From Desulfovibrio sp. JY (lineage in GTDB: Bacteria; Desulfobacterota; Desulfovibrionia; Desulfovibrionales; Desulfovibrionaceae): 64,000 nt of DNA. The stretch covers positions 3,915,501-3,979,500 of the forward strand of contig CP082962.1 of NCBI GenBank assembly GCA_021730285.1, written 5' to 3'. Below the pieces are notes generated by a model that worked only from the letters and a program-made list of their open reading frames with translations, searched no databases and was not told the DNA's origin. Shown piece by piece: positions 1 through 64,000 of the stretch; position 1 is the stretch's first letter; every line of letters begins with the position of its first letter. Position numbers and translations under genes: made by a program.

Positions 1-2
1 AG

Positions 3-1934
3 TTAAGCATCGTCACCGACGTCGACATGCCGACCGTGCGTGATCTGCAACTCATAAAGATCGCAGGCGAATCCATTCGTGTGGCCCAGCGGACCCTGCT
101 CGTGCCCGGCGTGCCCGAAAAGGACCGCAAACGCCAGTACGACAACATCGCCCGTGTCCGCGACAGCTACCACGAAGCCTGGAACGAATACGAAAAGCTG
201 CCCAAAACGGAAAAGGCGAGGCGCCTCTGGCAGGAATTCGTGCCCGCTTGGCAGGAATGGGTCAAAATCAACAACGAGACGTTCGACGCGGCCCGGGAAT
301 GGGACAAGTCCGACCTTGGCGACCCCAACGTGTTAAGCGGCAAGATCGCCAAATTCCGCGGCGACCATTACAAGCTTTTGAGCGATGCCTGGGCCTTGGC
401 CCTTTCCGGCGCGCCCCTGACCGGTGGGGATGACGCCACGGCCTGCGCCTTCGGCCAGTGGCTCGACAGCGAGGGCCGCGACATCAAGAACCCCGTCTTC
501 CGCAAGAACCTGGCCGCAATCCAGCCCGTCCACGAGGCGCTGCACAGGGCCGTGGCCAAACTCAAGGCGCTGGCTGCCCGCAACGCCCCGCGCGAGGAAC
601 AGATCGCCCTCGTGCAGCACGACGTCATACCCGCCGTAGAAAAGACCATGAGCCACTTTGCCGCCATGGGCGAGGAAGTGGCCCGTATCGAGGCGACTTA
701 CGCCAACATGCGCCAGCAGGCCATGGTCACCACGCGGGACAAACAAATCCGGTGCTTCAAACTGCTCGACGAGCTCATGGCCGACTCCCTGGCCTCCGCC
801 CAGAAGGGCAAGAAGGACGGCGAGGAAGCCGCCTCCCGGGCAATGGTCATGCTGGTCTCGGGCATCGGCATCGGCGTGCTGTTGGCCGTGGTGCTCGGGC
901 TCATCATTTCCCGCATGATTACCAAACCCGTCCTCCTCGGGGTCCGGGCGGCCGAGGGACTGGCCGCCGGCGACCTCAACCAGCGCATCGATCTCGACCA
1001 GAAAGACGAAATCGGCGCACTGGCGGCGGCGCTGCGCCACATGATCGCCAAGCTGCGCGAGGTGGTGGGACAGGTCCAGGGCGGGGCGGAAAACGTGGCC
1101 TCGGGCTCGGAGGAGCTTTCGGCCACGACCCAGAGCCTGTCGCAAGGCGCGACGGAACAGGCGGCCAGCGTCGAGGAGATCTCGTCGTCCATGGAACAGA
1201 TGGCCGCCAATATCCGCCAGAACGCCGACAACGCCAAGCAGACCGAACAGATGGCGCTCAAGACGGCCAGGGATACTGAAAGCGGCGGCCAGGCCGTGGC
1301 CCAGACCGTTTCGGCCATGAAGCAGATCGCCGAAAAAATCGGCATCATCGAGGAAATCGCCCGCCAGACCAACCTGCTGGCCCTCAATGCCGCCATCGAA
1401 GCGGCTCGGGCCGGCGAACACGGCAAGGGCTTCGCTGTGGTGGCGGCCGAGGTGCGCAAGCTGGCCGAGCGCAGCGGCAACGCCGCCGGCGAGATCAGCG
1501 AGCTGTCCTCCTCGAGCGTCAAAATCGCCGAAAACGCCGGAGAGTTGCTGGCCCGCATCGTGCCCGACATCAAGCGCACGACCGAACTCATCCAGGAAAT
1601 CGCGGCCTCGAGCGTGGAACAAAACGCCGGCGCCGAACAGGTCAACCGGGCCATCCAGCAGCTCGACCAGGTGGTGCAGCAAAACGCATCGGCCTCCGAG
1701 GAAATGGCCTCCACCGCGGAAGAGCTCTCGGGGCAGGCCCTCCAGCTCCAGGAAACCGTCTCCTATTTCCGCCTGGACACGGTGCACAGAGCTCGCCGCG
1801 TCGCGCCCAAGGCCATTGCCGCCAAACCGGCACCCGCGGTCAAACCGACGGCCAAGCCCCAGGCCAAGGGCACAAGCGGCGTGTCCCTCGACCTTTCGAG
1901 CGACACGTCGGACGACGAGTTCGAACGGTTTTAA
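3..1934 (+). CDS. Methyl-accepting chemotaxis protein with CZB-like sensor region (5' end cut off by window)
   Basis: Chemoreceptor missing its start: the frame is open to the window edge, so the first membrane helix lies upstream. Numbering from the ATG at 27, residues 1-265 form a helical sensor region, about 272-297 a second membrane helix, about 298-350 a HAMP domain, and about 390-590 the signalling domain with its conserved hairpin tip. The sensor contains H114, then C140 followed by FGQW, then H169 and H173. This order and spacing is that of the zinc ligands of CZB (chemoreceptor zinc-binding) domains. CZB domains are usually cytoplasmic and C-terminal, whereas this one precedes the inner helix and so should be periplasmic. 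The tail is Ala/Pro/Lys-rich with no CheR-binding pentapeptide. Receptor identity is certain; the CZB reading is by eye. Confidence 0.93.
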
Positions 1935-1949
1935 GAGAAGGACAGCGAT

Positions 1950-1990
1950 GCGAGAGGGGAAACCCTTTGAAAAGGGTTCTCCCCTCTCGC
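1950..1990 (+). repeat. Palindromic 3'-end element, copy 1 (probable terminator)
   Basis: Starts 16 nt after the chemoreceptor stop. Arms GCGAGAGGGG and CCCCTCTCGC enclose an inner ACCCTTT/AAAGGGT stem. A tail GCTCTCCCCTTCCTAAA then an AT-rich run ending in five T follow. The same sequence, including the asymmetric tail, recurs near 20775, 43878, 52173, 58904 and elsewhere. It lies between convergent genes. Confidence 0.8.
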
Positions 1991-2026
1991 GCTCTCCCCT
2001 TCCTAAATCCTATAATTTTTAATTCG

Positions 2027-3037
2027 TTAGATCATTTCCGGGCCGCGAACCGGCCAGACCAGAAAATCCCGGCCGTTTTTGAAGCCCACGCCCACGGCTC
2101 CCTTATGGAGGTAGAGGGCGTGGGCCCAATTTTTTTCAAAGGCGCTGGTGGTCGAAGACCAGTAGGCTTCGCCCACGTGCGTGAAGGGGTGTCCGGCGGG
2201 CAGGGCCGGAAAGGCGCACTCGGCGTCGACCAGGGATTCCAGCTCGTTGATGTCGGGCAACCGCCAGCCCTCGCCAAAGGCGGCGGCAACGGCCAGCGCC
2301 TCCTCCCAGGCAACGGTTCCCCCGGCCGCATCGGCCGCGCGGGCCCAGAGGAGGCCGGTCAGCCGGTCGCGCACAGCCTCGCCGCGCACCTCGAAACGCG
2401 GACTCGGCCAAGGCGTTCCCTGGCGCAGCTCCCCGTCCTGCCCGGTGCCGGCGCAGGCGATGCCCTCCCCTGCTTTATCGAAGCACCGGAGCTGTCCGGT
2501 GCGCGGCAAGAGCATGTCCCCGGCCACGGGCCAGCACAGGCAGTCCTGGTCCTTGCGGCCGTAAAACATCCGCCCGCCCTCCATATGGACGTACCAGGCA
2601 TAGCCCGGCGCGGGCGCGGCGGTTGTCGCGGTCCAGTACCAGCCGAGAAAGACGTTTCGAAAGGGATGGCCGGGCGGCAAGGCCGGACGCGCGGCTCCGT
2701 AGGAAACGAGGCTTCGCAGCTCGCGGCGGTTGGGCAGCCGCCAGTCGGATCGGCCGAAGCGCCCCTGGCTGGCCCAGGCGGCGACGAAAGCGAGGGCCTC
2801 GCCCCAGGGCATGGGGAAGCCGGCCAGCCCGGCGTCACGTGGCCAGACAAGGCCGGTCAGTGCGTCGGCGACCAGTTCGGGTCCGTCCGCGACAAACCGG
2901 TCCCCGTCAATCCGCCCGCGTCGGACATGCGCCGCGTCCTGGCCGCTGCCGGGGCAGGGAATTTCCCGACCGTCCGCATCGTGGCAGGTCGTCTGCCCGG
3001 TCGGCAGCACCGCCGTTGGAGAAAATTGAAGCGCCAT
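2027..3037 (-). CDS. DUF1566 (Lcl C-terminal-like) protein with internal duplication
   Basis: Protein of 336 residues made of two tandem copies, roughly residues 12-172 and 179-333. Each copy opens with TGQ..C.D..G..I.C.G.GQD and continues with the DUF1566 signature: LTGL(V/L)W, a Trp before EAL, WRLP(N/D), EL.SLV, HPF, YW(T/S)(A/S)TT and a final WPV. DUF1566 domains are C-type-lectin-like modules often found in deltaproteobacterial surface or lipoproteins, but no signal peptide is visible, so a cytoplasmic place is likely unless the start is mis-set. The function is unknown. It converges on the chemoreceptor and shares the terminator region between them. Confidence 0.85.
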   Translation of the reverse strand: MALQFSPTAVLPTGQTTCHDADGREIPCPGSGQDAAHVRRGRIDGDRFVADGPELVADALTGLVWPRDAGLAGFPMPWGEALAFVAAWASQGRFGRSDWRLPNRRELRSLVSYGAARPALPPGHPFRNVFLGWYWTATTAAPAPGYAWYVHMEGGRMFYGRKDQDCLCWPVAGDMLLPRTGQLRCFDKAGEGIACAGTGQDGELRQGTPWPSPRFEVRGEAVRDRLTGLLWARAADAAGGTVAWEEALAVAAAFGEGWRLPDINELESLVDAECAFPALPAGHPFTHVGEAYWSSTTSAFEKNWAHALYLHKGAVGVGFKNGRDFLVWPVRGPEMI

Positions 3038-3135
3038 CCGGCCAGTCTACCCGCCATCGGGCCGCGTGGCCAGACCAAGGTACAAGGCATGCGGCGCGCA
3101 TCGCCCCAGTCCCCGTACCAACGCCTTCATCACCC

Positions 3136-3588
3136 TCAGGCTTGGCCCGGTTCCTCGATAATGGCCGCGGCGATGGCCGTGGCGTCGCGCACGAAGGACA
3201 TGCAGAGCGTTTTGAAGCGGCCCTCCCGGCGGGCGCGTTCAAGGCCTTCCGGGGTGGAGGGGTCCAGGCCGATGAGTTCACGGCAGACAAGCGAACCGTG
3301 GAGCTTGCGAAAGCAGGTGTAAAAGTCCTCGATGCGGTCATAGGTCGCGGCCTTGGCCGCAGCGTTATCCGGACCGCCGCCCCCGCCGAAAAGCCCGATC
3401 GCCAGCATGGCCCCGGATACGGCCCCGCAGGTCGCCCCCCGGTACATGCCCACGCCAAATCCCGTGGCCAGCCGCGCGGCCGTGTCCGTATCCAGTCCAT
3501 ACGGCGCGCAAAGGGCCATGAGCACGGACTGGGAACAGTTGTAGCCGCTCGAAAAATGCGTCACCGCCACCTGTGTCGCGTCAGACAT
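3136..3588 (-). CDS. C_GCAxxG_C_C family protein
   Basis: A 150-residue member of the C_GCAxxG_C_C family of putative redox or metal-binding proteins. Four cysteines fit the family pattern: C18 in GYNCSQ, C54 in the GATCGAVSGA block (the namesake motif), C92 and C102. The longest open frame begins at 3669, but the ATG at 3588 has GGAGG nine bases upstream and starts where family members start, so the shorter form is chosen. It lies downstream of the two feoA genes on the same strand after a 150-nt gap; cotranscription is possible but unproven. The family's biochemical role is not established. Confidence 0.85.
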   Translation of the reverse strand: MSDATQVAVTHFSSGYNCSQSVLMALCAPYGLDTDTAARLATGFGVGMYRGATCGAVSGAMLAIGLFGGGGGPDNAAAKAATYDRIEDFYTCFRKLHGSLVCRELIGLDPSTPEGLERARREGRFKTLCMSFVRDATAIAAAIIEEPGQA

Positions 3589-3741
3589 GGTCTCCCTCCG
3601 GGTTCGTGGCCGGGATTGGCCGTCTGCGTACTTCGCAAACGGCATATCGGGCCGCAACGCCCGAGGCAAGCGACGAAACGGAACGGCTCATGGCCTCTTT
3701 ACGAGGGAAAATGCGAGGGCGGCGCTGCGGCCGCAAACGGC

Positions 3742-3993
3742 TTACAGCAAGGTGACGGTGATGTGGTCGGCTTCGTTGTTGCGCAGGGTCAACGTAAAAT
3801 CGCGCAATCGCAAGGCCACGGGGTCCCGAAGCGGCGCGCGGCCGATGACCGCCACCTCGGTGCCTGGAACCAAACCCATGTCCCGCAGCCGCCGGCCAAG
3901 CTCACCTCCGGCATCCACGCGGACAATGCGGGCCTTCTCGCCGACCTGCAGCCGGCGAAGGCCGATGATCGGCGTTGTCCCATCCGTGTCCAT
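3742..3993 (-). CDS. feoA: FeoA-domain protein (second of a tandem pair)
   Basis: An 83-residue FeoA domain (small SH3-like beta barrel). The family hallmark RLRDMGLVPGTEVAVIGRAPL is visible in its middle, following a VGEKARIVRV strand. FeoA proteins assist the FeoB ferrous-iron permease or act as FeoA-like metal-responsive domains. The ATG at 3993 has GGGGGAG about six bases upstream and is preferred to the in-frame TTG at 4008. It follows another feoA (4117-4368) on the same strand, and no feoB lies in the window downstream. Confidence 0.88.
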   Translation of the reverse strand: MDTDGTTPIIGLRRLQVGEKARIVRVDAGGELGRRLRDMGLVPGTEVAVIGRAPLRDPVALRLRDFTLTLRNNEADHITVTLL

Positions 3994-4116
3994 GCGCGCT
4001 CCCCCCAAAAAACAGCGCCCGGAGAAGGTTCCCCGGGTCGCCGGTCAAGACTGTATGATCGTCTACCCGGCAAGACCAGCCGGGCTTTCCGCAACTTTCG
4101 GAGGAAGGAACGAAAA

Positions 4117-4368
4117 CTAGGCCGCCTGAACACAGTCCTCGGCCAGCCGGCCCATGACCTTCTCGGCCAGGCCGCGTCCGATGGAAAGGCACGTGCCCCT
4201 GGCCCGCAGACACACCGGCCCGCCACAGCAAGCAGTGATCTCGATCACCGTGCCGGGTGTTATGCCCATGGCGAAAAGCCGCCCCCTGGCCTTGGGGCAA
4301 TCGCAAATGGATTCGACGCGCACGTGGCTGCCGGGGGGAAAATGGGCGAGGCAATGAAGGGGGGCCAT
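4117..4368 (-). CDS. feoA: FeoA-domain protein (first of a tandem pair)
   Basis: An 83-residue FeoA domain. A central GRLFAMGITPGTVIEI strand-turn carries the family's MG(I/L).PG signature. Five cysteines (C6, C22, C24, C47, C48) are more than most FeoA proteins have. The start has a strong AAGGAG. Upstream lies a near-consensus sigma-70 promoter (4392-4420) whose -35 region is overlapped by a Fur-box-like palindrome, so iron-repressed expression together with the second feoA is likely. FeoA normally works with FeoB at the inner membrane; here feoB must be elsewhere or absent. Confidence 0.88.
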   Translation of the reverse strand: MAPLHCLAHFPPGSHVRVESICDCPKARGRLFAMGITPGTVIEITACCGGPVCLRARGTCLSIGRGLAEKVMGRLAEDCVQAA

Positions 4369-4391
4369 ATGGTGCTCCTTTCCTGGAGCCT

Positions 4392-4420
4392 CATCTAGCC
4401 ATGTTGAGAATGATTGTCAA
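4392..4420 (-). promoter_or_regulatory. Predicted Fur-regulated promoter of the feoA pair
   Basis: On the minus strand, TTGACA (4420-4415) is followed after 17 nt by TAGATG (4397-4392). The palindrome TTGAGAATGATTGTCAA (4404-4420, plus strand) overlaps the -35 box. It matches the 7-1-7 Fur consensus TGATAATnATTATCA at 13 of 15 positions by hand count. Transcription would start about 16-18 nt before the feoA ATG. The promoter and operator are read from sequence; repression by Fur is inferred. Confidence 0.65.
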
Positions 4421-4447
4421 GCTCCCTTTCGATTAAACACGCACGCC

Positions 4448-5137
4448 CTATCCCCTGCCCGTCCGCTTGAGCGCATAGGTAAGTCCCAGGGAAACCAGGG
4501 CCAGAAGGGCCGACAAAAGCCCGGCCCGGAAAAAATCGCCCGTAAAAACGGCGTTGTAGATTTCCAGGGAGACGGTGTTGGTGCGCCCGACGATATCGCC
4601 GCCCAGAAGCAGGCTGACGCCGACCTCGCCAAGCGCCCGGCCCGTGGCCAGAAAAAGCCCGGCCGCCACACTCTTGCGGCAATGGGGCAGCACCACCCGC
4701 ACAAAGGTTGTCAGCGGCCCCTTGCCGAGCACGGACGAAAGTTCGACCAGGCGGAGCAGATCGCCCCGCACGGCGGCCTGCACCGGCCGCACCATCAGCG
4801 GTATGCCGGAGGTGATGGCGGCCAGGGCCAGGCCGGGAAAGCTGAAGATGATCTCGACGCCGAAAAAATGCTGGAGCGGCGCGCCGATGAGCCCCTTGCG
4901 GCCAAGGAGCAGCAACATGAAAAAGCCCACCGCCATGGGCGGCAGCACAAGCGGCAGAGATACCAGGAAATCGAGTATCGCAATAACCCGGCTGTGCCCC
5001 CGGCCGAGCAGGTAGCCCAGGGGCACGCCGAGCACGAAGAACACCGGAATCGCCACGGCCATCACCCAAAGCGTCAGCCTTATGGGGAAAAGGACGCCCG
5101 GGTCGGACAGGGCCGCTACAATCGCTTCCGGAGTCAA
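4448..5137 (-). CDS. modB: Molybdate/tungstate ABC transporter permease ModB
   Basis: A 229-residue inner-membrane permease with about five or six hydrophobic helices. Near residues 165-180 it carries the ATPase-contacting EAA-type loop (ATGRALGEVGVSLLLGG), typical of ModB/CysT permeases. It pairs with ModC to import the oxyanion delivered by ModA. It is the last gene of a minus-strand operon (hydrolase, modC, modA, modB) and begins four bases after the modA stop. The tandem feoA promoter lies just past its end. The substrate could be molybdate, tungstate or both; the permease sequence does not distinguish them. Confidence 0.92.
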   Translation of the reverse strand: MTPEAIVAALSDPGVLFPIRLTLWVMAVAIPVFFVLGVPLGYLLGRGHSRVIAILDFLVSLPLVLPPMAVGFFMLLLLGRKGLIGAPLQHFFGVEIIFSFPGLALAAITSGIPLMVRPVQAAVRGDLLRLVELSSVLGKGPLTTFVRVVLPHCRKSVAAGLFLATGRALGEVGVSLLLGGDIVGRTNTVSLEIYNAVFTGDFFRAGLLSALLALVSLGLTYALKRTGRG

Positions 5138-5140
5138 TCC

Positions 5141-5860
5141 CTACATCCCATGCTTTTTGGCGATGGCCTTGGCCGCATCCGTGGCCAGAAAGGCGGAAAA
5201 GGACTTGGCGCCGGCGACATTGGGCGAGCCGGCCAGGGATTCGGCCACGATGACGATGGGCGCGTACAGCGACGGATCGACTTCCAGATAGCCTCCGACC
5301 TTGTCGCCGACGTTCATGATATCGGTGCGGTTGACGAAGCCGGCGTCCACTTCGCCGCTGACTATATACGTGGTAACCTGGGGCACGGTGGCCACGACCA
5401 GGAGCTTATCCTTGACGGTCTTGTCCAGGCCGGTCTTGGCCAGAAACTGGGTGGCGGCCCGGCCGTAGATGGCCTTTTTGGCATCGGGCATGGCCACGCG
5501 CTTGACATCGGGCCTGGCGATCTCCTTGGCGTCGGTGAAGGTTTTGCCCTTGGGCCAGGCCAGACACAGGATGCCGTGGCCGATCTCGGCGACGCCCGAG
5601 AACTTCAGGCCGGATTTTTCCAGGAACCCCTTCTCGCCGATGATCACGTCGATGACGCCGCCGGCCTTGGCCTGGGTCGTGACCTGGCCCATATTGCCGA
5701 AAATGAGTTCCGGCTTGGTCCCGGAGGTCTTTTCATAGGCGGCGGCCAAATCCGTGACGAGCTTTTTGTAGCCCGCGCCGGCGGCGATGGTCAAAGGTCC
5801 GGCCAGAGCCTGACCGGCCATGAGAAGCACCAGGACGCAAGTCCAAAGAATTCGCAGCAT
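5141..5860 (-). CDS. modA: Molybdate/tungstate-binding protein ModA
   Basis: A 239-residue periplasmic binding protein: hydrophobic signal peptide at about 1-20 ending ALA, then the ModA fold (LTIAAGAGYKKLVTDLAAAYE). It captures molybdate or tungstate for ModBC. The ATG at 5860 has GAGGAGG upstream and overlaps the modC stop as TGATG, indicating translational coupling; the longer open frame starting at 5971 would run into modC and is rejected. The ligand-contact segment reads AGAGYK rather than the AAASL of typical ModA, which may matter for specificity. A second, more canonical modA lies at 10473. Confidence 0.9.
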   Translation of the reverse strand: MLRILWTCVLVLLMAGQALAGPLTIAAGAGYKKLVTDLAAAYEKTSGTKPELIFGNMGQVTTQAKAGGVIDVIIGEKGFLEKSGLKFSGVAEIGHGILCLAWPKGKTFTDAKEIARPDVKRVAMPDAKKAIYGRAATQFLAKTGLDKTVKDKLLVVATVPQVTTYIVSGEVDAGFVNRTDIMNVGDKVGGYLEVDPSLYAPIVIVAESLAGSPNVAGAKSFSAFLATDAAKAIAKKHGM

Positions 5861-6615
5861 CACATTCCCTCCTCGCAGCAGTGTTGGGGGTTTGGCGGGG
5901 GGGCGGCCATCACGGGCGAAGCCGCGCCGAAACGCGCGAAAAGCGCCTCGCGTTCCTGCCGGTACTGGCACAACTGGGTCGTGAACCAGTCCGGATCGAT
6001 AGTCCCCCGGTTGATGGTCACGACCTGATCGCCGAGGATTGCCGCCTCGGCCAGGTCGTGGGTCACGTGTACAATGGGGATGGCGAACCGTTGCCGCACG
6101 TCCAGAAGCTCATGGCGCAACGTCACGCGGGTGGCGGCGTCCAGAGCGGAAAAGGGTTCGTCGAGCAGCAGCGCCTTGGGCCGCCGGGCCAACGCCTGGC
6201 ACAGCGCCCCCCGCTGGCGCTCGCCGCCGGACATGGTCCCGGGATGGGCGTCCTTCAAGTGGGCGATGCCGAACAGCTCGAGCAGCTCGTCGGCAAAGGC
6301 CGTGTCCTTGGTGGCGTAGGCCACGTTCTCGGCCAGGCTCATGTGGGGGAAAAGCGAGTATTCCTGGAAAACAAGCCCGATCCCGCGCCGCCTGGGCTTG
6401 ACGCGGATGCCCTTGGCCGTGTCGCGCCAGATCTCGCCGTCGAGGCCCACCCGGCCCTTGTCCGGGTCGTCCAGGCCGGCGAGAAGCCGCAGGATAGTGG
6501 TCTTGCCCGACCCCGATGGCCCGGTCAGCACCAGTATGCCGCCGGGTGGACAGGAGAGCTCCACATCCAGGGTGAAATGGGGGAGCTTTTTCGTCAGGCG
6601 CGCAAGGAGCGTCAT
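5860..6615 (-). CDS. modC: Molybdate/tungstate ABC transporter ATPase ModC (short, no TOBE/Mop domain)
   Basis: ABC ATPase of 251 residues. Walker A GPSGSGKTT (about 33-41), Q-loop VFQEYSLFP, signature MSGGERQRGALCQAL, Walker B ALLLDEPFSALD and the switch His in VTHD are all present. Canonical ModC is about 350 residues with a C-terminal oxyanion-binding Mop/TOBE domain; this one ends soon after the nucleotide-binding domain. Its start overlaps the upstream hydrolase stop (TAATG) and its stop overlaps modA, so the genes are coupled. Oxyanion sensing in this locus may instead rest on the divergently encoded TunR, which has two Mop-type domains. Confidence 0.92.
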   Translation of the reverse strand: MTLLARLTKKLPHFTLDVELSCPPGGILVLTGPSGSGKTTILRLLAGLDDPDKGRVGLDGEIWRDTAKGIRVKPRRRGIGLVFQEYSLFPHMSLAENVAYATKDTAFADELLELFGIAHLKDAHPGTMSGGERQRGALCQALARRPKALLLDEPFSALDAATRVTLRHELLDVRQRFAIPIVHVTHDLAEAAILGDQVVTINRGTIDPDWFTTQLCQYRQEREALFARFGAASPVMAAPPPNPQHCCEEGM

Positions 6616-7334
6616 TACGCCTTGGCCTCACCGTTTTTCTTGTCCACGATGGTGGCCAGCACCCGGGCCAGTTCCACGGGCACCGTCATCTGGGGACAAT
6701 GGCCGCTTTCGATGGCGTGCATGACAAAACCCAGGGATTTTGCCCGCTCGGCCATGGCCACCAGCATGGGGTTGGGATTTTGGGCGCAGCGCAGGTAGTG
6801 GCGCTTTTCCGGAAAGACCAGTTCGTCGACCGCCGCGTCGGTGAAGGCGGCCAAAGGAAACGGGACCACACGGGCCATGAACCAGTCCGCATCGGGCGAG
6901 CCGGCCACGCCGAACATACCCGCTTCCCACGGCGCGACCAGCCAGCCGTCGGTAAGCCTTGATTCGAGCATGGCCCGGAAGGGAGCGCCGCCGAGATCGG
7001 CAAAGGACTTGCCGGGCTGGGGAATGATGCCTTCCACATAGATGGCGCCGGCCAACCGTTCCATCAGTTCGGCCATGGCCCCGGCGCAGACAAATCCGGA
7101 ATAGCTGTGGGCGACGAGAAACGTGTCCGAGAGGTCTTCCAGCTCGAAAAACTGGGTCAGATCGCGTACATACGCCCCAAGTCCCAGTCTCTTGTCCATG
7201 GTGTGGCGATGAAAGCCGCACCCGGACAACGTGGGCGCATACACCCGGTGCCCCATGGAAAAAAGCGCTTCGGCGGTCCGCTTCCAGACCCAGCCGCCCT
7301 GAAACGCGCCATGCACGCAAACGAATGTGGCCAT
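6615..7334 (-). CDS. Alpha/beta-hydrolase, first gene of the mod operon
   Basis: A 239-residue alpha/beta-hydrolase resembling plant methylesterase / EstC-type esterases. The oxyanion strand FVCVHGAFQGGW is at residues 4-15, the nucleophile serine lies in AHSYSG and the likely catalytic His in SGHCPQ near the C terminus. The ATG at 7334 has AAGGAGGGA ideally placed; the longer frame starting at 7391 is rejected. The gene leads the modCAB operon and overlaps modC by TAATG, so it should be made with the transporter. No known step of molybdate uptake needs an esterase, and the substrate is unknown. Confidence 0.85.
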   Translation of the reverse strand: MATFVCVHGAFQGGWVWKRTAEALFSMGHRVYAPTLSGCGFHRHTMDKRLGLGAYVRDLTQFFELEDLSDTFLVAHSYSGFVCAGAMAELMERLAGAIYVEGIIPQPGKSFADLGGAPFRAMLESRLTDGWLVAPWEAGMFGVAGSPDADWFMARVVPFPLAAFTDAAVDELVFPEKRHYLRCAQNPNPMLVAMAERAKSLGFVMHAIESGHCPQMTVPVELARVLATIVDKKNGEAKA

Positions 7335-7423
7335 GCTCCCTCCTTTGCCGGCAACCGGCCGCCTGGCCTGTCGCCGGGCGGCATGCGGCACATGCTACAG
7401 TTAATGAACAGTAAAATCCAGCA

Positions 7424-7447
7424 TCACCCGTATTTCTATCCGCGTGA
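7424..7447 (+). promoter_or_regulatory. Putative TunR operator 1 (mod-proximal)
   Basis: Inverted repeat TCACC-N14-CGTGA in the intergenic region between the mod operon and tunR, about 90 nt upstream of the hydrolase start. It has the same half-sites and exact 14-nt spacing as the sites at 7472 and 7553. It is placed where an activator of the weak minus-strand mod promoter could bind. Assignment to TunR is inferred from position. Confidence 0.6.
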
Positions 7448-7471
7448 CACTACTACTCGCAGAATTGAGTA

Positions 7472-7495
7472 TCACGATTTAATTAATTACCGTGA
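7472..7495 (+). promoter_or_regulatory. Putative TunR operator 2
   Basis: TCACG-N14-CGTGA with an AT-rich spacer (ATTTAATTAATTAC). It is a perfect 5-bp inverted repeat, centred 48 bp from operator 1. An inverted repeat separated by an AT-rich centre resembles the core sites bound by tyrosine recombinases, the fold TunR uses to bind DNA. Confidence 0.6.
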
Positions 7496-7552
7496 CTCTA
7501 CATAGCAAGACCTTCGCTTTGAAAGTTTTCATGCACGGTCACTGCATAAATG

Positions 7553-7576
7553 TCACGCCACAAAAACTATTCGTGA
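7553..7576 (+). promoter_or_regulatory. Putative TunR operator 3 (tunR-proximal)
   Basis: TCACG-N14-CGTGA centred 81 bp beyond operator 2 and ending 54 nt before the tunR start. It could overlap the -35 region of a tunR promoter (possible -10 TATTCT or TACAAC just downstream), which would make tunR autoregulated. The position relative to transcription is inferred. Confidence 0.55.
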
Positions 7577-7629
7577 TAGAAGCGCTGTATTCTTTACAAC
7601 ATAAGAAATGTCGGCTAACCCATCAAAGC

Positions 7630-8814
7630 ATGAGTACGGTCGAAGAAAACATCCTGGAAAGAGTCTCCGGTCTCGACGTCCTGGCCTTGGAACGCCTGCG
7701 GGACCACGCCGAAGCCTTGCTGGCCCGGAAATCCGATCGGCCGACGCACAGACGGCAGCATGGCGCACTGGGTCCCTGCCAGGCGGCGCTGTTTACGGTC
7801 CCAAACGACATCCGGCATCTGGAAACGGATCAGATCGAGCGTTTGACGGCCGCCTTCGACGAATGGCGCGACGCCGCCCGCACCGCCCCCATCCGCCGGG
7901 CCCGCGACCGCATGCGGCTGGTCTACCTGATGTTGCGCCACAGCGGCGGCAAGCTTGGGGAAGTGCTGGCGCTCAATGAGCGCACGGACATCGACCTGGC
8001 CCAGTCGACCGTGAGCTTCGGCGGGTCCGACCCCAACGAAGCCCCGCGCAAGGTGGTGGTGCCCAAGTCGCTGCTCGAGGAAGTGGTCCGATTCGCCGCA
8101 AGCCCCGCCAACAGGGGGATACGCGGCGAACTGTTCCGCCTCGACCCCGGGTTCGTACGCCGCAAGCTCTACGAGCAGGCGCGCCGGGCCGGCCTGCCCC
8201 CGGGCCGCGTCAGCCCCACGTCGTTGCGCCATTCCCGGGCGGTGGAGCTCCTTCGCGGCGGCGTTCCCCTGCCCGTTGTCCAGGTTATGCTCGGCCATTC
8301 CAGCCTAGTGCTCACGTCCATTTACTGTTCGTTTTCCGACCAGGACTGCCAGCGCATCGTCAACCATTGCGTCGCCAAGGAGAGCCGTGTGAAAACAAGC
8401 GCCCGCAACACATTTTTCGGTTCCGTCACCAGCGTGCGCAAGAGCCCGCTTTTAACCGAGGTTTCCCTGACCGCCCAAAATGGTTTCGAGATCGTCTCGG
8501 TCATCACCAACGAAAGCTTCGAGCGCCTGGGCCTGACCGAAGGCGGCCAGGTCACGGCCCTGGTCAAGGCCCCGTGGGTGCTTTTGGCCAAGGACGAGAA
8601 GATGGCCCGCACCAGCGCCCGCAACTGCTTCCCCGGCCGGGTGGTGAGCATCCGGGGCGACGGCGTGGCGGTGGAGATTATGGGACTCCTGGACGGCGGC
8701 ACGCCCATGTGCGCGCTTATCACCGCCGAATCCGTGGAAACCCTCGACATCAAGGAAGGCGACCAGATCTGGTTTTTCTTCAAGGCCTTCAGCGTGATCC
8801 TCAATATCGATTGA
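7630..8814 (+). CDS. tunR: TunR-type tungstate/molybdate-responsive regulator (tyrosine-recombinase fold plus two Mop domains)
   Basis: A 394-residue fusion. Residues about 90-245 have the catalytic-domain fold of XerC/XerD tyrosine recombinases; about 254-320 and 326-392 are two Mop/TOBE oxyanion-binding modules, each opening with TSARN.F.G.V as in ModE. This architecture is the published TunR family of sulfate reducers, which regulates mod genes in response to tungstate. The recombinase active site is eroded: the first Arg is K108, the His of HxxR is T197, while R200, H223 and Y232 remain, so DNA cutting is unlikely. The ATG at 7630 is chosen because earlier in-frame starts fall within the operator region. 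Divergent from the mod operon. Confidence 0.88.
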   Translation: MSTVEENILERVSGLDVLALERLRDHAEALLARKSDRPTHRRQHGALGPCQAALFTVPNDIRHLETDQIERLTAAFDEWRDAARTAPIRRARDRMRLVYLMLRHSGGKLGEVLALNERTDIDLAQSTVSFGGSDPNEAPRKVVVPKSLLEEVVRFAASPANRGIRGELFRLDPGFVRRKLYEQARRAGLPPGRVSPTSLRHSRAVELLRGGVPLPVVQVMLGHSSLVLTSIYCSFSDQDCQRIVNHCVAKESRVKTSARNTFFGSVTSVRKSPLLTEVSLTAQNGFEIVSVITNESFERLGLTEGGQVTALVKAPWVLLAKDEKMARTSARNCFPGRVVSIRGDGVAVEIMGLLDGGTPMCALITAESVETLDIKEGDQIWFFFKAFSVILNID

Positions 8815-8857
8815 CCGCGGCGCATCCGATCAGGCAAACGGACCCGCCTCCTCAAAA

Positions 8858-8893
8858 GAACGGCCCGGCGAAGCTCGCTTCGTCGGGCCGTTC
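8858..8893. terminator. Hairpin between convergent tunR and trpB2
   Basis: GAACGGCCCG and CGGGCCGTTC arms with an additional CGAAG/CTTCG inner stem, 44 nt after the tunR stop and 26 nt from the trpB2 stop. It lacks a good T-run, so it is a probable but not certain bidirectional terminator. Confidence 0.5.
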
Positions 8894-8918
8894 GCTTTGA
8901 CGCGTCGTATGCGCGCGA

Positions 8919-10262
8919 TCAGTCGACATCCGGGCAGGCCTTGAGCGCCTCGGTGATGTTGGACTCCGGATAGGCGTAATCGGTCAGCTTGCCTTGCAGA
9001 AAGGCGTCGTAGGAAGCCAGGTCGAGCAAGCCGTGGCCGGAATAGAGGAAGACCACGTTCTCGTCGGGTCCCGCCTGCTTGGCCGTCTCGATGGCGGCCT
9101 TGATGGCGTGGGAGGTTTCCGGGGCCGGCAAAAAACCTTCGGTGCGCAAAAAGAGCTGGGCCGCCTCGAAGCATTCTGTCTGGAAATAGGCCGTGGATTC
9201 CACGATGCCCTCGTTGGCCAGGTTGCACACGATGGGCGCGCCGCCGTGGTAGCGCAGTCCCCCGGCATGGATGGGCGCCGGCATGAAGGCATGGCCCAGG
9301 GTGTGCATCTTCAAAAGCGGCGTGAGCTTGGCCACGTCGCCGTAGTCGTAGCGGAACTGCCCCCGGGTAAGCGTCGGGCAGGCCTTGGGCTCCACGGCGA
9401 TAAAACGGATCTTCTCGCCCGCGAGCTTGCGGGGCAGAAACGGCAGCACCAGCCCGGCGAAGTTGCTGCCGCCGCCCACGCACCCGACCAGATAGTCGGG
9501 CTTGGCCCCGATCATGGCCAGCTGTTTTTCCACCTCCAGGCCGATGATGGTCTGGTGGTGCAGCACGTGGTTGAGCACGCTGCCAAGCGCATAACGGGTG
9601 TCGTCGTGGGTGACGGCGTCCTCCACGGCCTCGGAAATGGCAAGCCCCAGCGATCCCGTGCAGTCGGGGTCCTGGGCCAGCATCGCCCGGCCGGTCTTGG
9701 TGTTTTCCGAGGGCGAGGGGAAAATCTCGCCGCCGTAGGCGTTGATGAGAATGCGGCGATACGGCTTCTGGGTATAACTCACCTTGACCATGTACACCGT
9801 GCAGTCGAGGCCGAGCTGGGAACAGGCGAAAGACAGCGCCGTGCCCCACTGCCCGGCCCCGGTCTCGGTGCTGATGCGGCGCACGCCCTCCATCTTGTTG
9901 TAGTAGGCCTGGGGAATGGCGGTGTTGGGCTTGTGGGAACCGGCCGGAGAGACGGACTCGTTCTTATAGAAGATCTTGCATTTGACCCCGAGGGCCTTTT
10001 CCAGGCGCTCGGCCCGCACCAGCGGCGTCGGGCGGTAGAGGCGGTAGATATCCAGCACGGGCTCGGGAATGGGGAGCCAACGTTGTGAAGACAGTTCCTG
10101 CTCGATGACGGCCTTGGGGAAAATGAGCTCCAGCTGGGCGGGGTCCACGGGCTGCTTGGTCTGGGGATCGAGCGGCGGCGCCAGGGGAGTCGGCAGGTCA
10201 GGCAGGGCATTGTACCACTGCCGGGGCATCTCGCTTTCGGGAAGGGTGATTTTCAGCTCCAT
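8919..10262 (-). CDS. trpB2: TrpB2-type tryptophan synthase beta-like PLP enzyme
   Basis: A 447-residue fold-type II PLP enzyme of the TrpB2 branch, which condenses indole and serine to tryptophan. The Schiff-base lysine is K111 in AGSHKPNTA, followed by TrpB2-typical [10 protein letters not shown] and, later, a glycine-rich [11 protein letters not shown] phosphate-binding loop. It is about 50 residues longer than TrpB1 with the extended N-terminal lead of TrpB2 proteins. The ATG at 10262 has GGAGAG upstream and starts the conserved sequence; the frame continues open to 10349. No trpA is adjacent, which is common for TrpB2, often thought to salvage free indole. Confidence 0.93.
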
Positions 10263-10472
10263 GCATCTCTCCGGATATGTTTTTTGTCGTGCAGGCCGTA
10301 ACGGCCCCGCCTTGCCGTCCTGTCCGCGCTGCTGCCGGACACGTCGCAAAGCCAGTCAGCTAAAACCGGCCGCTCCATGGTGTCAATACGCGCGAGGCAC
10401 TCGGCAACAGCGCTTTCCGTCCGTAAGCGGATCGGTTAGAAAAAACCGGCCCATACGCCAAAGGACACGGAC

Positions 10473-11219
10473 ATGAAACGATTCGCCTGCGCCCTTGCCC
10501 TTGTTTTCGCCTGCGCCCTGCCCGCCCGGGCCGGGGAAATCATTGTTTTCGCCGCCGCCAGCCTGACCAACGCCGTGGGGGAAATGGCCCCGCTTTTCGC
10601 CAAGCTGCATCCGGGCCTGACCGTGCGCGGGGAATACGCCGCCTCGGGCGCGCTGCTTGGACGCATGGACAACGGCGAGGCCTGCGACGTTTTTTTGAGC
10701 GCCGACACCCAGACCATGGACGCGGCCGCGGACAGGCGACGTATTGTCGCCACGACGCGCACGACCTTTGCCGGCAACGCCCTGGTCCTGGCCGTGCCGG
10801 CCGGCAACCCGGCCCATGTGACGGGCCTGGAATCGCTTTTTCGCGGCGGCGTGCAGCGCATCGGCGTGGGCAACCCCGAATCCGTGCCGGCCGGACGCTA
10901 TGCCAAACGGGCCCTGCAAAAACGGGCCATGTGGTTCGCCCTGACCAGCAAGCTCGTCTACTATCCATCCGTGCGCCACGTCCTGGCCGCCGTCAAAGCA
11001 AGCGACTGCGACGCCGGCTTCGTCTACGCTACCGACGCGGCCATCGCCGGCAAGGCCGTGGCCATCGCCGCCACCGTGCCGCTCGCGCCTCCGGTCACCT
11101 ATGCGGCGGCCGTCGCGGCCAAGGCCCCCAATCCCCAAGGGGCGGCCACGTTCCTCGCCTTCCTGGCCACGCCCGAAGCAAAGGCCATCCTCAGCCGCTT
11201 CGGCTTCACCGTTCCATGA
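10473..11219 (+). CDS. modA: Second molybdate-binding protein ModA (orphan)
   Basis: A 248-residue periplasmic binding protein with a 1-20 signal peptide (ALPARA cleavage) and the canonical ModA opening IIVFAAASLTNAVGEMAPLF, including the AAASL ligand loop. SD AAGGA is seven bases before the ATG. No permease or ATPase adjoins it, and I see no TCAC(C/G)-N14-CGTGA site in its 120-nt upstream region, so it may feed the ModBC encoded 5 kb away but under different control. It is more canonical than the ModA of that operon; the two could differ in preference for molybdate and tungstate. Confidence 0.88.
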   Translation: MKRFACALALVFACALPARAGEIIVFAAASLTNAVGEMAPLFAKLHPGLTVRGEYAASGALLGRMDNGEACDVFLSADTQTMDAAADRRRIVATTRTTFAGNALVLAVPAGNPAHVTGLESLFRGGVQRIGVGNPESVPAGRYAKRALQKRAMWFALTSKLVYYPSVRHVLAAVKASDCDAGFVYATDAAIAGKAVAIAATVPLAPPVTYAAAVAAKAPNPQGAATFLAFLATPEAKAILSRFGFTVP

Positions 11220-11232
11220 AAAGGGGAGAAAT

Positions 11233-11272
11233 GCGCCGGGGGGAAACCTTTTTAAAGGGTTTCCCCTCTCGC
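11233..11272 (+). repeat. Palindromic 3'-end element, copy 2 (degenerate)
   Basis: Begins 13 nt past the modA stop: imperfect GCGCCGGGGGGAAACC with AAAGGGTTTCCCCTCTCGC, then a CTTCCTCTCCTAAAA tail. It is a divergent member of the family first seen at 1950, in the same orientation relative to its gene. Confidence 0.6.
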
Positions 11273-11292
11273 ACTTCCTCTCCTAAAAGCAT

Positions 11293-11643
11293 TTATAGTT
11301 CCGGTGCGGCGGGGGGCACGAGGCAGATGAAGATAAGCGGTTCGTCGCCGGTATTTTGCATCTGGTGGGTGGCGTTTGGCGGGATGAAGGCCACGGACCC
11401 GGGTCCGATGTTTTTGCGCACACCGTCGCATTCCACCCAGCCCCGGCCGGAATGGACGAATTGCTGATGTTCCCAGGGATGGCTGTGGGCCGGAATGACG
11501 CCCCCCTTGGCCACCTCGATGACGCGCATGCAGAAATTGTCCGCGCCGTCGGCCTTGCCGATGACCACCCGGCCGGTCACGCCATGCATGGTGGCGGCGG
11601 TCAGTTCCCGGGCCGGGACCTCGTCGAATGTGATGCACTTCAT
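11293..11643 (-). CDS. Small cupin-domain protein
   Basis: A 116-residue single-domain cupin. Metal-binding motif 1 is visible as PAHSHPWEHQQFVHSG (residues about 51-66: two His, a third His and the following residues), and motif 2 as PPNATHQMQN. Such proteins bind a divalent metal and act as small dioxygenases, isomerases or ligand sensors; the substrate cannot be told. The start has GGAG nine bases upstream. It stands alone, converging on modA. Confidence 0.87.
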   Translation of the reverse strand: MKCITFDEVPARELTAATMHGVTGRVVIGKADGADNFCMRVIEVAKGGVIPAHSHPWEHQQFVHSGRGWVECDGVRKNIGPGSVAFIPPNATHQMQNTGDEPLIFICLVPPAAPEL

Positions 11644-11856
11644 GATCGTTACTCCCTTCCATCACGGCTTGCCCGGCCGGGCCGCGCATGGGGCGTGTCC
11701 CGACGCGGGGTTGTCTTCCGGGTACACGCCGCGCCCCGAAACGACAAGCCGCCCCCCGTTTTCCGCCTGCCCGACGAAAGATGCCGCCGGACCTTCCCTT
11801 TCCGCAGGGCATTGGCTAGCATGCGCCAACGTCACTTCCCTGCCCGGAGTTACCGC

Positions 11857-12702
11857 ATGTCCCGCATCCGACCCGCATTTGTCCTGCTGCTTGTCCTGGC
11901 CCTGACCGCCTGCGCGCCCAAGCCCCAAACCCGGCACGACGCCGCCAAAGCCAAGTCCACGGCCAAATCCGCCGCGAAGGCGCCCTCCTCCCAGCCGCCC
12001 CACCGGGTTGTCCTTGGCGAGCCGTTGCCGCCCGATGCGCCCGTTGCCCCGGCTCCGGCAGAGCAGTCGCCCTTTCAGCAGCCCCTTGCCCCCCCGGCGT
12101 CCGCTGCGCCGGCTCCTGTTGCCCAGGCGCCCGCGGAACAGATTCCGGCCCCGCCGGCGCCTTTGGCGCAGCCACCGGTCCAGGCGGACCCCGCCGCCGC
12201 GCCCCAGGGCGTTCCCATGTTCGGCGAGGCGTCCGCCCAGGTTCCCGGCACGGCAGCGCCCACGGGATTTGGCGGACTAGCCTGGGGAGCCTCGGCCAAA
12301 TCGACTCCGGGACTGGCCACCTACGAGGTGGACAAGGGAGCCGATGTGGTTACCTGCATCTGGCCCCAGGGTCCCAAGGACATCGCCGGCGCGCCCATCC
12401 GCGACGCTTTCTATGAATTTTTCAAAGACCGTTTCTACCATGTGTGGATCGATTTCGACGGCATGGGCACCTACAAAAAGGCGCTGGCTGGCCTGACCAA
12501 GGAGTTCGGCCCACCGACGGAAGAAAAGCCCGACCAATACTACCATTCCTGGAGCATCGGCGACGTCAACATCTACTGCGTTTTCCATCCCGCCGAAAAC
12601 GCGGGCGACGTGAGCTTTTTCTACCAGCCGCTCTACGAACCCATGATGGCGGCGAAAAAAGCGGCCGCTGCCCAAAAAGCCCCGAGGAGCCGCAAGAAAT
12701 GA
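11857..12702 (+). CDS. Proline/alanine-rich lipoprotein
   Basis: A 281-residue predicted lipoprotein: signal sequence with lipobox LTAC (Cys about residue 19), then a roughly 110-residue Ala/Pro-rich linker, then a compact C-terminal domain (about 133-260) with aromatic-rich strands that I cannot assign. The linker probably spans periplasm or peptidoglycan. The ATG at 11857 has CGGAG upstream; in-frame ATGs further upstream lack it. Its last codons overlap the start of the M32 peptidase (ATGA), so the two are coupled. The far C terminus is Lys/Arg/Ala-rich. Confidence 0.8.
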   Translation: MSRIRPAFVLLLVLALTACAPKPQTRHDAAKAKSTAKSAAKAPSSQPPHRVVLGEPLPPDAPVAPAPAEQSPFQQPLAPPASAAPAPVAQAPAEQIPAPPAPLAQPPVQADPAAAPQGVPMFGEASAQVPGTAAPTGFGGLAWGASAKSTPGLATYEVDKGADVVTCIWPQGPKDIAGAPIRDAFYEFFKDRFYHVWIDFDGMGTYKKALAGLTKEFGPPTEEKPDQYYHSWSIGDVNIYCVFHPAENAGDVSFFYQPLYEPMMAAKKAAAAQKAPRSRKK

Positions 12703-14207
12703 CCGCGCGCGAAGCCTACGACCGCCTGGTCGCCCATGGCCGGGCCAGCGCCGACATCGGCGCGGCGCTAAGCCTTTTGTCCTGGGACCAGCAGGTGATG
12801 CTGCCCGCCGCCGCCCATGCCGGCCGGGCCGCCCAGATCGGGGAGCTGACCGCCATCCTGCACCGCCGGGCCACGGACCCGGCCATCGGCGACTGGCTTG
12901 CGGCCTGCGAGAAATCGGAACTGACGGCCGTGCCGGCAAGTCCCGAGGCGGCCAACATCCGCGAATGGCGGCGGGATTACGACCTGGCCGTGAAAATCCC
13001 CCAGGACCTGGCCGTGGCCTTGGCCCGGGCGGCCAGCACCGGGCAGCGGGCCTGGGAGCTCGCCAGAAAAGACAACGATTTCCAAGCGTTCGCCCCACAG
13101 CTTAAAGAGCTACTTGAGCTTTCGAAACGGAAAGCGGAAGCCCTGGGCTATGCCGGCGAACCCTACGACGCCCTACTCGACGGCTTCGAGCCGGGGGAAA
13201 CGACCGCCACCATAACGCCGATCCTGGTTGAGCTGCGCGACGCGATCCGCGCCATCATGGACGCGGTGGCCGGCGCGCCGGTCCCAGCTCCCCTGCCCGG
13301 CGGGCCGTACCCGCTCGCGGATCAGGAAGCCTTTTTGGCCGAGGTGACCCGGCGCATCGGCCTGCCGCCCGAGGCCTCGCGCCTGGACGTGTCGGCTCAC
13401 CCCTTCTCGACCCAGATCGGCCCAGGCGATGTCCGCATTACCGTGCGCTACGACGCGGACGATTGCACCAAGGCGCTTTTCGGGGCCGTGCACGAGACCG
13501 GACATTCACTCTACAGCCTCGGCCATGACACCGGCGACGCCCGCCATGGCACCCCCATGGGCGAATACGTTTCGCTGGGCGTGCATGAATCCCAGTCCCG
13601 GCTCTGGGAAAACCAGGTGGCCCGGTCGTTGCCCTTCTGGGAACATTTCCTGCCGCTGGCCGGGAGGCATTTCCCGCAACTCACCGGAGTTGCGCCCGAA
13701 GCCGTGTTCAAGGCCGTCGGGGCGATCGCGCCGGGGCTTATCCGGGTGGACGCCGACGAGACGACCTACAACCTGCACATCGTGCTGCGTTTCGAGCTGG
13801 AGCTGGCCCTGGTGCGCGGCGATCTGGCCGTGGCCGACCTGCCCGGAGCCTGGAACGCGAAATCCGAGGAGATCCTCGGCATCGTGCCGCCGGACGACGC
13901 CTCCGGCTGCCTGCAGGACGTGCACTGGGCCACTGGAGCCTTCGGCTACTTCCCCACCTACAGCCTGGGCAACCTTTACGCCGCCTGTCTGTTCGAAGCG
14001 GCGGGCAAGGCCATCCCCGACCTGCCGCAACGCATGGCGGCCGGGGATTTCGGGGCGCTGCTCGCCTGGCTGCGCACGAACATCCACGAAAAGGGCCGCC
14101 TGCTCCGTCCGCGCGACCTGATCACTGCGGCAACGGGCCAAGCCCCGACAGCGGGACCGCTGATCCGGCACCTGCGAGCCAAGGCGGCGGCCATTTACGG
14201 CGTGTGA
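12699..14207 (+). CDS. M32 family metallocarboxypeptidase (carboxypeptidase Taq type)
   Basis: A 502-residue cytoplasmic metallopeptidase of family M32, which removes C-terminal residues from peptides. The HEXXH zinc motif is HETGH at residues 265-269, within FGAVHETGHSLY. An N-terminal LSWDQQVMLP motif is typical of the family, and the length matches it. It overlaps the lipoprotein stop by ATGA, and its 3' end overlaps the 3' end of the opposite-strand metallo-beta-lactamase-fold gene by 13 bp. A role in peptide turnover is likely; coupling with a lipoprotein is unexplained. Confidence 0.92.
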   Translation: MTAREAYDRLVAHGRASADIGAALSLLSWDQQVMLPAAAHAGRAAQIGELTAILHRRATDPAIGDWLAACEKSELTAVPASPEAANIREWRRDYDLAVKIPQDLAVALARAASTGQRAWELARKDNDFQAFAPQLKELLELSKRKAEALGYAGEPYDALLDGFEPGETTATITPILVELRDAIRAIMDAVAGAPVPAPLPGGPYPLADQEAFLAEVTRRIGLPPEASRLDVSAHPFSTQIGPGDVRITVRYDADDCTKALFGAVHETGHSLYSLGHDTGDARHGTPMGEYVSLGVHESQSRLWENQVARSLPFWEHFLPLAGRHFPQLTGVAPEAVFKAVGAIAPGLIRVDADETTYNLHIVLRFELELALVRGDLAVADLPGAWNAKSEEILGIVPPDDASGCLQDVHWATGAFGYFPTYSLGNLYAACLFEAAGKAIPDLPQRMAAGDFGALLAWLRTNIHEKGRLLRPRDLITAATGQAPTAGPLIRHLRAKAAAIYGV

Positions 14208-14827
14208 ACGCCTTTGGGCGCGAAGAAGGGATTGCGGGCCTTTTCCCGGCCCACGGTGGTCGACGGGCCATGGCCCGGGAAAATTTCCGTCGCGTCGGGG
14301 AGATTCAGGAGCCTGTCCCGGATGGAGGCCAGAAGCAGCGGACCGTCGCCGTAAGCCGCATCGGTGCGGCCCACGCTGCCGGCAAAAAGCGTGTCCCCGG
14401 TGAAGGCGATCAGGGAGCGCGGGAAAAAATAGGCCAGATGCCCCGGCGTATGCCCGGGCACGGGCAGGACCAGGCAAGGCTCGTCCAGAAAGACATGGCG
14501 TCCTGGGGGGATATCCTCGAAGGTGAAGGAGGGGCTCACCAGCCGCCCGCCCGGCGAGGCGATGCCGTCCCCGGCCAGAAAGGCGTCGGCGCAAGAGGCG
14601 TACACCGGCGCGCCCGTCTCCCGGACAAGTTTGGCCACGCCGAGTACATGGTCGTGATGCAGATGCGTGAGCAGCACGGCGGTAAGCGTGAGCCCACGCT
14701 TGCCGATCTCCCCCAGCACCAGCCCCGGCCGGCCGCCGCAGTCGACGACCACGGCCCGGCCGTCCTCCTTCCAAAGCAGGTAGGCGTTGACCTCGAGCGG
14801 GTCCATGCGAAAGGTCCGTATCAACAT
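14195..14827 (-). CDS. Metallo-beta-lactamase-fold hydrolase (glyoxalase II-like)
   Basis: About 210 residues with the full binuclear metal site: THLHHDH, the downstream His in VPGHTPGH, Asp in FTGDTLF and the last His in FPGHGP. The overall order matches hydroxyacylglutathione-hydrolase-like proteins, here probably acting on another thioester as glutathione is not typical of these bacteria. The start is uncertain: ATG 14827 begins the conserved MLIRTFRMDPL, but the best GGAGG is 19 nt away, and a TTG at 14869 is possible. Ends overlap the M32 gene by 13 bp on the opposite strand. Confidence 0.85.
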   Translation of the reverse strand: MLIRTFRMDPLEVNAYLLWKEDGRAVVVDCGGRPGLVLGEIGKRGLTLTAVLLTHLHHDHVLGVAKLVRETGAPVYASCADAFLAGDGIASPGGRLVSPSFTFEDIPPGRHVFLDEPCLVLPVPGHTPGHLAYFFPRSLIAFTGDTLFAGSVGRTDAAYGDGPLLLASIRDRLLNLPDATEIFPGHGPSTTVGREKARNPFFAPKGVHTP

Positions 14828-14910
14828 GCGGTTGCGGAAATTCCGTCCTCCCGGCAGTCTCGCTTGCAAGCCCCTTGCCGAACGGGCTTAAAGGCCTCCA
14901 GGAGCCAGAC

Positions 14911-16083
14911 ATGATCCTTTTTCGCGGCAACTGCCAGATGCAGTTTTGCGCCGAGGCGGCAACAGCTGCCGGGCTGCCGGCGAGCTTCGACTCCCTGGCC
15001 TCGCCCGTGACCCTGGCCCGGTCGCCGGGGTTCGTGCCGCCGCTTCTGGCGGAGATGATCGCCGCCGCCGGAGTGGGGGAATACCTGCACACCAGGGCGC
15101 TTGCCGCCCAGTTCCTGCCCCCGGCGGCCGAGCCTCGTCCCGAGGCCCTGGTGGTCAACCTCTTTCACGAAAATACCCCTCTTTTTCTGCACAATAGCGA
15201 CGGGCACGCCTTCTACATCGATCCCCGGTCCCTGGATGCCGCGCCGGCTTTCGGCCGCTTCATCCGCCGCCACTACCGCACCATCGCGCCCAATCCCGCA
15301 ACCTATTGCGACCGGCTGGCGAGCATGCTGCTGGCCTGGCGGGAAGCCCTGCCCGAAGCGCCGCTTATCGTGTGCGGCCGGATGTCACACTTTCCGGGCC
15401 TTGGCCCCGCGCCCCACTCCTATTTGCAAGGCTGGGGCGCGGCCTGCTTTGGCGCGGGCCGGGAATTCGCGGCCTGGGCGGCCAGCCTCCCGGGCGTCCA
15501 TTTTCTCGATGCCGACCGGATCATGGCCGGGGTGATGGCCCGAAGCGGCACGCCTGTGGAGGCGCATTTCCCGTTTCTGCGCATCCAAACGGCCGAGGCC
15601 GGGAGGCTGGCCATAAGCCGGGACCTGGAGCATGCCGGCGGGCTGTGGCCGGCGATTGTCGCCAAAGTAAAAGCGTTGCTGGAGACGGGTCAGGTGACCT
15701 ACACCCCGGCCGAGGTTGTGCCCGGAAGCTGGGAGCGGCCCTTTGCGCCCGAGCGCCTGGACGATGGGGCCATGCTCCCCCTGCTCATCAGCGGCTCCAA
15801 CTACAAGGCGGCCCGGGCGGTGGGCCAGTTTTTCTTCCGGCCGGAAACCGACTTCACCGGGCTTCTGGTCACGGCGGCCCCGTACATGCCGGTATGCCAC
15901 AACCTGCTGTCCATGGTGCGGGCCTACGGCCGATGGCGCAAGAACCCGGCCCTGGCCGGCTGGTGCGAGGCCCATGCCCGCACGGCCGCGACGTTCACGG
16001 CCAACGGCGAGGCCTACCGCCGGGAGTACCTGGGAAAAATCGCGGAACTTGCCCGGATGCTTCTTGCCCCCGGGAGTGTTTAA
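14911..16083 (+). CDS. GNCQ-motif (WcbI-like) protein
   Basis: A 390-residue protein opening MILFRGNCQMQF. The N-terminal GNCQ loop is the hallmark of WcbI-like proteins, an SGNH-hydrolase-related fold linked to capsule or sugar-modification loci. GGAG lies six bases before the ATG. It stands alone, away from any polysaccharide cluster, though a D-Ala-D-Ala carboxypeptidase and a polysaccharide deacetylase follow downstream. Assignment rests on the motif only; activity unknown. Confidence 0.65.
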   Translation: MILFRGNCQMQFCAEAATAAGLPASFDSLASPVTLARSPGFVPPLLAEMIAAAGVGEYLHTRALAAQFLPPAAEPRPEALVVNLFHENTPLFLHNSDGHAFYIDPRSLDAAPAFGRFIRRHYRTIAPNPATYCDRLASMLLAWREALPEAPLIVCGRMSHFPGLGPAPHSYLQGWGAACFGAGREFAAWAASLPGVHFLDADRIMAGVMARSGTPVEAHFPFLRIQTAEAGRLAISRDLEHAGGLWPAIVAKVKALLETGQVTYTPAEVVPGSWERPFAPERLDDGAMLPLLISGSNYKAARAVGQFFFRPETDFTGLLVTAAPYMPVCHNLLSMVRAYGRWRKNPALAGWCEAHARTAATFTANGEAYRREYLGKIAELARMLLAPGSV

Positions 16084-16235
16084 GATTATCAAACGCCTCG
16101 TTTGAGAATTTCAAACCGGTCTTGGAGGCGGTCCGAAACGGTTCGCCCCATCCTGCGCGGGCGTTTATCGCCCTGATTCAAAACCCAAGTTTTGTCGGCC
16201 TGTTATCGCAGCGCCCGCCTTCCACGCGGGGTTTG

Positions 16236-16251
16236 TGGCATGGTTCGTGCT
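16236..16251 (+). promoter_or_regulatory. Candidate sigma-54 promoter upstream of dacA
   Basis: TGGCATGGTTCGTGCT has the invariant GG and GC dinucleotides ten bases apart and resembles the -24/-12 consensus TGGCACG-N4-TTGCW with two mismatches. It lies about 75 nt upstream of the dacA start. No enhancer-binding site or activator is evident. Confidence 0.4.
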
Positions 16252-16324
16252 GCCTGTGGAAAACATTTGGGGAAGGGCTTTCACTCGCAGGAGTTGTATG
16301 ATTTTTTTAAACGGGGAGGCGTCA

Positions 16325-17419
16325 ATGCGGCGCGTTATGTTCTTGCTCATCGTCTTGTGCCTGATCGGGCCGAAAACGGCATTTCCAGCCAATCATTCCG
16401 GCAAGCTGGCGGTCAAGGCCGCCCTGGTCGCCGATTACGGCACGGGCAAAATTCTCTACAGCCAGGACCCCGATCGGCGCATCGCGCCCGCTTCCGTGAC
16501 CAAGGTCATGACCATGTACCTGGTCTTCGACATGGTGGCCGCCGGCCAGGCCAGCTTCAACGACCGGGTCAAGGTCAGCCGCCACGCCGACGCCACGGGC
16601 GGTTCCACCATGAACCTGCGGGCCGGTGAAACCGTCACCCTCGACGAGCTCATGCGCGGCATGGCCGTGGCTTCCGGCAACGACGCCGCCGTGGCCGTGG
16701 CCGAACATTTCGGCGGCGTGTCCGCCTGGGTCAAGCGAATGAACGCCAAGGCCCGGCAACTCGGCATGAGCAGCACCACCTTCAAGACTCCCAACGGACT
16801 GCCCGCCCCCGGCCAGCTGACCACCGCCCATGACCTCATGAAGCTGGCCGTAAGCTACCTGCACCACTATCCCCAGGCCCTGCGCTACCACTCCACGACG
16901 ACCATCAACCACTGCGGCGCGGTCCATGCCAACACCAACCACCTGCTCGGCGTGTGCGAAGGCATGGACGGCATCAAGACCGGTTATGTCGGAGCCAGCG
17001 GCTTCAACATCATCGCCACGGCCAAACGCGGCAACACCCGCATCATCGCCGTGGTCCTCGGCGGCCGTACCAGCCAGGTGCGCAACCGCGAAACCGAACG
17101 CGTCCTCGACGCCTCCTTCGACGGCTCGGTGAACAGCATGCTGGCCAAGGCCGACGTCGTCCCGGCCAAATCCTCGATCAAGCACTCCAGGTCGCACCGT
17201 CACGGCAAGAAAATCCGCGTGGCCGACGTCGAGCGGCACGGAAAAATCAGCGCCAAACGCGGCGCGTCGGCGCACATCGACGGCCACAAGGCCAGCGTCA
17301 AATCCAGCCGCCACAAGGCCGCCAAGGTGCAAAAGGCCTCCCCCAAAAAGACGAGCCACACCGCCTCCCGGTCCAAGACCAAGCACAAGAAACAGACTGG
17401 CGCTTCGAGCCGGAAGTAA
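16325..17419 (+). CDS. dacA: D-alanyl-D-alanine carboxypeptidase (PBP5/6 family) with basic tail
   Basis: A 364-residue penicillin-binding protein that trims the terminal D-Ala from peptidoglycan stem peptides. All three active-site motifs are present: S57-V-T-K60, S117-G-N119 and K218-T-G220. A signal sequence covers residues 1-22. The start has GGGGAGG before it. After the catalytic domain (to about 290) there is an unusual Lys/His/Ser-rich tail of some 75 residues instead of the PBP5 C-terminal beta domain and amphipathic anchor; it may hold the enzyme on anionic cell-wall polymers. A sigma-54-like promoter sits upstream. Confidence 0.92.
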   Translation: MRRVMFLLIVLCLIGPKTAFPANHSGKLAVKAALVADYGTGKILYSQDPDRRIAPASVTKVMTMYLVFDMVAAGQASFNDRVKVSRHADATGGSTMNLRAGETVTLDELMRGMAVASGNDAAVAVAEHFGGVSAWVKRMNAKARQLGMSSTTFKTPNGLPAPGQLTTAHDLMKLAVSYLHHYPQALRYHSTTTINHCGAVHANTNHLLGVCEGMDGIKTGYVGASGFNIIATAKRGNTRIIAVVLGGRTSQVRNRETERVLDASFDGSVNSMLAKADVVPAKSSIKHSRSHRHGKKIRVADVERHGKISAKRGASAHIDGHKASVKSSRHKAAKVQKASPKKTSHTASRSKTKHKKQTGASSRK

Positions 17420-17469
17420 CCCCCGCTTCCCGCCTGCCGCGGCCGTTCTCCTCGCCCCCAGAATCGCGC

Positions 17470-17510
17470 GGACCGTTTCCCACACGCCCTCCCCGGACGG
17501 GAAACGGTCC
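17470..17510. terminator. Hairpin after dacA
   Basis: Perfect 12-bp stem GGACCGTTTCCC / GGGAAACGGTCC with a 17-nt loop, 50 nt after the dacA stop. It lacks a T-run, so termination is probable rather than certain. The rest of the 233-nt gap before the deacetylase shows nothing else. Confidence 0.5.
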
Positions 17511-17652
17511 GCCACGGCTGGCTTCTTCTCCCCGCAGTCCCGTGTTCCCAAGTCTCCGGGATCGTGCCGCCGGCCGGCAGCCTTCCCGCCGTCTTGCCAC
17601 CGCTTCGGCCCGGTGCCATGGTGCTCCCCATCCCCTTTGCCGGAGGCCTCCC

Positions 17653-18702
17653 ATGCGTTCCATCCACGTGTTCCTGCTCGCCTGCTGCCTGGTCTTCGCC
17701 CTTGGCGTGGCCACAGCCCGGGCCGAGGGTTCCGCCGCCGTCTTCGACGCCCTGTGGTCCCCGCAGGCCCTGGCCGCCCAGCCGGGAGAGCGCACATCGG
17801 GCCGGCTCGGTCCGCCCGACCGCTCACCGCCCGAGGCCACCACGTTTCCGGCGCTCCCGGCGCTGCCCGAGGCCCTGGCCGGCTCCATCCGCCGGGTGAA
17901 CACCCATGGCGAGAAGCTCGTCGCCCTGACCTTCGACCTGTGCGAGCTGGCCGACCAGAAATCCGGCTATGACGGCGCGGTGCTGGACGCCCTTCGCGCC
18001 GCCGGGGCGAAGGCCACCTTTTTCGCCGGTGGCAAATGGATGCGCTCCCACCCGACGCGGGCCATGCAGCTTATGACCGATCCGCTCTTCGAGATCGGCA
18101 GCCACACCTGGACCCACGGCAATTTCGGCCAACTCGACACGGCCGAAATGCGCCGGCAAATCGCCTGGACCCAGGCCGAATACACCCTGTTGCGGGAAAA
18201 AATCGCCCATATGGCCCGGGAAAAGGGCGTCGCCGCAGCGGCAATCGCCACGATTCCGGCCGTGCCGACGCTGCTGCGCTTTCCCTACGGCCGCTGCCGG
18301 CCCGAGGCCTTGTCCCTGGTCGCGTCCATGGGCCTTGCCGCCATCCAGTGGAGCCTGACCACCGGCGACCCGGACCCGCACTCCACGCCGGAGCGCATCA
18401 TCAAGATCGTGCTCGACCGGGTGCGTCCCGGCGACATCATTATCGGCCACGCCAACGGCAATGGCCACGGCACCGGGGAGGCCCTGCCGCGTCTTTTGGA
18501 GGAACTGCGCAAACGCGGCTACCGGTTCGTCACGGTCAGCGAACTGCTTGCTTCCGGACAGCCGCTTATCGCCTCGGATTGCTACGACTTCCATCCCGGC
18601 GACACGGCGCAATACGACCGCATCTTCGGCGACGGCACCACCCATCCCCGCCATAAAAAAGGGCCGCGACCACAGCCGCGACCCGAAAAGCCCGGTCAGT
18701 AA
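17653..18702 (+). CDS. Exported polysaccharide deacetylase (NodB-fold)
   Basis: A 349-residue secreted NodB-homology protein with a 1-24 signal peptide (ATARA). Motif 1 is LTFDLCE rather than the usual TFDDG, motif 2 is SHTWTH (both metal-binding His kept) and motif 3 LRFPYGRC, and a late IIIGHANG gives the catalytic His. The catalytic Asp remains but the second, metal-binding Asp of motif 1 is Leu, a variant known in a proteobacterial subgroup. Likely removes acetyl groups from peptidoglycan or another polysaccharide. GGAGG lies eight bases before the ATG. The tail is Pro/Lys/Arg-rich. Confidence 0.85.
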   Translation: MRSIHVFLLACCLVFALGVATARAEGSAAVFDALWSPQALAAQPGERTSGRLGPPDRSPPEATTFPALPALPEALAGSIRRVNTHGEKLVALTFDLCELADQKSGYDGAVLDALRAAGAKATFFAGGKWMRSHPTRAMQLMTDPLFEIGSHTWTHGNFGQLDTAEMRRQIAWTQAEYTLLREKIAHMAREKGVAAAAIATIPAVPTLLRFPYGRCRPEALSLVASMGLAAIQWSLTTGDPDPHSTPERIIKIVLDRVRPGDIIIGHANGNGHGTGEALPRLLEELRKRGYRFVTVSELLASGQPLIASDCYDFHPGDTAQYDRIFGDGTTHPRHKKGPRPQPRPEKPGQ

Positions 18703-18714
18703 GGACCCATAAGC

Positions 18715-19188
18715 CTATTTCTTGGGCTCTTCCTTGTCCTTATCGGCCGTTTCCCGCCGGTAGTGGGTGATGGAAGCGACCTTGGACTCCTTGGTCCCTT
18801 CGACGTAGGTGATGATCATGGTATTTTTGCCGGTCAGCTTGCCGATATAGATGCCGTCGTCGTCGGCCATGGACAACTTCGAAGCGCCATCGATGACGCC
18901 GACCACGATTTCCTTGGCCCGGGCCGAAGCCTTGGTGCCGTAAAAGGCCCGGCCATCCTGCTTGTCGATGGTGAGCGTCCAGTCGACATGCAGAAACTGC
19001 GGCGTGTGCACGGCATCGGCATGGCCGAGCTTGCCCATGGCCACGCTGTCGGACGTGCCTTTCCACACGCCGGTGATGTCGGGCGCGGCGTTTTCCTTTT
19101 TCTCCTTGTGCTCCTTGGCCAGGGCCGGAAGGGCGGTGCAGATTAAGCCGAGCACGAGCAGAATCACCAGGATGCGGACACGGGACAT
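18715..19188 (-). CDS. Secreted protein of unknown function
   Basis: A 157-residue protein with a clean signal peptide (1-24, ALPALA cleavage). A Lys/Glu-rich stretch (25-33) is followed by a beta-rich domain (about 36-145) and a charged C terminus rich in Asp, Lys and Glu. The pattern ITGVWKGTSDS followed by alternating strands resembles lipocalin-like or copper-resistance accessory beta barrels, but I cannot name the family. SD GGAGG is present. Converges on the deacetylase, 12 bp apart. Confidence 0.75.
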   Translation of the reverse strand: MSRVRILVILLVLGLICTALPALAKEHKEKKENAAPDITGVWKGTSDSVAMGKLGHADAVHTPQFLHVDWTLTIDKQDGRAFYGTKASARAKEIVVGVIDGASKLSMADDDGIYIGKLTGKNTMIITYVEGTKESKVASITHYRRETADKDKEEPKK

Positions 19189-19306
19189 GGGGACCTCCGG
19201 GGCTAAGGTGTGGCCGGCACTTGGCGCGAAGCCGGCTGTTACGATAAGAGGATGGGCAACCGCCGCATACGTCTTGCCCTTCTATTTTTAAGCAAAAGGA
19301 TTGCCC

Positions 19307-20746
19307 ATGACAACAGAGACCGCCCCGATCCTCGTGGCCAGGGGGAAAAAGGACGCCGCGCTTTCACTGTCCATGGCCAACCGGCACGGGCTGGTGGCCG
19401 GAGCCACCGGCACGGGCAAGACCGTCAGCCTGCGGGTCCTGGCCGAAGCGTTTTCCGAACGCGGCGTGCCGGTCTTTCTGGCCGACGTCAAAGGCGATTT
19501 GTCAGGCCTGGCCGTGCCGGGCGGCGACAACCCCAAAATAACGGCCCGGGCCAAGAAACTCGGCCTCACCGACCCGCCGGCCGGCTATCCGGTTGTTTTT
19601 TGGGACGTGTTCGGCCAGACCGGCCATCCGCTTCGGACCACGATTTCGGAAATGGGGCCGCTGCTGCTCTCGCGGCTGCTCGGGCTAAACGATACCCAAT
19701 CAGGGGTCATGGAGATCATCTTCCGCGTGGCCGACGATTCGGGGCTTCTGCTGCTCGACCTCAAGGACCTGCGGAGCATGGCGACATACGTAGCCGAAAA
19801 CGCGGCCGAACTGCGCACCCGCTACGGCAACGTGTCCACGGCCAGCGTCGGGGCCATCCAACGGGCCCTGCTCGCCCTGGAGGGGCAAGGCGGCGACACG
19901 TTTTTCGGCGAGCCGGCCCTGGACCTCGATGACCTGCTCCAGACCGACGCCTCGGGCCGGGGTGTGGTCAATATCTTAAATGCCCAGCGCCTGCTCGGCG
20001 CGCCCAAGGTCTACGCCACCATGCTCCTGTGGCTGCTCTCGGAGCTTTTCGAGCGCCTGCCCGAGGTTGGCGACCCGGTAAAGCCCAAGCTGGTCTTTTT
20101 CTTCGACGAGGCCCACCTGCTCTTCGACGACGCGCCCAAGGCCCTGGTGGAAAAAATCGAGCTGACCGTGCGGCTCATCCGCTCCAAGGGCGTCGGGGTC
20201 TACTTCGTCACCCAGTCGCCCCTGGACCTGCCGGACACGGTGCTGGCCCAGCTCGGCAACCGGGTGCAGCACGCCCTTCGGGCCTTCACCCCGCGCGAAA
20301 AAAAGGCCGTCAACGCGGCGGCCGACACCTTTCGCCAAAATCCCGCCTTCGACGCGGCCCAGGCCATCACCGAACTCGGCGTGGGCGAGGCCCTGGTGTC
20401 CTTTCTCGATGAAAAGGGGCAGCCGGAAATGGTGGAACGGGCGCTTATCGTGCCGCCGCGCAGCCGCCTTACTCCCCTTGCCGACGCGGAACGCCAGGAA
20501 ATCGTGCGGGGCTCGACGCTCTACGGACATTACGAACAGCTGGTGGACCGGGAATCCGCCTTCGAAATGCTCCAGGCCAGGGCGCAGCGCCGCGAGGAAG
20601 AAACCAAGCCCTCCCGGCCCCAGGCCTCGCCGGTGGAAAAACTCATCGGCTCCATGGCCCAAAGCGCCGTGCGCTCCATCGGCAGCCAGATCGGCCGCCA
20701 AATCGCCCGAGGCATCCTCGGCGCGTTATTTGGGGGGAAGAGGTAG
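19307..20746 (+). CDS. HerA-type ATPase (DUF853, YjgR family)
   Basis: A 479-residue cytoplasmic ATPase. Walker A GATGTGKT is at about 32-39, Walker [10 protein letters not shown] at about 265-273, and an arginine-finger/sensor region follows ([11 protein letters not shown]). The C-terminal [21 protein letters not shown] helix is characteristic of the DUF853 HerA-like family (E. coli YjgR). Its cellular role is unknown; HerA relatives translocate DNA, but no nuclease partner (NurA) or defence gene is adjacent. AAGGA precedes the ATG. The stop is followed by a pure-purine GGAGGA run (20747-20768), then a palindromic element. Confidence 0.9.
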
Positions 20747-20774
20747 AAGGAGGAGGAGGAGGAAGAGGGAATAT

Positions 20775-20816
20775 GCGAGAGGGGAAACCCTTTTGCAAAG
20801 GGTTCTCCCCTCTCGC
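20775..20816 (+). repeat. Palindromic 3'-end element, copy 3
   Basis: Starts 29 nt after the HerA-like stop. GCGAGAGGGG / CCCCTCTCGC arms, inner AACCCTTTT / AAAGGGTT stem, tail GCTCTCCCTTTCCTAAACC and a five-T run. Nearly identical to copy 1 and in the same orientation relative to its gene. Confidence 0.8.
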
Positions 20817-20908
20817 GCTCTCCCTTTCCTAAACCTTTTTACGATGTGGGGCATCGTACGAAGGATCGCCCCTTTTCGGGAAGGAGCTGTGGGAAAGGGG
20901 TTATGCCA

Positions 20909-21136
20909 TTAGTAGTAACGCCACGTGCCGGGTTCTTCCCGGAAGTTCGTGTCGAGGGCTTCGCTGATGCCCACCCGTATTTCGACGTCGCTTTCGGCCA
21001 TGGTCACGTTCTTGGCCGGATCTAAACCGACGTCCAGGCAGACATCCTCCCAGTGCTTGCGCACCTGACCGGCGGCCCGCCGAATATCCTCTTCCTGGCC
21101 GGACCGCTTGAGCCAGCGTGCCACCCAGATCCACAT
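20909..21136 (-). CDS. Small uncharacterised protein
   Basis: A 75-residue protein starting MWIWVARWLK, with GGAGG six bases before the ATG. Central residues include KHWEDVCLD and a repeated acidic pattern; it ends in two Tyr. No signal sequence or known domain. The strong ribosome site and balanced composition argue that it is real. It lies 193 nt downstream of the lut operon end on the same strand, separated by a hairpin cluster. Confidence 0.6.
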   Translation of the reverse strand: MWIWVARWLKRSGQEEDIRRAAGQVRKHWEDVCLDVGLDPAKNVTMAESDVEIRVGISEALDTNFREEPGTWRYY

Positions 21137-21220
21137 ACAGGGCCTCCTGGTTCAAGAGTCAACAGGTTATACCAACCTGCCTCCCCTATAAATAACCACT
21201 CGTTCCCGTATGTAACCCCA

Positions 21221-21319
21221 CCCCCACTAAAGGGGGACCGGGGGGGATTATCCCCCCCGGCAGGGATGTCCAGAAGGGGCAGCGCCCCTTCTGGCAGGGT
21301 CCAGGGGCAGCGCCCCTGG
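21221..21319. repeat. Cluster of four GC hairpins after lutC
   Basis: Four consecutive palindromes: CCCCC-ACTAAA-GGGGG (21221-21236), a 23-nt perfect palindrome of seven-G/seven-C arms (21238-21260), a 25-nt palindrome (21270-21294) and a 19-nt palindrome (21301-21319). The last two share the core GGGGCAGCGCCCC. The cluster begins 11 nt past the lutC stop and probably ends or stabilises the lut mRNA. Confidence 0.7.
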
Positions 21320-21329
21320 CATCATACCG

Positions 21330-21992
21330 CTACAACCACTCCAAACCGATGACGTGGACGGCCAGCGGGCCATGGACGCCGCGCACGTAGACGAATTCGA
21401 TGTCCCCGGTGCTGGAGACGCCGGAGACGCAGTTGACGGCGCTCGGCATGGGGCCTTTGGCCAGCCCCTCGAACACGGCCGGCAGGTCGGGCACGAGCTT
21501 TGAGGCCGGGAGCAGCGCCACGTGCAGGCGCGGCACCAAGGGCGTTGCCCGCTCCCGGCCCTTGCCGGCGGCGAGGATCAGGCTCCCCGTGGCGCACACG
21601 GCATAGGCGACGCTGGTAATGCCCATATCCACGGCGGCGAGCGACGGACAGACGCGCTCCGGCAGGTCTTCGGGAGCCAGCACGGCCACGCCGGCACCGG
21701 CCAGGGTGGCGGCCGCATCCACGGCGTCGAGGTCGGGGTGGTCCCAGCGCACGGCGGTTTTAACCCCGTTTTTGGCGACCACGGCGGCCAGGGCGGCCTT
21801 GGCCGCATCCGGCGTTCTGGCCAGCTCGAAGGTCGGGCCAAGGGCGGTCAGGGCGGCGGCGAAGGTTTCGAAATCGACGGCATCCAGACACTGGCGGCGC
21901 AGCGAGAGGGGACGCCTGGCGCGCGGCAAGCCCTTGGGCTGGCCGGCCCGCAGCCGGGAAAGGATGGCGGTTCTGGTTTGCGTTTCGTTCAT
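21330..21992 (-). CDS. lutC: Lactate utilisation protein LutC (LUD domain)
   Basis: A 220-residue LUD-domain protein, the third component of the LutABC (LldEFG) L-lactate oxidase system. Residues about 60-218 carry the LUD fold, with GITSVAYAVCATGSLIL and the terminal STGDIEFVYVRGVHGP typical of LutC/YkgG. The ATG overlaps the lutB stop (ATGA), with GGGAGG upstream. With LutA and LutB it oxidises lactate to pyruvate at the membrane, feeding the quinone or electron-transfer pool, a central growth route in Desulfovibrio. Which lactate isomer is used cannot be told here. Confidence 0.9.
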   Translation of the reverse strand: MNETQTRTAILSRLRAGQPKGLPRARRPLSLRRQCLDAVDFETFAAALTALGPTFELARTPDAAKAALAAVVAKNGVKTAVRWDHPDLDAVDAAATLAGAGVAVLAPEDLPERVCPSLAAVDMGITSVAYAVCATGSLILAAGKGRERATPLVPRLHVALLPASKLVPDLPAVFEGLAKGPMPSAVNCVSGVSSTGDIEFVYVRGVHGPLAVHVIGLEWL

Positions 21993-23407
21993 GACCGACC
22001 TCCCTTGGCCTGCGCCCGGGACAGGCGTTTGGCCATCGCCTTGAAGCGCCTGGAAAAAGGCTTTGACAGGCCCGGGAATTTCCGGCCGCGCAAAAACTTG
22101 CCCACCGGCCCGTCCGGGGCCATGGCCGCGACGCGGTCGAGCCTGGGGTCGACGGTCCGGGCCCAGGCCGCCGCCGCGCCGAAAAGCAGGGGATGGCGGG
22201 CCAGGGCGGCATAGCTTTTGGTTGCCGTGTCGGTGCCTTGCTCGGCCTGTCGGCGGCGCAACTCCTGGAGCAGCACCGGATGGTCGATGCCGGCCGGGCA
22301 GGCCTCGGCGCAGGCCCCGCAGTGGGTGCAGGCAAAGGGCTGGCGCGCATCGCCCGCCGCGTCCTTGAGCACCGAGGACAGGATCGAGCCCATGGGACCG
22401 GGGTAGACCGAGCCGTAGGCATGGCCGCCCACGCTCTGGTAGACCGGGCAGACGTTGAGGCAGGCCCCGCAACGGATGCACTTGAGGATCGGGCGCAGGA
22501 TCGGATCGGCCAGCAGTTCGGAGCGGCCGTTGTCCAGGATGACCAGGTGCATTTCCCTGGGCCCGTCGCGTTCGCCGTCGCGGCGCGCGCCGGTGAAAAG
22601 GGACAAGTGCACGGGCAGGGTCTGGCCGGTCGCGGACGGGGGCAGGATGTCGAGCACGGCGGCCGCCTCGGCCAGGGAGCCGACGACTTTTTCCAGGGTC
22701 ATCAGCGCCACGTGGATGGGCGGACAGGAGCCGGTGAGCCGGATATTGCCCTCGTTTTCCAGCACCATCACCGTGCCGGTTTCGGCCACAACGATATTGG
22801 CCCCGGTGATGCCGGCGTCGGCGGCCAGGAACTTGGCCCGCAGGCTGTCGCGGGCGATGCGCGTCATCTCCGGGATGTCGGTGCTGGTGCGGCCGAATTT
22901 TTCGGCGAAAAGCGCCGAGACCTGCTCCTTGGACACGTGCAGGGCCGGGGCCAGGATGTGGGAAGGTTTCTGGCCCATAAGCTGGATGATGTACTCGCCG
23001 AGGTCGGTCTCCACGGCCTCGATGCCGGCCGCGGCCAGGGCCTCGTTGAGCCCGATCTCCTCGCTGACCATGGACTTGCTCTTGACAGCCAGACGCACGC
23101 CGCGCGCGGTCAAAAGGTCGGTAATAAGGCGCGACGCCTGGGACGCGTCCTCGGCGAAATGGACGATGCCGCCGGCGGCGGTGACGCTCGCTTCCAGGGT
23201 CTCGAGCAGGTCGGGCAGGCGGTCGAGCGTCGCCTGGCGCACGGCCACGGCCCGGGCCCGGCGATCGGTGAAATCGGGCATGGCGTCAACCGAACGCTGC
23301 CGCAGGGCGTGGATTTGCAAAATGGCCTTGTCCAAAATGGCCCGGCTTTCGCCGTCGGCCAGAGCGGCGGCCGAAGCCTTGCCGAAATTGTGTCGGCACG
23401 CGCTCAT
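21989..23407 (-). CDS. lutB: Lactate utilisation iron-sulfur protein LutB
   Basis: A 472-residue protein: an N-terminal LUD domain (about 60-290) followed by two 4Fe-4S motifs, CIRCGACLNVCP and CTHCGACAEACP (about 300-375), and a C-terminal region contacting partner subunits. This is LutB/LldF, the electron-carrying subunit of LutABC. The ATG at 23407 overlaps the lutA stop (ATGA), so the three genes are translationally coupled; the frame extends upstream inside lutA and is not used. All eight cluster cysteines are present. Confidence 0.93.
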   Translation of the reverse strand: MSACRHNFGKASAAALADGESRAILDKAILQIHALRQRSVDAMPDFTDRRARAVAVRQATLDRLPDLLETLEASVTAAGGIVHFAEDASQASRLITDLLTARGVRLAVKSKSMVSEEIGLNEALAAAGIEAVETDLGEYIIQLMGQKPSHILAPALHVSKEQVSALFAEKFGRTSTDIPEMTRIARDSLRAKFLAADAGITGANIVVAETGTVMVLENEGNIRLTGSCPPIHVALMTLEKVVGSLAEAAAVLDILPPSATGQTLPVHLSLFTGARRDGERDGPREMHLVILDNGRSELLADPILRPILKCIRCGACLNVCPVYQSVGGHAYGSVYPGPMGSILSSVLKDAAGDARQPFACTHCGACAEACPAGIDHPVLLQELRRRQAEQGTDTATKSYAALARHPLLFGAAAAWARTVDPRLDRVAAMAPDGPVGKFLRGRKFPGLSKPFSRRFKAMAKRLSRAQAKGGRS

Positions 23408-24126
23408 AACTCCCCTCCCGCCAGCACTTCGGCCAGATGCAGCGCCTTGACCGGGACTGCGCGCTTGGCCAGGGCGGAGCTGATATTGAGCAGACAGCTC
23501 GGTTCGGCCGTGATGACCGCCTCGGCTCCGGTGGCGATGATGTCGTCGATCTTTTTGGCCAGGATGGCCTGACTCACTTCCGGGTAGTCCACGCTGAACG
23601 CCCCGCCGAAGCCGCAGCAGCGCTCGGGATGGGCAAGCGGCAAAAGCGTGAGCCCCTCCACGGCGGCAAGGAGCATTTCGGTGGCGTCCCCGACGCCAAG
23701 CGCCCGGGTGGTCTGGCAGGAGGCGTGCAGGGTCGCCCGTGCGACGTAGCGCGAACCGAGGTCCGGGCACCCGAGCTTGTCCACCAGAAACTCACCGAGT
23801 TCGAAGGTCCTGGCTGCCACGCGCGCCGCGCGGTCGCGCCAGGGATCACCCGCTTCGAAAAGCGTGGGGTACTTGCGCACCATGGCCGTGCACGAGGCCG
23901 ACGGGCTGACGATGACCGGGGCGTCCTCGAAAATTTCCACAAACCGCCTGGCCAGGGGCCGGGTCAAATCCGGACGGCCCCGTTTGTAGGCGAACTGGCC
24001 GCAGCAGGTCTGGCCGGCGGGGAGTTCAGGCGCCACCCCGGCCCGGGAAAGGACCATGGCCGTGGCCTCACCCACCCGGGGCAGCACATGCTCGACCAGG
24101 CAGGGAATGAAGAGAAAGGCTTTCAC
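23404..24126 (-). CDS. lutA: Lactate utilisation protein LutA (CCG domain)
   Basis: A 240-residue protein of the CCG (cysteine-rich, heterodisulfide reductase subunit B-like) family. Two cysteine-rich motifs, QTCCGQ (about 40-45) and RCCGFGG (about 170-176), would bind a noncubane iron-sulfur centre. It starts at GTG, with AAGGAGG seven bases upstream. First gene of lutABC; divergent from the citrate-synthase-like gene. Confidence 0.92.
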   Translation of the reverse strand: MKAFLFIPCLVEHVLPRVGEATAMVLSRAGVAPELPAGQTCCGQFAYKRGRPDLTRPLARRFVEIFEDAPVIVSPSASCTAMVRKYPTLFEAGDPWRDRAARVAARTFELGEFLVDKLGCPDLGSRYVARATLHASCQTTRALGVGDATEMLLAAVEGLTLLPLAHPERCCGFGGAFSVDYPEVSQAILAKKIDDIIATGAEAVITAEPSCLLNISSALAKRAVPVKALHLAEVLAGGEL

Positions 24127-24150
24127 AAAAATCCTCCTTGGGGGGCCGCC

Positions 24151-24178
24151 AAATTACGCCGGTTGCGATACGGGTCAA
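24151..24178 (-). promoter_or_regulatory. Possible sigma-70 promoter of lutABC
   Basis: Minus strand TTGACC (24178-24173), 16-nt spacer, TAATTT (24156-24151). The -35 box is good and the -10 box weak; a regulator may assist. No lactate-regulator site is recognised. Confidence 0.35.
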
Positions 24179-24197
24179 GAGCGGCGGGGAGGCGTGC

Positions 24198-24226
24198 TTT
24201 ACACTGGCCGGCACGGCGGCTATCAT
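24198..24226 (+). promoter_or_regulatory. Sigma-70 promoter of the citrate-synthase-like gene
   Basis: TTTACA, 17-nt spacer, TATCAT: five of six matches at each box with ideal spacing. Transcription would start near 24233, giving a 20-nt leader with an AAGGAAG ribosome site. It faces away from the lut promoter. Confidence 0.6.
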
Positions 24227-24252
24227 TTGGCCATTTCGCAAAAGGAAGTTCA

Positions 24253-25542
24253 ATGACAGCACCCGACACCGCCACCTTGACGTACGACGGCAAAAGCGTC
24301 TCCCTGCCCGTGATAAATGGCGACCACGTGGAAAAAGCGCTGGACGTGCGCAAGCTGCGTGCCCAGACGGGCTGGATCACCCTGGACCCCGGCTACGCCA
24401 ACACGGCCGTGTGCAAAAGCGCCATCACCCACATCGACGGGGAAAAAGGCGTGGTGCTCTACCGCGGGTACGACCTCGAGGAACTGACCCGGAAGTCCAC
24501 GTTCGTGGAAACCGCCATGCTGGTCATGTTCGGCGAACTGCCGACCAGTGCGGAACGCGAGGCGTTTCGCATCATGTTGCGCGACCAGGAGTTGTTGCAC
24601 GAGGATCTGCTCAGCCACCTGGACGGCTTTCCGCCAAACGGCCACCCCATGGCCATTTTGTCCGCCATGATCAACGCCATGGGCAGCTATTATCCGGAGC
24701 TTTACGACATCAGCTCCCAGGACGACTTTCGCCTGGCCGCGGCCAAGATCATGAGCAAGGTGCGCACGATAGCCGCCTTCAGCTTCCGCAAATCCCAGGG
24801 GATGCCGCTCAACTATCCCAATCCGAACCTGGATTACTGTCGCAACTTCCTGCACATGATGTTTTCCGTGCCGTTTTGGGTCTACGAAGCCCCGGACCCC
24901 ATCGTGCGGGCCTTAAGCATCTTCATGATGTGCCACGCCGACCAGGCCCTCGACACCTCCTGCGCCACGGTGCGCATGGTGGGATCGAGCCAGGCCAACC
25001 TGTTCGCCTCGGTCTCCGCCGGCATCTGCGCCCTGTGGGGCCGCCACCACGGCGGCGCCAGCTCGGCCGCCATCCGCATGTTCGAGGACGTGGTGGCCGG
25101 ACGCACCACGGTTTCCCGCATCTTCGAAGCGGCCAAGTCCCGCTACGGCCGGCTCATGGGCTTCGGCCAGCGGGTCTTTCACGTCGAGGACCCCCGGGCC
25201 CGCATCATCAAGGCGACTTACGAAAAACTCATCGCCACCGGCTACGCCAAGCGCGACGCCTTCCACGACATTGCCCAGGAAATAGAGGAACGGGCCAGCG
25301 GGGACGAATACTTCGCCTCGCGCCACCTGCTCCCCAACACCAATTTCTATTCGAGCCTGCTGCTTCGAGCCCTCAACTTTCCGCCCAACATGTACCCGGT
25401 CATCACGGCCATAGGGAACATGCCGGGCTGGATCGCCCACTGGAAGGAAGAAACCCATTCGCCCGACCAGCGCATCCAACGGCCGCGCCAGATTTACACC
25501 GGCCGCAAACGCCACTCCTATACCTCCATGGAGAAACGGTAG
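24253..25542 (+). CDS. Citrate synthase family protein with substituted active site
   Basis: A 429-residue protein that is clearly of the GltA fold from end to end (GSSQANLFASVSAGI, LWG..HGG, MGFG.RV, DPRA, GWIAHWKEE, RPRQIYTG). But key residues of E. coli GltA are changed. Comparing by motif, H229 (HADHEQN) is Q231, H305 (GFGHRVY) is Q306, the catalytic D362 (PNVDFYSG) is N364, and R387 (ARTVGW) is N389. H264 (H266 here), R314 (R315) and R407 are kept. A normal Si-citrate synthase should therefore be inactive or altered. Several Desulfovibrio use a Re-citrate synthase, so this may be a repurposed paralogue. Own promoter; divergent from lutA. Fold certain, activity doubtful. Confidence 0.88.
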   Translation: MTAPDTATLTYDGKSVSLPVINGDHVEKALDVRKLRAQTGWITLDPGYANTAVCKSAITHIDGEKGVVLYRGYDLEELTRKSTFVETAMLVMFGELPTSAEREAFRIMLRDQELLHEDLLSHLDGFPPNGHPMAILSAMINAMGSYYPELYDISSQDDFRLAAAKIMSKVRTIAAFSFRKSQGMPLNYPNPNLDYCRNFLHMMFSVPFWVYEAPDPIVRALSIFMMCHADQALDTSCATVRMVGSSQANLFASVSAGICALWGRHHGGASSAAIRMFEDVVAGRTTVSRIFEAAKSRYGRLMGFGQRVFHVEDPRARIIKATYEKLIATGYAKRDAFHDIAQEIEERASGDEYFASRHLLPNTNFYSSLLLRALNFPPNMYPVITAIGNMPGWIAHWKEETHSPDQRIQRPRQIYTGRKRHSYTSMEKR

Positions 25543-25555
25543 ACACGAGAAGGCC

Positions 25556-25594
25556 GCGAGAGGGGGACCCCGGGAAACGGATTCTCCCTCTCGC
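25556..25594 (+). repeat. Palindromic 3'-end element, copy 4 (divergent)
   Basis: Starts 14 nt past the citrate-synthase-like stop: GCGAGAGGGGGACC with a mismatched loop, then CTCCCTCTCGC and a GCGCTCGCGCCTGCCGAAACTTTTGC tail matching the family layout. The inner stem is degenerate. Confidence 0.6.
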
Positions 25595-25670
25595 GCGCTC
25601 GCGCCTGCCGAAACTTTTGCTTTTGAAAACGCCGCTGACCTTTCCGAACGGTTCCCGACAGGATTCTTCC

Positions 25671-28103
25671 ATGCCCCGTATGCTCCGACTGTGCATCGTC
25701 TTCGTGGTGGTTTGGCTCGGCCTGGCCCTGCCCCGCATCCCGACCGATCCTTTTGTCCCAAGCGCCCTGGCGGCCCCGGCCAACGGAGCCAAGCAGCCGG
25801 CCGACAAACCCGACAAGGACGACGCCGAGGACGCTTCGCCCAAGGATTGGCAGGTGCTGCTGTCCATCCACCAGGACGCCCTGGTCCAGCAGGCGGTGCG
25901 GTTCAAATCCCTCGAGGGACTTTTACCGAAAAACGTGCGTCACTTCAGGACCGCCCTGTCCGATCTGCAAAGCAAGCTCGACGCGCTGAACCTCATCATC
26001 TCCATTTCCGGCGGCAACCCCTGGGAAATGCGGGCCGTGCTCAGCGACATGAGCCGTTTGCGCCAAAACGCCCAGGCCCTCATCGACCCCTTTGCCAACA
26101 GCCGTGACGAGATCGACAAGATCGCCGACCGCCTCGATTCCCTCAAGGAAGAGTTCAGCAAACATCTTGCCGACGGCCAGGATCAGGCCCTGACCGACGC
26201 CATCACCTATTACCTCAACTACATCAAAGGGGTGCGGGCAAGTCTGGCCAAGGTTCGCTCGGCCCTGGAAAAACAGCTCGGTCCGGCCAAGGATTTTCTC
26301 GATGGGCTGGCGCAAAACGAGAAGACCCTCAAAGCCAGACTCCCCAAGGCCTGGCAGCAATATTACTTCACGCCCGTGGGCGAGGTCTCGTCCCTGGCCG
26401 CTTGGTCCGACACCTTTGCCAGCATCCAACTGTGGCTGCGCTCCAACATGTCCATGATCCAGTCCCTGATCGGGGGCGCGGATTCCGCGCGCACCCTGGC
26501 CGCTCTGGTCCGTATCGCCATCGGCTTTTTCATCCTGGGGCTGGCCGACTTCATGGCCGCCTTGCGACTGCGCCGCCGCTACCCGGATTTCAAGGAGCTC
26601 AAACAGACGCGCCGCATCTGGCTGCTGGTCGGCCTGGGCTGGCTTTTCAGCTGGGTGGCCGGGGACGCGCCCATGCTGCTCCACGAATTTCTCAATGCCC
26701 TGGCCGAGATATTCCTGGCCGCCGCGTTGGTCGCCTTTGCCGAAATGCTCGCCCGGCTCACCTCGCCGACGGGCAAGGCCAAACCGGCCGTGCATCTGCG
26801 CCGGCTGTGGCTGCTTTTCTCCCTGGGCCTGCTGCTCCAGATCGGCGCCTTGCCGGACGTGCTCATGACCGTGGTGTGGATGGTTCTGCTGCTGGTCTTT
26901 TTCACGATCGCGCGCAAAAAGCCCGCCGCCCGCACCGGGCCTTCGCGCCTGGCCGGCGGCTTCACCCCGGCCCTGTACATCCTGCTGTGCCTCATGACCG
27001 CCATAGGCTGGCAGCACCTGGCGGTTCTGGCCTTGGCCGGGTGGTTCCTCTTTTTGGCCGCCATCGAAACCGGCGCGGGATTGTCGCGGCTGGTAGCCAA
27101 GTGGCAGGACAAGGCCGCCCGCGAAGGCGCGCCCATCGTCACCCGGGCCGTGGTGTCCGGCCTCGGGTTCCCGCTGATTTTCCTGTCCCTGTTCTTCCTC
27201 GTCCTCTACTGGTTCTCCACGGAACTCGGCGGTCAGGAAGTCTTTGCCGCCACCGTGTCCTTTGCCGTCAAAATCGGCGACCTCCACCTGACCGTCGGCG
27301 GGCTGGCGCTGGTCCTCACCGGCTTTTTCGTGACCCGCTCCACGGTCTACGTGGTCAAGTCCTTCATCCACGACCTGCCGCGGCTCCAACCCGGGGTCGA
27401 CCCGGGCGTGCGCGACGTGCTCGACACCACCTCCACCTATCTGCTGTGGGGGTTTTACGCCATGCTCTCCCTGTTCCTGCTCGGCTTTTCCTTCACCAGC
27501 CTGGCGGTGGTCGCCGGCGGCCTTTCCGTCGGCATCGGCTTCGGCCTGCAAAACATCGTCAACAACTTCATCGCCGGCCTGATCCTGCTCTTCGGGCGCT
27601 CCATCCAGGCCGGGGACATCATCCAGATCGATACGACCTGGGGCAAGGTCAGCAAGGTCAATATCCGCAACACCGTGGTCAAGACCTTCCAGAACGCCAC
27701 GCTGTTCGTGCCCAATTCCGACCTCATCTCCGGCAAGCTCATCAACTGGACCCACCGCGACGCCACCATGCGCCGGGACATCACCGTGGGCGTGGCTTAC
27801 GGCTCCGATACGGGAAAGGTCCGCGACATCCTGCTCGATGTGGCGCGGGCCCATCCCCATGTGCTGCAAAACCCCAGCCCCAGCGTGCAGTTTTCGTCCT
27901 TCGGCGACAGTTCGCTCAATTTCCTGCTCATGGTCTGGGTCGACAACGTCGCCTACGGCATGGATACCGAGTCGGACATCCGCTTCAGCATCGACCGGCG
28001 TTTCCGTGAAGGCGCCATCGAAATCCCCTTTCCCCAGTGCGACGTGCGCATCATCCGGGAACCGGCCCCTCTTCCCGACAAAACGCCGCCCGGGGACGCC
28101 TGA
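25671..28103 (+). CDS. Large MscS-family mechanosensitive channel
   Basis: An 810-residue MscS homologue with a signal peptide (about 1-35), a long periplasmic helical region (about 55-265), some eight to ten membrane helices, and a C-terminal MscS core. The pore helix and following beta domain are plain in GGLSVGIGFGLQNIVNNF and GDIIQIDTTWGKV (about 620-680). The size and layout match the large MscK/YbdG-like channels that release solutes on hypo-osmotic shock. AGGA precedes the ATG by eight bases. It follows the citrate-synthase-like gene after a palindromic element. Confidence 0.88.
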   Translation: MPRMLRLCIVFVVVWLGLALPRIPTDPFVPSALAAPANGAKQPADKPDKDDAEDASPKDWQVLLSIHQDALVQQAVRFKSLEGLLPKNVRHFRTALSDLQSKLDALNLIISISGGNPWEMRAVLSDMSRLRQNAQALIDPFANSRDEIDKIADRLDSLKEEFSKHLADGQDQALTDAITYYLNYIKGVRASLAKVRSALEKQLGPAKDFLDGLAQNEKTLKARLPKAWQQYYFTPVGEVSSLAAWSDTFASIQLWLRSNMSMIQSLIGGADSARTLAALVRIAIGFFILGLADFMAALRLRRRYPDFKELKQTRRIWLLVGLGWLFSWVAGDAPMLLHEFLNALAEIFLAAALVAFAEMLARLTSPTGKAKPAVHLRRLWLLFSLGLLLQIGALPDVLMTVVWMVLLLVFFTIARKKPAARTGPSRLAGGFTPALYILLCLMTAIGWQHLAVLALAGWFLFLAAIETGAGLSRLVAKWQDKAAREGAPIVTRAVVSGLGFPLIFLSLFFLVLYWFSTELGGQEVFAATVSFAVKIGDLHLTVGGLALVLTGFFVTRSTVYVVKSFIHDLPRLQPGVDPGVRDVLDTTSTYLLWGFYAMLSLFLLGFSFTSLAVVAGGLSVGIGFGLQNIVNNFIAGLILLFGRSIQAGDIIQIDTTWGKVSKVNIRNTVVKTFQNATLFVPNSDLISGKLINWTHRDATMRRDITVGVAYGSDTGKVRDILLDVARAHPHVLQNPSPSVQFSSFGDSSLNFLLMVWVDNVAYGMDTESDIRFSIDRRFREGAIEIPFPQCDVRIIREPAPLPDKTPPGDA

Positions 28104-28174
28104 CGGCGCCGAAGCGCCTTTTTTCACGGGACAGCCGCCGCAGGCTTTGCTATCCTGCCCAGTGGGAGAAGAAT

Positions 28175-28450
28175 ATGAAACGCCGCGTCATTGCCTGTTG
28201 CTGCCTGCTTGCCACCGTGTTGCCCCTTGGCGCCGGCTGCGACAAGAAGGCCACGCCGCCCGCCATGCCGCAGCTTGCCAATCCGCAGCCCGGCCCCGGC
28301 GCCAGCCCCCAGGAAGTGGAACGCTACCAGTTGGAAGAGGAAAAACGCACCCTGGTGGATAACTACGGAGACAACATCGACCGCATCCAGCAGATCAACG
28401 CGCGCCTGATTCAGCTCAACATGGAAATCCACAACCAGGCCCACCAGTAG
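28175..28450 (+). CDS. Small coiled-coil lipoprotein
   Basis: A 91-residue predicted lipoprotein: signal sequence with lipobox LGAGC (Cys22), a short Pro-rich linker (about 27-43), and a charged helix (about 47-88) likely to form a coiled coil. The start has GGGAGAAG upstream. It sits between the MscS channel and bactofilin genes on the same strand. Function unknown; outer-membrane spacer or assembly roles are typical of this build. Confidence 0.75.
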   Translation: MKRRVIACCCLLATVLPLGAGCDKKATPPAMPQLANPQPGPGASPQEVERYQLEEEKRTLVDNYGDNIDRIQQINARLIQLNMEIHNQAHQ

Positions 28451-28507
28451 GCGCGGCATCGGATCACCCCACGCCCCGGGCGGCGCGGGCAAGCAAGGAT
28501 CTCTTTC

Positions 28508-28930
28508 ATGTTCGGACGCACCCGCAAAAAAATGCCCCGCCAGGAGGCCATTTCCGCCTTTCTTGGCGCGGGCACCCAATACCATGGCCAGTTCAACTTC
28601 CAGGGCGTCGTGCGCATCGACGGCGGCGTCATCGGCGACATCATCTCCGACGGCACGCTGGTGCTCGGCGAACAAGGCTATGTCGAAGGCCGCATCCAGG
28701 TGGCCGAACTGGTCTCGAGCGGCCACATCGTCGGCGACGTGGAGGCCGCCAGTCGCGCCACCCTCTTTAACCGCTCGAGTCTGTGCGGCAACCTGCTGGC
28801 TCCGGCCGTGATCATCGAGGAAGGCGCGACCATCAACGGGTTCGTGCGCATGGACGCCCCTGAAAACGCCGCCCTTGACGAGGGCGAAGCCCCACCGCAG
28901 GCACTGACCGCGGGGAACGAGGCCCCGTAA
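28508..28930 (+). CDS. bacA: Bactofilin
   Basis: A 140-residue bactofilin (DUF583/polymer-forming cytoskeletal). The central beta-helix (about 20-115) shows the repeated G..G.(I/V) rungs: VRIDGGVIGDI, LVLGEQGYVEGRI, LVSSGHIVGDV, and a disordered Pro/Ala/Glu tail follows. Bactofilins self-assemble into filaments that position cell-wall or polar proteins without nucleotide. A small lipoprotein precedes it. The gene symbol is by family only. Confidence 0.9.
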   Translation: MFGRTRKKMPRQEAISAFLGAGTQYHGQFNFQGVVRIDGGVIGDIISDGTLVLGEQGYVEGRIQVAELVSSGHIVGDVEAASRATLFNRSSLCGNLLAPAVIIEEGATINGFVRMDAPENAALDEGEAPPQALTAGNEAP

Positions 28931-29118
28931 GCCGCAACCAGGACGGTCGCAACCGGCCAGGAAACGCCCGGTCGGAATTTCCCGCAGGCAATAATACCGT
29001 GGCGGATTTGGCAGGACACCCTAAAAACCACTGGAAACGAGGGTTGCCAAAACAGGCGTCGCCGTTTACACGGCGGTCACGCCGCCAAGCGTCCCCGCAC
29101 TTAAGGAGTCGACCCCGC

Positions 29119-29343
29119 ATGGGCCAATTTTTTCCGGATAGCGACCAGTTCCCCCTGGTGGATCAGATAAAAAATCTCGGTGATGACGAACTGCTCGATT
29201 TTTGGGAGGAGACCCAATATCTTGAGCGCATGCTCGTGGAAGAGGAAAACCCCGAAGCCGAAAACTCCATGGAATACGAACGGGTGATCCTCCAGGAACT
29301 CATGCTGCGCTCCTGCCGCCGCACCCTCGAAGGGAATCGGTAA
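29119..29343 (+). CDS. Small acidic protein of unknown function
   Basis: A 74-residue protein rich in Glu and Asp (about a quarter of residues), predicted largely helical (LGDDELLDFWEETQYLERML). AAGGAG lies ten bases before the ATG at 29119; the frame is open from 28999 but the extension is basic and unlike the body. No domain recognised. I take it as a real gene because of the ribosome site and composition. Confidence 0.65.
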   Translation: MGQFFPDSDQFPLVDQIKNLGDDELLDFWEETQYLERMLVEEENPEAENSMEYERVILQELMLRSCRRTLEGNR

Positions 29344-29562
29344 GCCTCTCCCCTCCCCCCGCATCCTGACGCCCCGCCGGACGCCTTCCCAACGCCTCTC
29401 GGAGAAAGACACGACCCGCGCCCTGGCTGGTGCGTTGCCTGCCCCGCCGCCGTGCCGAAGCGCCCGTACGCCACGCCAGCCATTTCACTTGCCCGGCCCC
29501 GTCCGGGCATCACGCTATTTTCGCCACAGGCCGGGTGACTCCCTTCCCTTGGGCCGAACAAT

Positions 29563-29590
29563 AAAAAAGGGCGGTTTCCCGCCCTTTTTT
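29563..29590. terminator. Bidirectional Rho-independent terminator
   Basis: AAAAAAGGGCGG - TTT - CCGCCCTTTTTT: a GC stem flanked by six A and six T, working on both strands between the small acidic gene (+) and UDP-glucose dehydrogenase (-). The preceding 220 nt hold nothing I can recognise. Confidence 0.85.
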
Positions 29591-29613
29591 AAGACCTGTC
29601 GGTCGATCGATCG

Positions 29614-30954
29614 TTAGATCTTCGGCGCCGGACGGCCGATGCAGAAGTACACCATGCCGAGGTCGGCCAGAAGCTGCGGCGAGTACAGGTTGCGGCCGTC
29701 AAAAACCAGCGGCACCTTCAGCATCTTCTTGATGCGGCCGAAATCCGGATTGCGGAACTGGTTCCACTCCGTGACCACGGCCAGGCAGTCGGCCCCTTCC
29801 AGGGCGGCGTACTGCTCGTCGACCACGGTCAGCAGGTTGTTCCCCTTGAAATGCTCGCGGGTATTCGGGCCGGCGACCGGGTCGAAGGCAACGACCTTCA
29901 TGCCCTTGGCCGTGACGTCCTTGATGAGCTCGAAGGCCGAGGCCTCGCGCACGTCGTCGGTGTTGGCCTTGAACGCCAGGCCCCACAACGCCAGGGTCTT
30001 GCCCTTGAGCCCGCCCTGGGGCTCGAAGTAGGACTCAATCTTCTTGGTCAGGGTATGCTTCTGGCGCTTGTTGACCTCGTCGACGGAAGCCAGCAGCTGG
30101 GGCTCGAACTTGTACTGGCGGGCGGTGTCGATCAGCGCTTTGACGTCCTTGGGGAAACAGGAACCGCCGTAGCCCATGCCCGGGTAGATGAACTGGTAGC
30201 CGATGCGGTGGTCCGAACCGATGCCCATGCGCACTTCGCGCACATCGGCCCCGACCTGCTCGCAGATATTGGCCACTTCGTTGATGAAGGAAATCTTGGT
30301 GGCCAGCATGCAGTTGGCGGCGTACTTGGTCATCTCGGCCGAACGCACGTTCATGACGATGACTTTTTCGCGGCTGCGGGCATAGGGGGCGTACAGGGCC
30401 TTCAACAGTTCGCCCGTACGCACGTTGTCCGTGCCCACGACCACCCGGTCGGGCTTGAAAAAGTCGTTGATGGCGTCGCCTTCCTTGAGGAATTCGGGGT
30501 TGGAGACCACGTCGAACTCGATGGCCTCACCACGCTTTTTGAGTTCCTCGCCGATGAACTTGCGCACTTCGTCGGCCGTGCCGACCGGGACCGTGGATTT
30601 GTCCACCACGATCTTGTAGTCGGTCATGCTGGCGCCGATATCCCGGGCCACCTGGTAGACATAGGACAGATCACACGAGCCGTCCTCGCGGGGGGGCGTG
30701 CCCACGGTGATGAACACGAACAGGGCATTCTCCATGCCCTCGGAGACTTTGGTGGTGAAACGCAGGCGGCCCTCGGCCACATTGCGCTTGACCAACTCGT
30801 CAAGACCGGGCTCATAGATGTGAATTTTGCCCTGGCGCAGGTTTTCGACAATGGTGGGGTTGATGTCCACGCAGCAGACGTCGTTGCCCATTTCGGCGAA
30901 ACAGGCGGCGCTCACCAAGCCGACGTAACCGGTGCCTACAATACAAAGATTCAT
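29614..30954 (-). CDS. ugd: UDP-glucose 6-dehydrogenase
   Basis: A 446-residue enzyme oxidising UDP-glucose to UDP-glucuronate with two NAD+. Rossmann motif GTGYVGL at 7-13, the catalytic Cys in YGGSCFPKD, and the C-terminal UDP-binding domain (ALWGLAFKANTDDVREA) are intact; length typical. The ATG at 30954 begins the conserved sequence, though its ribosome site is weak (ACAGGT). It supplies precursors for envelope or exopolysaccharide. No neighbour belongs to a sugar cluster. Confidence 0.96.
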   Translation of the reverse strand: MNLCIVGTGYVGLVSAACFAEMGNDVCCVDINPTIVENLRQGKIHIYEPGLDELVKRNVAEGRLRFTTKVSEGMENALFVFITVGTPPREDGSCDLSYVYQVARDIGASMTDYKIVVDKSTVPVGTADEVRKFIGEELKKRGEAIEFDVVSNPEFLKEGDAINDFFKPDRVVVGTDNVRTGELLKALYAPYARSREKVIVMNVRSAEMTKYAANCMLATKISFINEVANICEQVGADVREVRMGIGSDHRIGYQFIYPGMGYGGSCFPKDVKALIDTARQYKFEPQLLASVDEVNKRQKHTLTKKIESYFEPQGGLKGKTLALWGLAFKANTDDVREASAFELIKDVTAKGMKVVAFDPVAGPNTREHFKGNNLLTVVDEQYAALEGADCLAVVTEWNQFRNPDFGRIKKMLKVPLVFDGRNLYSPQLLADLGMVYFCIGRPAPKI

Positions 30955-31175
30955 ACCTGTATACTCGTTGTTAGGGTTTTTCCCCGGCGACGGGAAAGGG
31001 CCGCCGAGGATGGGGCGTCTTGTGCCGGCTCGCGGCCAGACCCCGTTTTCGAAGAAAGTGGTTCGCACTTACGGATTGGTCGGACGTTTGTCAACAATCC
31101 CACGCCAGCCATGGCCGGTTGCCTCGCAAATGTAAAAGGCTTACCGTCCAAGCAACAGTAAAAAAGGAGTCTGTC

Positions 31176-31901
31176 ATGCCTCTGCTCGCGGTCAATGTCG
31201 ACCATGTGGCCACCGTGCGTCAGGCGCGCCTGGGCCAGAGCCCCGATCCCGTCGCCGCAGCCGCCATGGCCGAACTCGCCGGCGCGAGAGCCATCATCGT
31301 CCACTTGCGCGAGGACCGCCGCCATATCCAGGATCGGGACGTGCGCCTGCTGCGCCAGACCATAAAGACCCGCCTGCACCTGGAGATGGCCGCAACCGAC
31401 GAGATGCGCGGCATCGCCCTTGAGCTCAAGCCCGACATGGTCTGCCTGGTGCCGGAAAAGCGCCGGGAACTGACCACCGAGGGCGGTCTCGGCGTGGCCG
31501 GCCGGAAAAAGGAACTGGCCGCCTTCGTGGCCGAACTGGCCGACGCCGGCATCCCCACCAGCCTTTTCATCGATCCCGACCCGCACCAGATCGAGGCGTC
31601 CATCGCCGTGGGCGCGGCCTATGTCGAACTGCACACCGGGGCCTACTCCGACGCCGCGACGCGGGAAACCCGGCAAGCCGAACTCGACCGGCTGCTGGCC
31701 GCCATTCCCCTGGCCCGCCGGGCCGGACTCGGCGTCAATCTCGGGCACGGCCTCGACTACGACAATATATATGCCTTTAAAGACACAAGCGGCATCAGCG
31801 AATATTCCATCGGCCACAGCATCATCGCCCGGGCCATCATGACCGGCATCACCGAGGCCGTCTCCACCATGGCGGCCATCGTCGCCGGTTTTCCCGACTG
31901 A
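31176..31901 (+). CDS. pdxJ: Pyridoxine 5'-phosphate synthase
   Basis: A 241-residue TIM-barrel enzyme joining 1-deoxy-xylulose 5-phosphate with 3-amino-2-oxopropyl phosphate in vitamin B6 synthesis. Typical opening [35 protein letters not shown], and LGHGLDYDN near the end. AAGGAG before the ATG. First gene of a plus-strand run pdxJ-acpS-nnr-CBS-tsaE-lysC-cimA, as in many deltaproteobacteria; pdxJ-acpS coupling is widespread. Confidence 0.96.
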
Positions 31902-31913
31902 CGGAGCACGGCC

Positions 31914-32372
31914 GTGATCCTCGGCCTCGGCATCGACCTGGTGGAGCTGGCCCGCATCGAATCTGCGCTCGACCGGTTCGGCGAGCGGTTCCTGGCCCGC
32001 ATCCTCACCCCGGCCGAACAGGCCGCCCTGCCGCCGCGTCCCGTGGCCAGGGCGGCCGGACTGTTCGCAGCCAAGGAAGCGGCCGTCAAGGCGCTCGGCA
32101 CCGGCTTTTCCCAGGGAATCGGCTTTCAACACCTGCAAATCCTCCCCGATGCCCTGGGACGCCCGACCCTGACCCTGGCCGGCCCCGCCTTGGCCCGCGC
32201 CCAAACACTCGGTGCGACCATCTGGCACGTCAGCATCACCCACGAACGCGCCACCGCCGCCGCTGTCGTGGTAATGGAGGGAGAGCCTCCGGCGGCCAGG
32301 GGAGGCTCTCCCTCCCCTGGACCCCACCGCCGGGGGGCCATGGGCCCCCCGGTCCCCCCTTCCCGCCGGTAG
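31914..32372 (+). CDS. acpS: Holo-[acyl-carrier-protein] synthase with repeat-derived tail
   Basis: Transfers 4'-phosphopantetheine from CoA to acyl carrier protein. Family motifs are clear: [13 protein letters not shown] at 4-16, [14 protein letters not shown] at 51-64, and the terminal beta strand [20 protein letters not shown] start with GGAG upstream. AcpS is normally about 120-125 residues; here the frame runs on for about 32 residues (121-152) encoded by palindromic DNA (32276 onward), Gly/Pro/Arg-rich and unlike any AcpS. The stop codon lies within a 49-nt palindrome. The tail is probably an insertion artefact that the enzyme tolerates. Confidence 0.93.
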
Positions 32373-32512
32373 GAGCTTTCCTTGGCGGCAGCCGCCAAGG
32401 AAAGCTCCTACCGGAAAAAAGGAAACCGAGAGCACCTTCCATACGAAACCTTTGAAAGTTTTTTGGAGGGGGGTCCGGGGGGAACCTTTTTTTTAAAAAA
32501 GGTTCCCCCCGG
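32276..32512. repeat. Cluster of four long hairpins in the acpS-nnr junction
   Basis: Four hairpins in 237 nt: a 15-bp perfect stem (32276-32315, GGAGGGAGAGCCTCC arm), a G6/C6 near-palindrome (32330-32352), a 49-nt perfect palindrome with 24-bp arms and a one-base loop (32366-32414), and an 18-bp perfect stem with a 2-nt loop (32475-32512, arm CCGGGGGGAACCTTTTTT). The first three overlap the 3' end of acpS. They are inside a gene run, so they may act as attenuators or mRNA-processing signals, or be mobile repeats. Confidence 0.8.
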
Positions 32513-32531
32513 CCGCCGGAGGCACACCACA

Positions 32532-34079
32532 ATGCCAATACTCGATGAACGCTATTTTGATCCATTGCCGACGCCGCAGGAGATTGCCGGTTGGGATGCC
32601 GCCAGCGTTGCCGAGTGCGGCATGTCGTTTCTGGCGCTGATGGAAAACGCCAGCCGCGAGGCCATGCATGCGCTGGTCGGTGAAGTCGGGGATGTGTGCG
32701 GCAAGACGGTGCTCTTGTTGGCCGGCCCGGGCAACAACGGCGGCGACGCCGTGGCCCTGGCGCGCCATCTGGACGGCCTGGGAGCGCGGGTGACCATCGC
32801 CCTGGCCCGACCGCGCGGGCGCTACAAAGGTGCGGCCGGGTTCAATGCCCGGCTTGCGGCCAGGCTCGGCCTGCCCATGATCCCCCTGGCCAAGGCCGAT
32901 CTTTCGGGTGGGAACGGGCCGGACATCGTTGTCGACGGCCTGCTCGGCACCGGTTTTTCTGGAGAACTCCGGCAGGAAATGCGCAAGGTGGTGGAGGCGG
33001 TCAACCGGCTGGCCGGCCGGTCGTACATCTTCGCCCTGGACATTCCGTCCGGGCTTTCCGGGGCGACCGGAGCGGCCTCGCCCGTGGCCGTGACCGCCGA
33101 CGCCACGGTGACCTTCGAGGCGGCCAAAACCGGGCTGGTCGTACCCCAGGCCGCGCCCTACGTGGGCAAACTCTTGGTGCGCCAGATCGGCATTCCCCGC
33201 CGCGTCAGGAACGACCACCCGTGCCGGTCCTGGCGCATGACGCCACGGCTCGCAAGCGCCCTGCCGGCGCCTGATCCGCTGCTGCACAAGGGCTCGGCCG
33301 GCCGGGTGGTCGTTGTCGGCGGCAGCCGGGGGCTGACCGGCGCGCCGCTTTTGGCCGGACTCGGCGCGCTTCGGGCCGGGGCGGGGCTGGTCAGCGTAGC
33401 CTGTCCGGGCGCGGTGGAAATCGCGCTCAAGGCCGGGCATCCCGACGTCATGACCCTGCCCGTGGGCGCGGGCGACCATTTCGGCCCAGCCGATGCCGGG
33501 ACGATACGCGATTTCGTCGCCACGGCCGGCGCGGTAGCCCTGGGGCCGGGCCTTGGCCGCCATCCGGACACCGGGGGCTTTCTGCGCGAACTTTTGCCGC
33601 TGCCCTGCCGGCTGATCCTCGACGCCGACGCCCTGTTTTTTCTGGCCAACGATCCGGAACTGAAGGGGAAAATCGGGCCGGACACCATCATCACGCCCCA
33701 TCCCGGCGAGGCGGCCAGACTGCTCGGCTCGGACATCGCCGCCGCCCTGGCCGACCGGCTGGAAGCCGCCCGCGCCCTGGCCGCGACCTATGGCTGCGTG
33801 GCCGTGCTCAAGGGGCCGGCGACTATCGTGGCCGCGCCGGACGGCCGGGCGGCCGTAAGCCCGGTGGTCGCACCGAATCTGGCCGTGGGCGGTTCGGGCG
33901 ACGTGCTTTCAGGGCTTGCCGGGGCTGTCGCCTGTACGCCGCTTTCCCCCTTGCTTGCCGCCTGCCTTGCGGTGTATTGGCATGGCCTTGCCGGCGCGCG
34001 CCTTGCCGCCTTGTACCCCAGACGGGGCAATCTGGCCTCGGAAATTGCCGATATGCTGCCCCGAGCCCTCATGGAGTGA
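32532..34079 (+). CDS. nnr: Bifunctional NAD(P)HX epimerase/dehydratase
   Basis: A 515-residue fusion repairing hydrated NADH/NADPH. Residues 1-215 form the YjeF_N epimerase (LAGPGNNGGDAVALARHL); about 235-515 form the ADP-dependent dehydratase of carbohydrate-kinase fold, ending in the phosphate-binding AVGGSGDVLSG. The ATG at 32532 has GGAGG about nine bases upstream, at the very end of the hairpin cluster, so hairpin folding could affect its translation. The CBS gene starts three bases after its stop. Confidence 0.95.
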   Translation: MPILDERYFDPLPTPQEIAGWDAASVAECGMSFLALMENASREAMHALVGEVGDVCGKTVLLLAGPGNNGGDAVALARHLDGLGARVTIALARPRGRYKGAAGFNARLAARLGLPMIPLAKADLSGGNGPDIVVDGLLGTGFSGELRQEMRKVVEAVNRLAGRSYIFALDIPSGLSGATGAASPVAVTADATVTFEAAKTGLVVPQAAPYVGKLLVRQIGIPRRVRNDHPCRSWRMTPRLASALPAPDPLLHKGSAGRVVVVGGSRGLTGAPLLAGLGALRAGAGLVSVACPGAVEIALKAGHPDVMTLPVGAGDHFGPADAGTIRDFVATAGAVALGPGLGRHPDTGGFLRELLPLPCRLILDADALFFLANDPELKGKIGPDTIITPHPGEAARLLGSDIAAALADRLEAARALAATYGCVAVLKGPATIVAAPDGRAAVSPVVAPNLAVGGSGDVLSGLAGAVACTPLSPLLAACLAVYWHGLAGARLAALYPRRGNLASEIADMLPRALME

Positions 34080-34081
34080 CC

Positions 34082-34540
34082 ATGCTCAAAGCCAAGGACG
34101 TGATGACCACCACTGTCGTCACCATTACCGAAGACACGGAAATAAGCGCTGCGGCCAAGCTTCTCTTCGACAAGGGATTCAATGGCATGCCGGTCCTCAA
34201 TGCCAACGGCAAGCTGACCGGCATTCTCTGCCAGTCCGACCTTGTCGCCCAGCAGAAAAAACTGTCGCTGCCCTCGGTCTTTTCGCTCCTCGACGGCTTC
34301 ATTCCGCTGGGGTCCATGAAGGACCTCGACCGGGAAGTGGAAAAGATGTCGGCCCTGACCGCCGTCCACGCCATGTCCCGTAATCCGGCCACCGTTTCGC
34401 CGGACACCGACATCGACGAGGTGGCGTCGCTTATGACCGACAAGGGCTACCACACCATTCCGGTGACGGATGGGCAGGGCAAGGTGGTCGGCATTATCGG
34501 CATGAGCGATGTTCTCGGCACGCTGGTGGACAAGAAATAG
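34082..34540 (+). CDS. Twin CBS-domain protein
   Basis: A 152-residue protein of two CBS domains (about 5-60 and 95-150), each with the LKAKDVMT / VHAMSRNP entry and a P(V/I)xDxxGKxxGI strand. CBS pairs sense adenine nucleotides. It starts three bases after nnr, with GGAG upstream, and tsaE follows eight bases later, so it is cotranscribed. What it regulates is unknown; its place between NAD(P)H repair and tRNA modification genes is common in Desulfovibrio. Confidence 0.92.
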   Translation: MLKAKDVMTTTVVTITEDTEISAAAKLLFDKGFNGMPVLNANGKLTGILCQSDLVAQQKKLSLPSVFSLLDGFIPLGSMKDLDREVEKMSALTAVHAMSRNPATVSPDTDIDEVASLMTDKGYHTIPVTDGQGKVVGIIGMSDVLGTLVDKK

Positions 34541-34548
34541 TCCCGGCG

Positions 34549-35049
34549 ATGGACGCTGGTTCCCGGCAGCTGCTCCTGTCCCTGCCCGATACGGAGGCGA
34601 CCCTGTCCCTGGGCCGTAAACTGGCCGTTATCGCCTCCGATCCGGCGACACGGACGGCTTTGCTCTTGCGCGGCGGACTCGGTTCGGGCAAAACCACGCT
34701 CGTCCGGGGAATGGTGACCGCCCTTCCGGGCGGCGACGCGGCGGAAGTGGCCAGTCCGAGCTTCAACATCGTCAACGTCTACCCCACGAACCCCGAGACG
34801 TTCCACGTGGACCTGTACCGGATTGCCGGCGGCGATCCCTGCGTGGAGGAGCATCTGGAGGCAGCCGCGGACCAGGATGCCCTGGTGGTCGTGGAGTGGG
34901 CCGAATATCTCGCCCGGGCGGCCCTTCCCGCCGACCGCCTGGAAATCGACTGGCTCCCGGCCCAAGCTGGACGGCGATGCCGGATCACGGCCGCCGGAGA
35001 GCGCGGCCGGGCGGCCTTGATCGCCTTGGCCCGGTCCTTGGCCATGTAA
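34549..35049 (+). CDS. tsaE: tRNA threonylcarbamoyladenosine biosynthesis ATPase TsaE
   Basis: A 166-residue ATPase required with TsaB and TsaD for t6A at position 37 of ANN-decoding tRNAs. Walker A RGGLGSGKTT at 41-50, the SPSFNIVNVY switch, and VVEWAEYL are family hallmarks. The start is eight bases after the CBS gene. It normally pairs with tsaB/tsaD, absent here. It overlaps nothing; lysC follows after 55 nt. Confidence 0.95.
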   Translation: MDAGSRQLLLSLPDTEATLSLGRKLAVIASDPATRTALLLRGGLGSGKTTLVRGMVTALPGGDAAEVASPSFNIVNVYPTNPETFHVDLYRIAGGDPCVEEHLEAAADQDALVVVEWAEYLARAALPADRLEIDWLPAQAGRRCRITAAGERGRAALIALARSLAM

Positions 35050-35104
35050 CGGCGCGACGCCGGGACGGGAGCAGTGAGACGCTCCCGGGACCTTGGAGGC
35101 AACC

Positions 35105-36340
35105 ATGCGGATTATCGTACAAAAATACGGCGGAACGTCGGTCAAGGGCCTGGAGCGCATGCGCCTGGTCCTGGCCCGGATACAAAAGGCCCACGCCCTT
35201 GGCTACAAGCTGGTGGTGGCCCTTTCGGCCATGTCCGGCGAGACCAACAAGCTGCTGGCCCAGGCCAGGGAATTTTCCGCCGACCCCGATCCGGCCGAAC
35301 TCGACGTGCTGGTCACCACCGGCGAGCAGGCCTCGGTCGCCCTTTTCACCATGCTGGCCAAGGACGCCGGACTTCGCGTCCGCTCGCTGCTGGGCCACCA
35401 GATCCCCATCACCACCAATTCGAACTTCACCCGGGCCCGGATCATGGAGATCGACGCCCCCCACCTGCGTTCCCTGCTCGAGGACTATGACGTGCTGGTG
35501 GTGGCGGGTTTCCAGGGCGTGGACTGCCACGGCCGCGTCACCACGCTCGGCCGGGGCGGCTCGGACACCACGGGCGTGGCCCTGGCCGCGGCGCTCGAGG
35601 CCGATGTCTGCGAGATCTACACCGACGTCAACGGCGTCTTCACCACCGACCCCAACCTGTGCTCGGCCGCCCGCAAGCTCGACCGCATCTCCTATGACGA
35701 GATGCTGGAATTCTCGAGCCAGGGGGCCAAGGTCCTGCAGATCCGCTCGGTGGAACTGGCCAAGAAATTCAATGTCCCGGTCCGGGTGCGCTCGACATTC
35801 ACCGACGATCCCGGCACGCTGGTCACTTCGGAGGATACGGAAATGGAAGACGTCCTGGTTTCGGGCATCGCCTACGACAAGGACCAGTGCCGCATCACGG
35901 TGCGCAACGTCAAAGACACCCCCGGGGTTGCGGCCGCCATCTTCGCCCCCATCGCCGAGGCCGGCATCCTGGTGGACATGATCATCCAAAACACCGGGCG
36001 CGACGGCCACACGGACATGACCTTCACCATCTCCCGGGCCAACCTCGACAAGACCCTGTCCATCCTCGACCATCTGCGCCCCGAAATCAGCGCCGACGAG
36101 ATCCAGCACGATATCCACGTGTGCAAGGTGTCGGTCATCGGCGTCGGCATGCGCAGCCATTCCGGGGTCGCCTCCACGATGTTCACCTTGCTCAAAAAGG
36201 AAAACATCAACATCCTCATGATCGCCACCTCGGAGATCAAGATCACCTGTCTGATCGAGGAAAAATACCTCGAGCTGGCCGTGCGCACCCTGCACGACGC
36301 CTTCGGGCTGGGCGAAGGCCCGGCCGTGGCCTGCGTCTAG
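35105..36340 (+). CDS. lysC: Aspartate kinase
   Basis: A 411-residue monofunctional aspartokinase, the first step toward lysine, threonine and methionine. N-terminal kinase motif VQKYGGTSVKG at 5-15, catalytic GRGGSDTTG, and two ACT domains (about 265-411) for feedback control (KVSVIGVGMRSHSGVA). GGAGG precedes the ATG. No lysine riboswitch is seen in the short leader. cimA follows 126 nt downstream. Confidence 0.96.
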   Translation: MRIIVQKYGGTSVKGLERMRLVLARIQKAHALGYKLVVALSAMSGETNKLLAQAREFSADPDPAELDVLVTTGEQASVALFTMLAKDAGLRVRSLLGHQIPITTNSNFTRARIMEIDAPHLRSLLEDYDVLVVAGFQGVDCHGRVTTLGRGGSDTTGVALAAALEADVCEIYTDVNGVFTTDPNLCSAARKLDRISYDEMLEFSSQGAKVLQIRSVELAKKFNVPVRVRSTFTDDPGTLVTSEDTEMEDVLVSGIAYDKDQCRITVRNVKDTPGVAAAIFAPIAEAGILVDMIIQNTGRDGHTDMTFTISRANLDKTLSILDHLRPEISADEIQHDIHVCKVSVIGVGMRSHSGVASTMFTLLKKENINILMIATSEIKITCLIEEKYLELAVRTLHDAFGLGEGPAVACV

Positions 36341-36466
36341 ACGACGCGGCCCGCTCATAACGCCTTGCGGCCGTTGTCCATGGCGACGGCCGCGAGGGCA
36401 ATCCCCCGCCGGAATTCGCCGCATGGCCCTTGGGCCGAAGGCTCCGGCGGCAATCAGGAATATCCC

Positions 36467-38095
<1,629 letters not shown>

Positions 38096-38151
38096 CCCGC
38101 ATCCCGCTCCGGTGATGGGGCGGGCGACAGGTGGGAAGACGGGCGAACGAC

Positions 38152-39225
38152 ATGGGTCTGGTGCGATTTCTTCTGGCCGCGACTGTGGTGATCAACCACA
38201 CCGGCCCCCTGTACGGCTTGGTCTTTACCGACGCCTACATGGCCATCAAGATATTCTTCATCATCTCCGGCTTTTATATGGCGCTTATCCTGTCGGAGAA
38301 ATACACGGGACCGGGGCGCTACCGCCTCTTTTACGGGAACCGCTGGTTGCGGCTTTTCCCACCGTACTGGGTGGTGCTCGCCTTCTCCCTTGGCGTGTCG
38401 CTTTTTTTCGCCACGTTCCTGCACACGTCCCTGCTCATCGGGCCGTGGCGGACCTGGCTGCACGATCTCTCGCCCACGACAGTGGCCGCGCTGGTGACGG
38501 CCAACATCACCATCGTCGGTCAGGATCTGCTCTTTTTCACCAACCTCAACCACGCTTCGGGAACGCTCGCCTTCACCTGGGACGCCCTGTACCGGGCCAC
38601 ACCGGGCTGGTTTTTCCTGCTCACGCCCCAGACATGGACCATCTCGCTGGAACTGCTGTTCTACCTGCTGGCCCCCTGGCTGGTGCGGCGCTCCAACCTG
38701 TTTTTGGCCACCATCATCGGCCTGAGTTTTGGACTGCGATCCCTGGTCTACCTGGACAAACTGCCTTTCGACCCCTGGAAGCAACGCTTTTTCCCGGTCG
38801 AATGCGGCTTTTTCCTGCTCGGTATCCTGTCCTATCGCCTGTACGCGGCGCTGAAGCCCGTGCCCATCGCCCGCCAAATCCTGTGGACGGTCAGCGGCCT
38901 CTATGTGGCGGCCATCCTCGGCTACCAGTTTCTGCCCGGAACACTGGGCAAGGAATACTACCTCTACGCCACCACGGCGCTTTCCATCCCGTTCCTCTTT
39001 TTGCTGACCAAAAAGATGCGGTTCGACCGGGCCCTTGGTGAGCTGTCCTACCCCATGTACATCTCCCATTGGACGGTCGTCATGCTGATCGAGTATTTCT
39101 ACGGCAGACGAAACCTGCCGCTGGTCGCCTTGGCGGCCACCATCGTCTTTTGCCTGGCGCTCAACCGGCTGGTGACCACACCCCTTGAGCGGCTGCGCCA
39201 GGAGCGGGTGCTGCGTCGCCGCTAA
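38152..39225 (+). CDS. Acyltransferase-3 family integral membrane protein
   Basis: A 357-residue membrane acyltransferase of the OafA/WecH family, with about ten hydrophobic helices. Motifs include the early His in VINHTG, FFIISGFYM, and NRWLRLFPPYW; together these mark the family, which O-acetylates sugars of lipopolysaccharide or capsule. ATG 38152 begins the conserved MGLVRFLLA; an in-frame GTG at 38131 is possible and neither has an ideal ribosome site. Alone at the end of the cimA run. Confidence 0.88.
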   Translation: MGLVRFLLAATVVINHTGPLYGLVFTDAYMAIKIFFIISGFYMALILSEKYTGPGRYRLFYGNRWLRLFPPYWVVLAFSLGVSLFFATFLHTSLLIGPWRTWLHDLSPTTVAALVTANITIVGQDLLFFTNLNHASGTLAFTWDALYRATPGWFFLLTPQTWTISLELLFYLLAPWLVRRSNLFLATIIGLSFGLRSLVYLDKLPFDPWKQRFFPVECGFFLLGILSYRLYAALKPVPIARQILWTVSGLYVAAILGYQFLPGTLGKEYYLYATTALSIPFLFLLTKKMRFDRALGELSYPMYISHWTVVMLIEYFYGRRNLPLVALAATIVFCLALNRLVTTPLERLRQERVLRRR

Positions 39226-39312
39226 CAGGCCGCCATAAAAAGCTTCTTCCGCTTTCGTACTCCCTGTGGTAGATTGATTGCGCGAAAAAACCGCAACCAC
39301 GAGGAGTCCGCC

Positions 39313-39765
39313 ATGGTCCAGATCAAGACAATCGTCTGCGCACTGGATTTTTCCGAGGTCAGCCCCAAGGTGGCCGAATACGCCAAGAGCCTGGCCGAAG
39401 CCTGCGGGGCCAAGATCGTGGCCCTGTACGTGGCCCCGTCCCTGACCCAGTATGTGGAGTTCCACGTCCAGGCCAGCTACATCGACGACTTCGTCACCGG
39501 CATCGTCAGCGGCGCCACGGACACCATGAATTCCTTCGTCAAGGAATACTTCCAGGGCGTCCCGGTCGAGTCGCGGGTGGTCTCGGGCTATGCGGCCGAG
39601 GAAATCGTTGCCGTGGCCGAGGAAGTGGGCGCCGACATTATCGTGCTCGGCACCCACGGCCGCAAGGGCCTCGACAAGATCCTTTTTGGCTCGGTGGCGG
39701 AAAAAGTCATCAAGACGGCCAAGATACCCGTCCTGTCCATGCGGCCCGAGGGCAAGGGAGACTAG
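39313..39765 (+). CDS. Universal stress protein UspA family
   Basis: A 150-residue Usp domain with the ATP-binding signature GTHGRKGLDKILFGS (G-2x-G-9x-G-S) near 113-127, so an ATP-binding subtype. Opening TIVCALDFSEVSPK is typical. GAGGAG before the ATG. Single gene with a 87-nt upstream gap. Confidence 0.93.
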   Translation: MVQIKTIVCALDFSEVSPKVAEYAKSLAEACGAKIVALYVAPSLTQYVEFHVQASYIDDFVTGIVSGATDTMNSFVKEYFQGVPVESRVVSGYAAEEIVAVAEEVGADIIVLGTHGRKGLDKILFGSVAEKVIKTAKIPVLSMRPEGKGD

Positions 39766-39795
39766 CCGGATGCCGCACCTCCCCGGGGCCATCAC

Positions 39796-40614
39796 GTGTT
39801 AAATGATGGCCCCAGGACGCGGCTGCGTCGCTACGGCCCGCCGCCGTATCGCCTGGCCGTGTTGCATGGCGGACCTGGCGCGACCGGTGAGGCGGGCCCG
39901 GTGGCCAAATGGCTCTCCCGCCATGAAGGCGTGCTTGAGCCGCTCCAGACCGCCGATTCCGTTACCGGGCAAATCGACGAGCTGGCCGCCTGCCTGGAAC
40001 AGGAGGCGGACGGCCCGGTCACGCTGATCGGCCATTCCTGGGGGGCTTGGCTCGGCGTGCTCGTGGCTGGGCGCTATCCCGGTCTGGTCAAAAAGCTCAT
40101 CCTCGTCGGCAGCGGCCCGTTTTTGGCCCGCTATGCCCCCGCCATCATGGAAACACGGCTCGGCCGCCTGGAACCGTCGCAGCGCCAGGAAATGCTGGCG
40201 TTTTTCACCTCAGGCTCCGCGATGGACGAGGCAGCCCTGGCCCGCCTGGGCAGCCTGCTCGAGCGAAGCGACGCCTATGATCCCCTACCAGCCGGGGAAG
40301 ATGCACTCCCCGCCCCGCCTTGCGTCTTCACGGCCGACATCAACGCCAGCGTCTGGCCCCAGGCGGCGGCCCTGCGCCAAAGCGGCGAGCTGCTGCGCGT
40401 CGCCTTGTCGCTTTCCTGTCCCATAACCGCCATCCATGGCGACCATGACCCCCACCCCGTGGCCGGCGTGGCCGAGCCCCTGTCCGGTCTGGCCGGGTTT
40501 CGTCTGGTCGTGCTGCCCCGTTGCGGACACACGCCCTGGCGGGAACGGCAGGCCCGCGAGCCTTTTTTCGAGGCCCTGTCCGTGGCCATCGGCGCCAAGG
40601 CCGCGTCCACCTAG
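39796..40614 (+). CDS. Alpha/beta-hydrolase (proline iminopeptidase-like)
   Basis: A 272-residue hydrolase: oxyanion loop LHGGPGA at 23-29, nucleophile GHSWGAWLG (about 79-87), and C-terminal Asp in HGDHDPH and His in RCGHTPW. HGGPG and GHSWG resemble proline iminopeptidases, but the cap region is short. The start is uncertain: GTG 39796 begins the frame with no ribosome site, and no better start is clear. Thirty nt downstream of the stress-protein gene. Confidence 0.8.
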   Translation: MLNDGPRTRLRRYGPPPYRLAVLHGGPGATGEAGPVAKWLSRHEGVLEPLQTADSVTGQIDELAACLEQEADGPVTLIGHSWGAWLGVLVAGRYPGLVKKLILVGSGPFLARYAPAIMETRLGRLEPSQRQEMLAFFTSGSAMDEAALARLGSLLERSDAYDPLPAGEDALPAPPCVFTADINASVWPQAAALRQSGELLRVALSLSCPITAIHGDHDPHPVAGVAEPLSGLAGFRLVVLPRCGHTPWRERQAREPFFEALSVAIGAKAAST

Positions 40615-40740
40615 GCCTTCCCAGCCGCCGCCTGTCCTGGCACGGCATCGCTTTACAGAATTGTTCGATACACTTCCCGACCGTCGCATGCCAGCGCCCG
40701 GCAAGCCGACCGGGCCCCTGCAACGGAGCCCCGACAGTCA

Positions 40741-40870
40741 TCCATAAAATGGTAAATATTAACATATAGTTACAATACTATTTATTCCTTCCTTTTTTTT
40801 GTCGTTGCTTTTTGCTCCAGAAGCGTTAAGTGGTAGCCGAGTTGAATTTTAGCTTTTTTGTCAAAAAGGA
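40741..40870. other. AT-rich island upstream of a small gene
   Basis: This 130-nt stretch is markedly AT-rich (AATATTAACATATAG, TTTTTTTTGTCG) against a GC-rich background. It follows about 125 nt of ordinary intergenic DNA after the hydrolase and ends at the ribosome site of the gene at 40879. It probably holds that gene's promoter, but no clear -35/-10 pair stands out. Confidence 0.4.
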
Positions 40871-40878
40871 GAGACCTC

Positions 40879-41127
40879 GTGCAGAAGCAAACCCTGGAAA
40901 AAGTGTTCGAATACGCCTCATCCCCGGTTCACGGCACCCTTTCGCGCAAACTGCGTAAGGGCGTGAAACTCCAGATCAACGAAGGCAAGTTGTTCGAAGC
41001 CGCCACGCTTTTTCTCGGCGATGAATTCGTGCGCATCACCGAGAAGCTGGGCGAGGAAACCCGCAACACCTACTACGCCTGGGACAAGATCTGCTGCGTG
41101 AGCACCGTCGGCAAGGTCGAAGAATAA
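40879..41127 (+). CDS. Small uncharacterised protein
   Basis: An 82-residue basic/acidic mixed protein starting at GTG, with AAAAAGGAGAG before it. The frame is open from TTG 40858, but that lies in the ribosome site. Sequence ends ICCVSTVGKVEE; no domain recognised. An AT-rich upstream region and a strong terminator at 41221 frame it as a single highly expressed transcript. Confidence 0.75.
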   Translation: MQKQTLEKVFEYASSPVHGTLSRKLRKGVKLQINEGKLFEAATLFLGDEFVRITEKLGEETRNTYYAWDKICCVSTVGKVEE

Positions 41128-41220
41128 AAAACACGCCGCGTCGCGACCGGTAACGCATGCCGGACGCGAAGCTTGCCCAATTTGGTCCACGCCGGCCCCC
41201 CCTCTCCCGACGCGGACCAC

Positions 41221-41258
41221 ACGCCGCCCCATCTCTCCACGGGGCGGCGTTCTTTTTT
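41221..41258 (+). terminator. Rho-independent terminator
   Basis: Perfect 10-bp stem ACGCCGCCCC / GGGGCGGCGT with a 10-nt loop, followed by TCTTTTTT. Ends the transcript of the small gene at 40879. Confidence 0.88.
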
Positions 41259-41372
41259 CCAAATTTGTCATCCCAACTTCCTTCCTGACCAACCGAAGGC
41301 GACAGGCCGGTTGCCAAACCCGGGAACATACTTATCAGGTCAACGAGGGAGTCGCAGAGAAAGGAGGACTTC

Positions 41373-41576
41373 ATGCAACAACTCAAGCACATCTATAAGG
41401 GGTATTCCATCGAACTCACCCCAGAGAGCAACTACTGTTCCGCCTTTGCCATCGACGTCCGGGACGAGACGGGACACCTGCTTTCCCATATGGGCGCGGC
41501 CGGCAAGACCGAGGAAAACGCCGTTGCCCGGGGCAGGGAACTCATCGACTTCGAAGAGGCGTATCAACAGCACTAG
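41373..41576 (+). CDS. Small uncharacterised protein
   Basis: A 67-residue protein (MQQLKHIYKGYSIEL...) with an ideal AAGGAGG eight bases before the ATG. The YKGYSIEL / CSAFAIDV alternation suggests a small beta-rich fold. No domain known to me. Short upstream region (41259-41372) shows no clear promoter. Confidence 0.7.
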   Translation: MQQLKHIYKGYSIELTPESNYCSAFAIDVRDETGHLLSHMGAAGKTEENAVARGRELIDFEEAYQQH

Positions 41577-41710
41577 CGCCCCTTTCACCAAGGAGGCCGC
41601 GGAAACCTTGTCTTAGCCAAGGTCCTGCGCGCTTCCTTGGTGCTCATCACCCAACAAGATGCTCTTTGCTGTAACGATCCCAAAGAAATAAAATTTAGGA
41701 AGGGGAGAGC

Positions 41711-41752
41711 GCGAGAGGGGAGAACCCTTTATAAAGGGTTTCCCCTCTCACA
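41711..41752 (-). repeat. Palindromic element, copy 5 (upstream of cobW, reversed)
   Basis: Same family as at 1950, but in reverse orientation: AAATTTAGGAAGGGGAGAGC tail precedes the GCGAGAGGGG/CCCCTCTCAC stem. There is no minus-strand gene ending here, so this copy breaks the rule that the element follows a stop codon in gene orientation. Confidence 0.75.
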
Positions 41753-41849
41753 CCCTCTTCTCCTCTTCTCCTCCCCCCACATCCGCTTTCTTTTCAAATC
41801 GCCGCTTTGGTGCTACCCCCGGGACCCTATCGCAACGAGGGGGCAGCTT

Positions 41850-42833
41850 ATGCGTTCCATACCCGTCACGGTCCTGACCGGCTTTCTCGGCGCCGGCAAA
41901 ACCACCCTGCTCAACCGGGTGCTTTCCGAAAACCACGGTCGCCATTTCGCGGTCATCGTCAACGAATTCGGTGAAATCGGCATCGACAACGAGCTGGTCG
42001 TCTCCTCCGACGAGGAGATCTACCTCATGAACAACGGCTGCATCTGCTGCTCGGTGCGCGGCGACCTGATCCGGGTGCTCTCCGGGTTGGCCAGACGCCG
42101 GGGGGCCTTCGACGCCGTGCTTTTGGAAACTACCGGCCTGGCCGATCCCGCCGCCATCATCCAGACCTTCGCCATGGACGAGGACACCCGGGATGCCTTC
42201 ACCCTCGACTCCGTGACCACCGTCGTGGACGCGGTCCATTTTCCGCGCCATGTGGCCGAGAACAGGCAGGCCCTGGAACAGGTCGTCTATGCCGACCTCG
42301 TCATCTGCAACAAGGCCGACCTAATCGACGACGCGGCCATCAAGGACATCGAGGCCACGGTGCGGCGGCTTAACGACACGGCCGAGATCGTGGCCGCCGT
42401 GCGCTGCGACCTACCCATCGCCAAGCTTCTCGACCGCAAGGCCTTCGATATCGGCCGCATGCTTTTCGGCAATCCGGCCCTGGCCGCCGCGCCCGGGCAT
42501 GTCCATACCCACGAGCACGACCACGGCATTCAGAGCATGAGCTTCACCCTTGACACCCCGCTCGACCCCGAAAAGCTCGGAACCTTCCTGGCCGACCTGC
42601 TGCGGGAGCACGGCCAGGACATCTACCGCTGCAAGGGCATCATGGATGTGGCCGGCACCAGCCAGCGTTTCATTTTCCAGGGGGTGCACATGTACCTGGA
42701 GACCGCCTGGGGCGCGCCCTGGAAGGATGAGGAGGCGCACACGAGCAAGGCCGTGTTCATCGGCCGGGGGCTCGACCGGGATCTGGTGGAAAAGGGGCTG
42801 GCCGCCAGCGCGGCCAAAGGGGGCGCGGCATGA
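41850..42833 (+). CDS. CobW/G3E family GTPase (putative metallochaperone)
   Basis: A 327-residue G3E GTPase: Walker [10 protein letters not shown] (11-19), the metal-binding C64-I-C66-C67 of the [11 protein letters not shown] block, NKADL for guanine, and a His-rich segment [10 protein letters not shown] (about 217-226) before the CobW C-terminal domain. Such proteins move zinc, cobalt or other metals to target enzymes. The ribosome site is weak (GAGGGGGCAGCTT). The WD40 gene downstream starts within its stop codon (ATGA). I see no clear Zur box upstream. Confidence 0.9.
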
Positions 42834-43852
42834 GCTTTGCGCCCGATGCCGAACTGCCGGGACTGCAACGGACCGATTTCGGGGCCTATGTCGCGGCTTG
42901 CGCCGTCAGCCCCGACGGGTCCGTGGCCGCCTTCGCCCTGGGCGACGGACGGTTGGCCCTTGCCGCCGTGGCCACGGGCGAGACAGCCTTTGTCGCGGCC
43001 CATTCCGGCGCGACGGCGTGTCTGGCCGCAACGCCTCTGGGGTTTATGACCGGCGGCGATGACGGCCGGGTCGCCCTGATCGACGTGTCCGGCCGGACGC
43101 GGGAACTGGCCGCCTTTCCCGGGCAGTGGATCGAACACGTGGCCGCCAGCCGCGATGGACGCGTCCTGGCTGCCGCCTGCGGCAAACAGGTCGTGCTCTT
43201 TGCTCCCGACACCCTGGCCCCGACCCAGCTGTCGCCGCTGCCAAGCGCCATCGGGGGGCTGGCCGTCAGCCCCGACGGCCGGACCCTGGCCGCGACCCAC
43301 TACGGCGGCGTCACGGTCTACGCCCCGCCCCGTCCGGACTGCCCGGGCAACACCTTTGACGGCCCGGGTTCGAATCTGGTCGTGGTCTTTTCCAGGGACG
43401 GGGCCAAGATGGCCTGCGCCACCCAGGACAAGAGCGTGCGCGTCTACGACCTGGACCGGGCGGCGGGGTACCTGCTGGAAGGCTATCCGGCCAAGGTGCG
43501 CTGTCTGGAATTTTCCCTGGAAGGCGATCTGCTGTGGACCGGCGGCGAGCAGGCCTTCGTCGCCTGGCCGGTGGATGCGGCCGCTTCCCCGGCGGACCGG
43601 GAAGCCACCGTGTTCGGGGCCTTCGAGCACGGGCTCCTGGGGAGCCTGGCCGTGCATCCCGCGCTGCCGCTGGTGGCCGGCGGTTTCGACGGCGGCGTGG
43701 TGTTTCTCGGCAGCCCCGAGCGCAAGGCCGCTGCCCCTCTTTTCGCCATCTCCAACCGCCGGGTCACCTGCCTCGCCTGGTCGCCCGACGGCCGGCGACT
43801 CGTCGGCGGCGGCGACGACGGCGCGGCGTTCTATATGGATATGGCGGGGTAG
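42830..43852 (+). CDS. WD40-repeat protein coupled to the CobW GTPase
   Basis: A 340-residue protein of six to seven WD40-like blades (repeated SPDGR.(L/V)A and G.(D/G).V units) with no signal peptide. It begins at ATGA overlapping the CobW stop, so the two are made together. WD40 propellers scaffold protein complexes; CobW-WD40 gene pairs also occur in alphaproteobacteria, suggesting the propeller helps the chaperone dock on its client. Function inferred from linkage. Confidence 0.82.
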
Positions 43853-43877
43853 ACGGCGGGGGATGGGAAGAAAAGAT

Positions 43878-43918
43878 GCGAGAGGGGAAACCCTTTGAAA
43901 AGGGTTCTCCCCTCTCGC
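43878..43918 (+). repeat. Palindromic 3'-end element, copy 6
   Basis: Starts 26 nt after the WD40 stop; GCGAGAGGGG/CCCCTCTCGC arms, ACCCTTT/AAAGGGT inner stem, GCTCTCCCTTTCCGAAAC tail and a five-T run. Almost identical to copy 1. Confidence 0.8.
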
Positions 43919-44002
43919 GCTCTCCCTTTCCGAAACTTTTTACCGGGGATCGTTGGGCAAAAGGGGGAACGGCTTATGCGTCCCTCGGGATCGACACCGG
44001 CG

Positions 44003-46795
44003 TCACTGCAACATGTCGCGGATGGCGGCCCGCACCTTTTCCAGCTCGTCGAGGATGTACCTGCCGGCCTCGCGACAGCCGGCGGCATCACCGGCCAGAC
44101 AGACTTCCTGCAACCGTCGCGCCCGGTCGACCAGCCCTCCCGCCCGCAGGGGGACGGACATGCCAAGCAGGGCATGGGCGGCCTCCCCGGCCCGCTGCCA
44201 ATCCCCGGTCCGGATCGCCGCGGCCAGGGACGCCTCGGTCCGCGGGCTTTCGTCCAGAAACATGCGGCAGATTTCCCGGGCAAAAGTGCTTTTGCCCCGC
44301 TCCTCGTAATAGGCCATGTCCATGGGCGAGTCCGAAGCGATGAGCTGGGCCGGCAGCCCTCCCCGCCGGTCCAGCACCCGGCGCATGACCATGAAAAGTT
44401 CGTCCACGTCCACCGGCTTGGACACGTAATCGTCGAGCCCGGCCGAAAGAAACCGCTCCCGGTCCCCTTTCATGCTGTAGGCGGTAAGCGCCACCACCGG
44501 CAGGCCCTTGTTCGCCTCGCCCGCCTCGCCGTCCCGGATGCGCCGGGTCGCCTCGGTCCCGTCCATCTCCGGCATCTGGATGTCCATGAGCACCAGATCG
44601 ACCGGCCCGTTTTGCAACTGGGCCAGAGCCTCCCCGCCCGATCCGGCCAGCCGCACCTCGCAACCGGCTTCGCTCAGGAAATGCTTGAGAAAAAGCCGGT
44701 TGACCTGGTTGTCCTCGGCCAGAAGCACCGTAAGCCCGGCAAAGCCGCCGCTCGAGGCTTCGGACCGCGACCCGCCGCTGTCGGAGCATTCCTCCTGGGC
44801 GGGCCGCAGCGAAACGGTAAAGGAAAAAATGCTGCCCTGCCCGGGACGGCTGCGGACCCCGATGGTGCCGCCCATCATCTCCACCAGCCGCCGGCTGATG
44901 GCCAGCCCCAGTCCCGTGCCGCCGTAACGCTTGGTCCGCGACGACTCCAGCTGCGAAAAAACCTGGAAGAGTTCGGGAAGACGGTCCTCCGGAATACCGA
45001 TGCCCGTGTCGCGCACCGCGCATTCGACCAGCATGGGGTCCCCGGGCCGCAACAACCGAAACGCCACGGCAATCTCGCCCTGGTCCGTAAACTTCAGCGC
45101 ATTGCCGACGAGGTTGCGCACCACCTGCATGATCCTGTCCGGGTCGCCGTGGAGCACCTCCGGCACCCCCGGGGAGATGCGCGAGGAAAGGCGTAGCCCC
45201 TTTTGCCGGGACGAAAAATGAAACGGCTTCATGGTCCGGTCGAGTATCTCGCGCAGGTCGAAATCCACCGGCGAAAATTCCATCTTGCCGGCTTCGATCT
45301 TGGAAAAGTCCAGGATATCGTTGACGATGGCGAGCAGGGACCGCGAGGAATCGAGAATGAGTTCCAGGTGTTCGCGGACCTCCGGCCTGGGACTTTGGCT
45401 CAGCGTCATCTGGGTCAGACCGATGATGCCCGACAGCGGGGTGCGTATCTCGTGGCTCATGTTGGCCAGAAAGCCGCTTTTGGCCTGACTTGCCGCCTCG
45501 GCCTGCTTCCTGGCCCGCTCCAGGTCGCGCTCCCGGGCCCGGTCCTTGACGTGCCCGAGCACCCCTTCGCCAAGCAGTATCAGGCGATGCACGTCGGCCT
45601 CGTCGTAGGGCTCGTCCTTGTCGATGACCACGATGAGCAGCCGGTTGTCGCCCTCGCCCTCCACCGGCACGACCAGGGAGCGCCAGGGCAAGCTCTGCGC
45701 ATCCGGAGCGCTCGGCGGCGTATTGGCCATCACGGGCTGCCGTGACAGCCAGGCGGTGGAAAACAGTTTGATGCTGCGGGGGTCGAAGGACTGTGCGCCG
45801 GGCGGCATGCCGAAGGCGGAGAGCGCCCCGGGGTGGGCGGCCAGGAGCCGAAAGGTCTCCCGCACCGGTTCGTACAGGGCGATCAGCCCATCGGCGCTAC
45901 CGGTCAGGGCCACGGCCTGGGACAAGGCATAGGTGCCGAGTTGGGACAGCCCGGCCTCGCGCATGCGGCCAAGGCGCAAAAGGACCTCAAGGGTCTTGGT
46001 GTGCAGGGCGATCTGCCCGGAGTTGCGCCGGGACTCGGTCACATCCAGGACATGGGAAATGATGCATCGCGGCGCGCCGGCGGCATCGCGCACCAGACGG
46101 GCCGAAACGCGTCCCCATATCACGCGTCCCGAGGCGTGGAAATACCGCTTCTCGAAACGAAAGTGTTCGGCTTCCCCGGAGACGGCCCGGGCCATGAGGC
46201 GCGTACTGCTCACACGGTCGTCGGGATGCGTCAGTTCGAGAACCTCCATGGTTGTCAGAACCTCGGCCGGATAGCCCATAAACTCGCAAAAGGCCTCGTT
46301 GACCCGTAAAAAATGACCCTCGGGTGAAAGGATGCAGAGCCCCTCGCTGGCGCTCTCGAAGGCCATGCGGAACAGCTCCTCGCTGGCGGCCAGAGCCTGC
46401 TCGGCCTCGCGCCGCATGGTGATGTCCTCGATGGCCGCAAGCGACCGCACGAAGCTCCCTTCGCCATCGTACTCGCCCACGGACGACAGCAGGATGTCAA
46501 TGGTCCGCCCATTTTTGGACAGCATGGTATAGGGAAATTCCGAGATTTGTCCCTCGCGCAGGAACATCGGCAGATTGCGCGCAAATTCGGCTTTGGATGC
46601 CTCGGTGAGAAAATCGCCAAGGGATCGTCCGATGACCTCCTTGCGGGTGTAGCCCAGGTTTTCCAGCCATCGGTCGTTGACGGCGAGCAGGCGTCCGGCC
46701 GCATCGACGGAGTGGAGCATGACCGGCGCCTTCACATAGAGCGGCCCAAGCCCTTGCAAAGCCTCGTCCGGACCGTCGGCGTCACAGTATTCCAT
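44003..46795 (-). CDS. Hybrid sensor histidine kinase (PAS-PAS-GAF-HK-REC-HPT)
   Basis: A 930-residue cytoplasmic multi-domain kinase: PAS (about 20-130), PAS/PAC (140-255), GAF-like (265-415), dimerisation domain with phosphorylated H448 in MSHEIRTPLSG, ATPase (N box NLVGNALKF, G boxes DTGIGI and GTGLGLAIS), receiver with phosphorylated D738 (LVLMDIQMPEMDG), and a C-terminal HPT domain with H874 in AAHALLGMS. No membrane segment. GGGAGG upstream. An output regulator is not encoded nearby, so the relay partner is unknown. Confidence 0.94.
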   Translation of the reverse strand: MEYCDADGPDEALQGLGPLYVKAPVMLHSVDAAGRLLAVNDRWLENLGYTRKEVIGRSLGDFLTEASKAEFARNLPMFLREGQISEFPYTMLSKNGRTIDILLSSVGEYDGEGSFVRSLAAIEDITMRREAEQALAASEELFRMAFESASEGLCILSPEGHFLRVNEAFCEFMGYPAEVLTTMEVLELTHPDDRVSSTRLMARAVSGEAEHFRFEKRYFHASGRVIWGRVSARLVRDAAGAPRCIISHVLDVTESRRNSGQIALHTKTLEVLLRLGRMREAGLSQLGTYALSQAVALTGSADGLIALYEPVRETFRLLAAHPGALSAFGMPPGAQSFDPRSIKLFSTAWLSRQPVMANTPPSAPDAQSLPWRSLVVPVEGEGDNRLLIVVIDKDEPYDEADVHRLILLGEGVLGHVKDRARERDLERARKQAEAASQAKSGFLANMSHEIRTPLSGIIGLTQMTLSQSPRPEVREHLELILDSSRSLLAIVNDILDFSKIEAGKMEFSPVDFDLREILDRTMKPFHFSSRQKGLRLSSRISPGVPEVLHGDPDRIMQVVRNLVGNALKFTDQGEIAVAFRLLRPGDPMLVECAVRDTGIGIPEDRLPELFQVFSQLESSRTKRYGGTGLGLAISRRLVEMMGGTIGVRSRPGQGSIFSFTVSLRPAQEECSDSGGSRSEASSGGFAGLTVLLAEDNQVNRLFLKHFLSEAGCEVRLAGSGGEALAQLQNGPVDLVLMDIQMPEMDGTEATRRIRDGEAGEANKGLPVVALTAYSMKGDRERFLSAGLDDYVSKPVDVDELFMVMRRVLDRRGGLPAQLIASDSPMDMAYYEERGKSTFAREICRMFLDESPRTEASLAAAIRTGDWQRAGEAAHALLGMSVPLRAGGLVDRARRLQEVCLAGDAAGCREAGRYILDELEKVRAAIRDMLQ

Positions 46796-46999
46796 ACCCT
46801 AAACCTCCCGTCTCGCGGCACACGGCGCTTACCACTGGCCTAACCCTAGCCCAGCTCCCGTGTGAAGACAACGGGAGGCCCGATTCCTCTTGACCTCCGC
46901 CCGAGTCCCGACGCCTTGTCCACCGCGCCGGTTTGAGGTTATCATGCCACCCACGCCGGGCCGCCCAAAGACCCGACCCACGCTTCGGGAGGTATGTTC

Positions 47000-47899
47000 A
47001 TGAAACGCATCCAGTGCCTGATCATCGGCGCGGGCCCCGCCGGACTTTCCGCCGCCATCTACACGGCCCGGGCCGGCATGGATACCATCGTCGCCGGCTG
47101 CGAGCCCAAAATCGCTGGCGATTACGAGATCGACAACTATTTCGGCTTTCCCGAGACCATTTCCGGACGCGAGCTGATCAAACGGGGCGTGCGCCAGGCG
47201 GAGCGCTTCGGCGCGCGCATCGTGTGCGAACGCGCGCTTTCCGTCCACATGACCGAGGACGGCGCCTTTCAGGCCAAGACCGACAAGGACGAATACGAAG
47301 CCCAGGCCCTGATCATCGCCGCCGGCGTCACCCGGGTGCGTCCCGGCATCGCCAACCTCGCCGACTACGAGGGCAAGGGCGTCTCGTATTGCGTCAGCTG
47401 CGACGGCTTTTTCTACCGGGGCCGCAAGGTGCTCGTGGTCGGCGAGGGCAACTATGCCGCCAACCAGGCTTTGGAACTGACCAACTTCACCAAGGACGTC
47501 ACTGTCTATACCCAGGGCAAGGAGCCGGCGATGGGCAATGGATTCGCGGCCAAGCTGGAAGCCGCCGGCATCGTGGTGACCACCGACAAGATCGTGCGCC
47601 TCTCCGGCGAGCCGGCCATGGCCGCCGCCGTGCTGGAAGACGGCCGGGAAATGGCCGCCGACGGCCTGTTCGTGGCCATGGGCCAGGCCTCGGCTCTGGA
47701 TTTCGCCAAGACCCTGGGCGTGGCCTCCCGGGGGGCCTTCCTGGAGGCGGACCACGAGCAAAAGACCAATATCCCCGGCGTGTTCGCGGCCGGCGATTGC
47801 GTGGGGCATTTCATGCAGATCAGCGTGGCCGTGGGCGAAGGGGCCAAGGCCGGGCGGGCGGCCATCGCCCATATCAAGGAACGCGTCGGCCAGGCCTGA
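47000..47899 (+). CDS. Thioredoxin reductase-like flavoprotein
   Basis: A 299-residue FAD enzyme of the low-molecular-weight TrxR fold: FAD motif GAGPAGLSAAIY (10-21), redox C131-V-S-C134 in YCVSCDGFFYR, and C-terminal GVFAAGDC. Two features are unusual: the second nucleotide motif is GEGNYA instead of GGGNTA, and the HRR(R/D)xFR that binds the NADPH phosphate is missing (YTQGKEP), so NADPH is unlikely to be the donor. The FAD loop GGQL is also absent. GGGAGG lies seven bases before the ATG at 47000; the earlier ATG at 46994 is too close to it. The electron donor and target are unknown. Confidence 0.85.
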   Translation: MKRIQCLIIGAGPAGLSAAIYTARAGMDTIVAGCEPKIAGDYEIDNYFGFPETISGRELIKRGVRQAERFGARIVCERALSVHMTEDGAFQAKTDKDEYEAQALIIAAGVTRVRPGIANLADYEGKGVSYCVSCDGFFYRGRKVLVVGEGNYAANQALELTNFTKDVTVYTQGKEPAMGNGFAAKLEAAGIVVTTDKIVRLSGEPAMAAAVLEDGREMAADGLFVAMGQASALDFAKTLGVASRGAFLEADHEQKTNIPGVFAAGDCVGHFMQISVAVGEGAKAGRAAIAHIKERVGQA

Positions 47900-47951
47900 G
47901 CCCGGACCGGGCGGGACACCGCCCGGCCGCAGGTGACAAAGGGAATCCCCC

Positions 47952-47981
47952 TTGACAGGGCTTAGCGCATAAACGTATAAG
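47952..47981 (+). promoter_or_regulatory. Sigma-70 promoter of the tRNA gene
   Basis: TTGACA, 18-nt spacer, TATAAG; transcription would begin near 47988, about 15 nt before the tRNA. The best promoter match in the window. Confidence 0.75.
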
Positions 47982-48002
47982 TACCAGTTCACAATGCGGC
48001 AT

Positions 48003-48078
48003 GGGCCTATAGCTCAGTTGGTAGAGCCACCGGCTCATAACCGGCAGGTCCCAGGTTCGAATCCTGGTGGGCCCACCA
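48003..48078 (+). tRNA. tRNA with CAU anticodon (probable elongator tRNA-Met)
   Basis: A 76-nt cloverleaf with encoded CCA. Acceptor GGGCCTA / TGGGCCC, D arm AGCTCAGTTGGTAGAGC, anticodon CAT within CCGGCTCATAACCGG, T arm CAGGTTCGAATCCTG. It lacks initiator features (acceptor is paired at position 1-72). tRNA-Ile2 with lysidine-modified CAU cannot be ruled out from sequence. Own promoter (47952) and terminator (48156). Confidence 0.92.
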
Positions 48079-48155
48079 CGAAGGATACATGGCTACCCCA
48101 GCAAAACTTCCCGGAAACGCCTTCCCCGCCGTCGCGGCGACACGGATGACGCGAC

Positions 48156-48198
48156 AAAGGCGCTTTTGCCAGTCCCACGGACCAAAAGCGCCTTTTTT
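48156..48198 (+). terminator. Rho-independent terminator of the tRNA gene
   Basis: Perfect 13-bp stem AAAGGCGCTTTTG / CAAAAGCGCCTTT followed by T4. It ends nine bases before the nif3 start codon. Confidence 0.85.
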
Positions 48199-48206
48199 CA
48201 TGCGCC

Positions 48207-49229
48207 ATGCGCGTTAACGATCTGATCGGGGTTATCGAGCGCACGGCCGTCCCGGCCCGCGCCGCCAGTTGGGACCGCTCCGGCGTGCAGATCGCCGGAA
48301 CCCTTGCCGACTGCGACAAGCTGGCCGTGGCCCTGGACCCCACGCTTTCCATGGTCGGGGAAGCGCTGGCCTGGGGCGCGCAGGTCATCCTCACCCACCA
48401 TCCCCTCACCCTTTCCCCGCGCCTGCCCGACCGCGTGGACGACTATCACCGCCTGCTCGCCCTGGTGCTCGGGGCCAAAGCTTGGCTCTACGCCGCTCAC
48501 ACCTCCCTGGACACTGCCGTGGACGGGCCGCCCGCCTGGCTGGCCGACGCGCTCGATCTGACCGACCGCCGCATCCTGGAGCCGGCCGGAACCGAGCCGC
48601 ACTGGCAGGCACGCTGGCGCGCCGCGCCGGGCAAGGACGTCGCCCGGGCCCTTTCCGCCCTCCCCGGCGTCACGGCCCATCCCTGCGTCGGACAGGTGGA
48701 GGCGGTTTTCCCGGCCCGGGAGCGCGAGCGCGTGGAAGAGGCCCTGGCGGCCGTGTGCCCCGAGGCAACCCTCATCTCCCTGGTCGCCCTGGCCGCACCG
48801 GCTGCGGCCTACGGCTACGGACTGGTCGGAAAACTGCCCGCTCCGACCACGCTTTCGGAACTCGAAACACGGCTGGCCGCGCTGTTGCCCAGACGTTTTT
48901 TCATTGTTGCCGGCGATCCGCCCCCGGTCATCGCCAGCCTGGCTTATTGTCCGGGGTCGGGCGCTGACATGGCCCCGAGGGCTTTTGCCGCCGGTGCCGA
49001 CGTCTACCTCACCGGCGACCTCAAATACCATCAGGCCCAATCCGTTCCGCCGGGCAAATGTGTCGTCGATGTCGGCCACTTTTCCCTGGAGGAAGTCATG
49101 ATGCGCCGGTTCGCCGACGATCTGGCCGCGACCCTGGGCGAGACCGGCCCGACTGTCCGCTTTTTTTCCGGAAAGGACCCTTTTTCAGCGCATGTCCTGG
49201 ATGGGGCCCTGCCCTCCCGGACCGAATAA
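48207..49229 (+). CDS. Nif3-like dinuclear metal centre protein
   Basis: A 340-residue NIF3/DUF34 protein (YbgI family), a hexameric dinuclear metal protein of uncertain function, here with the inserted PII-like domain (about 125-235). Metal ligands H64 and H65 (LTHHPL), and GHFSLEEVMMRRF near the end, are present. The ATG at 48207 is where the conserved MRVNDLI begins, yet it lies nine bases past a terminator's T-run with no ribosome site. Translation may be leaderless or depend on a promoter within the terminator. The zinc-ribbon gene follows 16 nt later, a conserved pairing. Confidence 0.9.
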   Translation: MRVNDLIGVIERTAVPARAASWDRSGVQIAGTLADCDKLAVALDPTLSMVGEALAWGAQVILTHHPLTLSPRLPDRVDDYHRLLALVLGAKAWLYAAHTSLDTAVDGPPAWLADALDLTDRRILEPAGTEPHWQARWRAAPGKDVARALSALPGVTAHPCVGQVEAVFPARERERVEEALAAVCPEATLISLVALAAPAAAYGYGLVGKLPAPTTLSELETRLAALLPRRFFIVAGDPPPVIASLAYCPGSGADMAPRAFAAGADVYLTGDLKYHQAQSVPPGKCVVDVGHFSLEEVMMRRFADDLAATLGETGPTVRFFSGKDPFSAHVLDGALPSRTE

Positions 49230-49245
49230 CCACTCGGAGAACCTC

Positions 49246-50010
49246 ATGTACTTGAAACAAATCGAACAATTGGTGGTCTTGCAGAAGGTGGACGACGAGA
49301 TCGTCATCCTCCAGGAAGAACTCGACAAGGCGCCTTTGCAGATTGCCGAACTGGAAAAACGCCACCAGGAAGTCGAGGACAGCGCCGGAGTGATCCGCGA
49401 CAAGCTCAAGTATTTGAGCGACCAGCAAAAAAGGCTGGAAACGGAGATCGAGACCGACTCCGTGCGCCTGAAAAAAAGCAAAAGCAAGATGATGATGGTG
49501 GGCAACACCAAGGAATATCACGCCATGATGCGTGAGATGGACAACCTGGAAAAGCAGAACCGCGGCCGGGAAGAGGAAAAGATCACCGTGGCCGAGGAGC
49601 TGGCCCGCCAGGGGCTTGAACTCAAATCCGTCGAGGAACGCATGGGAGAGCTGGACACGGAACTCCAAGCCGCCCGCCAAAGCCTGGACGAGCGCATCGC
49701 CGTGGCCAAGACCAGACTCGACGAGCTCGACAAGCGCCGGGCCGAAGCCGGCACGGCCGTGCCCAAGCCCATTTTGCAGCGCTACGAGTTCATCCGGTCG
49801 CGGCTCAAAAACCCGGTCATCGTTTCAGTCGAGGCCGGCATCTGTTCCGGCTGCCACATCTCCATCCCGCCGCAGTCCTTCATCGAACTGCAAAAGGGCA
49901 TCCAGATTTTAAGCTGCCCCAACTGCCAGCGCCTGATCTACTGGAGCGACCACATCGCCCCTGAGCCGGCTCCCGAGGGTGCCGAAGCGGCCACGGAATC
50001 CGAAGCGTAA
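49246..50010 (+). CDS. Coiled-coil zinc-ribbon protein (DUF164 / C4-type)
   Basis: A 254-residue protein: a long antiparallel coiled coil (about 5-185, LVVLQKVDDEIVILQEEL) and a C-terminal zinc ribbon with CSGC and CPNC (about 206-235). GGAG before the ATG. This family is often paired with nif3, as here; proposed to bind nucleic acid or act in protein targeting, but not proven. The tail is acidic. Confidence 0.88.
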   Translation: MYLKQIEQLVVLQKVDDEIVILQEELDKAPLQIAELEKRHQEVEDSAGVIRDKLKYLSDQQKRLETEIETDSVRLKKSKSKMMMVGNTKEYHAMMREMDNLEKQNRGREEEKITVAEELARQGLELKSVEERMGELDTELQAARQSLDERIAVAKTRLDELDKRRAEAGTAVPKPILQRYEFIRSRLKNPVIVSVEAGICSGCHISIPPQSFIELQKGIQILSCPNCQRLIYWSDHIAPEPAPEGAEAATESEA

Positions 50011-50062
50011 CGGCCTGTTAAGCCTGATTCGCAATAAAATCGGGCAAAAAGAAGCTTCCGAC

Positions 50063-50102
50063 GGCCAGAGGGAACCTTTTCCCAAAAAGTTTCCCTCTGG
50101 CC
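50063..50102. terminator. Hairpin between convergent genes
   Basis: GGCCAGAGGGAA and TTCCCTCTGGCC arms with an AACCTTTT/AAAAAGTT inner stem. It lies between the zinc-ribbon gene (+) and the YrhK protein gene (-), and belongs to the looser GGGAACCTTTT hairpin group. Confidence 0.6.
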
Positions 50103-50171
50103 TCACTGCGACAATTCCCACAGAACTGCCGGCGAGGTCTGGAGACCAGGCAGCCTGGAAATGCAGCCGCT

Positions 50172-50891
50172 TCAGGCCGCTTTGCCGCGATGGAGCGTGG
50201 CTTGGCGCAGCAAAACATACGCGCGCCAATAGTTGAACACCCCGCCCAACAAGAAAAACGTACTTCCCACGAGATACTGCCAGGCAAGAAACGAGAAAAG
50301 TATCTCCTTGTCGTGCCCAGTCTTGAAGTTCCATAAATAGGGTATCGAGGCCACTGTAAAAAGTACGGAACCGATCACGAAACTCACGGCCGTGAGGTTC
50401 ATCAGTTGCAGCGTGACCAGATTTTTCGAGGAGACAATCCGCAATACGTTGATGCATGCGCCAAGGACGAAAAGCAGGCTGCCGACAACGAAGCACCAGG
50501 CCCCTGCCTTGGGCAGCCCGACACGGGAAAGGAAAAAGATGCTGCCGACGGTAAAAAGGATTGTTCCCCACAAATAACTGGAAGCGGCCAGCCATTCGAA
50601 GACATCGAATATGCCATGATGCCTGGACTGATGCCAATGACGCCAAACCTCGATGATGTCATGGACCGTGACGACGAGGTACAGCAGGGATCCGGCGAAA
50701 AATATCCAGGCCCCGATGTCCTGATACGCTTCGAACCTCGGGAAAAACAGTATACTGCCGGCGATGAACACCAACCCACCCAGTTTGTAGAGAACGGCAT
50801 TGAAGGTTTCCCAGCGAAATTGCGCCTGAAGATTGGCCTTGTCTTTGGTCAAATCGTACAGTCTGATACGATTGGCAAACATATGAGGCAT
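50172..50891 (-). CDS. YrhK-domain membrane protein
   Basis: A 239-residue inner-membrane protein with about six hydrophobic helices in three two-helix repeats (each with GS(I/L)(L/F)F and a following Arg/His loop), resembling YrhK domains. GGGAGG lies eight bases before the ATG at 50891; the frame is open further upstream but the added part overlaps the divergent gene. Function unknown. Divergent from the glycerophosphodiesterase gene. Confidence 0.75.
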   Translation of the reverse strand: MPHMFANRIRLYDLTKDKANLQAQFRWETFNAVLYKLGGLVFIAGSILFFPRFEAYQDIGAWIFFAGSLLYLVVTVHDIIEVWRHWHQSRHHGIFDVFEWLAASSYLWGTILFTVGSIFFLSRVGLPKAGAWCFVVGSLLFVLGACINVLRIVSSKNLVTLQLMNLTAVSFVIGSVLFTVASIPYLWNFKTGHDKEILFSFLAWQYLVGSTFFLLGGVFNYWRAYVLLRQATLHRGKAA

Positions 50892-51146
50892 GACGTCGCC
50901 TCCCTTGAAGCTGTATCCCTCCCCTGAACCGGACAGGTCGAGTTTTCGATTGCACAAAGCCTCGCGTGGCGCGGTCTTGTTTCCCGCAGACCTTGTGGGA
51001 CGAGTGCGTCCGTGGACAGCAGCACCCTGACACGGCAAAAAACGCGCGTCCACCCGGATGGCGACGCCCCGGCACTTCGGGCAGTGCCGGCCACCGACGG
51101 TCCGCCCCCTTGCCCTTATCCGACTGTCCATGTCAGGGAAGCCGTC

Positions 51147-52160
51147 ATGGACTTCCCCCAACCGATCATCATCGGCCATCGCGGCGCCTGCGGCCATCTT
51201 CCCGAACACACCCTGGCTTCCTACGCCATGGCCATCGAGCTTGGCGCGGACTTCGTCGAGCCGGACCTCGTGGCCACCAAGGACGGCGCGCTCATCGCCC
51301 GCCACGAAAACGAGATCGGCGGCACCACGGACGTGGCCGACAAGTTTCCGGACCGCAAAACCCGCAAGGTCGTCGACGGCCGGACGGTCGAAGGCTTTTT
51401 CGTCGAGGACCTGACCCTGGCCGAGGTGCGGACCCTGCGGGCCAAGGAACGCCTGCCGTTTCGAGACCAGAGCCGAAACGGCCTTTTCCCCGTACCCACC
51501 TTCCAGGAAATCATCGGCCTTGTCCGGCGCAAGGAACGGGAAACCGGAAGGCGCATCGGCCTCTATCCCGAGACCAAGCACCCATCCTATTTCCGTTCCA
51601 TTGGGCTTGCCCTGGAAGGCCGGCTGGTGGAGATTCTCGAGCGCAACGGCTACAGCGGCCCGGACGCGCCGGTCTACATCCAGTCCTTTGAGATGGAAAA
51701 CCTCAAGGACCTGCGTCGGATGACCGGGGTGCCGCTCATTTTCCTGCTCGAAGCACCGCAGGCGCGGCCCTACGACTTCGTCCTGTCAGGCGATCCGCGC
51801 ACCTACGGCGACCTGACCACCCCGGCCGCGCTGGCCGCCATCGCCGCCTTCGCCCAGGGCATCGGGCCCTGGAAGCGGCTTATCGTCCCGGAAGCAAGCG
51901 ACAAGAGCCTCGGCGCGCCAACGGCGCTCGTGGCCGACGCCCACGCGGCAGGGCTCCTCGTCCATCCCTACACCTTCCGCAACGAAGGGCGCTATCTGGC
52001 CCCGGCCTATCACAACGACCCGTCCGCGGAATACCGCCAATTCTTCGCCTTGGGCGTGGACGGCGTCTTTTCGGATTTTCCGGATACGGCCGCAACCGCC
52101 CGCGCCAGCTTCTTTCAACCGCCGCAGGCTTTCCCACCCCAACCCGGTCAAAAGGTTTAG
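51147..52160 (+). CDS. glpQ: Glycerophosphodiester phosphodiesterase
   Basis: A 337-residue GDPD enzyme hydrolysing glycerophosphodiesters to glycerol 3-phosphate and an alcohol. Catalytic HRGACGHLPEHT (10-21) with Glu/His metal positions, FVEPDLVATKDGALIARHE, and GLYPETKH are intact. No clear signal peptide, so the cytoplasmic form is likely (UgpQ-like in place, GlpQ-like in size). AGGGAAG before the ATG; a longer frame from 51012 is not used. Confidence 0.92.
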   Translation: MDFPQPIIIGHRGACGHLPEHTLASYAMAIELGADFVEPDLVATKDGALIARHENEIGGTTDVADKFPDRKTRKVVDGRTVEGFFVEDLTLAEVRTLRAKERLPFRDQSRNGLFPVPTFQEIIGLVRRKERETGRRIGLYPETKHPSYFRSIGLALEGRLVEILERNGYSGPDAPVYIQSFEMENLKDLRRMTGVPLIFLLEAPQARPYDFVLSGDPRTYGDLTTPAALAAIAAFAQGIGPWKRLIVPEASDKSLGAPTALVADAHAAGLLVHPYTFRNEGRYLAPAYHNDPSAEYRQFFALGVDGVFSDFPDTAATARASFFQPPQAFPPQPGQKV

Positions 52161-52172
52161 GAAAGGGAGAGC

Positions 52173-52213
52173 GCGAGAGGGGAGAACCCTTTTCAAAGGG
52201 TTTCCCCTCTCGC
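52173..52213 (-). repeat. Palindromic 3'-end element, copy 7
   Basis: Reverse orientation, 28 nt past the stop of the minus-strand WD40-caspase gene and therefore oriented with that gene. GCGAGAGGGG/CCCCTCTCGC arms, inner AACCCTTTT/AAAGGGTT stem, GCTCTCCCTTTCCTAAACC tail (read on the minus strand). Confidence 0.8.
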
Positions 52214-52240
52214 ACACTCTTTTCTAATCGTCTTTTCGCC

Positions 52241-55120
52241 TTAATCGGCGGCGATGGGGAAGTCCTCGACCGTGCCGGGGACGCCGGTGGTCGGGGTCTG
52301 TTCGCCGTGGGTGATTTCCTTGACGCGCTCGGAGATGTAGAGGTCGAGCATCTTGAACGTCACGCGGCCGGTGTGGCGGATATCAGCCTTGCCCATGACC
52401 CCTTCGACCAGGGCCTTGGTGAAGGCGCCGTTTTGCCAGGCCGGGTTTTCCAGGGAGTACTGGCGGCCGGTGGAGGCGGCAAAAACCACCGCGCCGTTGC
52501 CGGAGCTGGCCAGTTCGTTGATGACGCCGTTGATGTCGCCCATGCCGCGCCGCTTGGTCTGCCCCATGACGGAACCGCTGTGGCAGGTATCGACGAAGAA
52601 GAGCGTCTTGCCGGCGATGTTGCGGATGGTCTTTTGGATCTCCATGAACGGCAGGCCCGAGGCGCGCAACTTTTCCAGATCCACCGTGGCCGGCAGGAAG
52701 TAGTAGTCGCCGTTTTTGTCGTCCACGCCGTGGCCGGCCAGGAAGATCATGGCCACGTCGTGCTGGGTGGTCTGGCGTTCGATCCAGTCCAGGCCGTTCA
52801 GGACGGCGTCCTTGGTGGCCGCGCCGTCGGTGAGCACGCGGGCGACCACGTCGCCGTAGAGCCGGCCTTTTTGCAACGCCATGGCGGCGGCGAAATCCTG
52901 AGCGTCCTTGGCCGGGAATTGCAGGGACAGGGCCTTGTCGTCATAGGCTCCCACGCCGATGGCCAGGACGTAGAGCTTGGCCGCCGGGGCCGCCGGGGCC
53001 GCCGCCTTGCCGGCCCACTTGAGGCGCACCGTGGCCGGGGCCGAGGAACCGTTCTTGTTCTCGGCGATGACGGAGAGCACCACGTCGCGCCGGGGAAGCG
53101 TCACCTTCGACTGCAACACGCTCGGTTCGAAGCCGCGTCCGCCAAGGGACGGATGGTCCTCGACCACGCGCGCGCCGTCGACCAGAATGCGCACGTCCGT
53201 GACGGCTTCGCCGCCGGGGCTGCGCACGGCGAATTTGACGGTCGCGTCCGGGTTGCTAAAGGCCGAGCCGGCGGACGGCGACAGGATTTCCACCACCGGC
53301 GGCCGGGCGGTCAGCACCGAGGGCGAACGGACATCGCCGCCCCGAGCCGCATTGGCGGCGGCCAGGGCCCGGTTCTCGTCCAGGGTGCGCAGGGCCAGGT
53401 CGACCACGTCCGGGCGGTGGAAGGCGTCGCGGAAACGCGAGGCCGGGAAAAAGTCGGCGGCCCGGTCCGGGCCGTTGTTGACGTTCCAGCCGATCATGTC
53501 CTCGCCGCCGGAAGACGCGTCATAGTAGCCGGACGGCGTCCACAGCACCCAGCGCCGGCCGTCGGCATTGGGGAAATAGGACAGAATCTCCCGGCCGTCC
53601 TCCATGCGATACCAGCGGATGGAACCGTCGCCCATGGCCGCCGCCACCACCCTTCCGTCACCGCTGACGTTGACGGCCCAGACGGTATCCGGGGCCGGGG
53701 TCTGCCACAGGGGGTGGCCGTCTACGCCATAGGCCCGCACATTCCACGACGTGCCGAGCACGAGCCGCCGGCCGTCCGGGGCGATGGCCAGGGAATAAGC
53801 CGTCTCGAATTCCTTGAGCGGGAGCGCCTTGCCGTTGAGCTGTGGCGTACGGCCGCCCTCCCAGCCCGTGACCACGATGCCGGGGGCCTGGGTACGGGGC
53901 GCGGCCATGCCGGGCGTGGGCGCTTCGATCTGGCGCAGGTCGCGACCGGGCAGGGCGAAACGGTACAGACCCTTTTTGGGCGTGGCGTCATAGGCCACGG
54001 TCTCGCCGGTGCGGTCGAGGTAAAAACGCTTGGCCGAGGCGCGAAAGTCGCGAATGGCCGGGGATCGCGTCATGCCGAAGGTACCGTCCGGGCGCAGCAC
54101 GCCCCAGCGCGGGGCCACGGTGCCGTAGGCCAGACCGCCGTCGGGCAGGGGGCAAAGGGTCACCACGGCGGACTTGCCCGTGTCCAGGTCCTGGTAGGCG
54201 ACAAAATCGGCGGGCTTGAAACGCCGCACCGGACAGCCGTGGTCCGTGACCCAGCGCCCGGCGGCCAGAAGCGACCCGTCGGCGGCAAAGGCCACCGAGG
54301 CCAGATTCCCGTTGTCCACGCCGGTCAGGTTCGGCGCGCCGAGCAGGTTCAGGGTCTCGGCGTCAAGGACCGTGACGGCGGCGGTGTCGGTAAAACCCAC
54401 GGCGAGCTGGGTCCCGTCCGGGGAAAAGGCCAGGGAAAAGGGACGCGCTCCGCCCTGGGTCCTGGTCTTGGCTACAAGCGACAGGCTCGTGTCCGTCACC
54501 TTGTATAGGCGGATGGCCCCGTCGTAGCAGGTGGTGGCCAGATGGCCCTTGCCGTCGAAAGCCGCGCCGTAGGATTCGCCGCCGTAGTCCTTGTCCCCGC
54601 CGACCAGGGACAGGTCGGACAGCCGCCAGACGCGCACGCCCTCCTCACCCATGACCGCGGCCAGGTACGCGCCGTCGTGGGATACGGCCAGGTGGTTGAT
54701 GACGCTCGGCAGGCCGGTCAGGCGCTTGACCAAACGGCCGGTCTCACGCTCGAAGATGTAGATGCTGTGCGTCTTGTCCCAGCCATAGCCGGTCCAGCCG
54801 CCGCAAAAGACGTAGCGGCCGTCGGGGCTCATGGCCACACTATAAAGCCTGCCCTCGTAGCCGTGGCCGATGGGCGGGCGCAACACGCGCAGCTGTTCGC
54901 CGGTCTTGATGTCCCAGACGCGGCAGGTTTTATCATCCGAGGCGGTGGCCAGATAGCGGCCGAGGCCATCCACGGCGATGCGCTTTATGAGCGCCGTGTG
55001 CATGCCGGTTTCGATGCGCAGTATGGGTTCGGCCGGCGGTGTGCCGGCGCCAGCGGCGGTGGCATGGCAGAAGGCGACAAGGATCAGGACAGCGGTCAGG
55101 ATCAGGACGCGAAGGCGCAT
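52241..55120 (-). CDS. Exported WD40-caspase (peptidase C14) protein
   Basis: A 959-residue protein. Signal peptide about 1-23; a WD40 propeller region (about 35-600) with repeated blades (LATASDDKTCRVWD); an Ig-like linker (about 660-730); and a C-terminal caspase-fold peptidase (about 740-955) whose catalytic dyad is visible as H797 in AGHG and C846 in DTCHSG. Caspase-like bacterial proteins with WD40 sensors usually lack export signals; this one seems periplasmic. Its substrate is unknown. GGAG before the ATG at 55120. Confidence 0.88.
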   Translation of the reverse strand: MRLRVLILTAVLILVAFCHATAAGAGTPPAEPILRIETGMHTALIKRIAVDGLGRYLATASDDKTCRVWDIKTGEQLRVLRPPIGHGYEGRLYSVAMSPDGRYVFCGGWTGYGWDKTHSIYIFERETGRLVKRLTGLPSVINHLAVSHDGAYLAAVMGEEGVRVWRLSDLSLVGGDKDYGGESYGAAFDGKGHLATTCYDGAIRLYKVTDTSLSLVAKTRTQGGARPFSLAFSPDGTQLAVGFTDTAAVTVLDAETLNLLGAPNLTGVDNGNLASVAFAADGSLLAAGRWVTDHGCPVRRFKPADFVAYQDLDTGKSAVVTLCPLPDGGLAYGTVAPRWGVLRPDGTFGMTRSPAIRDFRASAKRFYLDRTGETVAYDATPKKGLYRFALPGRDLRQIEAPTPGMAAPRTQAPGIVVTGWEGGRTPQLNGKALPLKEFETAYSLAIAPDGRRLVLGTSWNVRAYGVDGHPLWQTPAPDTVWAVNVSGDGRVVAAAMGDGSIRWYRMEDGREILSYFPNADGRRWVLWTPSGYYDASSGGEDMIGWNVNNGPDRAADFFPASRFRDAFHRPDVVDLALRTLDENRALAAANAARGGDVRSPSVLTARPPVVEILSPSAGSAFSNPDATVKFAVRSPGGEAVTDVRILVDGARVVEDHPSLGGRGFEPSVLQSKVTLPRRDVVLSVIAENKNGSSAPATVRLKWAGKAAAPAAPAAKLYVLAIGVGAYDDKALSLQFPAKDAQDFAAAMALQKGRLYGDVVARVLTDGAATKDAVLNGLDWIERQTTQHDVAMIFLAGHGVDDKNGDYYFLPATVDLEKLRASGLPFMEIQKTIRNIAGKTLFFVDTCHSGSVMGQTKRRGMGDINGVINELASSGNGAVVFAASTGRQYSLENPAWQNGAFTKALVEGVMGKADIRHTGRVTFKMLDLYISERVKEITHGEQTPTTGVPGTVEDFPIAAD

Positions 55121-55324
55121 ACGGTCACTCCTCGCCCCGTAACGGGCGGCGCGCATTCTTGTCCTAGTCGCAAACGGCGTCAAGAGGCAGGAATGCGCGC
55201 CCGGGGAAACGCGCCCAAAAGGGCAGGCCCCCCTCTCGCACATTCTCCTTCCCAACGTCTTTCCGGTACGGCGGTTGTGCGGATAACAGGCTATTATTCT
55301 TAAGAGACTTGAGAAAGGGGCTCC

Positions 55325-55358
55325 GGGGGAAACCCTTTCCTCAGAAAGAATTTCCCCC
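55325..55358 (-). terminator. Hairpin after the AMMECR1 gene
   Basis: GGGGGAAA and TTTCCCCC outer stem with an inner TTTC/GAAA stem, seven nt past the stop of the minus-strand AMMECR1 gene; member of the looser hairpin group. The remainder of the gap (55121-55324) includes a degenerate copy of the main palindromic family near 55200-55250. Confidence 0.55.
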
Positions 55359-55364
55359 AGGATT

Positions 55365-55916
55365 TTAAAAAACTTCAGCTTCGAACCAAAATATCTGAGT
55401 GGCCGGATCCTTCCAGCAACCGGGTTCCATGCCGGCCTTGCGGCAGGTCTGGCCCAGAAACGTCTCCCGGTCCCAACCCCACTCCACCGGCACCTGGGGC
55501 AGGAGCAGCCCCGAACGCCCGCCCCGGCGCATGAGCAGCCCATGGCGGCCCACTTCCACCAGATTCGGGTCCGGACAAGGCGTCAGGGGACTGAGGACCG
55601 ATATTTCCACGGTGACGGCTTCGAACTCCTCACGCGTCAGCGGCGGAAAGCGCGGGTCCTCGAAGGCCGCCGCCTCGGCCATGGCGGCGATGGTCGTAAA
55701 AAGCGGCAGGTCGCCGACGATATGGCCGATGCAGCCCCGCAGCCGGCCGCGCAGATTGAGTGTGACGAAAGCGCCGTAGGGCTCGCGCAGCTTGTCCGTC
55801 GGCGGTTCAGGCACGGCGACCGCTTTGCCGGCCAGCCTCGCGGCGATGCGCATCTTGACGCAATTCTTGAGATAATCCTTTTCTTCCCCGGTCAAGGCAA
55901 AATGAAACGCGTCCAT
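55365..55916 (-). CDS. AMMECR1-domain protein
   Basis: A 183-residue AMMECR1 domain, with LRGCIGH at about 57-63 as the family mark and the FEDPRFPPLTREE block. In bacteria it is 'system protein A' of the AmmeMemoRadiSam set, whose Memo and radical-SAM partners are not adjacent here. GGAGG precedes the ATG at 55916, preferred over TTG 55931. Function unknown. Confidence 0.92.
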   Translation of the reverse strand: MDAFHFALTGEEKDYLKNCVKMRIAARLAGKAVAVPEPPTDKLREPYGAFVTLNLRGRLRGCIGHIVGDLPLFTTIAAMAEAAAFEDPRFPPLTREEFEAVTVEISVLSPLTPCPDPNLVEVGRHGLLMRRGGRSGLLLPQVPVEWGWDRETFLGQTCRKAGMEPGCWKDPATQIFWFEAEVF

Positions 55917-55998
55917 GGTTTCCTCCGGCAAACGGCTTCACTGTCCATTCCCTTTTGCGCCCTGTCGCCAGAAGGAGCAAGTCGGGGAGCGCCCGTTC

Positions 55999-56862
55999 CT
56001 ACCGACAGCATTCCCCGAGCAGGGCGTAAAACTCACCGGCCGTGGCCTGCATGAGAAAATGACAATCCGTCGGAAACGGACGCTGCCTGATGTCGTGCTG
56101 CTGCAAAAAGTTCAGCGTTTCCGGGACGAGGTCCCGGCCGTAGGCATAGGTGACGGGCATTTTCAGTCCGGCCAAGGCCGCGCCGGCGGCATGGCTCCAT
56201 TTCCCGGGCAGGGACTTGGCTTCCCGGCGCACGGCCATCACGGTACCGGCAAAGGCCTCCCGGCGGCAAAATCGCAACGAGGCATAGTAATGCCGGCAAA
56301 AGGGAAACCGGCCGAGGTAATCGCGAAAAATCACCTGTTCCCGAAACGTGTCGTACCATTCGTCGAACCGGCCGGAGAGCCTTGCCGCCTCGGCATGGGC
56401 GGTAATGAACGAGCCGAAGCGGGTGACCGAGGCCTCGGCCAGAATCAGATGGGCCACCTCGCCCGGCGCGGCGTCGCGACAGTAATAAATGGCCGGGATG
56501 CCGCCCACGGAATGCCCGACCAGATACAGGGGATTCGGACGCAGGCCGTATTCCGACGTCAGGTGGTTCAGGACCGCCCGGACCCTTCCGGTCGCGGCCT
56601 CCATGGAATAGTCCCTGGCGGCGGGGCTGGCTCCATGGCCGGCCATGTCCGGAACGATAAGACTGGCTCCGGCCAGGTAGCGCGTCTCGAAGGCCTCCTC
56701 GAAGGCCAGATGGGAATCGCCGAGGCCATGCAGACAGACCACGGCCGGGGCTCGGCCGGAAATGATCCGGACCCGGGCATAAACCGGTGCGTCGTCCGTC
56801 GGCACGAGGACCTCGCGTATCCCCATGTCGCCGCGTTGCTCCGAAGCAAAGAATTTTCCCAT
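55999..56862 (-). CDS. Alpha/beta-hydrolase
   Basis: About 287 residues with CLHGLGDSH, the nucleophile Ser in GHSVGG, and a C-terminal His in TDCHFLMQ. Typical of carboxylesterase or lipase-like hydrolases; the substrate is unknown. Start is one of several: ATG 56862 has a G-rich ribosome site; 56826 and 56889 are alternatives. Divergent from the chemoreceptor at 56981. Confidence 0.83.
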   Translation of the reverse strand: MGKFFASEQRGDMGIREVLVPTDDAPVYARVRIISGRAPAVVCLHGLGDSHLAFEEAFETRYLAGASLIVPDMAGHGASPAARDYSMEAATGRVRAVLNHLTSEYGLRPNPLYLVGHSVGGIPAIYYCRDAAPGEVAHLILAEASVTRFGSFITAHAEAARLSGRFDEWYDTFREQVIFRDYLGRFPFCRHYYASLRFCRREAFAGTVMAVRREAKSLPGKWSHAAGAALAGLKMPVTYAYGRDLVPETLNFLQQHDIRQRPFPTDCHFLMQATAGEFYALLGECCR

Positions 56863-56980
56863 GATCTTGACCGCCCCCCTCCAGCGCATGTAATCCTAAC
56901 GGGAATATTGAACTCCCGCCAGTCGTCCCACGGCGAGCCTGGTGGGCGGCTGCAACACTACGACAGGCGGGCAATACCTC

Positions 56981-58762
56981 ATGAAGTTCACCATCGCGAC
57001 CCGATTGGGCCTTGGCTTCGGACTGGTTCTCGCGGCCATGACCACCGGAACGCTGGTCATGACGCTCTCCATGAACGCCGTGAAGGAACGCGCGACCAAC
57101 ATCCACGCCGAAAGCCTGCCCCTGGCCGACGAAGCGGCCAGGATGCAATTTATGGCCGTGAACGTGCAACAGTTCCTCACTGACGTTTCGGCAACCGGCG
57201 AAGAAGACGGCTTCGCCGGGGCCAAAGAGGCGGCGGACACGTTTCGCAAGGGCGTTGCCAAATTCACGGAAGCGGCACGCCAAAGAAACGACGCCGCCCT
57301 GCGGACGGAAATCGAGGCCATCGCCAAGGATTTCGAGGCCATGAACGATGTCGGCGTCCGCATGGCCAAGGCCTACATCACAAACGGCCGCGAGGCCGGC
57401 AACGCGCTGATGCAGGACTTCGACGCGCGAACCGAAGCCCTGGCCAAGCGCATCAATCCGCTCAAAGAGCGACAGTTCAAGAGAGCCGGTGCCCAGGTTT
57501 CCGCCGTGGTCGACTCCCTGGCCTCGGACCTGACCCTGCAATACGTCCTGCTCGCCCTGTCGCTGGCCATCGGCGTGGTCACGGCCTGGCTGGTTTCCAG
57601 AAGCATCGGAAGACAGCTCGGGGCCGAGCCCGAGGAAGTGGCCGCCCTGGCCCGGGAAGTGGCCGCCGGACACTTCGACAACGTCCAGGCCGCCTGCAAC
57701 CGCAACGGCCACACCTGCGGGGTCATGTCGGCCATGGCCGAGATGGCCAAGAAACTGCGGGCCTCGTTCGAGGACGCCGCGGCCGGCAAGGCCGCGGCCG
57801 AAGCCAAAAGCGCCGAAGCCGAACGCAGCAAGCTCGCGGCCGAACAGGCCATGGGCCAGGCCGAGCACGCGCGACTCGCCGGCATGGCCGAAGCGGCCGA
57901 CCGCCTGGAAGACCTGGCCGATGTCGTGGCCCGGGCCGGCAACACCCTGACCGACCGCGTGGCCCAGGTTTCGGGTGGCACCCAGCGTCAATACGACCGC
58001 ACGACCGAAACAGCCACGGCCATGGAGGAACTCAACGCCACCGTGCTCGCGGTGGCCCAAAACGCCGGCAGGGCATCGGAAAGCGCCCAGGCCGCCCGGG
58101 AAGGGGCAAAGCAGGGGCTCACCGCCACCGAAGAGGTTTCCCACTCCATCGAACGGGTCCGGGAGCTCTCCCTCGGGCTCAAGGCCAGCCTCGACGGACT
58201 GGGCGAGCGGGCCAAGGGCATTGCCGCCATCATGAACGTCATCTCCGACATCGCCGACCAGACGAATCTGCTGGCCTTAAACGCCGCCATCGAGGCCGCC
58301 CGGGCCGGCGATGCCGGGCGAGGCTTCGCCGTGGTCGCCGACGAGGTCAGGAAGTTGGCCGAAAAAACCATGCAGGCAACCGGTGAGGTCGCGGCCGTGG
58401 TCACGGCCATAAACGACGGCGTGCGGGAAAACGTGGCCGGCATGGACACGGCCGTGGATGCCGTTGCCGCCACCACGGAACTCGCCGGTAAATCCGGAGA
58501 CGCCCTGCGCCATATCGTTGCCATGATGGAGTCCACCACCGAGGAAATCCGGCAGATCGCCGACGCCTCGCAGCAGCAGTCCGCCGCCTCGGACGAGATC
58601 AACCGGGCCCTGGCCGACATCAGTCTCGTGTCGGAAGAGACGGCCCAGGGCATGGACGATGCCCGGGGGGAACTGGACCGGCTGTCCCAGTCGGCGGCGC
58701 AACTCGCCGCGCTGATCGACGGACTGCGCCGGGAAGGCTCCCCCGCCCTCCCGAGTGTATAA
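56981..58762 (+). CDS. Methyl-accepting chemotaxis protein
   Basis: A 593-residue receptor: TM1 about 10-30, periplasmic four-helix sensor (about 35-180), TM2 about 190-210, HAMP-like linker, long signalling coiled coil with the conserved tip ([26 protein letters not shown]). No hemerythrin domain, unlike its neighbour. No methylation pentapeptide. Ligand unknown. It ends facing the hemerythrin receptor. Confidence 0.93.
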
Positions 58763-58781
58763 TCCTTTTGCAATGAGAGAT

Positions 58782-58816
58782 GGGGGGAAACCTTGTCTTA
58801 CGAAAGGTTTCCCCCC
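58782..58816. terminator. Hairpin after the chemoreceptor
   Basis: GGGGGGAAACCTT and AAAGGTTTCCCCCC arms, 20 nt after the chemoreceptor stop. It belongs to the looser GGGGGAAACC hairpin group. Confidence 0.55.
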
Positions 58817-58903
58817 AGGCCCCCCTTCCAAAGACTTTCAACGGTTACAGAGCGTTACCATGAGAGCGCCTATCACCGTGAAAAGTTTTTGGGAGGGGAG
58901 AGC

Positions 58904-58946
58904 GCGAGAGGGGGACCCTTTTTTCCAAAAAGGGTCCCCCTCTCGC
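58904..58946 (-). repeat. Palindromic 3'-end element, copy 8
   Basis: Reverse orientation, 23 nt past the stop of the minus-strand hemerythrin receptor. GCGAGAGGGGGACCC and GGGTCCCCCTCTCGC arms with an inner TTTTT/AAAAA stem; the GCTCTCCCCTCCCAAAAAC tail reads on the minus strand. Confidence 0.75.
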
Positions 58947-58968
58947 ATCTTCCTCACCTCTCAAAAGC

Positions 58969-61338
58969 TCAACGAACGCCGCGTTCGTTGAAGAACGAAC
59001 TGTACTTCTGGTCGGTGCCCTTGATGTGGCCGACGAGCCAGTTTTTCAGGAAGTTCATGACCTCGTTGGTCAGCGCCACCTTGTTGGCCCGGAAGTCTTT
59101 GCCAAAGGCGAGGACCTTGTCCACGAACTTCTCGTGCTCCTTGCGGTGGTTGAGGTAGCCCGGATACTTGTACTGCTCCATGAGCTTTTCCTCGAAACCG
59201 AAATGCTCCACCGCGTATTCCTCGAGTTCGCGCAGGATGCTTTCCACCTGATCCTTGCCCTTTCCGCTGCGCATGGCCTCGTGCAGGTCGCAGATCATCC
59301 GCACCAGCTTCTGGTGCTGGCTGTCGATTTCCTGGATGCCGACGGCCAGGGATTGGTCCCAGATGAGGATGGCGTCGTTGATGGAGCAGGACACGGAACC
59401 ACCGTTGCCGGATGCGGATTTGGCCGGCGCGGCATGGGCAGGAGCAGGATGCGCGGACGTGGCCTTAGGCGCGGGCTTGGCCGGCGCATGGGGAAGAGCC
59501 TTGGCCGCGGCCGGACGCCGGGGAGCGGGCAGCGACTTGGCGGCGGGCCGACTCGACGGCAGGGACGGCACTCTGGGGCTTGCGGCCACAGCACGCGGCG
59601 CGCCGGCCTTTTTCGGATGGCCCGCGGTCGTATCGCCGGTCATGCGGCGAATGACGTCGTCAAGTTCGCCGGACAAGGCGGACAGGGCGGACAGGGCGGC
59701 GGTGGCGGTTTCCATGCCGTCGGCGGTCTCGCCGGCGATGCGGTTGACCTCTTCCACGGCCCGGTTGATCTCTTCGGAGGTGGCGGACTGTTCCTCCGAG
59801 GCCGTGGCGATGGAGGCGACTTGCGAGGCCGTGGCGTCAACGATGCCCACGATCTCGTCCATGAAGCGGCCCGAAGCGGCGGCGGCGGCGGTGCTCTCCT
59901 CGATGCCCTGGGCGGCGGATTCCACGGCGGCGATGTTCTCGCGGGCCTGTCCCTGGATGGAGATCACGGCCTCTCCCACCTCCTTGGTGGCGGTCATGGT
60001 CTTTTCGGCCAGCTTCCTGACCTCGTCGGCGACCACGGCGAAGCCCCGCCCGGCATCGCCGGCCCGAGCGGCCTCGATGGCGGCGTTTAAGGCCAGCAGG
60101 TTCGTCTGGTCGGCGATGTCGGAGATGACGTTCATGATATGACCGATGCTGTCGGCCTGCTGGCCAAGGCGGGTCATGGATTCCTTGAGTTCCAGGATGC
60201 GCTGGCGGATGACTTCGATGGACTCGACGGCGGAGCGCACGCCCTCGGCCCCTGTGAGCGCCTTGCCCTTGGCCTCGTCGGCGCTGGTCGCCGCCGCGGA
60301 GGCGTTGTGGGCAACCTCGAGCACGGTGGCGTTCATCTCTTCCATGGCCGTGGCCGTCTCGATCATGCGGTCGCGCTGGTGCTGGGCGCCGCCGGCCACG
60401 AGTTGGGCCTGCTCGAGCAGACTCGCCGACTCGTCCATGACGGATTCGGACACGCTTCTGGCCTGGGCCGCGGCTTCATGCATGCGGGCAAGCAATTCGT
60501 TGGTGCGGGTTTCCTGTTCCCGGGTCGCCACGAGGGCCGAATGGGTTTCGGCGGCCTGGAGCTCGCACTCCTGCCCCTTTTTCTGGGTCTCGCTCATTTC
60601 CTGTTCCAGCGAGGCCACCATGCGGGACAAGGCGTCCCGCAGTTCGGAGAGCTCCGGGGGGTAGTTTCCGGCGGCCCGGGCCTTGAGGTTCCCCTGGGCC
60701 ACGGCCGTGGCGTATTCCCGAAGCCGGGTCAGCGGGGCATTCAGGCTGCGGCTCAAAAGCACCAGCACGGACAAGAAAACCACCGCGCCAAGCGCCATGC
60801 CGCTGGCCTGGATCGTCATCAATGTCGTGACGTTGCCCTCGGCGATCTCTTCCAGCCTGTCGACGGCCTTGTCCTGGGCGAGCGCCATGTCCTCCGCAGC
60901 GGCCGCCAGCCTGTCGGCCGTGGTGCTGTCAGGCTTGGACAGCATGGTTTCCACTTCGGCCACGAAGGGCTTGATGCGCGCGGCGGCGGCCATGAGCAGG
61001 GCCGCCGTTTCGCGGTCGGCCTTGGGGATATGGAAGCCCTTACCGTCGTTGTAGTCGCCGCCGGCTATCAGCAGGTTCTGGACGTCTGCGAAGGCGACCA
61101 GGCGCTTACGCACATCCTCGGCCAGGGCGGCATTGCCTTTCCCGGACTTGGCGTTCTGGGCATAGGCCAGAGCGTCCTTGGCGATTTTCTGGACCTGCAT
61201 CCACTGCCGTCCGGCCAGGGTGCTGACGAGTCCGTCCGCCTTTTGGGAAGCGGTCAGGCTCCAGGTGGCGCCGAACATCACGCAACTTAAAAGGAACATG
61301 ATCGCGAGGGAGCAGAGAACCTGCAGACGAATACTCAT
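58969..61338 (-). CDS. Chemotaxis receptor with C-terminal hemerythrin domain (DcrH-like)
   Basis: A 789-residue chemoreceptor: TM1 about 8-30, periplasmic sensor, TM2 about 188-208, HAMP, signalling coiled coil, a Pro/Ala-rich linker (about 575-655) and a bacteriohemerythrin domain (657-789). All seven diiron ligands are present: H675, H712, E716, H731, H735, H771 and D776, with the spacing of oxygen-binding hemerythrins. This is the architecture of DcrH of D. vulgaris, which senses oxygen. AAGGAG before the ATG at 61338. A strong inverted repeat abuts the ribosome site (61351-61395). Confidence 0.95.
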
Positions 61339-61350
61339 GAAAGGGCTCCT

Positions 61351-61395
61351 TGAGCCCGGGCGAGCGGTGAAATCTTGCAATACAGCCCGGGCTCA
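61351..61395 (-). other. Inverted repeat in the DcrH-like leader
   Basis: TGAGCCCGGGC and GCCCGGGCTCA, an 11-bp perfect inverted repeat with a 23-nt loop; GCCCGGGC occurs a third time at 61412. On the mRNA the hairpin ends at the ribosome site, so it may restrain translation. Confidence 0.5.
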
Positions 61396-61440
61396 GCCCT
61401 TCCAGCATGAGGCCCGGGCGAAAGTCAATGGACATTTTGG

Positions 61441-62226
61441 TTATCGGAAAAGTGAGGTTGCGGCCGAAAGCATGCCCTCGAGCTCCGCGTCGCGAAGAGA
61501 CAGGCGGCGACGCAGCAGCCCGATCTCGTCGCCGGGATCAAAAAGCGGGTAATCGCTGCCGAAAAGGATGCGTTCGCGGGGATGACCGTCCACGATGCGG
61601 TGCAGGGTGTCGTCGTCGATAAAGGACAGGGAACTCGACGTGTCGATGTAGACGTCCTTGCCCACGAGATGCTCCAGCACATACTGCCAATGGAGATACC
61701 CCCCCAGGTGCGCGGCGATGACCGTCAGCCCGGGGAAATCGCGCACAATGGCCGCCACCTTGTCCGGGGAGGAATTGTTCTGCTCGGGCGGCAGGTTGTC
61801 GCCCACGTGGAGCATCACCATGAAGCGGCCGGACAGGGCCTCGAAAATCGGCCAGAGCCGATGGTCGTCCAGGCGGAAACCCTGGAAATCGGCGTGGAAC
61901 TTGATGCCCTTGATACCGTTGCGTTCAAGCCTGTCCAGCTCGCGCTCGAAGTCCGGGTAGTCCGGATGCAGGGTGCCGAAGGAAAGCACCTCGGGGTTTT
62001 CCCGGTGGATGCGTATGGCCCAGTTGTTGGCCGGAACCACCTGGGCCGCGGCCGTGGCCGCATTGTGGACGACCACCCGGTCGAGTCCCGCCTTTTTGGC
62101 CCGGGCGATCAGGTCGTCGATCTGCCCCGTGCCGACGGGTTTGATGCCATAGTGGCTTTCGAGCTGGGCCAGGACCTTGTCCGATATCTTGGGATGATAG
62201 GCGTGCGTATGGATGTCGATGAACAT
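61441..62226 (-). CDS. Amidohydrolase-family (amidohydrolase 2) metallohydrolase
   Basis: A 261-residue TIM-barrel hydrolase: metal motif DIHTHAY (4-10), KFHADFQGF, HVGDN, AAHLGGY and the late Asp in FGSDYPLF. This matches amidohydrolase-2 (decarboxylase/lactonase) proteins. The ATG at 62226 starts the conserved MFIDIHTH; no clear ribosome site, but it lies 26 nt after the thioesterase stop and may be coupled. Substrate unknown. Confidence 0.88.
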   Translation of the reverse strand: MFIDIHTHAYHPKISDKVLAQLESHYGIKPVGTGQIDDLIARAKKAGLDRVVVHNAATAAAQVVPANNWAIRIHRENPEVLSFGTLHPDYPDFERELDRLERNGIKGIKFHADFQGFRLDDHRLWPIFEALSGRFMVMLHVGDNLPPEQNNSSPDKVAAIVRDFPGLTVIAAHLGGYLHWQYVLEHLVGKDVYIDTSSSLSFIDDDTLHRIVDGHPRERILFGSDYPLFDPGDEIGLLRRRLSLRDAELEGMLSAATSLFR

Positions 62227-62252
62227 GATGTGCGACAAAAAGGAGAGACAGG

Positions 62253-62687
62253 TTAGACGGCGAAAAGCTCGCGCAGCCAGCCCGGGACGGCCATGGGCCT
62301 TCCTTCGGGCGTGGTGCAGGCGTGCAGGGTCTCGCCGGCGGCCAGGAGCATCGAGGCGTCCGGCGGACCGAAAACCTGGTAGACAAAGGTGACCGAGGCC
62401 CGGCCCCAGGCGGCGATGGCGGTACGTACGGTGACCACGTCGTCGTAATGGGCGGGGCGCAGGTAGCGAACGGCCAGATCGCGCACGGGCAACCACACCC
62501 CGCGTGCCTCGACGTCGCCGTAGCTCATGCCGCGCTCCCGGATGAAATGCCCCCTGCCCCGCTCAAACCAGTGGGGATAATGCCCGTAATAGGCATAGCC
62601 CATGCGGTCCGTTTCCCCGTAGGAGACGGTCAGCTCCAGCCGGGAATCGGGGGAGGGAAAATCCTCGGGTTTTACGATAGGGGCCAT
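62253..62687 (-). CDS. Acyl-CoA thioesterase (YbgC/4HBT family)
   Basis: A 144-residue hot-dog-fold thioesterase with the YbgC-type active-site segment SYGETDRMGYAYYGHYPHWFE (catalytic Asp in ETDRMG). ATG 62687 is preferred to the longer frame from 62759, which overlaps the mutase. It starts seven bases after the mutase stop, so is cotranscribed. Physiological substrate unknown. Confidence 0.92.
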   Translation of the reverse strand: MAPIVKPEDFPSPDSRLELTVSYGETDRMGYAYYGHYPHWFERGRGHFIRERGMSYGDVEARGVWLPVRDLAVRYLRPAHYDDVVTVRTAIAAWGRASVTFVYQVFGPPDASMLLAAGETLHACTTPEGRPMAVPGWLRELFAV

Positions 62688-62694
62688 GATGCGT

Positions 62695-63891
62695 TTACTG
62701 TTTCCCGTTCGCCCAGCCGACAGCCGTCGGCAAAAGGGTATGCCCTGATGCGACGGCAAGGCCGGTGGCGGCCGCTTCGCGTTCGGAAAATGCGACCGCG
62801 CCGGAAGGGGTTACGCCTTGCTTCCAGAAAAGGAAAGGCACGGGATCGGCGCTGTGCGTGCGAATGACAATGGGGGTGGGATGGTCGCAGGCGATCAGAA
62901 ACGCGACATCCTCTCCCAGGGCCTCGCGCATGGGGGCCACGATGCGGGCGTCGAAGCGGGCCACGGCCTCGGTCTTGGCCGCCGCGTCGCCGGCATGGCC
63001 GCACTCGTCCGGCGCTTCCACGTGCACAAACACGAAATCGCCGGTCTTCAAGAAATCGAGCGCCGCCGCCACCTTGCCTTCGTAATTGGTGTCAAGCAGT
63101 CCCGTGGCCCCGGGCACGTCCAAGACAGCCATGCCGGCGGCCCGTCCCAGGCCCTTGACCAGATCCACGGCCGAAACCACGGCCCCGCGCAGCCCGAACG
63201 TTTCGGTAAAATCGGGAAGCGCAAGCGCCCTGCCCTGCCCCCACGGCCACACGGCATTGGCCTTGCTGCCATTTTCCGCCCCGGCCAGAACCTTGCCGGC
63301 GCATTGCACGAAATTCCACAAGGCCGGGGCCCGGCGCAGTTCCTCCAGGTCGGGGGCGATCCCCTGATCCGTGATGTCATGGGGCGGACGCACCGCGACC
63401 CGCGCCTCGGGACGCCCCGCCGCGCCCTTGGCCACGAGCAGATGGCGGTACTGCACGCCCGGATGGACCACATAGTCCGACGGACAGCACTCCCGGCCGA
63501 TGGCCTCCACCAGCTTCGTCGAGACGTCCGTGGCGATATGCCCGGCGGAATAGTCGCGCATGAGCCCAGAGTCGGAAAGTTCGCTGACCGTCACGGTATT
63601 GAGCCGGAAGACCACGTCGTCGGCTCCGAGCGACAAGCCCATGGCCGCCGCCTCGATGGGACCGCGCCCGGTGTGATACGTGGCCGGGTCGAAACCCAAA
63701 AGCGCCATATTGGCCACATCCGAGCCCGGGGCCATGCCCTCCGGCACCGTGCGGCAAAGCCCCACCATGCCCTCTTTGGCCATGGCGTCCATGACGGGTG
63801 TCGCGGCCGCTTCCATGGGTGTTTTGCCGCCAAGCGCCTCGACCGGCAGATCGCCCATGCCGTCAGCAATAAGGAAAACGAGTTTGGACAA
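62695..63891 (-). CDS. apgM: 2,3-bisphosphoglycerate-independent phosphoglycerate mutase (ApgM type)
   Basis: A 398-residue archaeal-type cofactor-independent mutase converting 3- and 2-phosphoglycerate. Metal Asp in ADGMGD (near 10), phosphoserine region GSDVANMALLGFDP, and C-terminal metal motif DECGHAGD and CDHPTP. It starts at TTG 63891, with GGAGG six bases upstream; an ATG four bases earlier is in a different frame. It heads a run with thioesterase and amidohydrolase. Confidence 0.92.
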   Translation of the reverse strand: MSKLVFLIADGMGDLPVEALGGKTPMEAAATPVMDAMAKEGMVGLCRTVPEGMAPGSDVANMALLGFDPATYHTGRGPIEAAAMGLSLGADDVVFRLNTVTVSELSDSGLMRDYSAGHIATDVSTKLVEAIGRECCPSDYVVHPGVQYRHLLVAKGAAGRPEARVAVRPPHDITDQGIAPDLEELRRAPALWNFVQCAGKVLAGAENGSKANAVWPWGQGRALALPDFTETFGLRGAVVSAVDLVKGLGRAAGMAVLDVPGATGLLDTNYEGKVAAALDFLKTGDFVFVHVEAPDECGHAGDAAAKTEAVARFDARIVAPMREALGEDVAFLIACDHPTPIVIRTHSADPVPFLFWKQGVTPSGAVAFSEREAAATGLAVASGHTLLPTAVGWANGKQ

Positions 63892-63907
63892 AGCATGCCT
63901 CCGGCGG

Positions 63908-63943
63908 CCGGGGAGAAACTGTGTGCAAAAAGTTTCTCCCCGG
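63908..63943. repeat. Hairpin upstream of apgM
   Basis: CCGGGGAGAAACT and AGTTTCTCCCCGG arms with a ten-base loop, 17 nt before the apgM start. It belongs to the looser GGGGAGAAACT hairpin group and may belong to an upstream gene outside the window. Confidence 0.55.
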
Positions 63944-64000
63944 ACCCTCTTCAAAAACTTTTCACAGGGAAGAGAGGGATACTCTCCGTTTGTTGTCTTG

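Follow-up and report, generated by a model that had tools for sequence, protein, structure and literature searches.

Introduction

The active site of citrate synthase, a textbook enzyme, is very conserved. The described system closest to the locus reported here is the type II (hexamer-type) Si-citrate synthase, GltA. For the E. coli enzyme, the part of PMC11167817 on which we draw describes D362 as catalytic, H264 as an active-site residue and F383 as packing on the acetyl group, and gives decreases in kcat of 97% and 93% for the F383A and F383M substitutions alone. For the pig enzyme, the excerpt of PMC4524684 used here lists histidines 235, 238, 274 and 320 as those of the active site. Throughout this work, E. 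coli K-12 GltA in its mature numbering serves as the residue reference. The matching of E. coli to pig residues at the active-site positions and the roles assigned to H229, H305, R314, R387 and R407 are our assumptions: we take R314, R387 and R407 to be the oxaloacetate arginines, H305 presumably polarises the acceptor carbonyl, and R407 is assumed to be contributed by each citrate synthase subunit to its neighbour.

The 2-methylcitrate synthase/citrate synthase II family belongs to the same superfamily and uses the same His/Asp chemistry, and pseudoenzymes that are kept beside an active paralogue are known as a general concept. Among the titles and opening lines of abstracts in one open-access library, a scope outside which most subscription journals fall, we found no description of a citrate synthase pseudoenzyme of the kind considered below.

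Here we describe a gene in a window of 64,000 nucleotides (the whole stretch of DNA that was analysed) from Desulfovibrio sp. JY. Its product, hereafter the look-alike, resembles GltA along almost its entire length, and its active site is rewritten as a set and fixed in two genera, Solidesulfovibrio and a second genus, g52. Naming by homology only would credit these bacteria with two citrate synthases, one of which very probably is not one.

Results

A full-length citrate synthase homologue with replaced pocket residues

The gene and the codons of its pocket residues lie at the following positions of the window. Residues are numbered as in the window protein, with the E. coli residue in brackets.

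24253..25542, + strand: citrate synthase-like protein with a rebuilt active site, 429 amino acids (open reading frame, structure and Pfam matches, alignment)
24943..24945, + strand: codon of Q231 (H229); Q in Solidesulfovibrio only, H in g52 (alignment)
24952..24954, + strand: codon of D234 (N232) (alignment)
25048..25050, + strand: codon of H266 (H264), the catalytic histidine, kept (alignment)
25168..25170, + strand: codon of Q306 (H305) (alignment)
25342..25344, + strand: codon of N364 (D362, the catalytic aspartate) (alignment and part of PMC11167817)
25405..25407, + strand: codon of T385 (F383, which packs on the acetyl group) (alignment and part of PMC11167817)
25417..25419, + strand: codon of N389 (R387) (alignment)
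25480..25482, + strand: codon of R410 (R407), kept (alignment)

The reading frame is open from the ATG at 24253 to the TAG at 25542. Two solved citrate synthases could be aligned across almost all of its product, 7e8n over residues 5-429 (E 8e-118) and 4tvm over residues 4-428 (E 6e-116), and Citrate_synt was the sole Pfam match (E 3e-104). This homology places the protein, over its full length, with the type II citrate synthases and predicts that the fold is kept, in agreement with the initial annotation, which had called the fold intact. Structure prediction for the window protein and six orthologues gave a mean pLDDT of 36.5 and a pTM of 0.22, and the fold and the pocket geometry considered here rest on sequence homology.

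At positions 226, 229, 232, 264, 305, 314, 362, 387 and 407, the window protein reads HQDHQRNNR and E. coli GltA reads HHNHHRDRR. Thus, like GltA, the look-alike retains H226, H264, R314 and R407; unlike GltA, it carries N232D, H305Q, D362N, R387N and F383T (I or V in g52), together with H229Q in Solidesulfovibrio. The initial annotation had named H229Q, H305Q, D362N and R387N, all of which the alignment with E. coli GltA confirms, and had missed N232D and F383T. It had also read the changes as near-isosteric silencing, which covers only part of them: D362N takes a carboxylate away and N232D brings one in, and position 383 exchanges F for T, I or V, so that the pocket is rebuilt rather than only blanked. 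Outside these positions, the window protein has H in place of K309, a residue that presumably lies close to the CoA phosphates; S. aerotolerans and the two g52 rows compared keep the lysine. The RLMGFG motif, which we take to be the acyl-CoA-binding loop, is kept in the rows compared except for one M to V change. The residues that we assume to form the NADH site differ already between E. coli GltA and the GltA of the look-alike's own genome.

All 13 full-length Solidesulfovibrio sequences, the window's included, read HQDHQRNNR, and in G012, where the look-alike is split over two contigs, one half has the H, Q and D and the other has H264, Q305, N362 and N387. The g52 proteins (n = 3; INTERMEDIATE form) read HHDHQRNNR, so that H229 is unchanged, and have I or V in place of F383. 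D232, Q305, N362 and N387 are therefore common to both genera (16/16 full-length look-alikes), H229Q is confined to Solidesulfovibrio, and H264, R314 and R407 are likewise retained in 16/16. The Q/Q/N/N set, for which the initial annotation had proposed a search, is present in all full-length Solidesulfovibrio sequences; the set shared across genera is D/Q/N/N. Pocket residues were also read in 35 canonical Desulfovibrionales sequences, a subset of the search matches; the ten pocket positions are unchanged in all 36 canonical rows (these 35 GltAs plus E. coli GltA), and the GltAs of the g52 genomes have the canonical pocket. Since 13 full-length sequences agree, the two halves in G012 agree and the 36 canonical rows never depart, the replacements in Solidesulfovibrio are not due to chance or sequencing error.

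The genome also encodes a canonical GltA

The look-alike's own genome (4,686,982 bases, one contig) holds two Citrate_synt genes. The second, at C1:4501352-4502623 (L002), encodes a protein that is 56% identical to the look-alike and has all catalytic residues; the two genes are unlinked, lying approximately 560 kb apart. The check for a true gltA that the initial annotation had called for thus turns one up, and because this canonical Si-type gene is present, the remark that Desulfovibrio can use a Re-type citrate synthase loses weight.

The two proteins were compared with the NCBIfam equivalog cut-offs for citrate synthase, which are 505 bits for NF004126 and 485.15 bits for TIGR01798. The own GltA scores 564 and 495.9 bits, above both cut-offs and the second narrowly, and E. 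coli GltA and the one g52 GltA tested also pass both models. The window protein scores 462 (NF004126) and 397.8 bits (TIGR01798), and three relatives of the look-alike score 476.5, 489.9 and 497.1 (NF004126) and 418.7, 432.8 and 438.6 bits (TIGR01798), so that 4/4 look-alikes tested fall below both. Given that it fails on D362, H305 and R387 and under both curated cut-offs, citrate synthase is not a suitable annotation for the look-alike. Nor does it score as a member of the other families considered: it reaches 239.9 bits on the 2-methylcitrate synthase/citrate synthase II model (TIGR01800), far under the cut-off of 421.3, and its match to citryl-CoA lyases (NCBIfam PRK06224 models; 6hxp) is weak, lies mostly in its C-terminal half and falls under all PRK06224 cut-offs (best 78.1 bits versus 212).

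Distribution, origin and selection

Both the look-alike and a canonical gltA are present in 14/14 Solidesulfovibrio genomes (as fragments only in G012). In g52, the look-alike is found in 3/3 genomes, each with a GltA, at 62-64% identity. Among 199 genomes sampled from the family, carriers by score outside Solidesulfovibrio were limited to these three g52 genomes, at 63-64% identity, and other matches had at most 59% identity, the G012 fragments apart. Across 247 genomes of the order, full-length look-alikes scored 863-932 bits and other citrate synthases at most 675, with none between. At the level of the phylum (395 genomes, strong matches only), four carriers were seen, namely the own genome and the three of g52. 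A scan of named genome contigs returned seven loci, all of Solidesulfovibrio, the genus being assigned from named contigs that carry an identical copy of this protein. Because the scan matches exact peptide words taken from the query and missed g52, it is no gauge of wider spread.

A tree from which the N-terminal fragment of G012 (L009, identical to L026) was excluded unites all 16 full-length look-alikes in a single clade (support 100/100). This clade branches among Desulfovibrionales citrate synthases and has a long stem (0.57 changes per column). The tree does not single out a nearest relative for this clade. The GltAs of Solidesulfovibrio and g52 group together (support 96/99), which suggests, short of proof, that the two genera are close kin. 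These observations are best explained if the look-alike arose long ago by duplication of a gltA of the Desulfovibrionales, and the simplest history is one duplication followed by a fast phase in which the pocket was rewritten and then by slow evolution, with H229Q added in Solidesulfovibrio.

Across 78 pairs drawn from 13 genomes of the genus, the look-alike has a median dN/dS of 0.138 and the GltA of the same genomes one of 0.154, and the median dN values are nearly equal (0.0776 and 0.0780, respectively). Purifying selection on the look-alike is as strong as that on GltA, and the absence of decay noted in the initial annotation is borne out by this ratio.

The positions of change were examined in canonical-invariant columns, defined as those at least 97% identical in 36 rows (35 Desulfovibrionales sequences and E. 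coli; n = 148); the G012 fragment was left out of the column counts and G012 out of the residue counts. The 16 look-alikes leave 110 of the 148 columns unchanged in every copy, and 13 columns are replaced in all 16 (65, 73, 121, 230, 231, 232, 233, 236, 268, 305, 362, 383 and 387). The latter make up 5/10 pocket columns and 8/138 others (Fisher p 0.0005), a test that was not blind, the ten pocket columns having been chosen from the pig and E. coli structures, partly after the replacements were known. Because most of the remaining protein is kept, there is no general decay; the replacements are concentrated in the oxaloacetate pocket, which has been re-specified.

Promoter-like site, likely ribosome-binding site and intergenic region

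Two signals precede the gene.

24198..24226, + strand: promoter-like site TTTACA-17-TATCAT (mean of 0.3 in shuffles)
24242..24248, + strand: likely ribosome-binding site AAGGAAG, read in the sequence just 5' of the ATG

These signals correspond to the good promoter and the strong ribosome site of the initial annotation. The TTTACA block is identical in 14/14 aligned Solidesulfovibrio upstream regions, including that of the genome without lut genes. On the other side of the gene, the putative start of the channel gene described below lies at most 25 bases from the look-alike stop codon in 11/16 copies.

A strong inverted repeat occupies 25541-25640, between the look-alike stop codon and the channel gene, and the nearest relative (G011) has a different inverted repeat at the same intergenic place. 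By eye, most other genomes are without a similar hairpin; this inspection had no shuffle control, and comparable energies occur elsewhere in these G+C-rich stretches. A single operon of look-alike and channel genes in the window's species was considered and is doubtful, given the hairpin between them.

Gene neighbourhood

The look-alike gene is flanked by the following genes.

25671..28103, + strand: MscK-type mechanosensitive channel gene, directly downstream (17/17 genomes with the look-alike)
28508..28930, + strand: bactofilin gene, in the conserved block (17/17 genomes)
23404..24126, - strand: LutA-like protein, divergent neighbour (14/17 genomes)
21989..23410, - strand: LutB-like iron-sulfur protein, upstream and divergent
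21330..22010, - strand: LutC-like LUD-domain protein, upstream and divergent

The look-alike, channel and bactofilin genes occur together as a block, at the same site in both genera. This block counts as one event, since the two genera may share it by descent. The initial annotation had placed the gene in a lut context, and this holds for 13/14 Solidesulfovibrio genomes (one of which shows lutA and lutB only, its contig ending there) but for only 1/3 g52 genomes, and the most conserved linkage is that with the downstream channel and bactofilin genes. As the main clue to function, the lut linkage is accordingly weakened by its absence from 1/14 Solidesulfovibrio and 2/3 g52 genomes.

Ten stretches of 17-18 kb from other genera yielded no match at E 1e-8 to the look-alike, the channel or the bactofilin. 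The frame orf28999 adjoins a UDP-glucose dehydrogenase gene, as it does in the window, in 9/10 other genera, and the tenth gave a match to the dehydrogenase only. A search for the channel protein in 12 genomes of other genera found no relative like those of g52 (45-47% identity over approximately 750 residues); in one genome a match of 30% spanned most of the protein, in five only the C-terminal part matched, and six were without a match at E 1e-40.

Discussion

As read from the alignment, the residues lost from the look-alike include some with which citrate synthase binds oxaloacetate and takes the proton from acetyl-CoA, and we consider it very probable that the protein does not make citrate. 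The suggestion in the initial annotation that catalysis has been turned off is thus very probably right for the citrate synthase reaction. With its homology kept, its catalytic residues replaced and fixed, its maintenance by selection and a canonical paralogue present, the look-alike would fit the general idea of a pseudoenzyme or a re-purposed paralogue. GltA, the D/Q/N/N proteins and those with Q added at 229 form a natural series that could reveal by what steps an enzyme of central metabolism turns into a binding protein or acquires a new reaction.

The initial annotation had offered a non-catalytic partner or sensor and a new acyl-CoA reaction as candidates, and either may hold. We favour ligand binding without catalysis over both a new reaction and a mixed oligomer with GltA, and give about an even chance to the proposal that the look-alike, unable to produce citrate, binds some other ligand and serves as a sensor or regulatory partner. 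Such a protein would still form a citrate synthase-like dimer with an opening and closing cleft, and its rebuilt pocket (D232, Q305, N362, T, I or V at 383, and N387, with the kept H226, H264, R314 and R407) would bind another small ligand. In the window protein, the pocket has lost one arginine and two histidines and gained one acid. Since the set of arginines and acids goes from R314, R387, R407 and D362 to R314, R407 and D232, the charges suggest a ligand that probably has fewer carboxylates than oxaloacetate. Closure of the cleft on this ligand could then provide a signal or a regulatory contact; the MscK-type channel, whose gene always adjoins, or GltA itself would be the likeliest partner. 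The retention of H264, R314 and R407 speaks against a non-catalytic ligand-binder, as does the D362/N232 pair, which reads as a carboxylate exchange that would also fit a new reaction. The argument for a partnership with the channel comes from the neighbourhood, which may go back to a single event shared by descent; the strong hairpin separates the two genes in the window's species. A more specific version of the proposal, which we regard as a long shot, has the look-alike as a partner without catalysis that binds metabolites, senses a small carboxylate or acyl-CoA state and works on an envelope module, the MscK-type channel and the bactofilin encoded alongside; if true, membrane tension or control of the cell envelope would be tied to the state of central carbon metabolism.

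The other readings draw on much of the same evidence. An enzyme with a new reaction, which we judge the main rival though rather unlikely, would still bind acyl-CoA and use H264 and D232 for acid-base chemistry. Oxaloacetate would give way to a different acceptor, which in view of the adjoining lut genes might be pyruvate or a similar monocarboxylate. The kept RLMGFG loop (one M to V change aside), H264 in 16/16, the single carboxylate that N232D and D362N together leave in the pocket (16/16), the selection acting on the gene and the lut genes as divergent neighbours in 14/17 genomes would all suit this reading. However, it must contend with the loss of both the catalytic D362 and the acetyl-packing F383, and with that of H305, the presumed carbonyl polariser; the window protein also has H instead of K309, which we place close to the CoA phosphates, although S. 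aerotolerans and the two g52 rows keep this lysine. Alternatively, the look-alike could be a regulatory subunit in mixed dimers or hexamers with GltA, where its R407 would complete the GltA site and its own site would be silent, halving or tuning activity. A GltA accompanies it in every carrier genome (14/14 and 3/3, one as a fragment), R407, which we assume to be donated across the dimer, is kept in 16/16, and 110/148 canonical-invariant columns survive in all 16. We nonetheless think this quite improbable: the genes are unlinked in the own genome (approximately 560 kb), H264 and R314 are kept equally, so that R407 is no special sign, and a silent subunit would need no fixed new pocket. Several lost catalytic residues might also be expected of a decaying duplicate without function, but we give this reading next to no credence, as no listed match has an internal stop codon, dN/dS is low, the replacements are identical in two genera and the promoter core is kept in 14/14 rows of the genus.

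Additional features of the locus and genome

The channel protein of the window is 60-65% identical to its counterparts within the genus and 88% identical to that of the nearest relative; the corresponding range for the look-alike is 82-96%, and in Solidesulfovibrio the channel protein evolves faster than the adjoining look-alike. A small open reading frame (28037-28450) between the channel and bactofilin genes is without a Pfam match and was matched at E 1e-8 in 14/14 Solidesulfovibrio and 0/3 g52 genomes. In a g52 genome without lut genes, a gene for a ProV-like glycine betaine/proline transporter ATPase (L058:12171-13376) lies a few kb upstream of the look-alike.

HMGL-like genes were looked for with a possible Re-type citrate synthase in mind, and the own genome has three above the cut-off and one weak match below it. 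One of the three lies in the window.

36341..38095: citramalate synthase, approximately 11 kb downstream of the look-alike (TIGR00977, 719.9 bits versus a cut-off of 450)

For the other two, the best NCBIfam model is 2-isopropylmalate synthase, with 420.2 and 293.2 bits for the matched cores only, the whole-protein cut-off being 532; the gene with 293.2 bits also scores 235.7 on the homocitrate synthase model (matched core only). A citramalate synthase gene follows the same gene run in 7/10 other genera examined.
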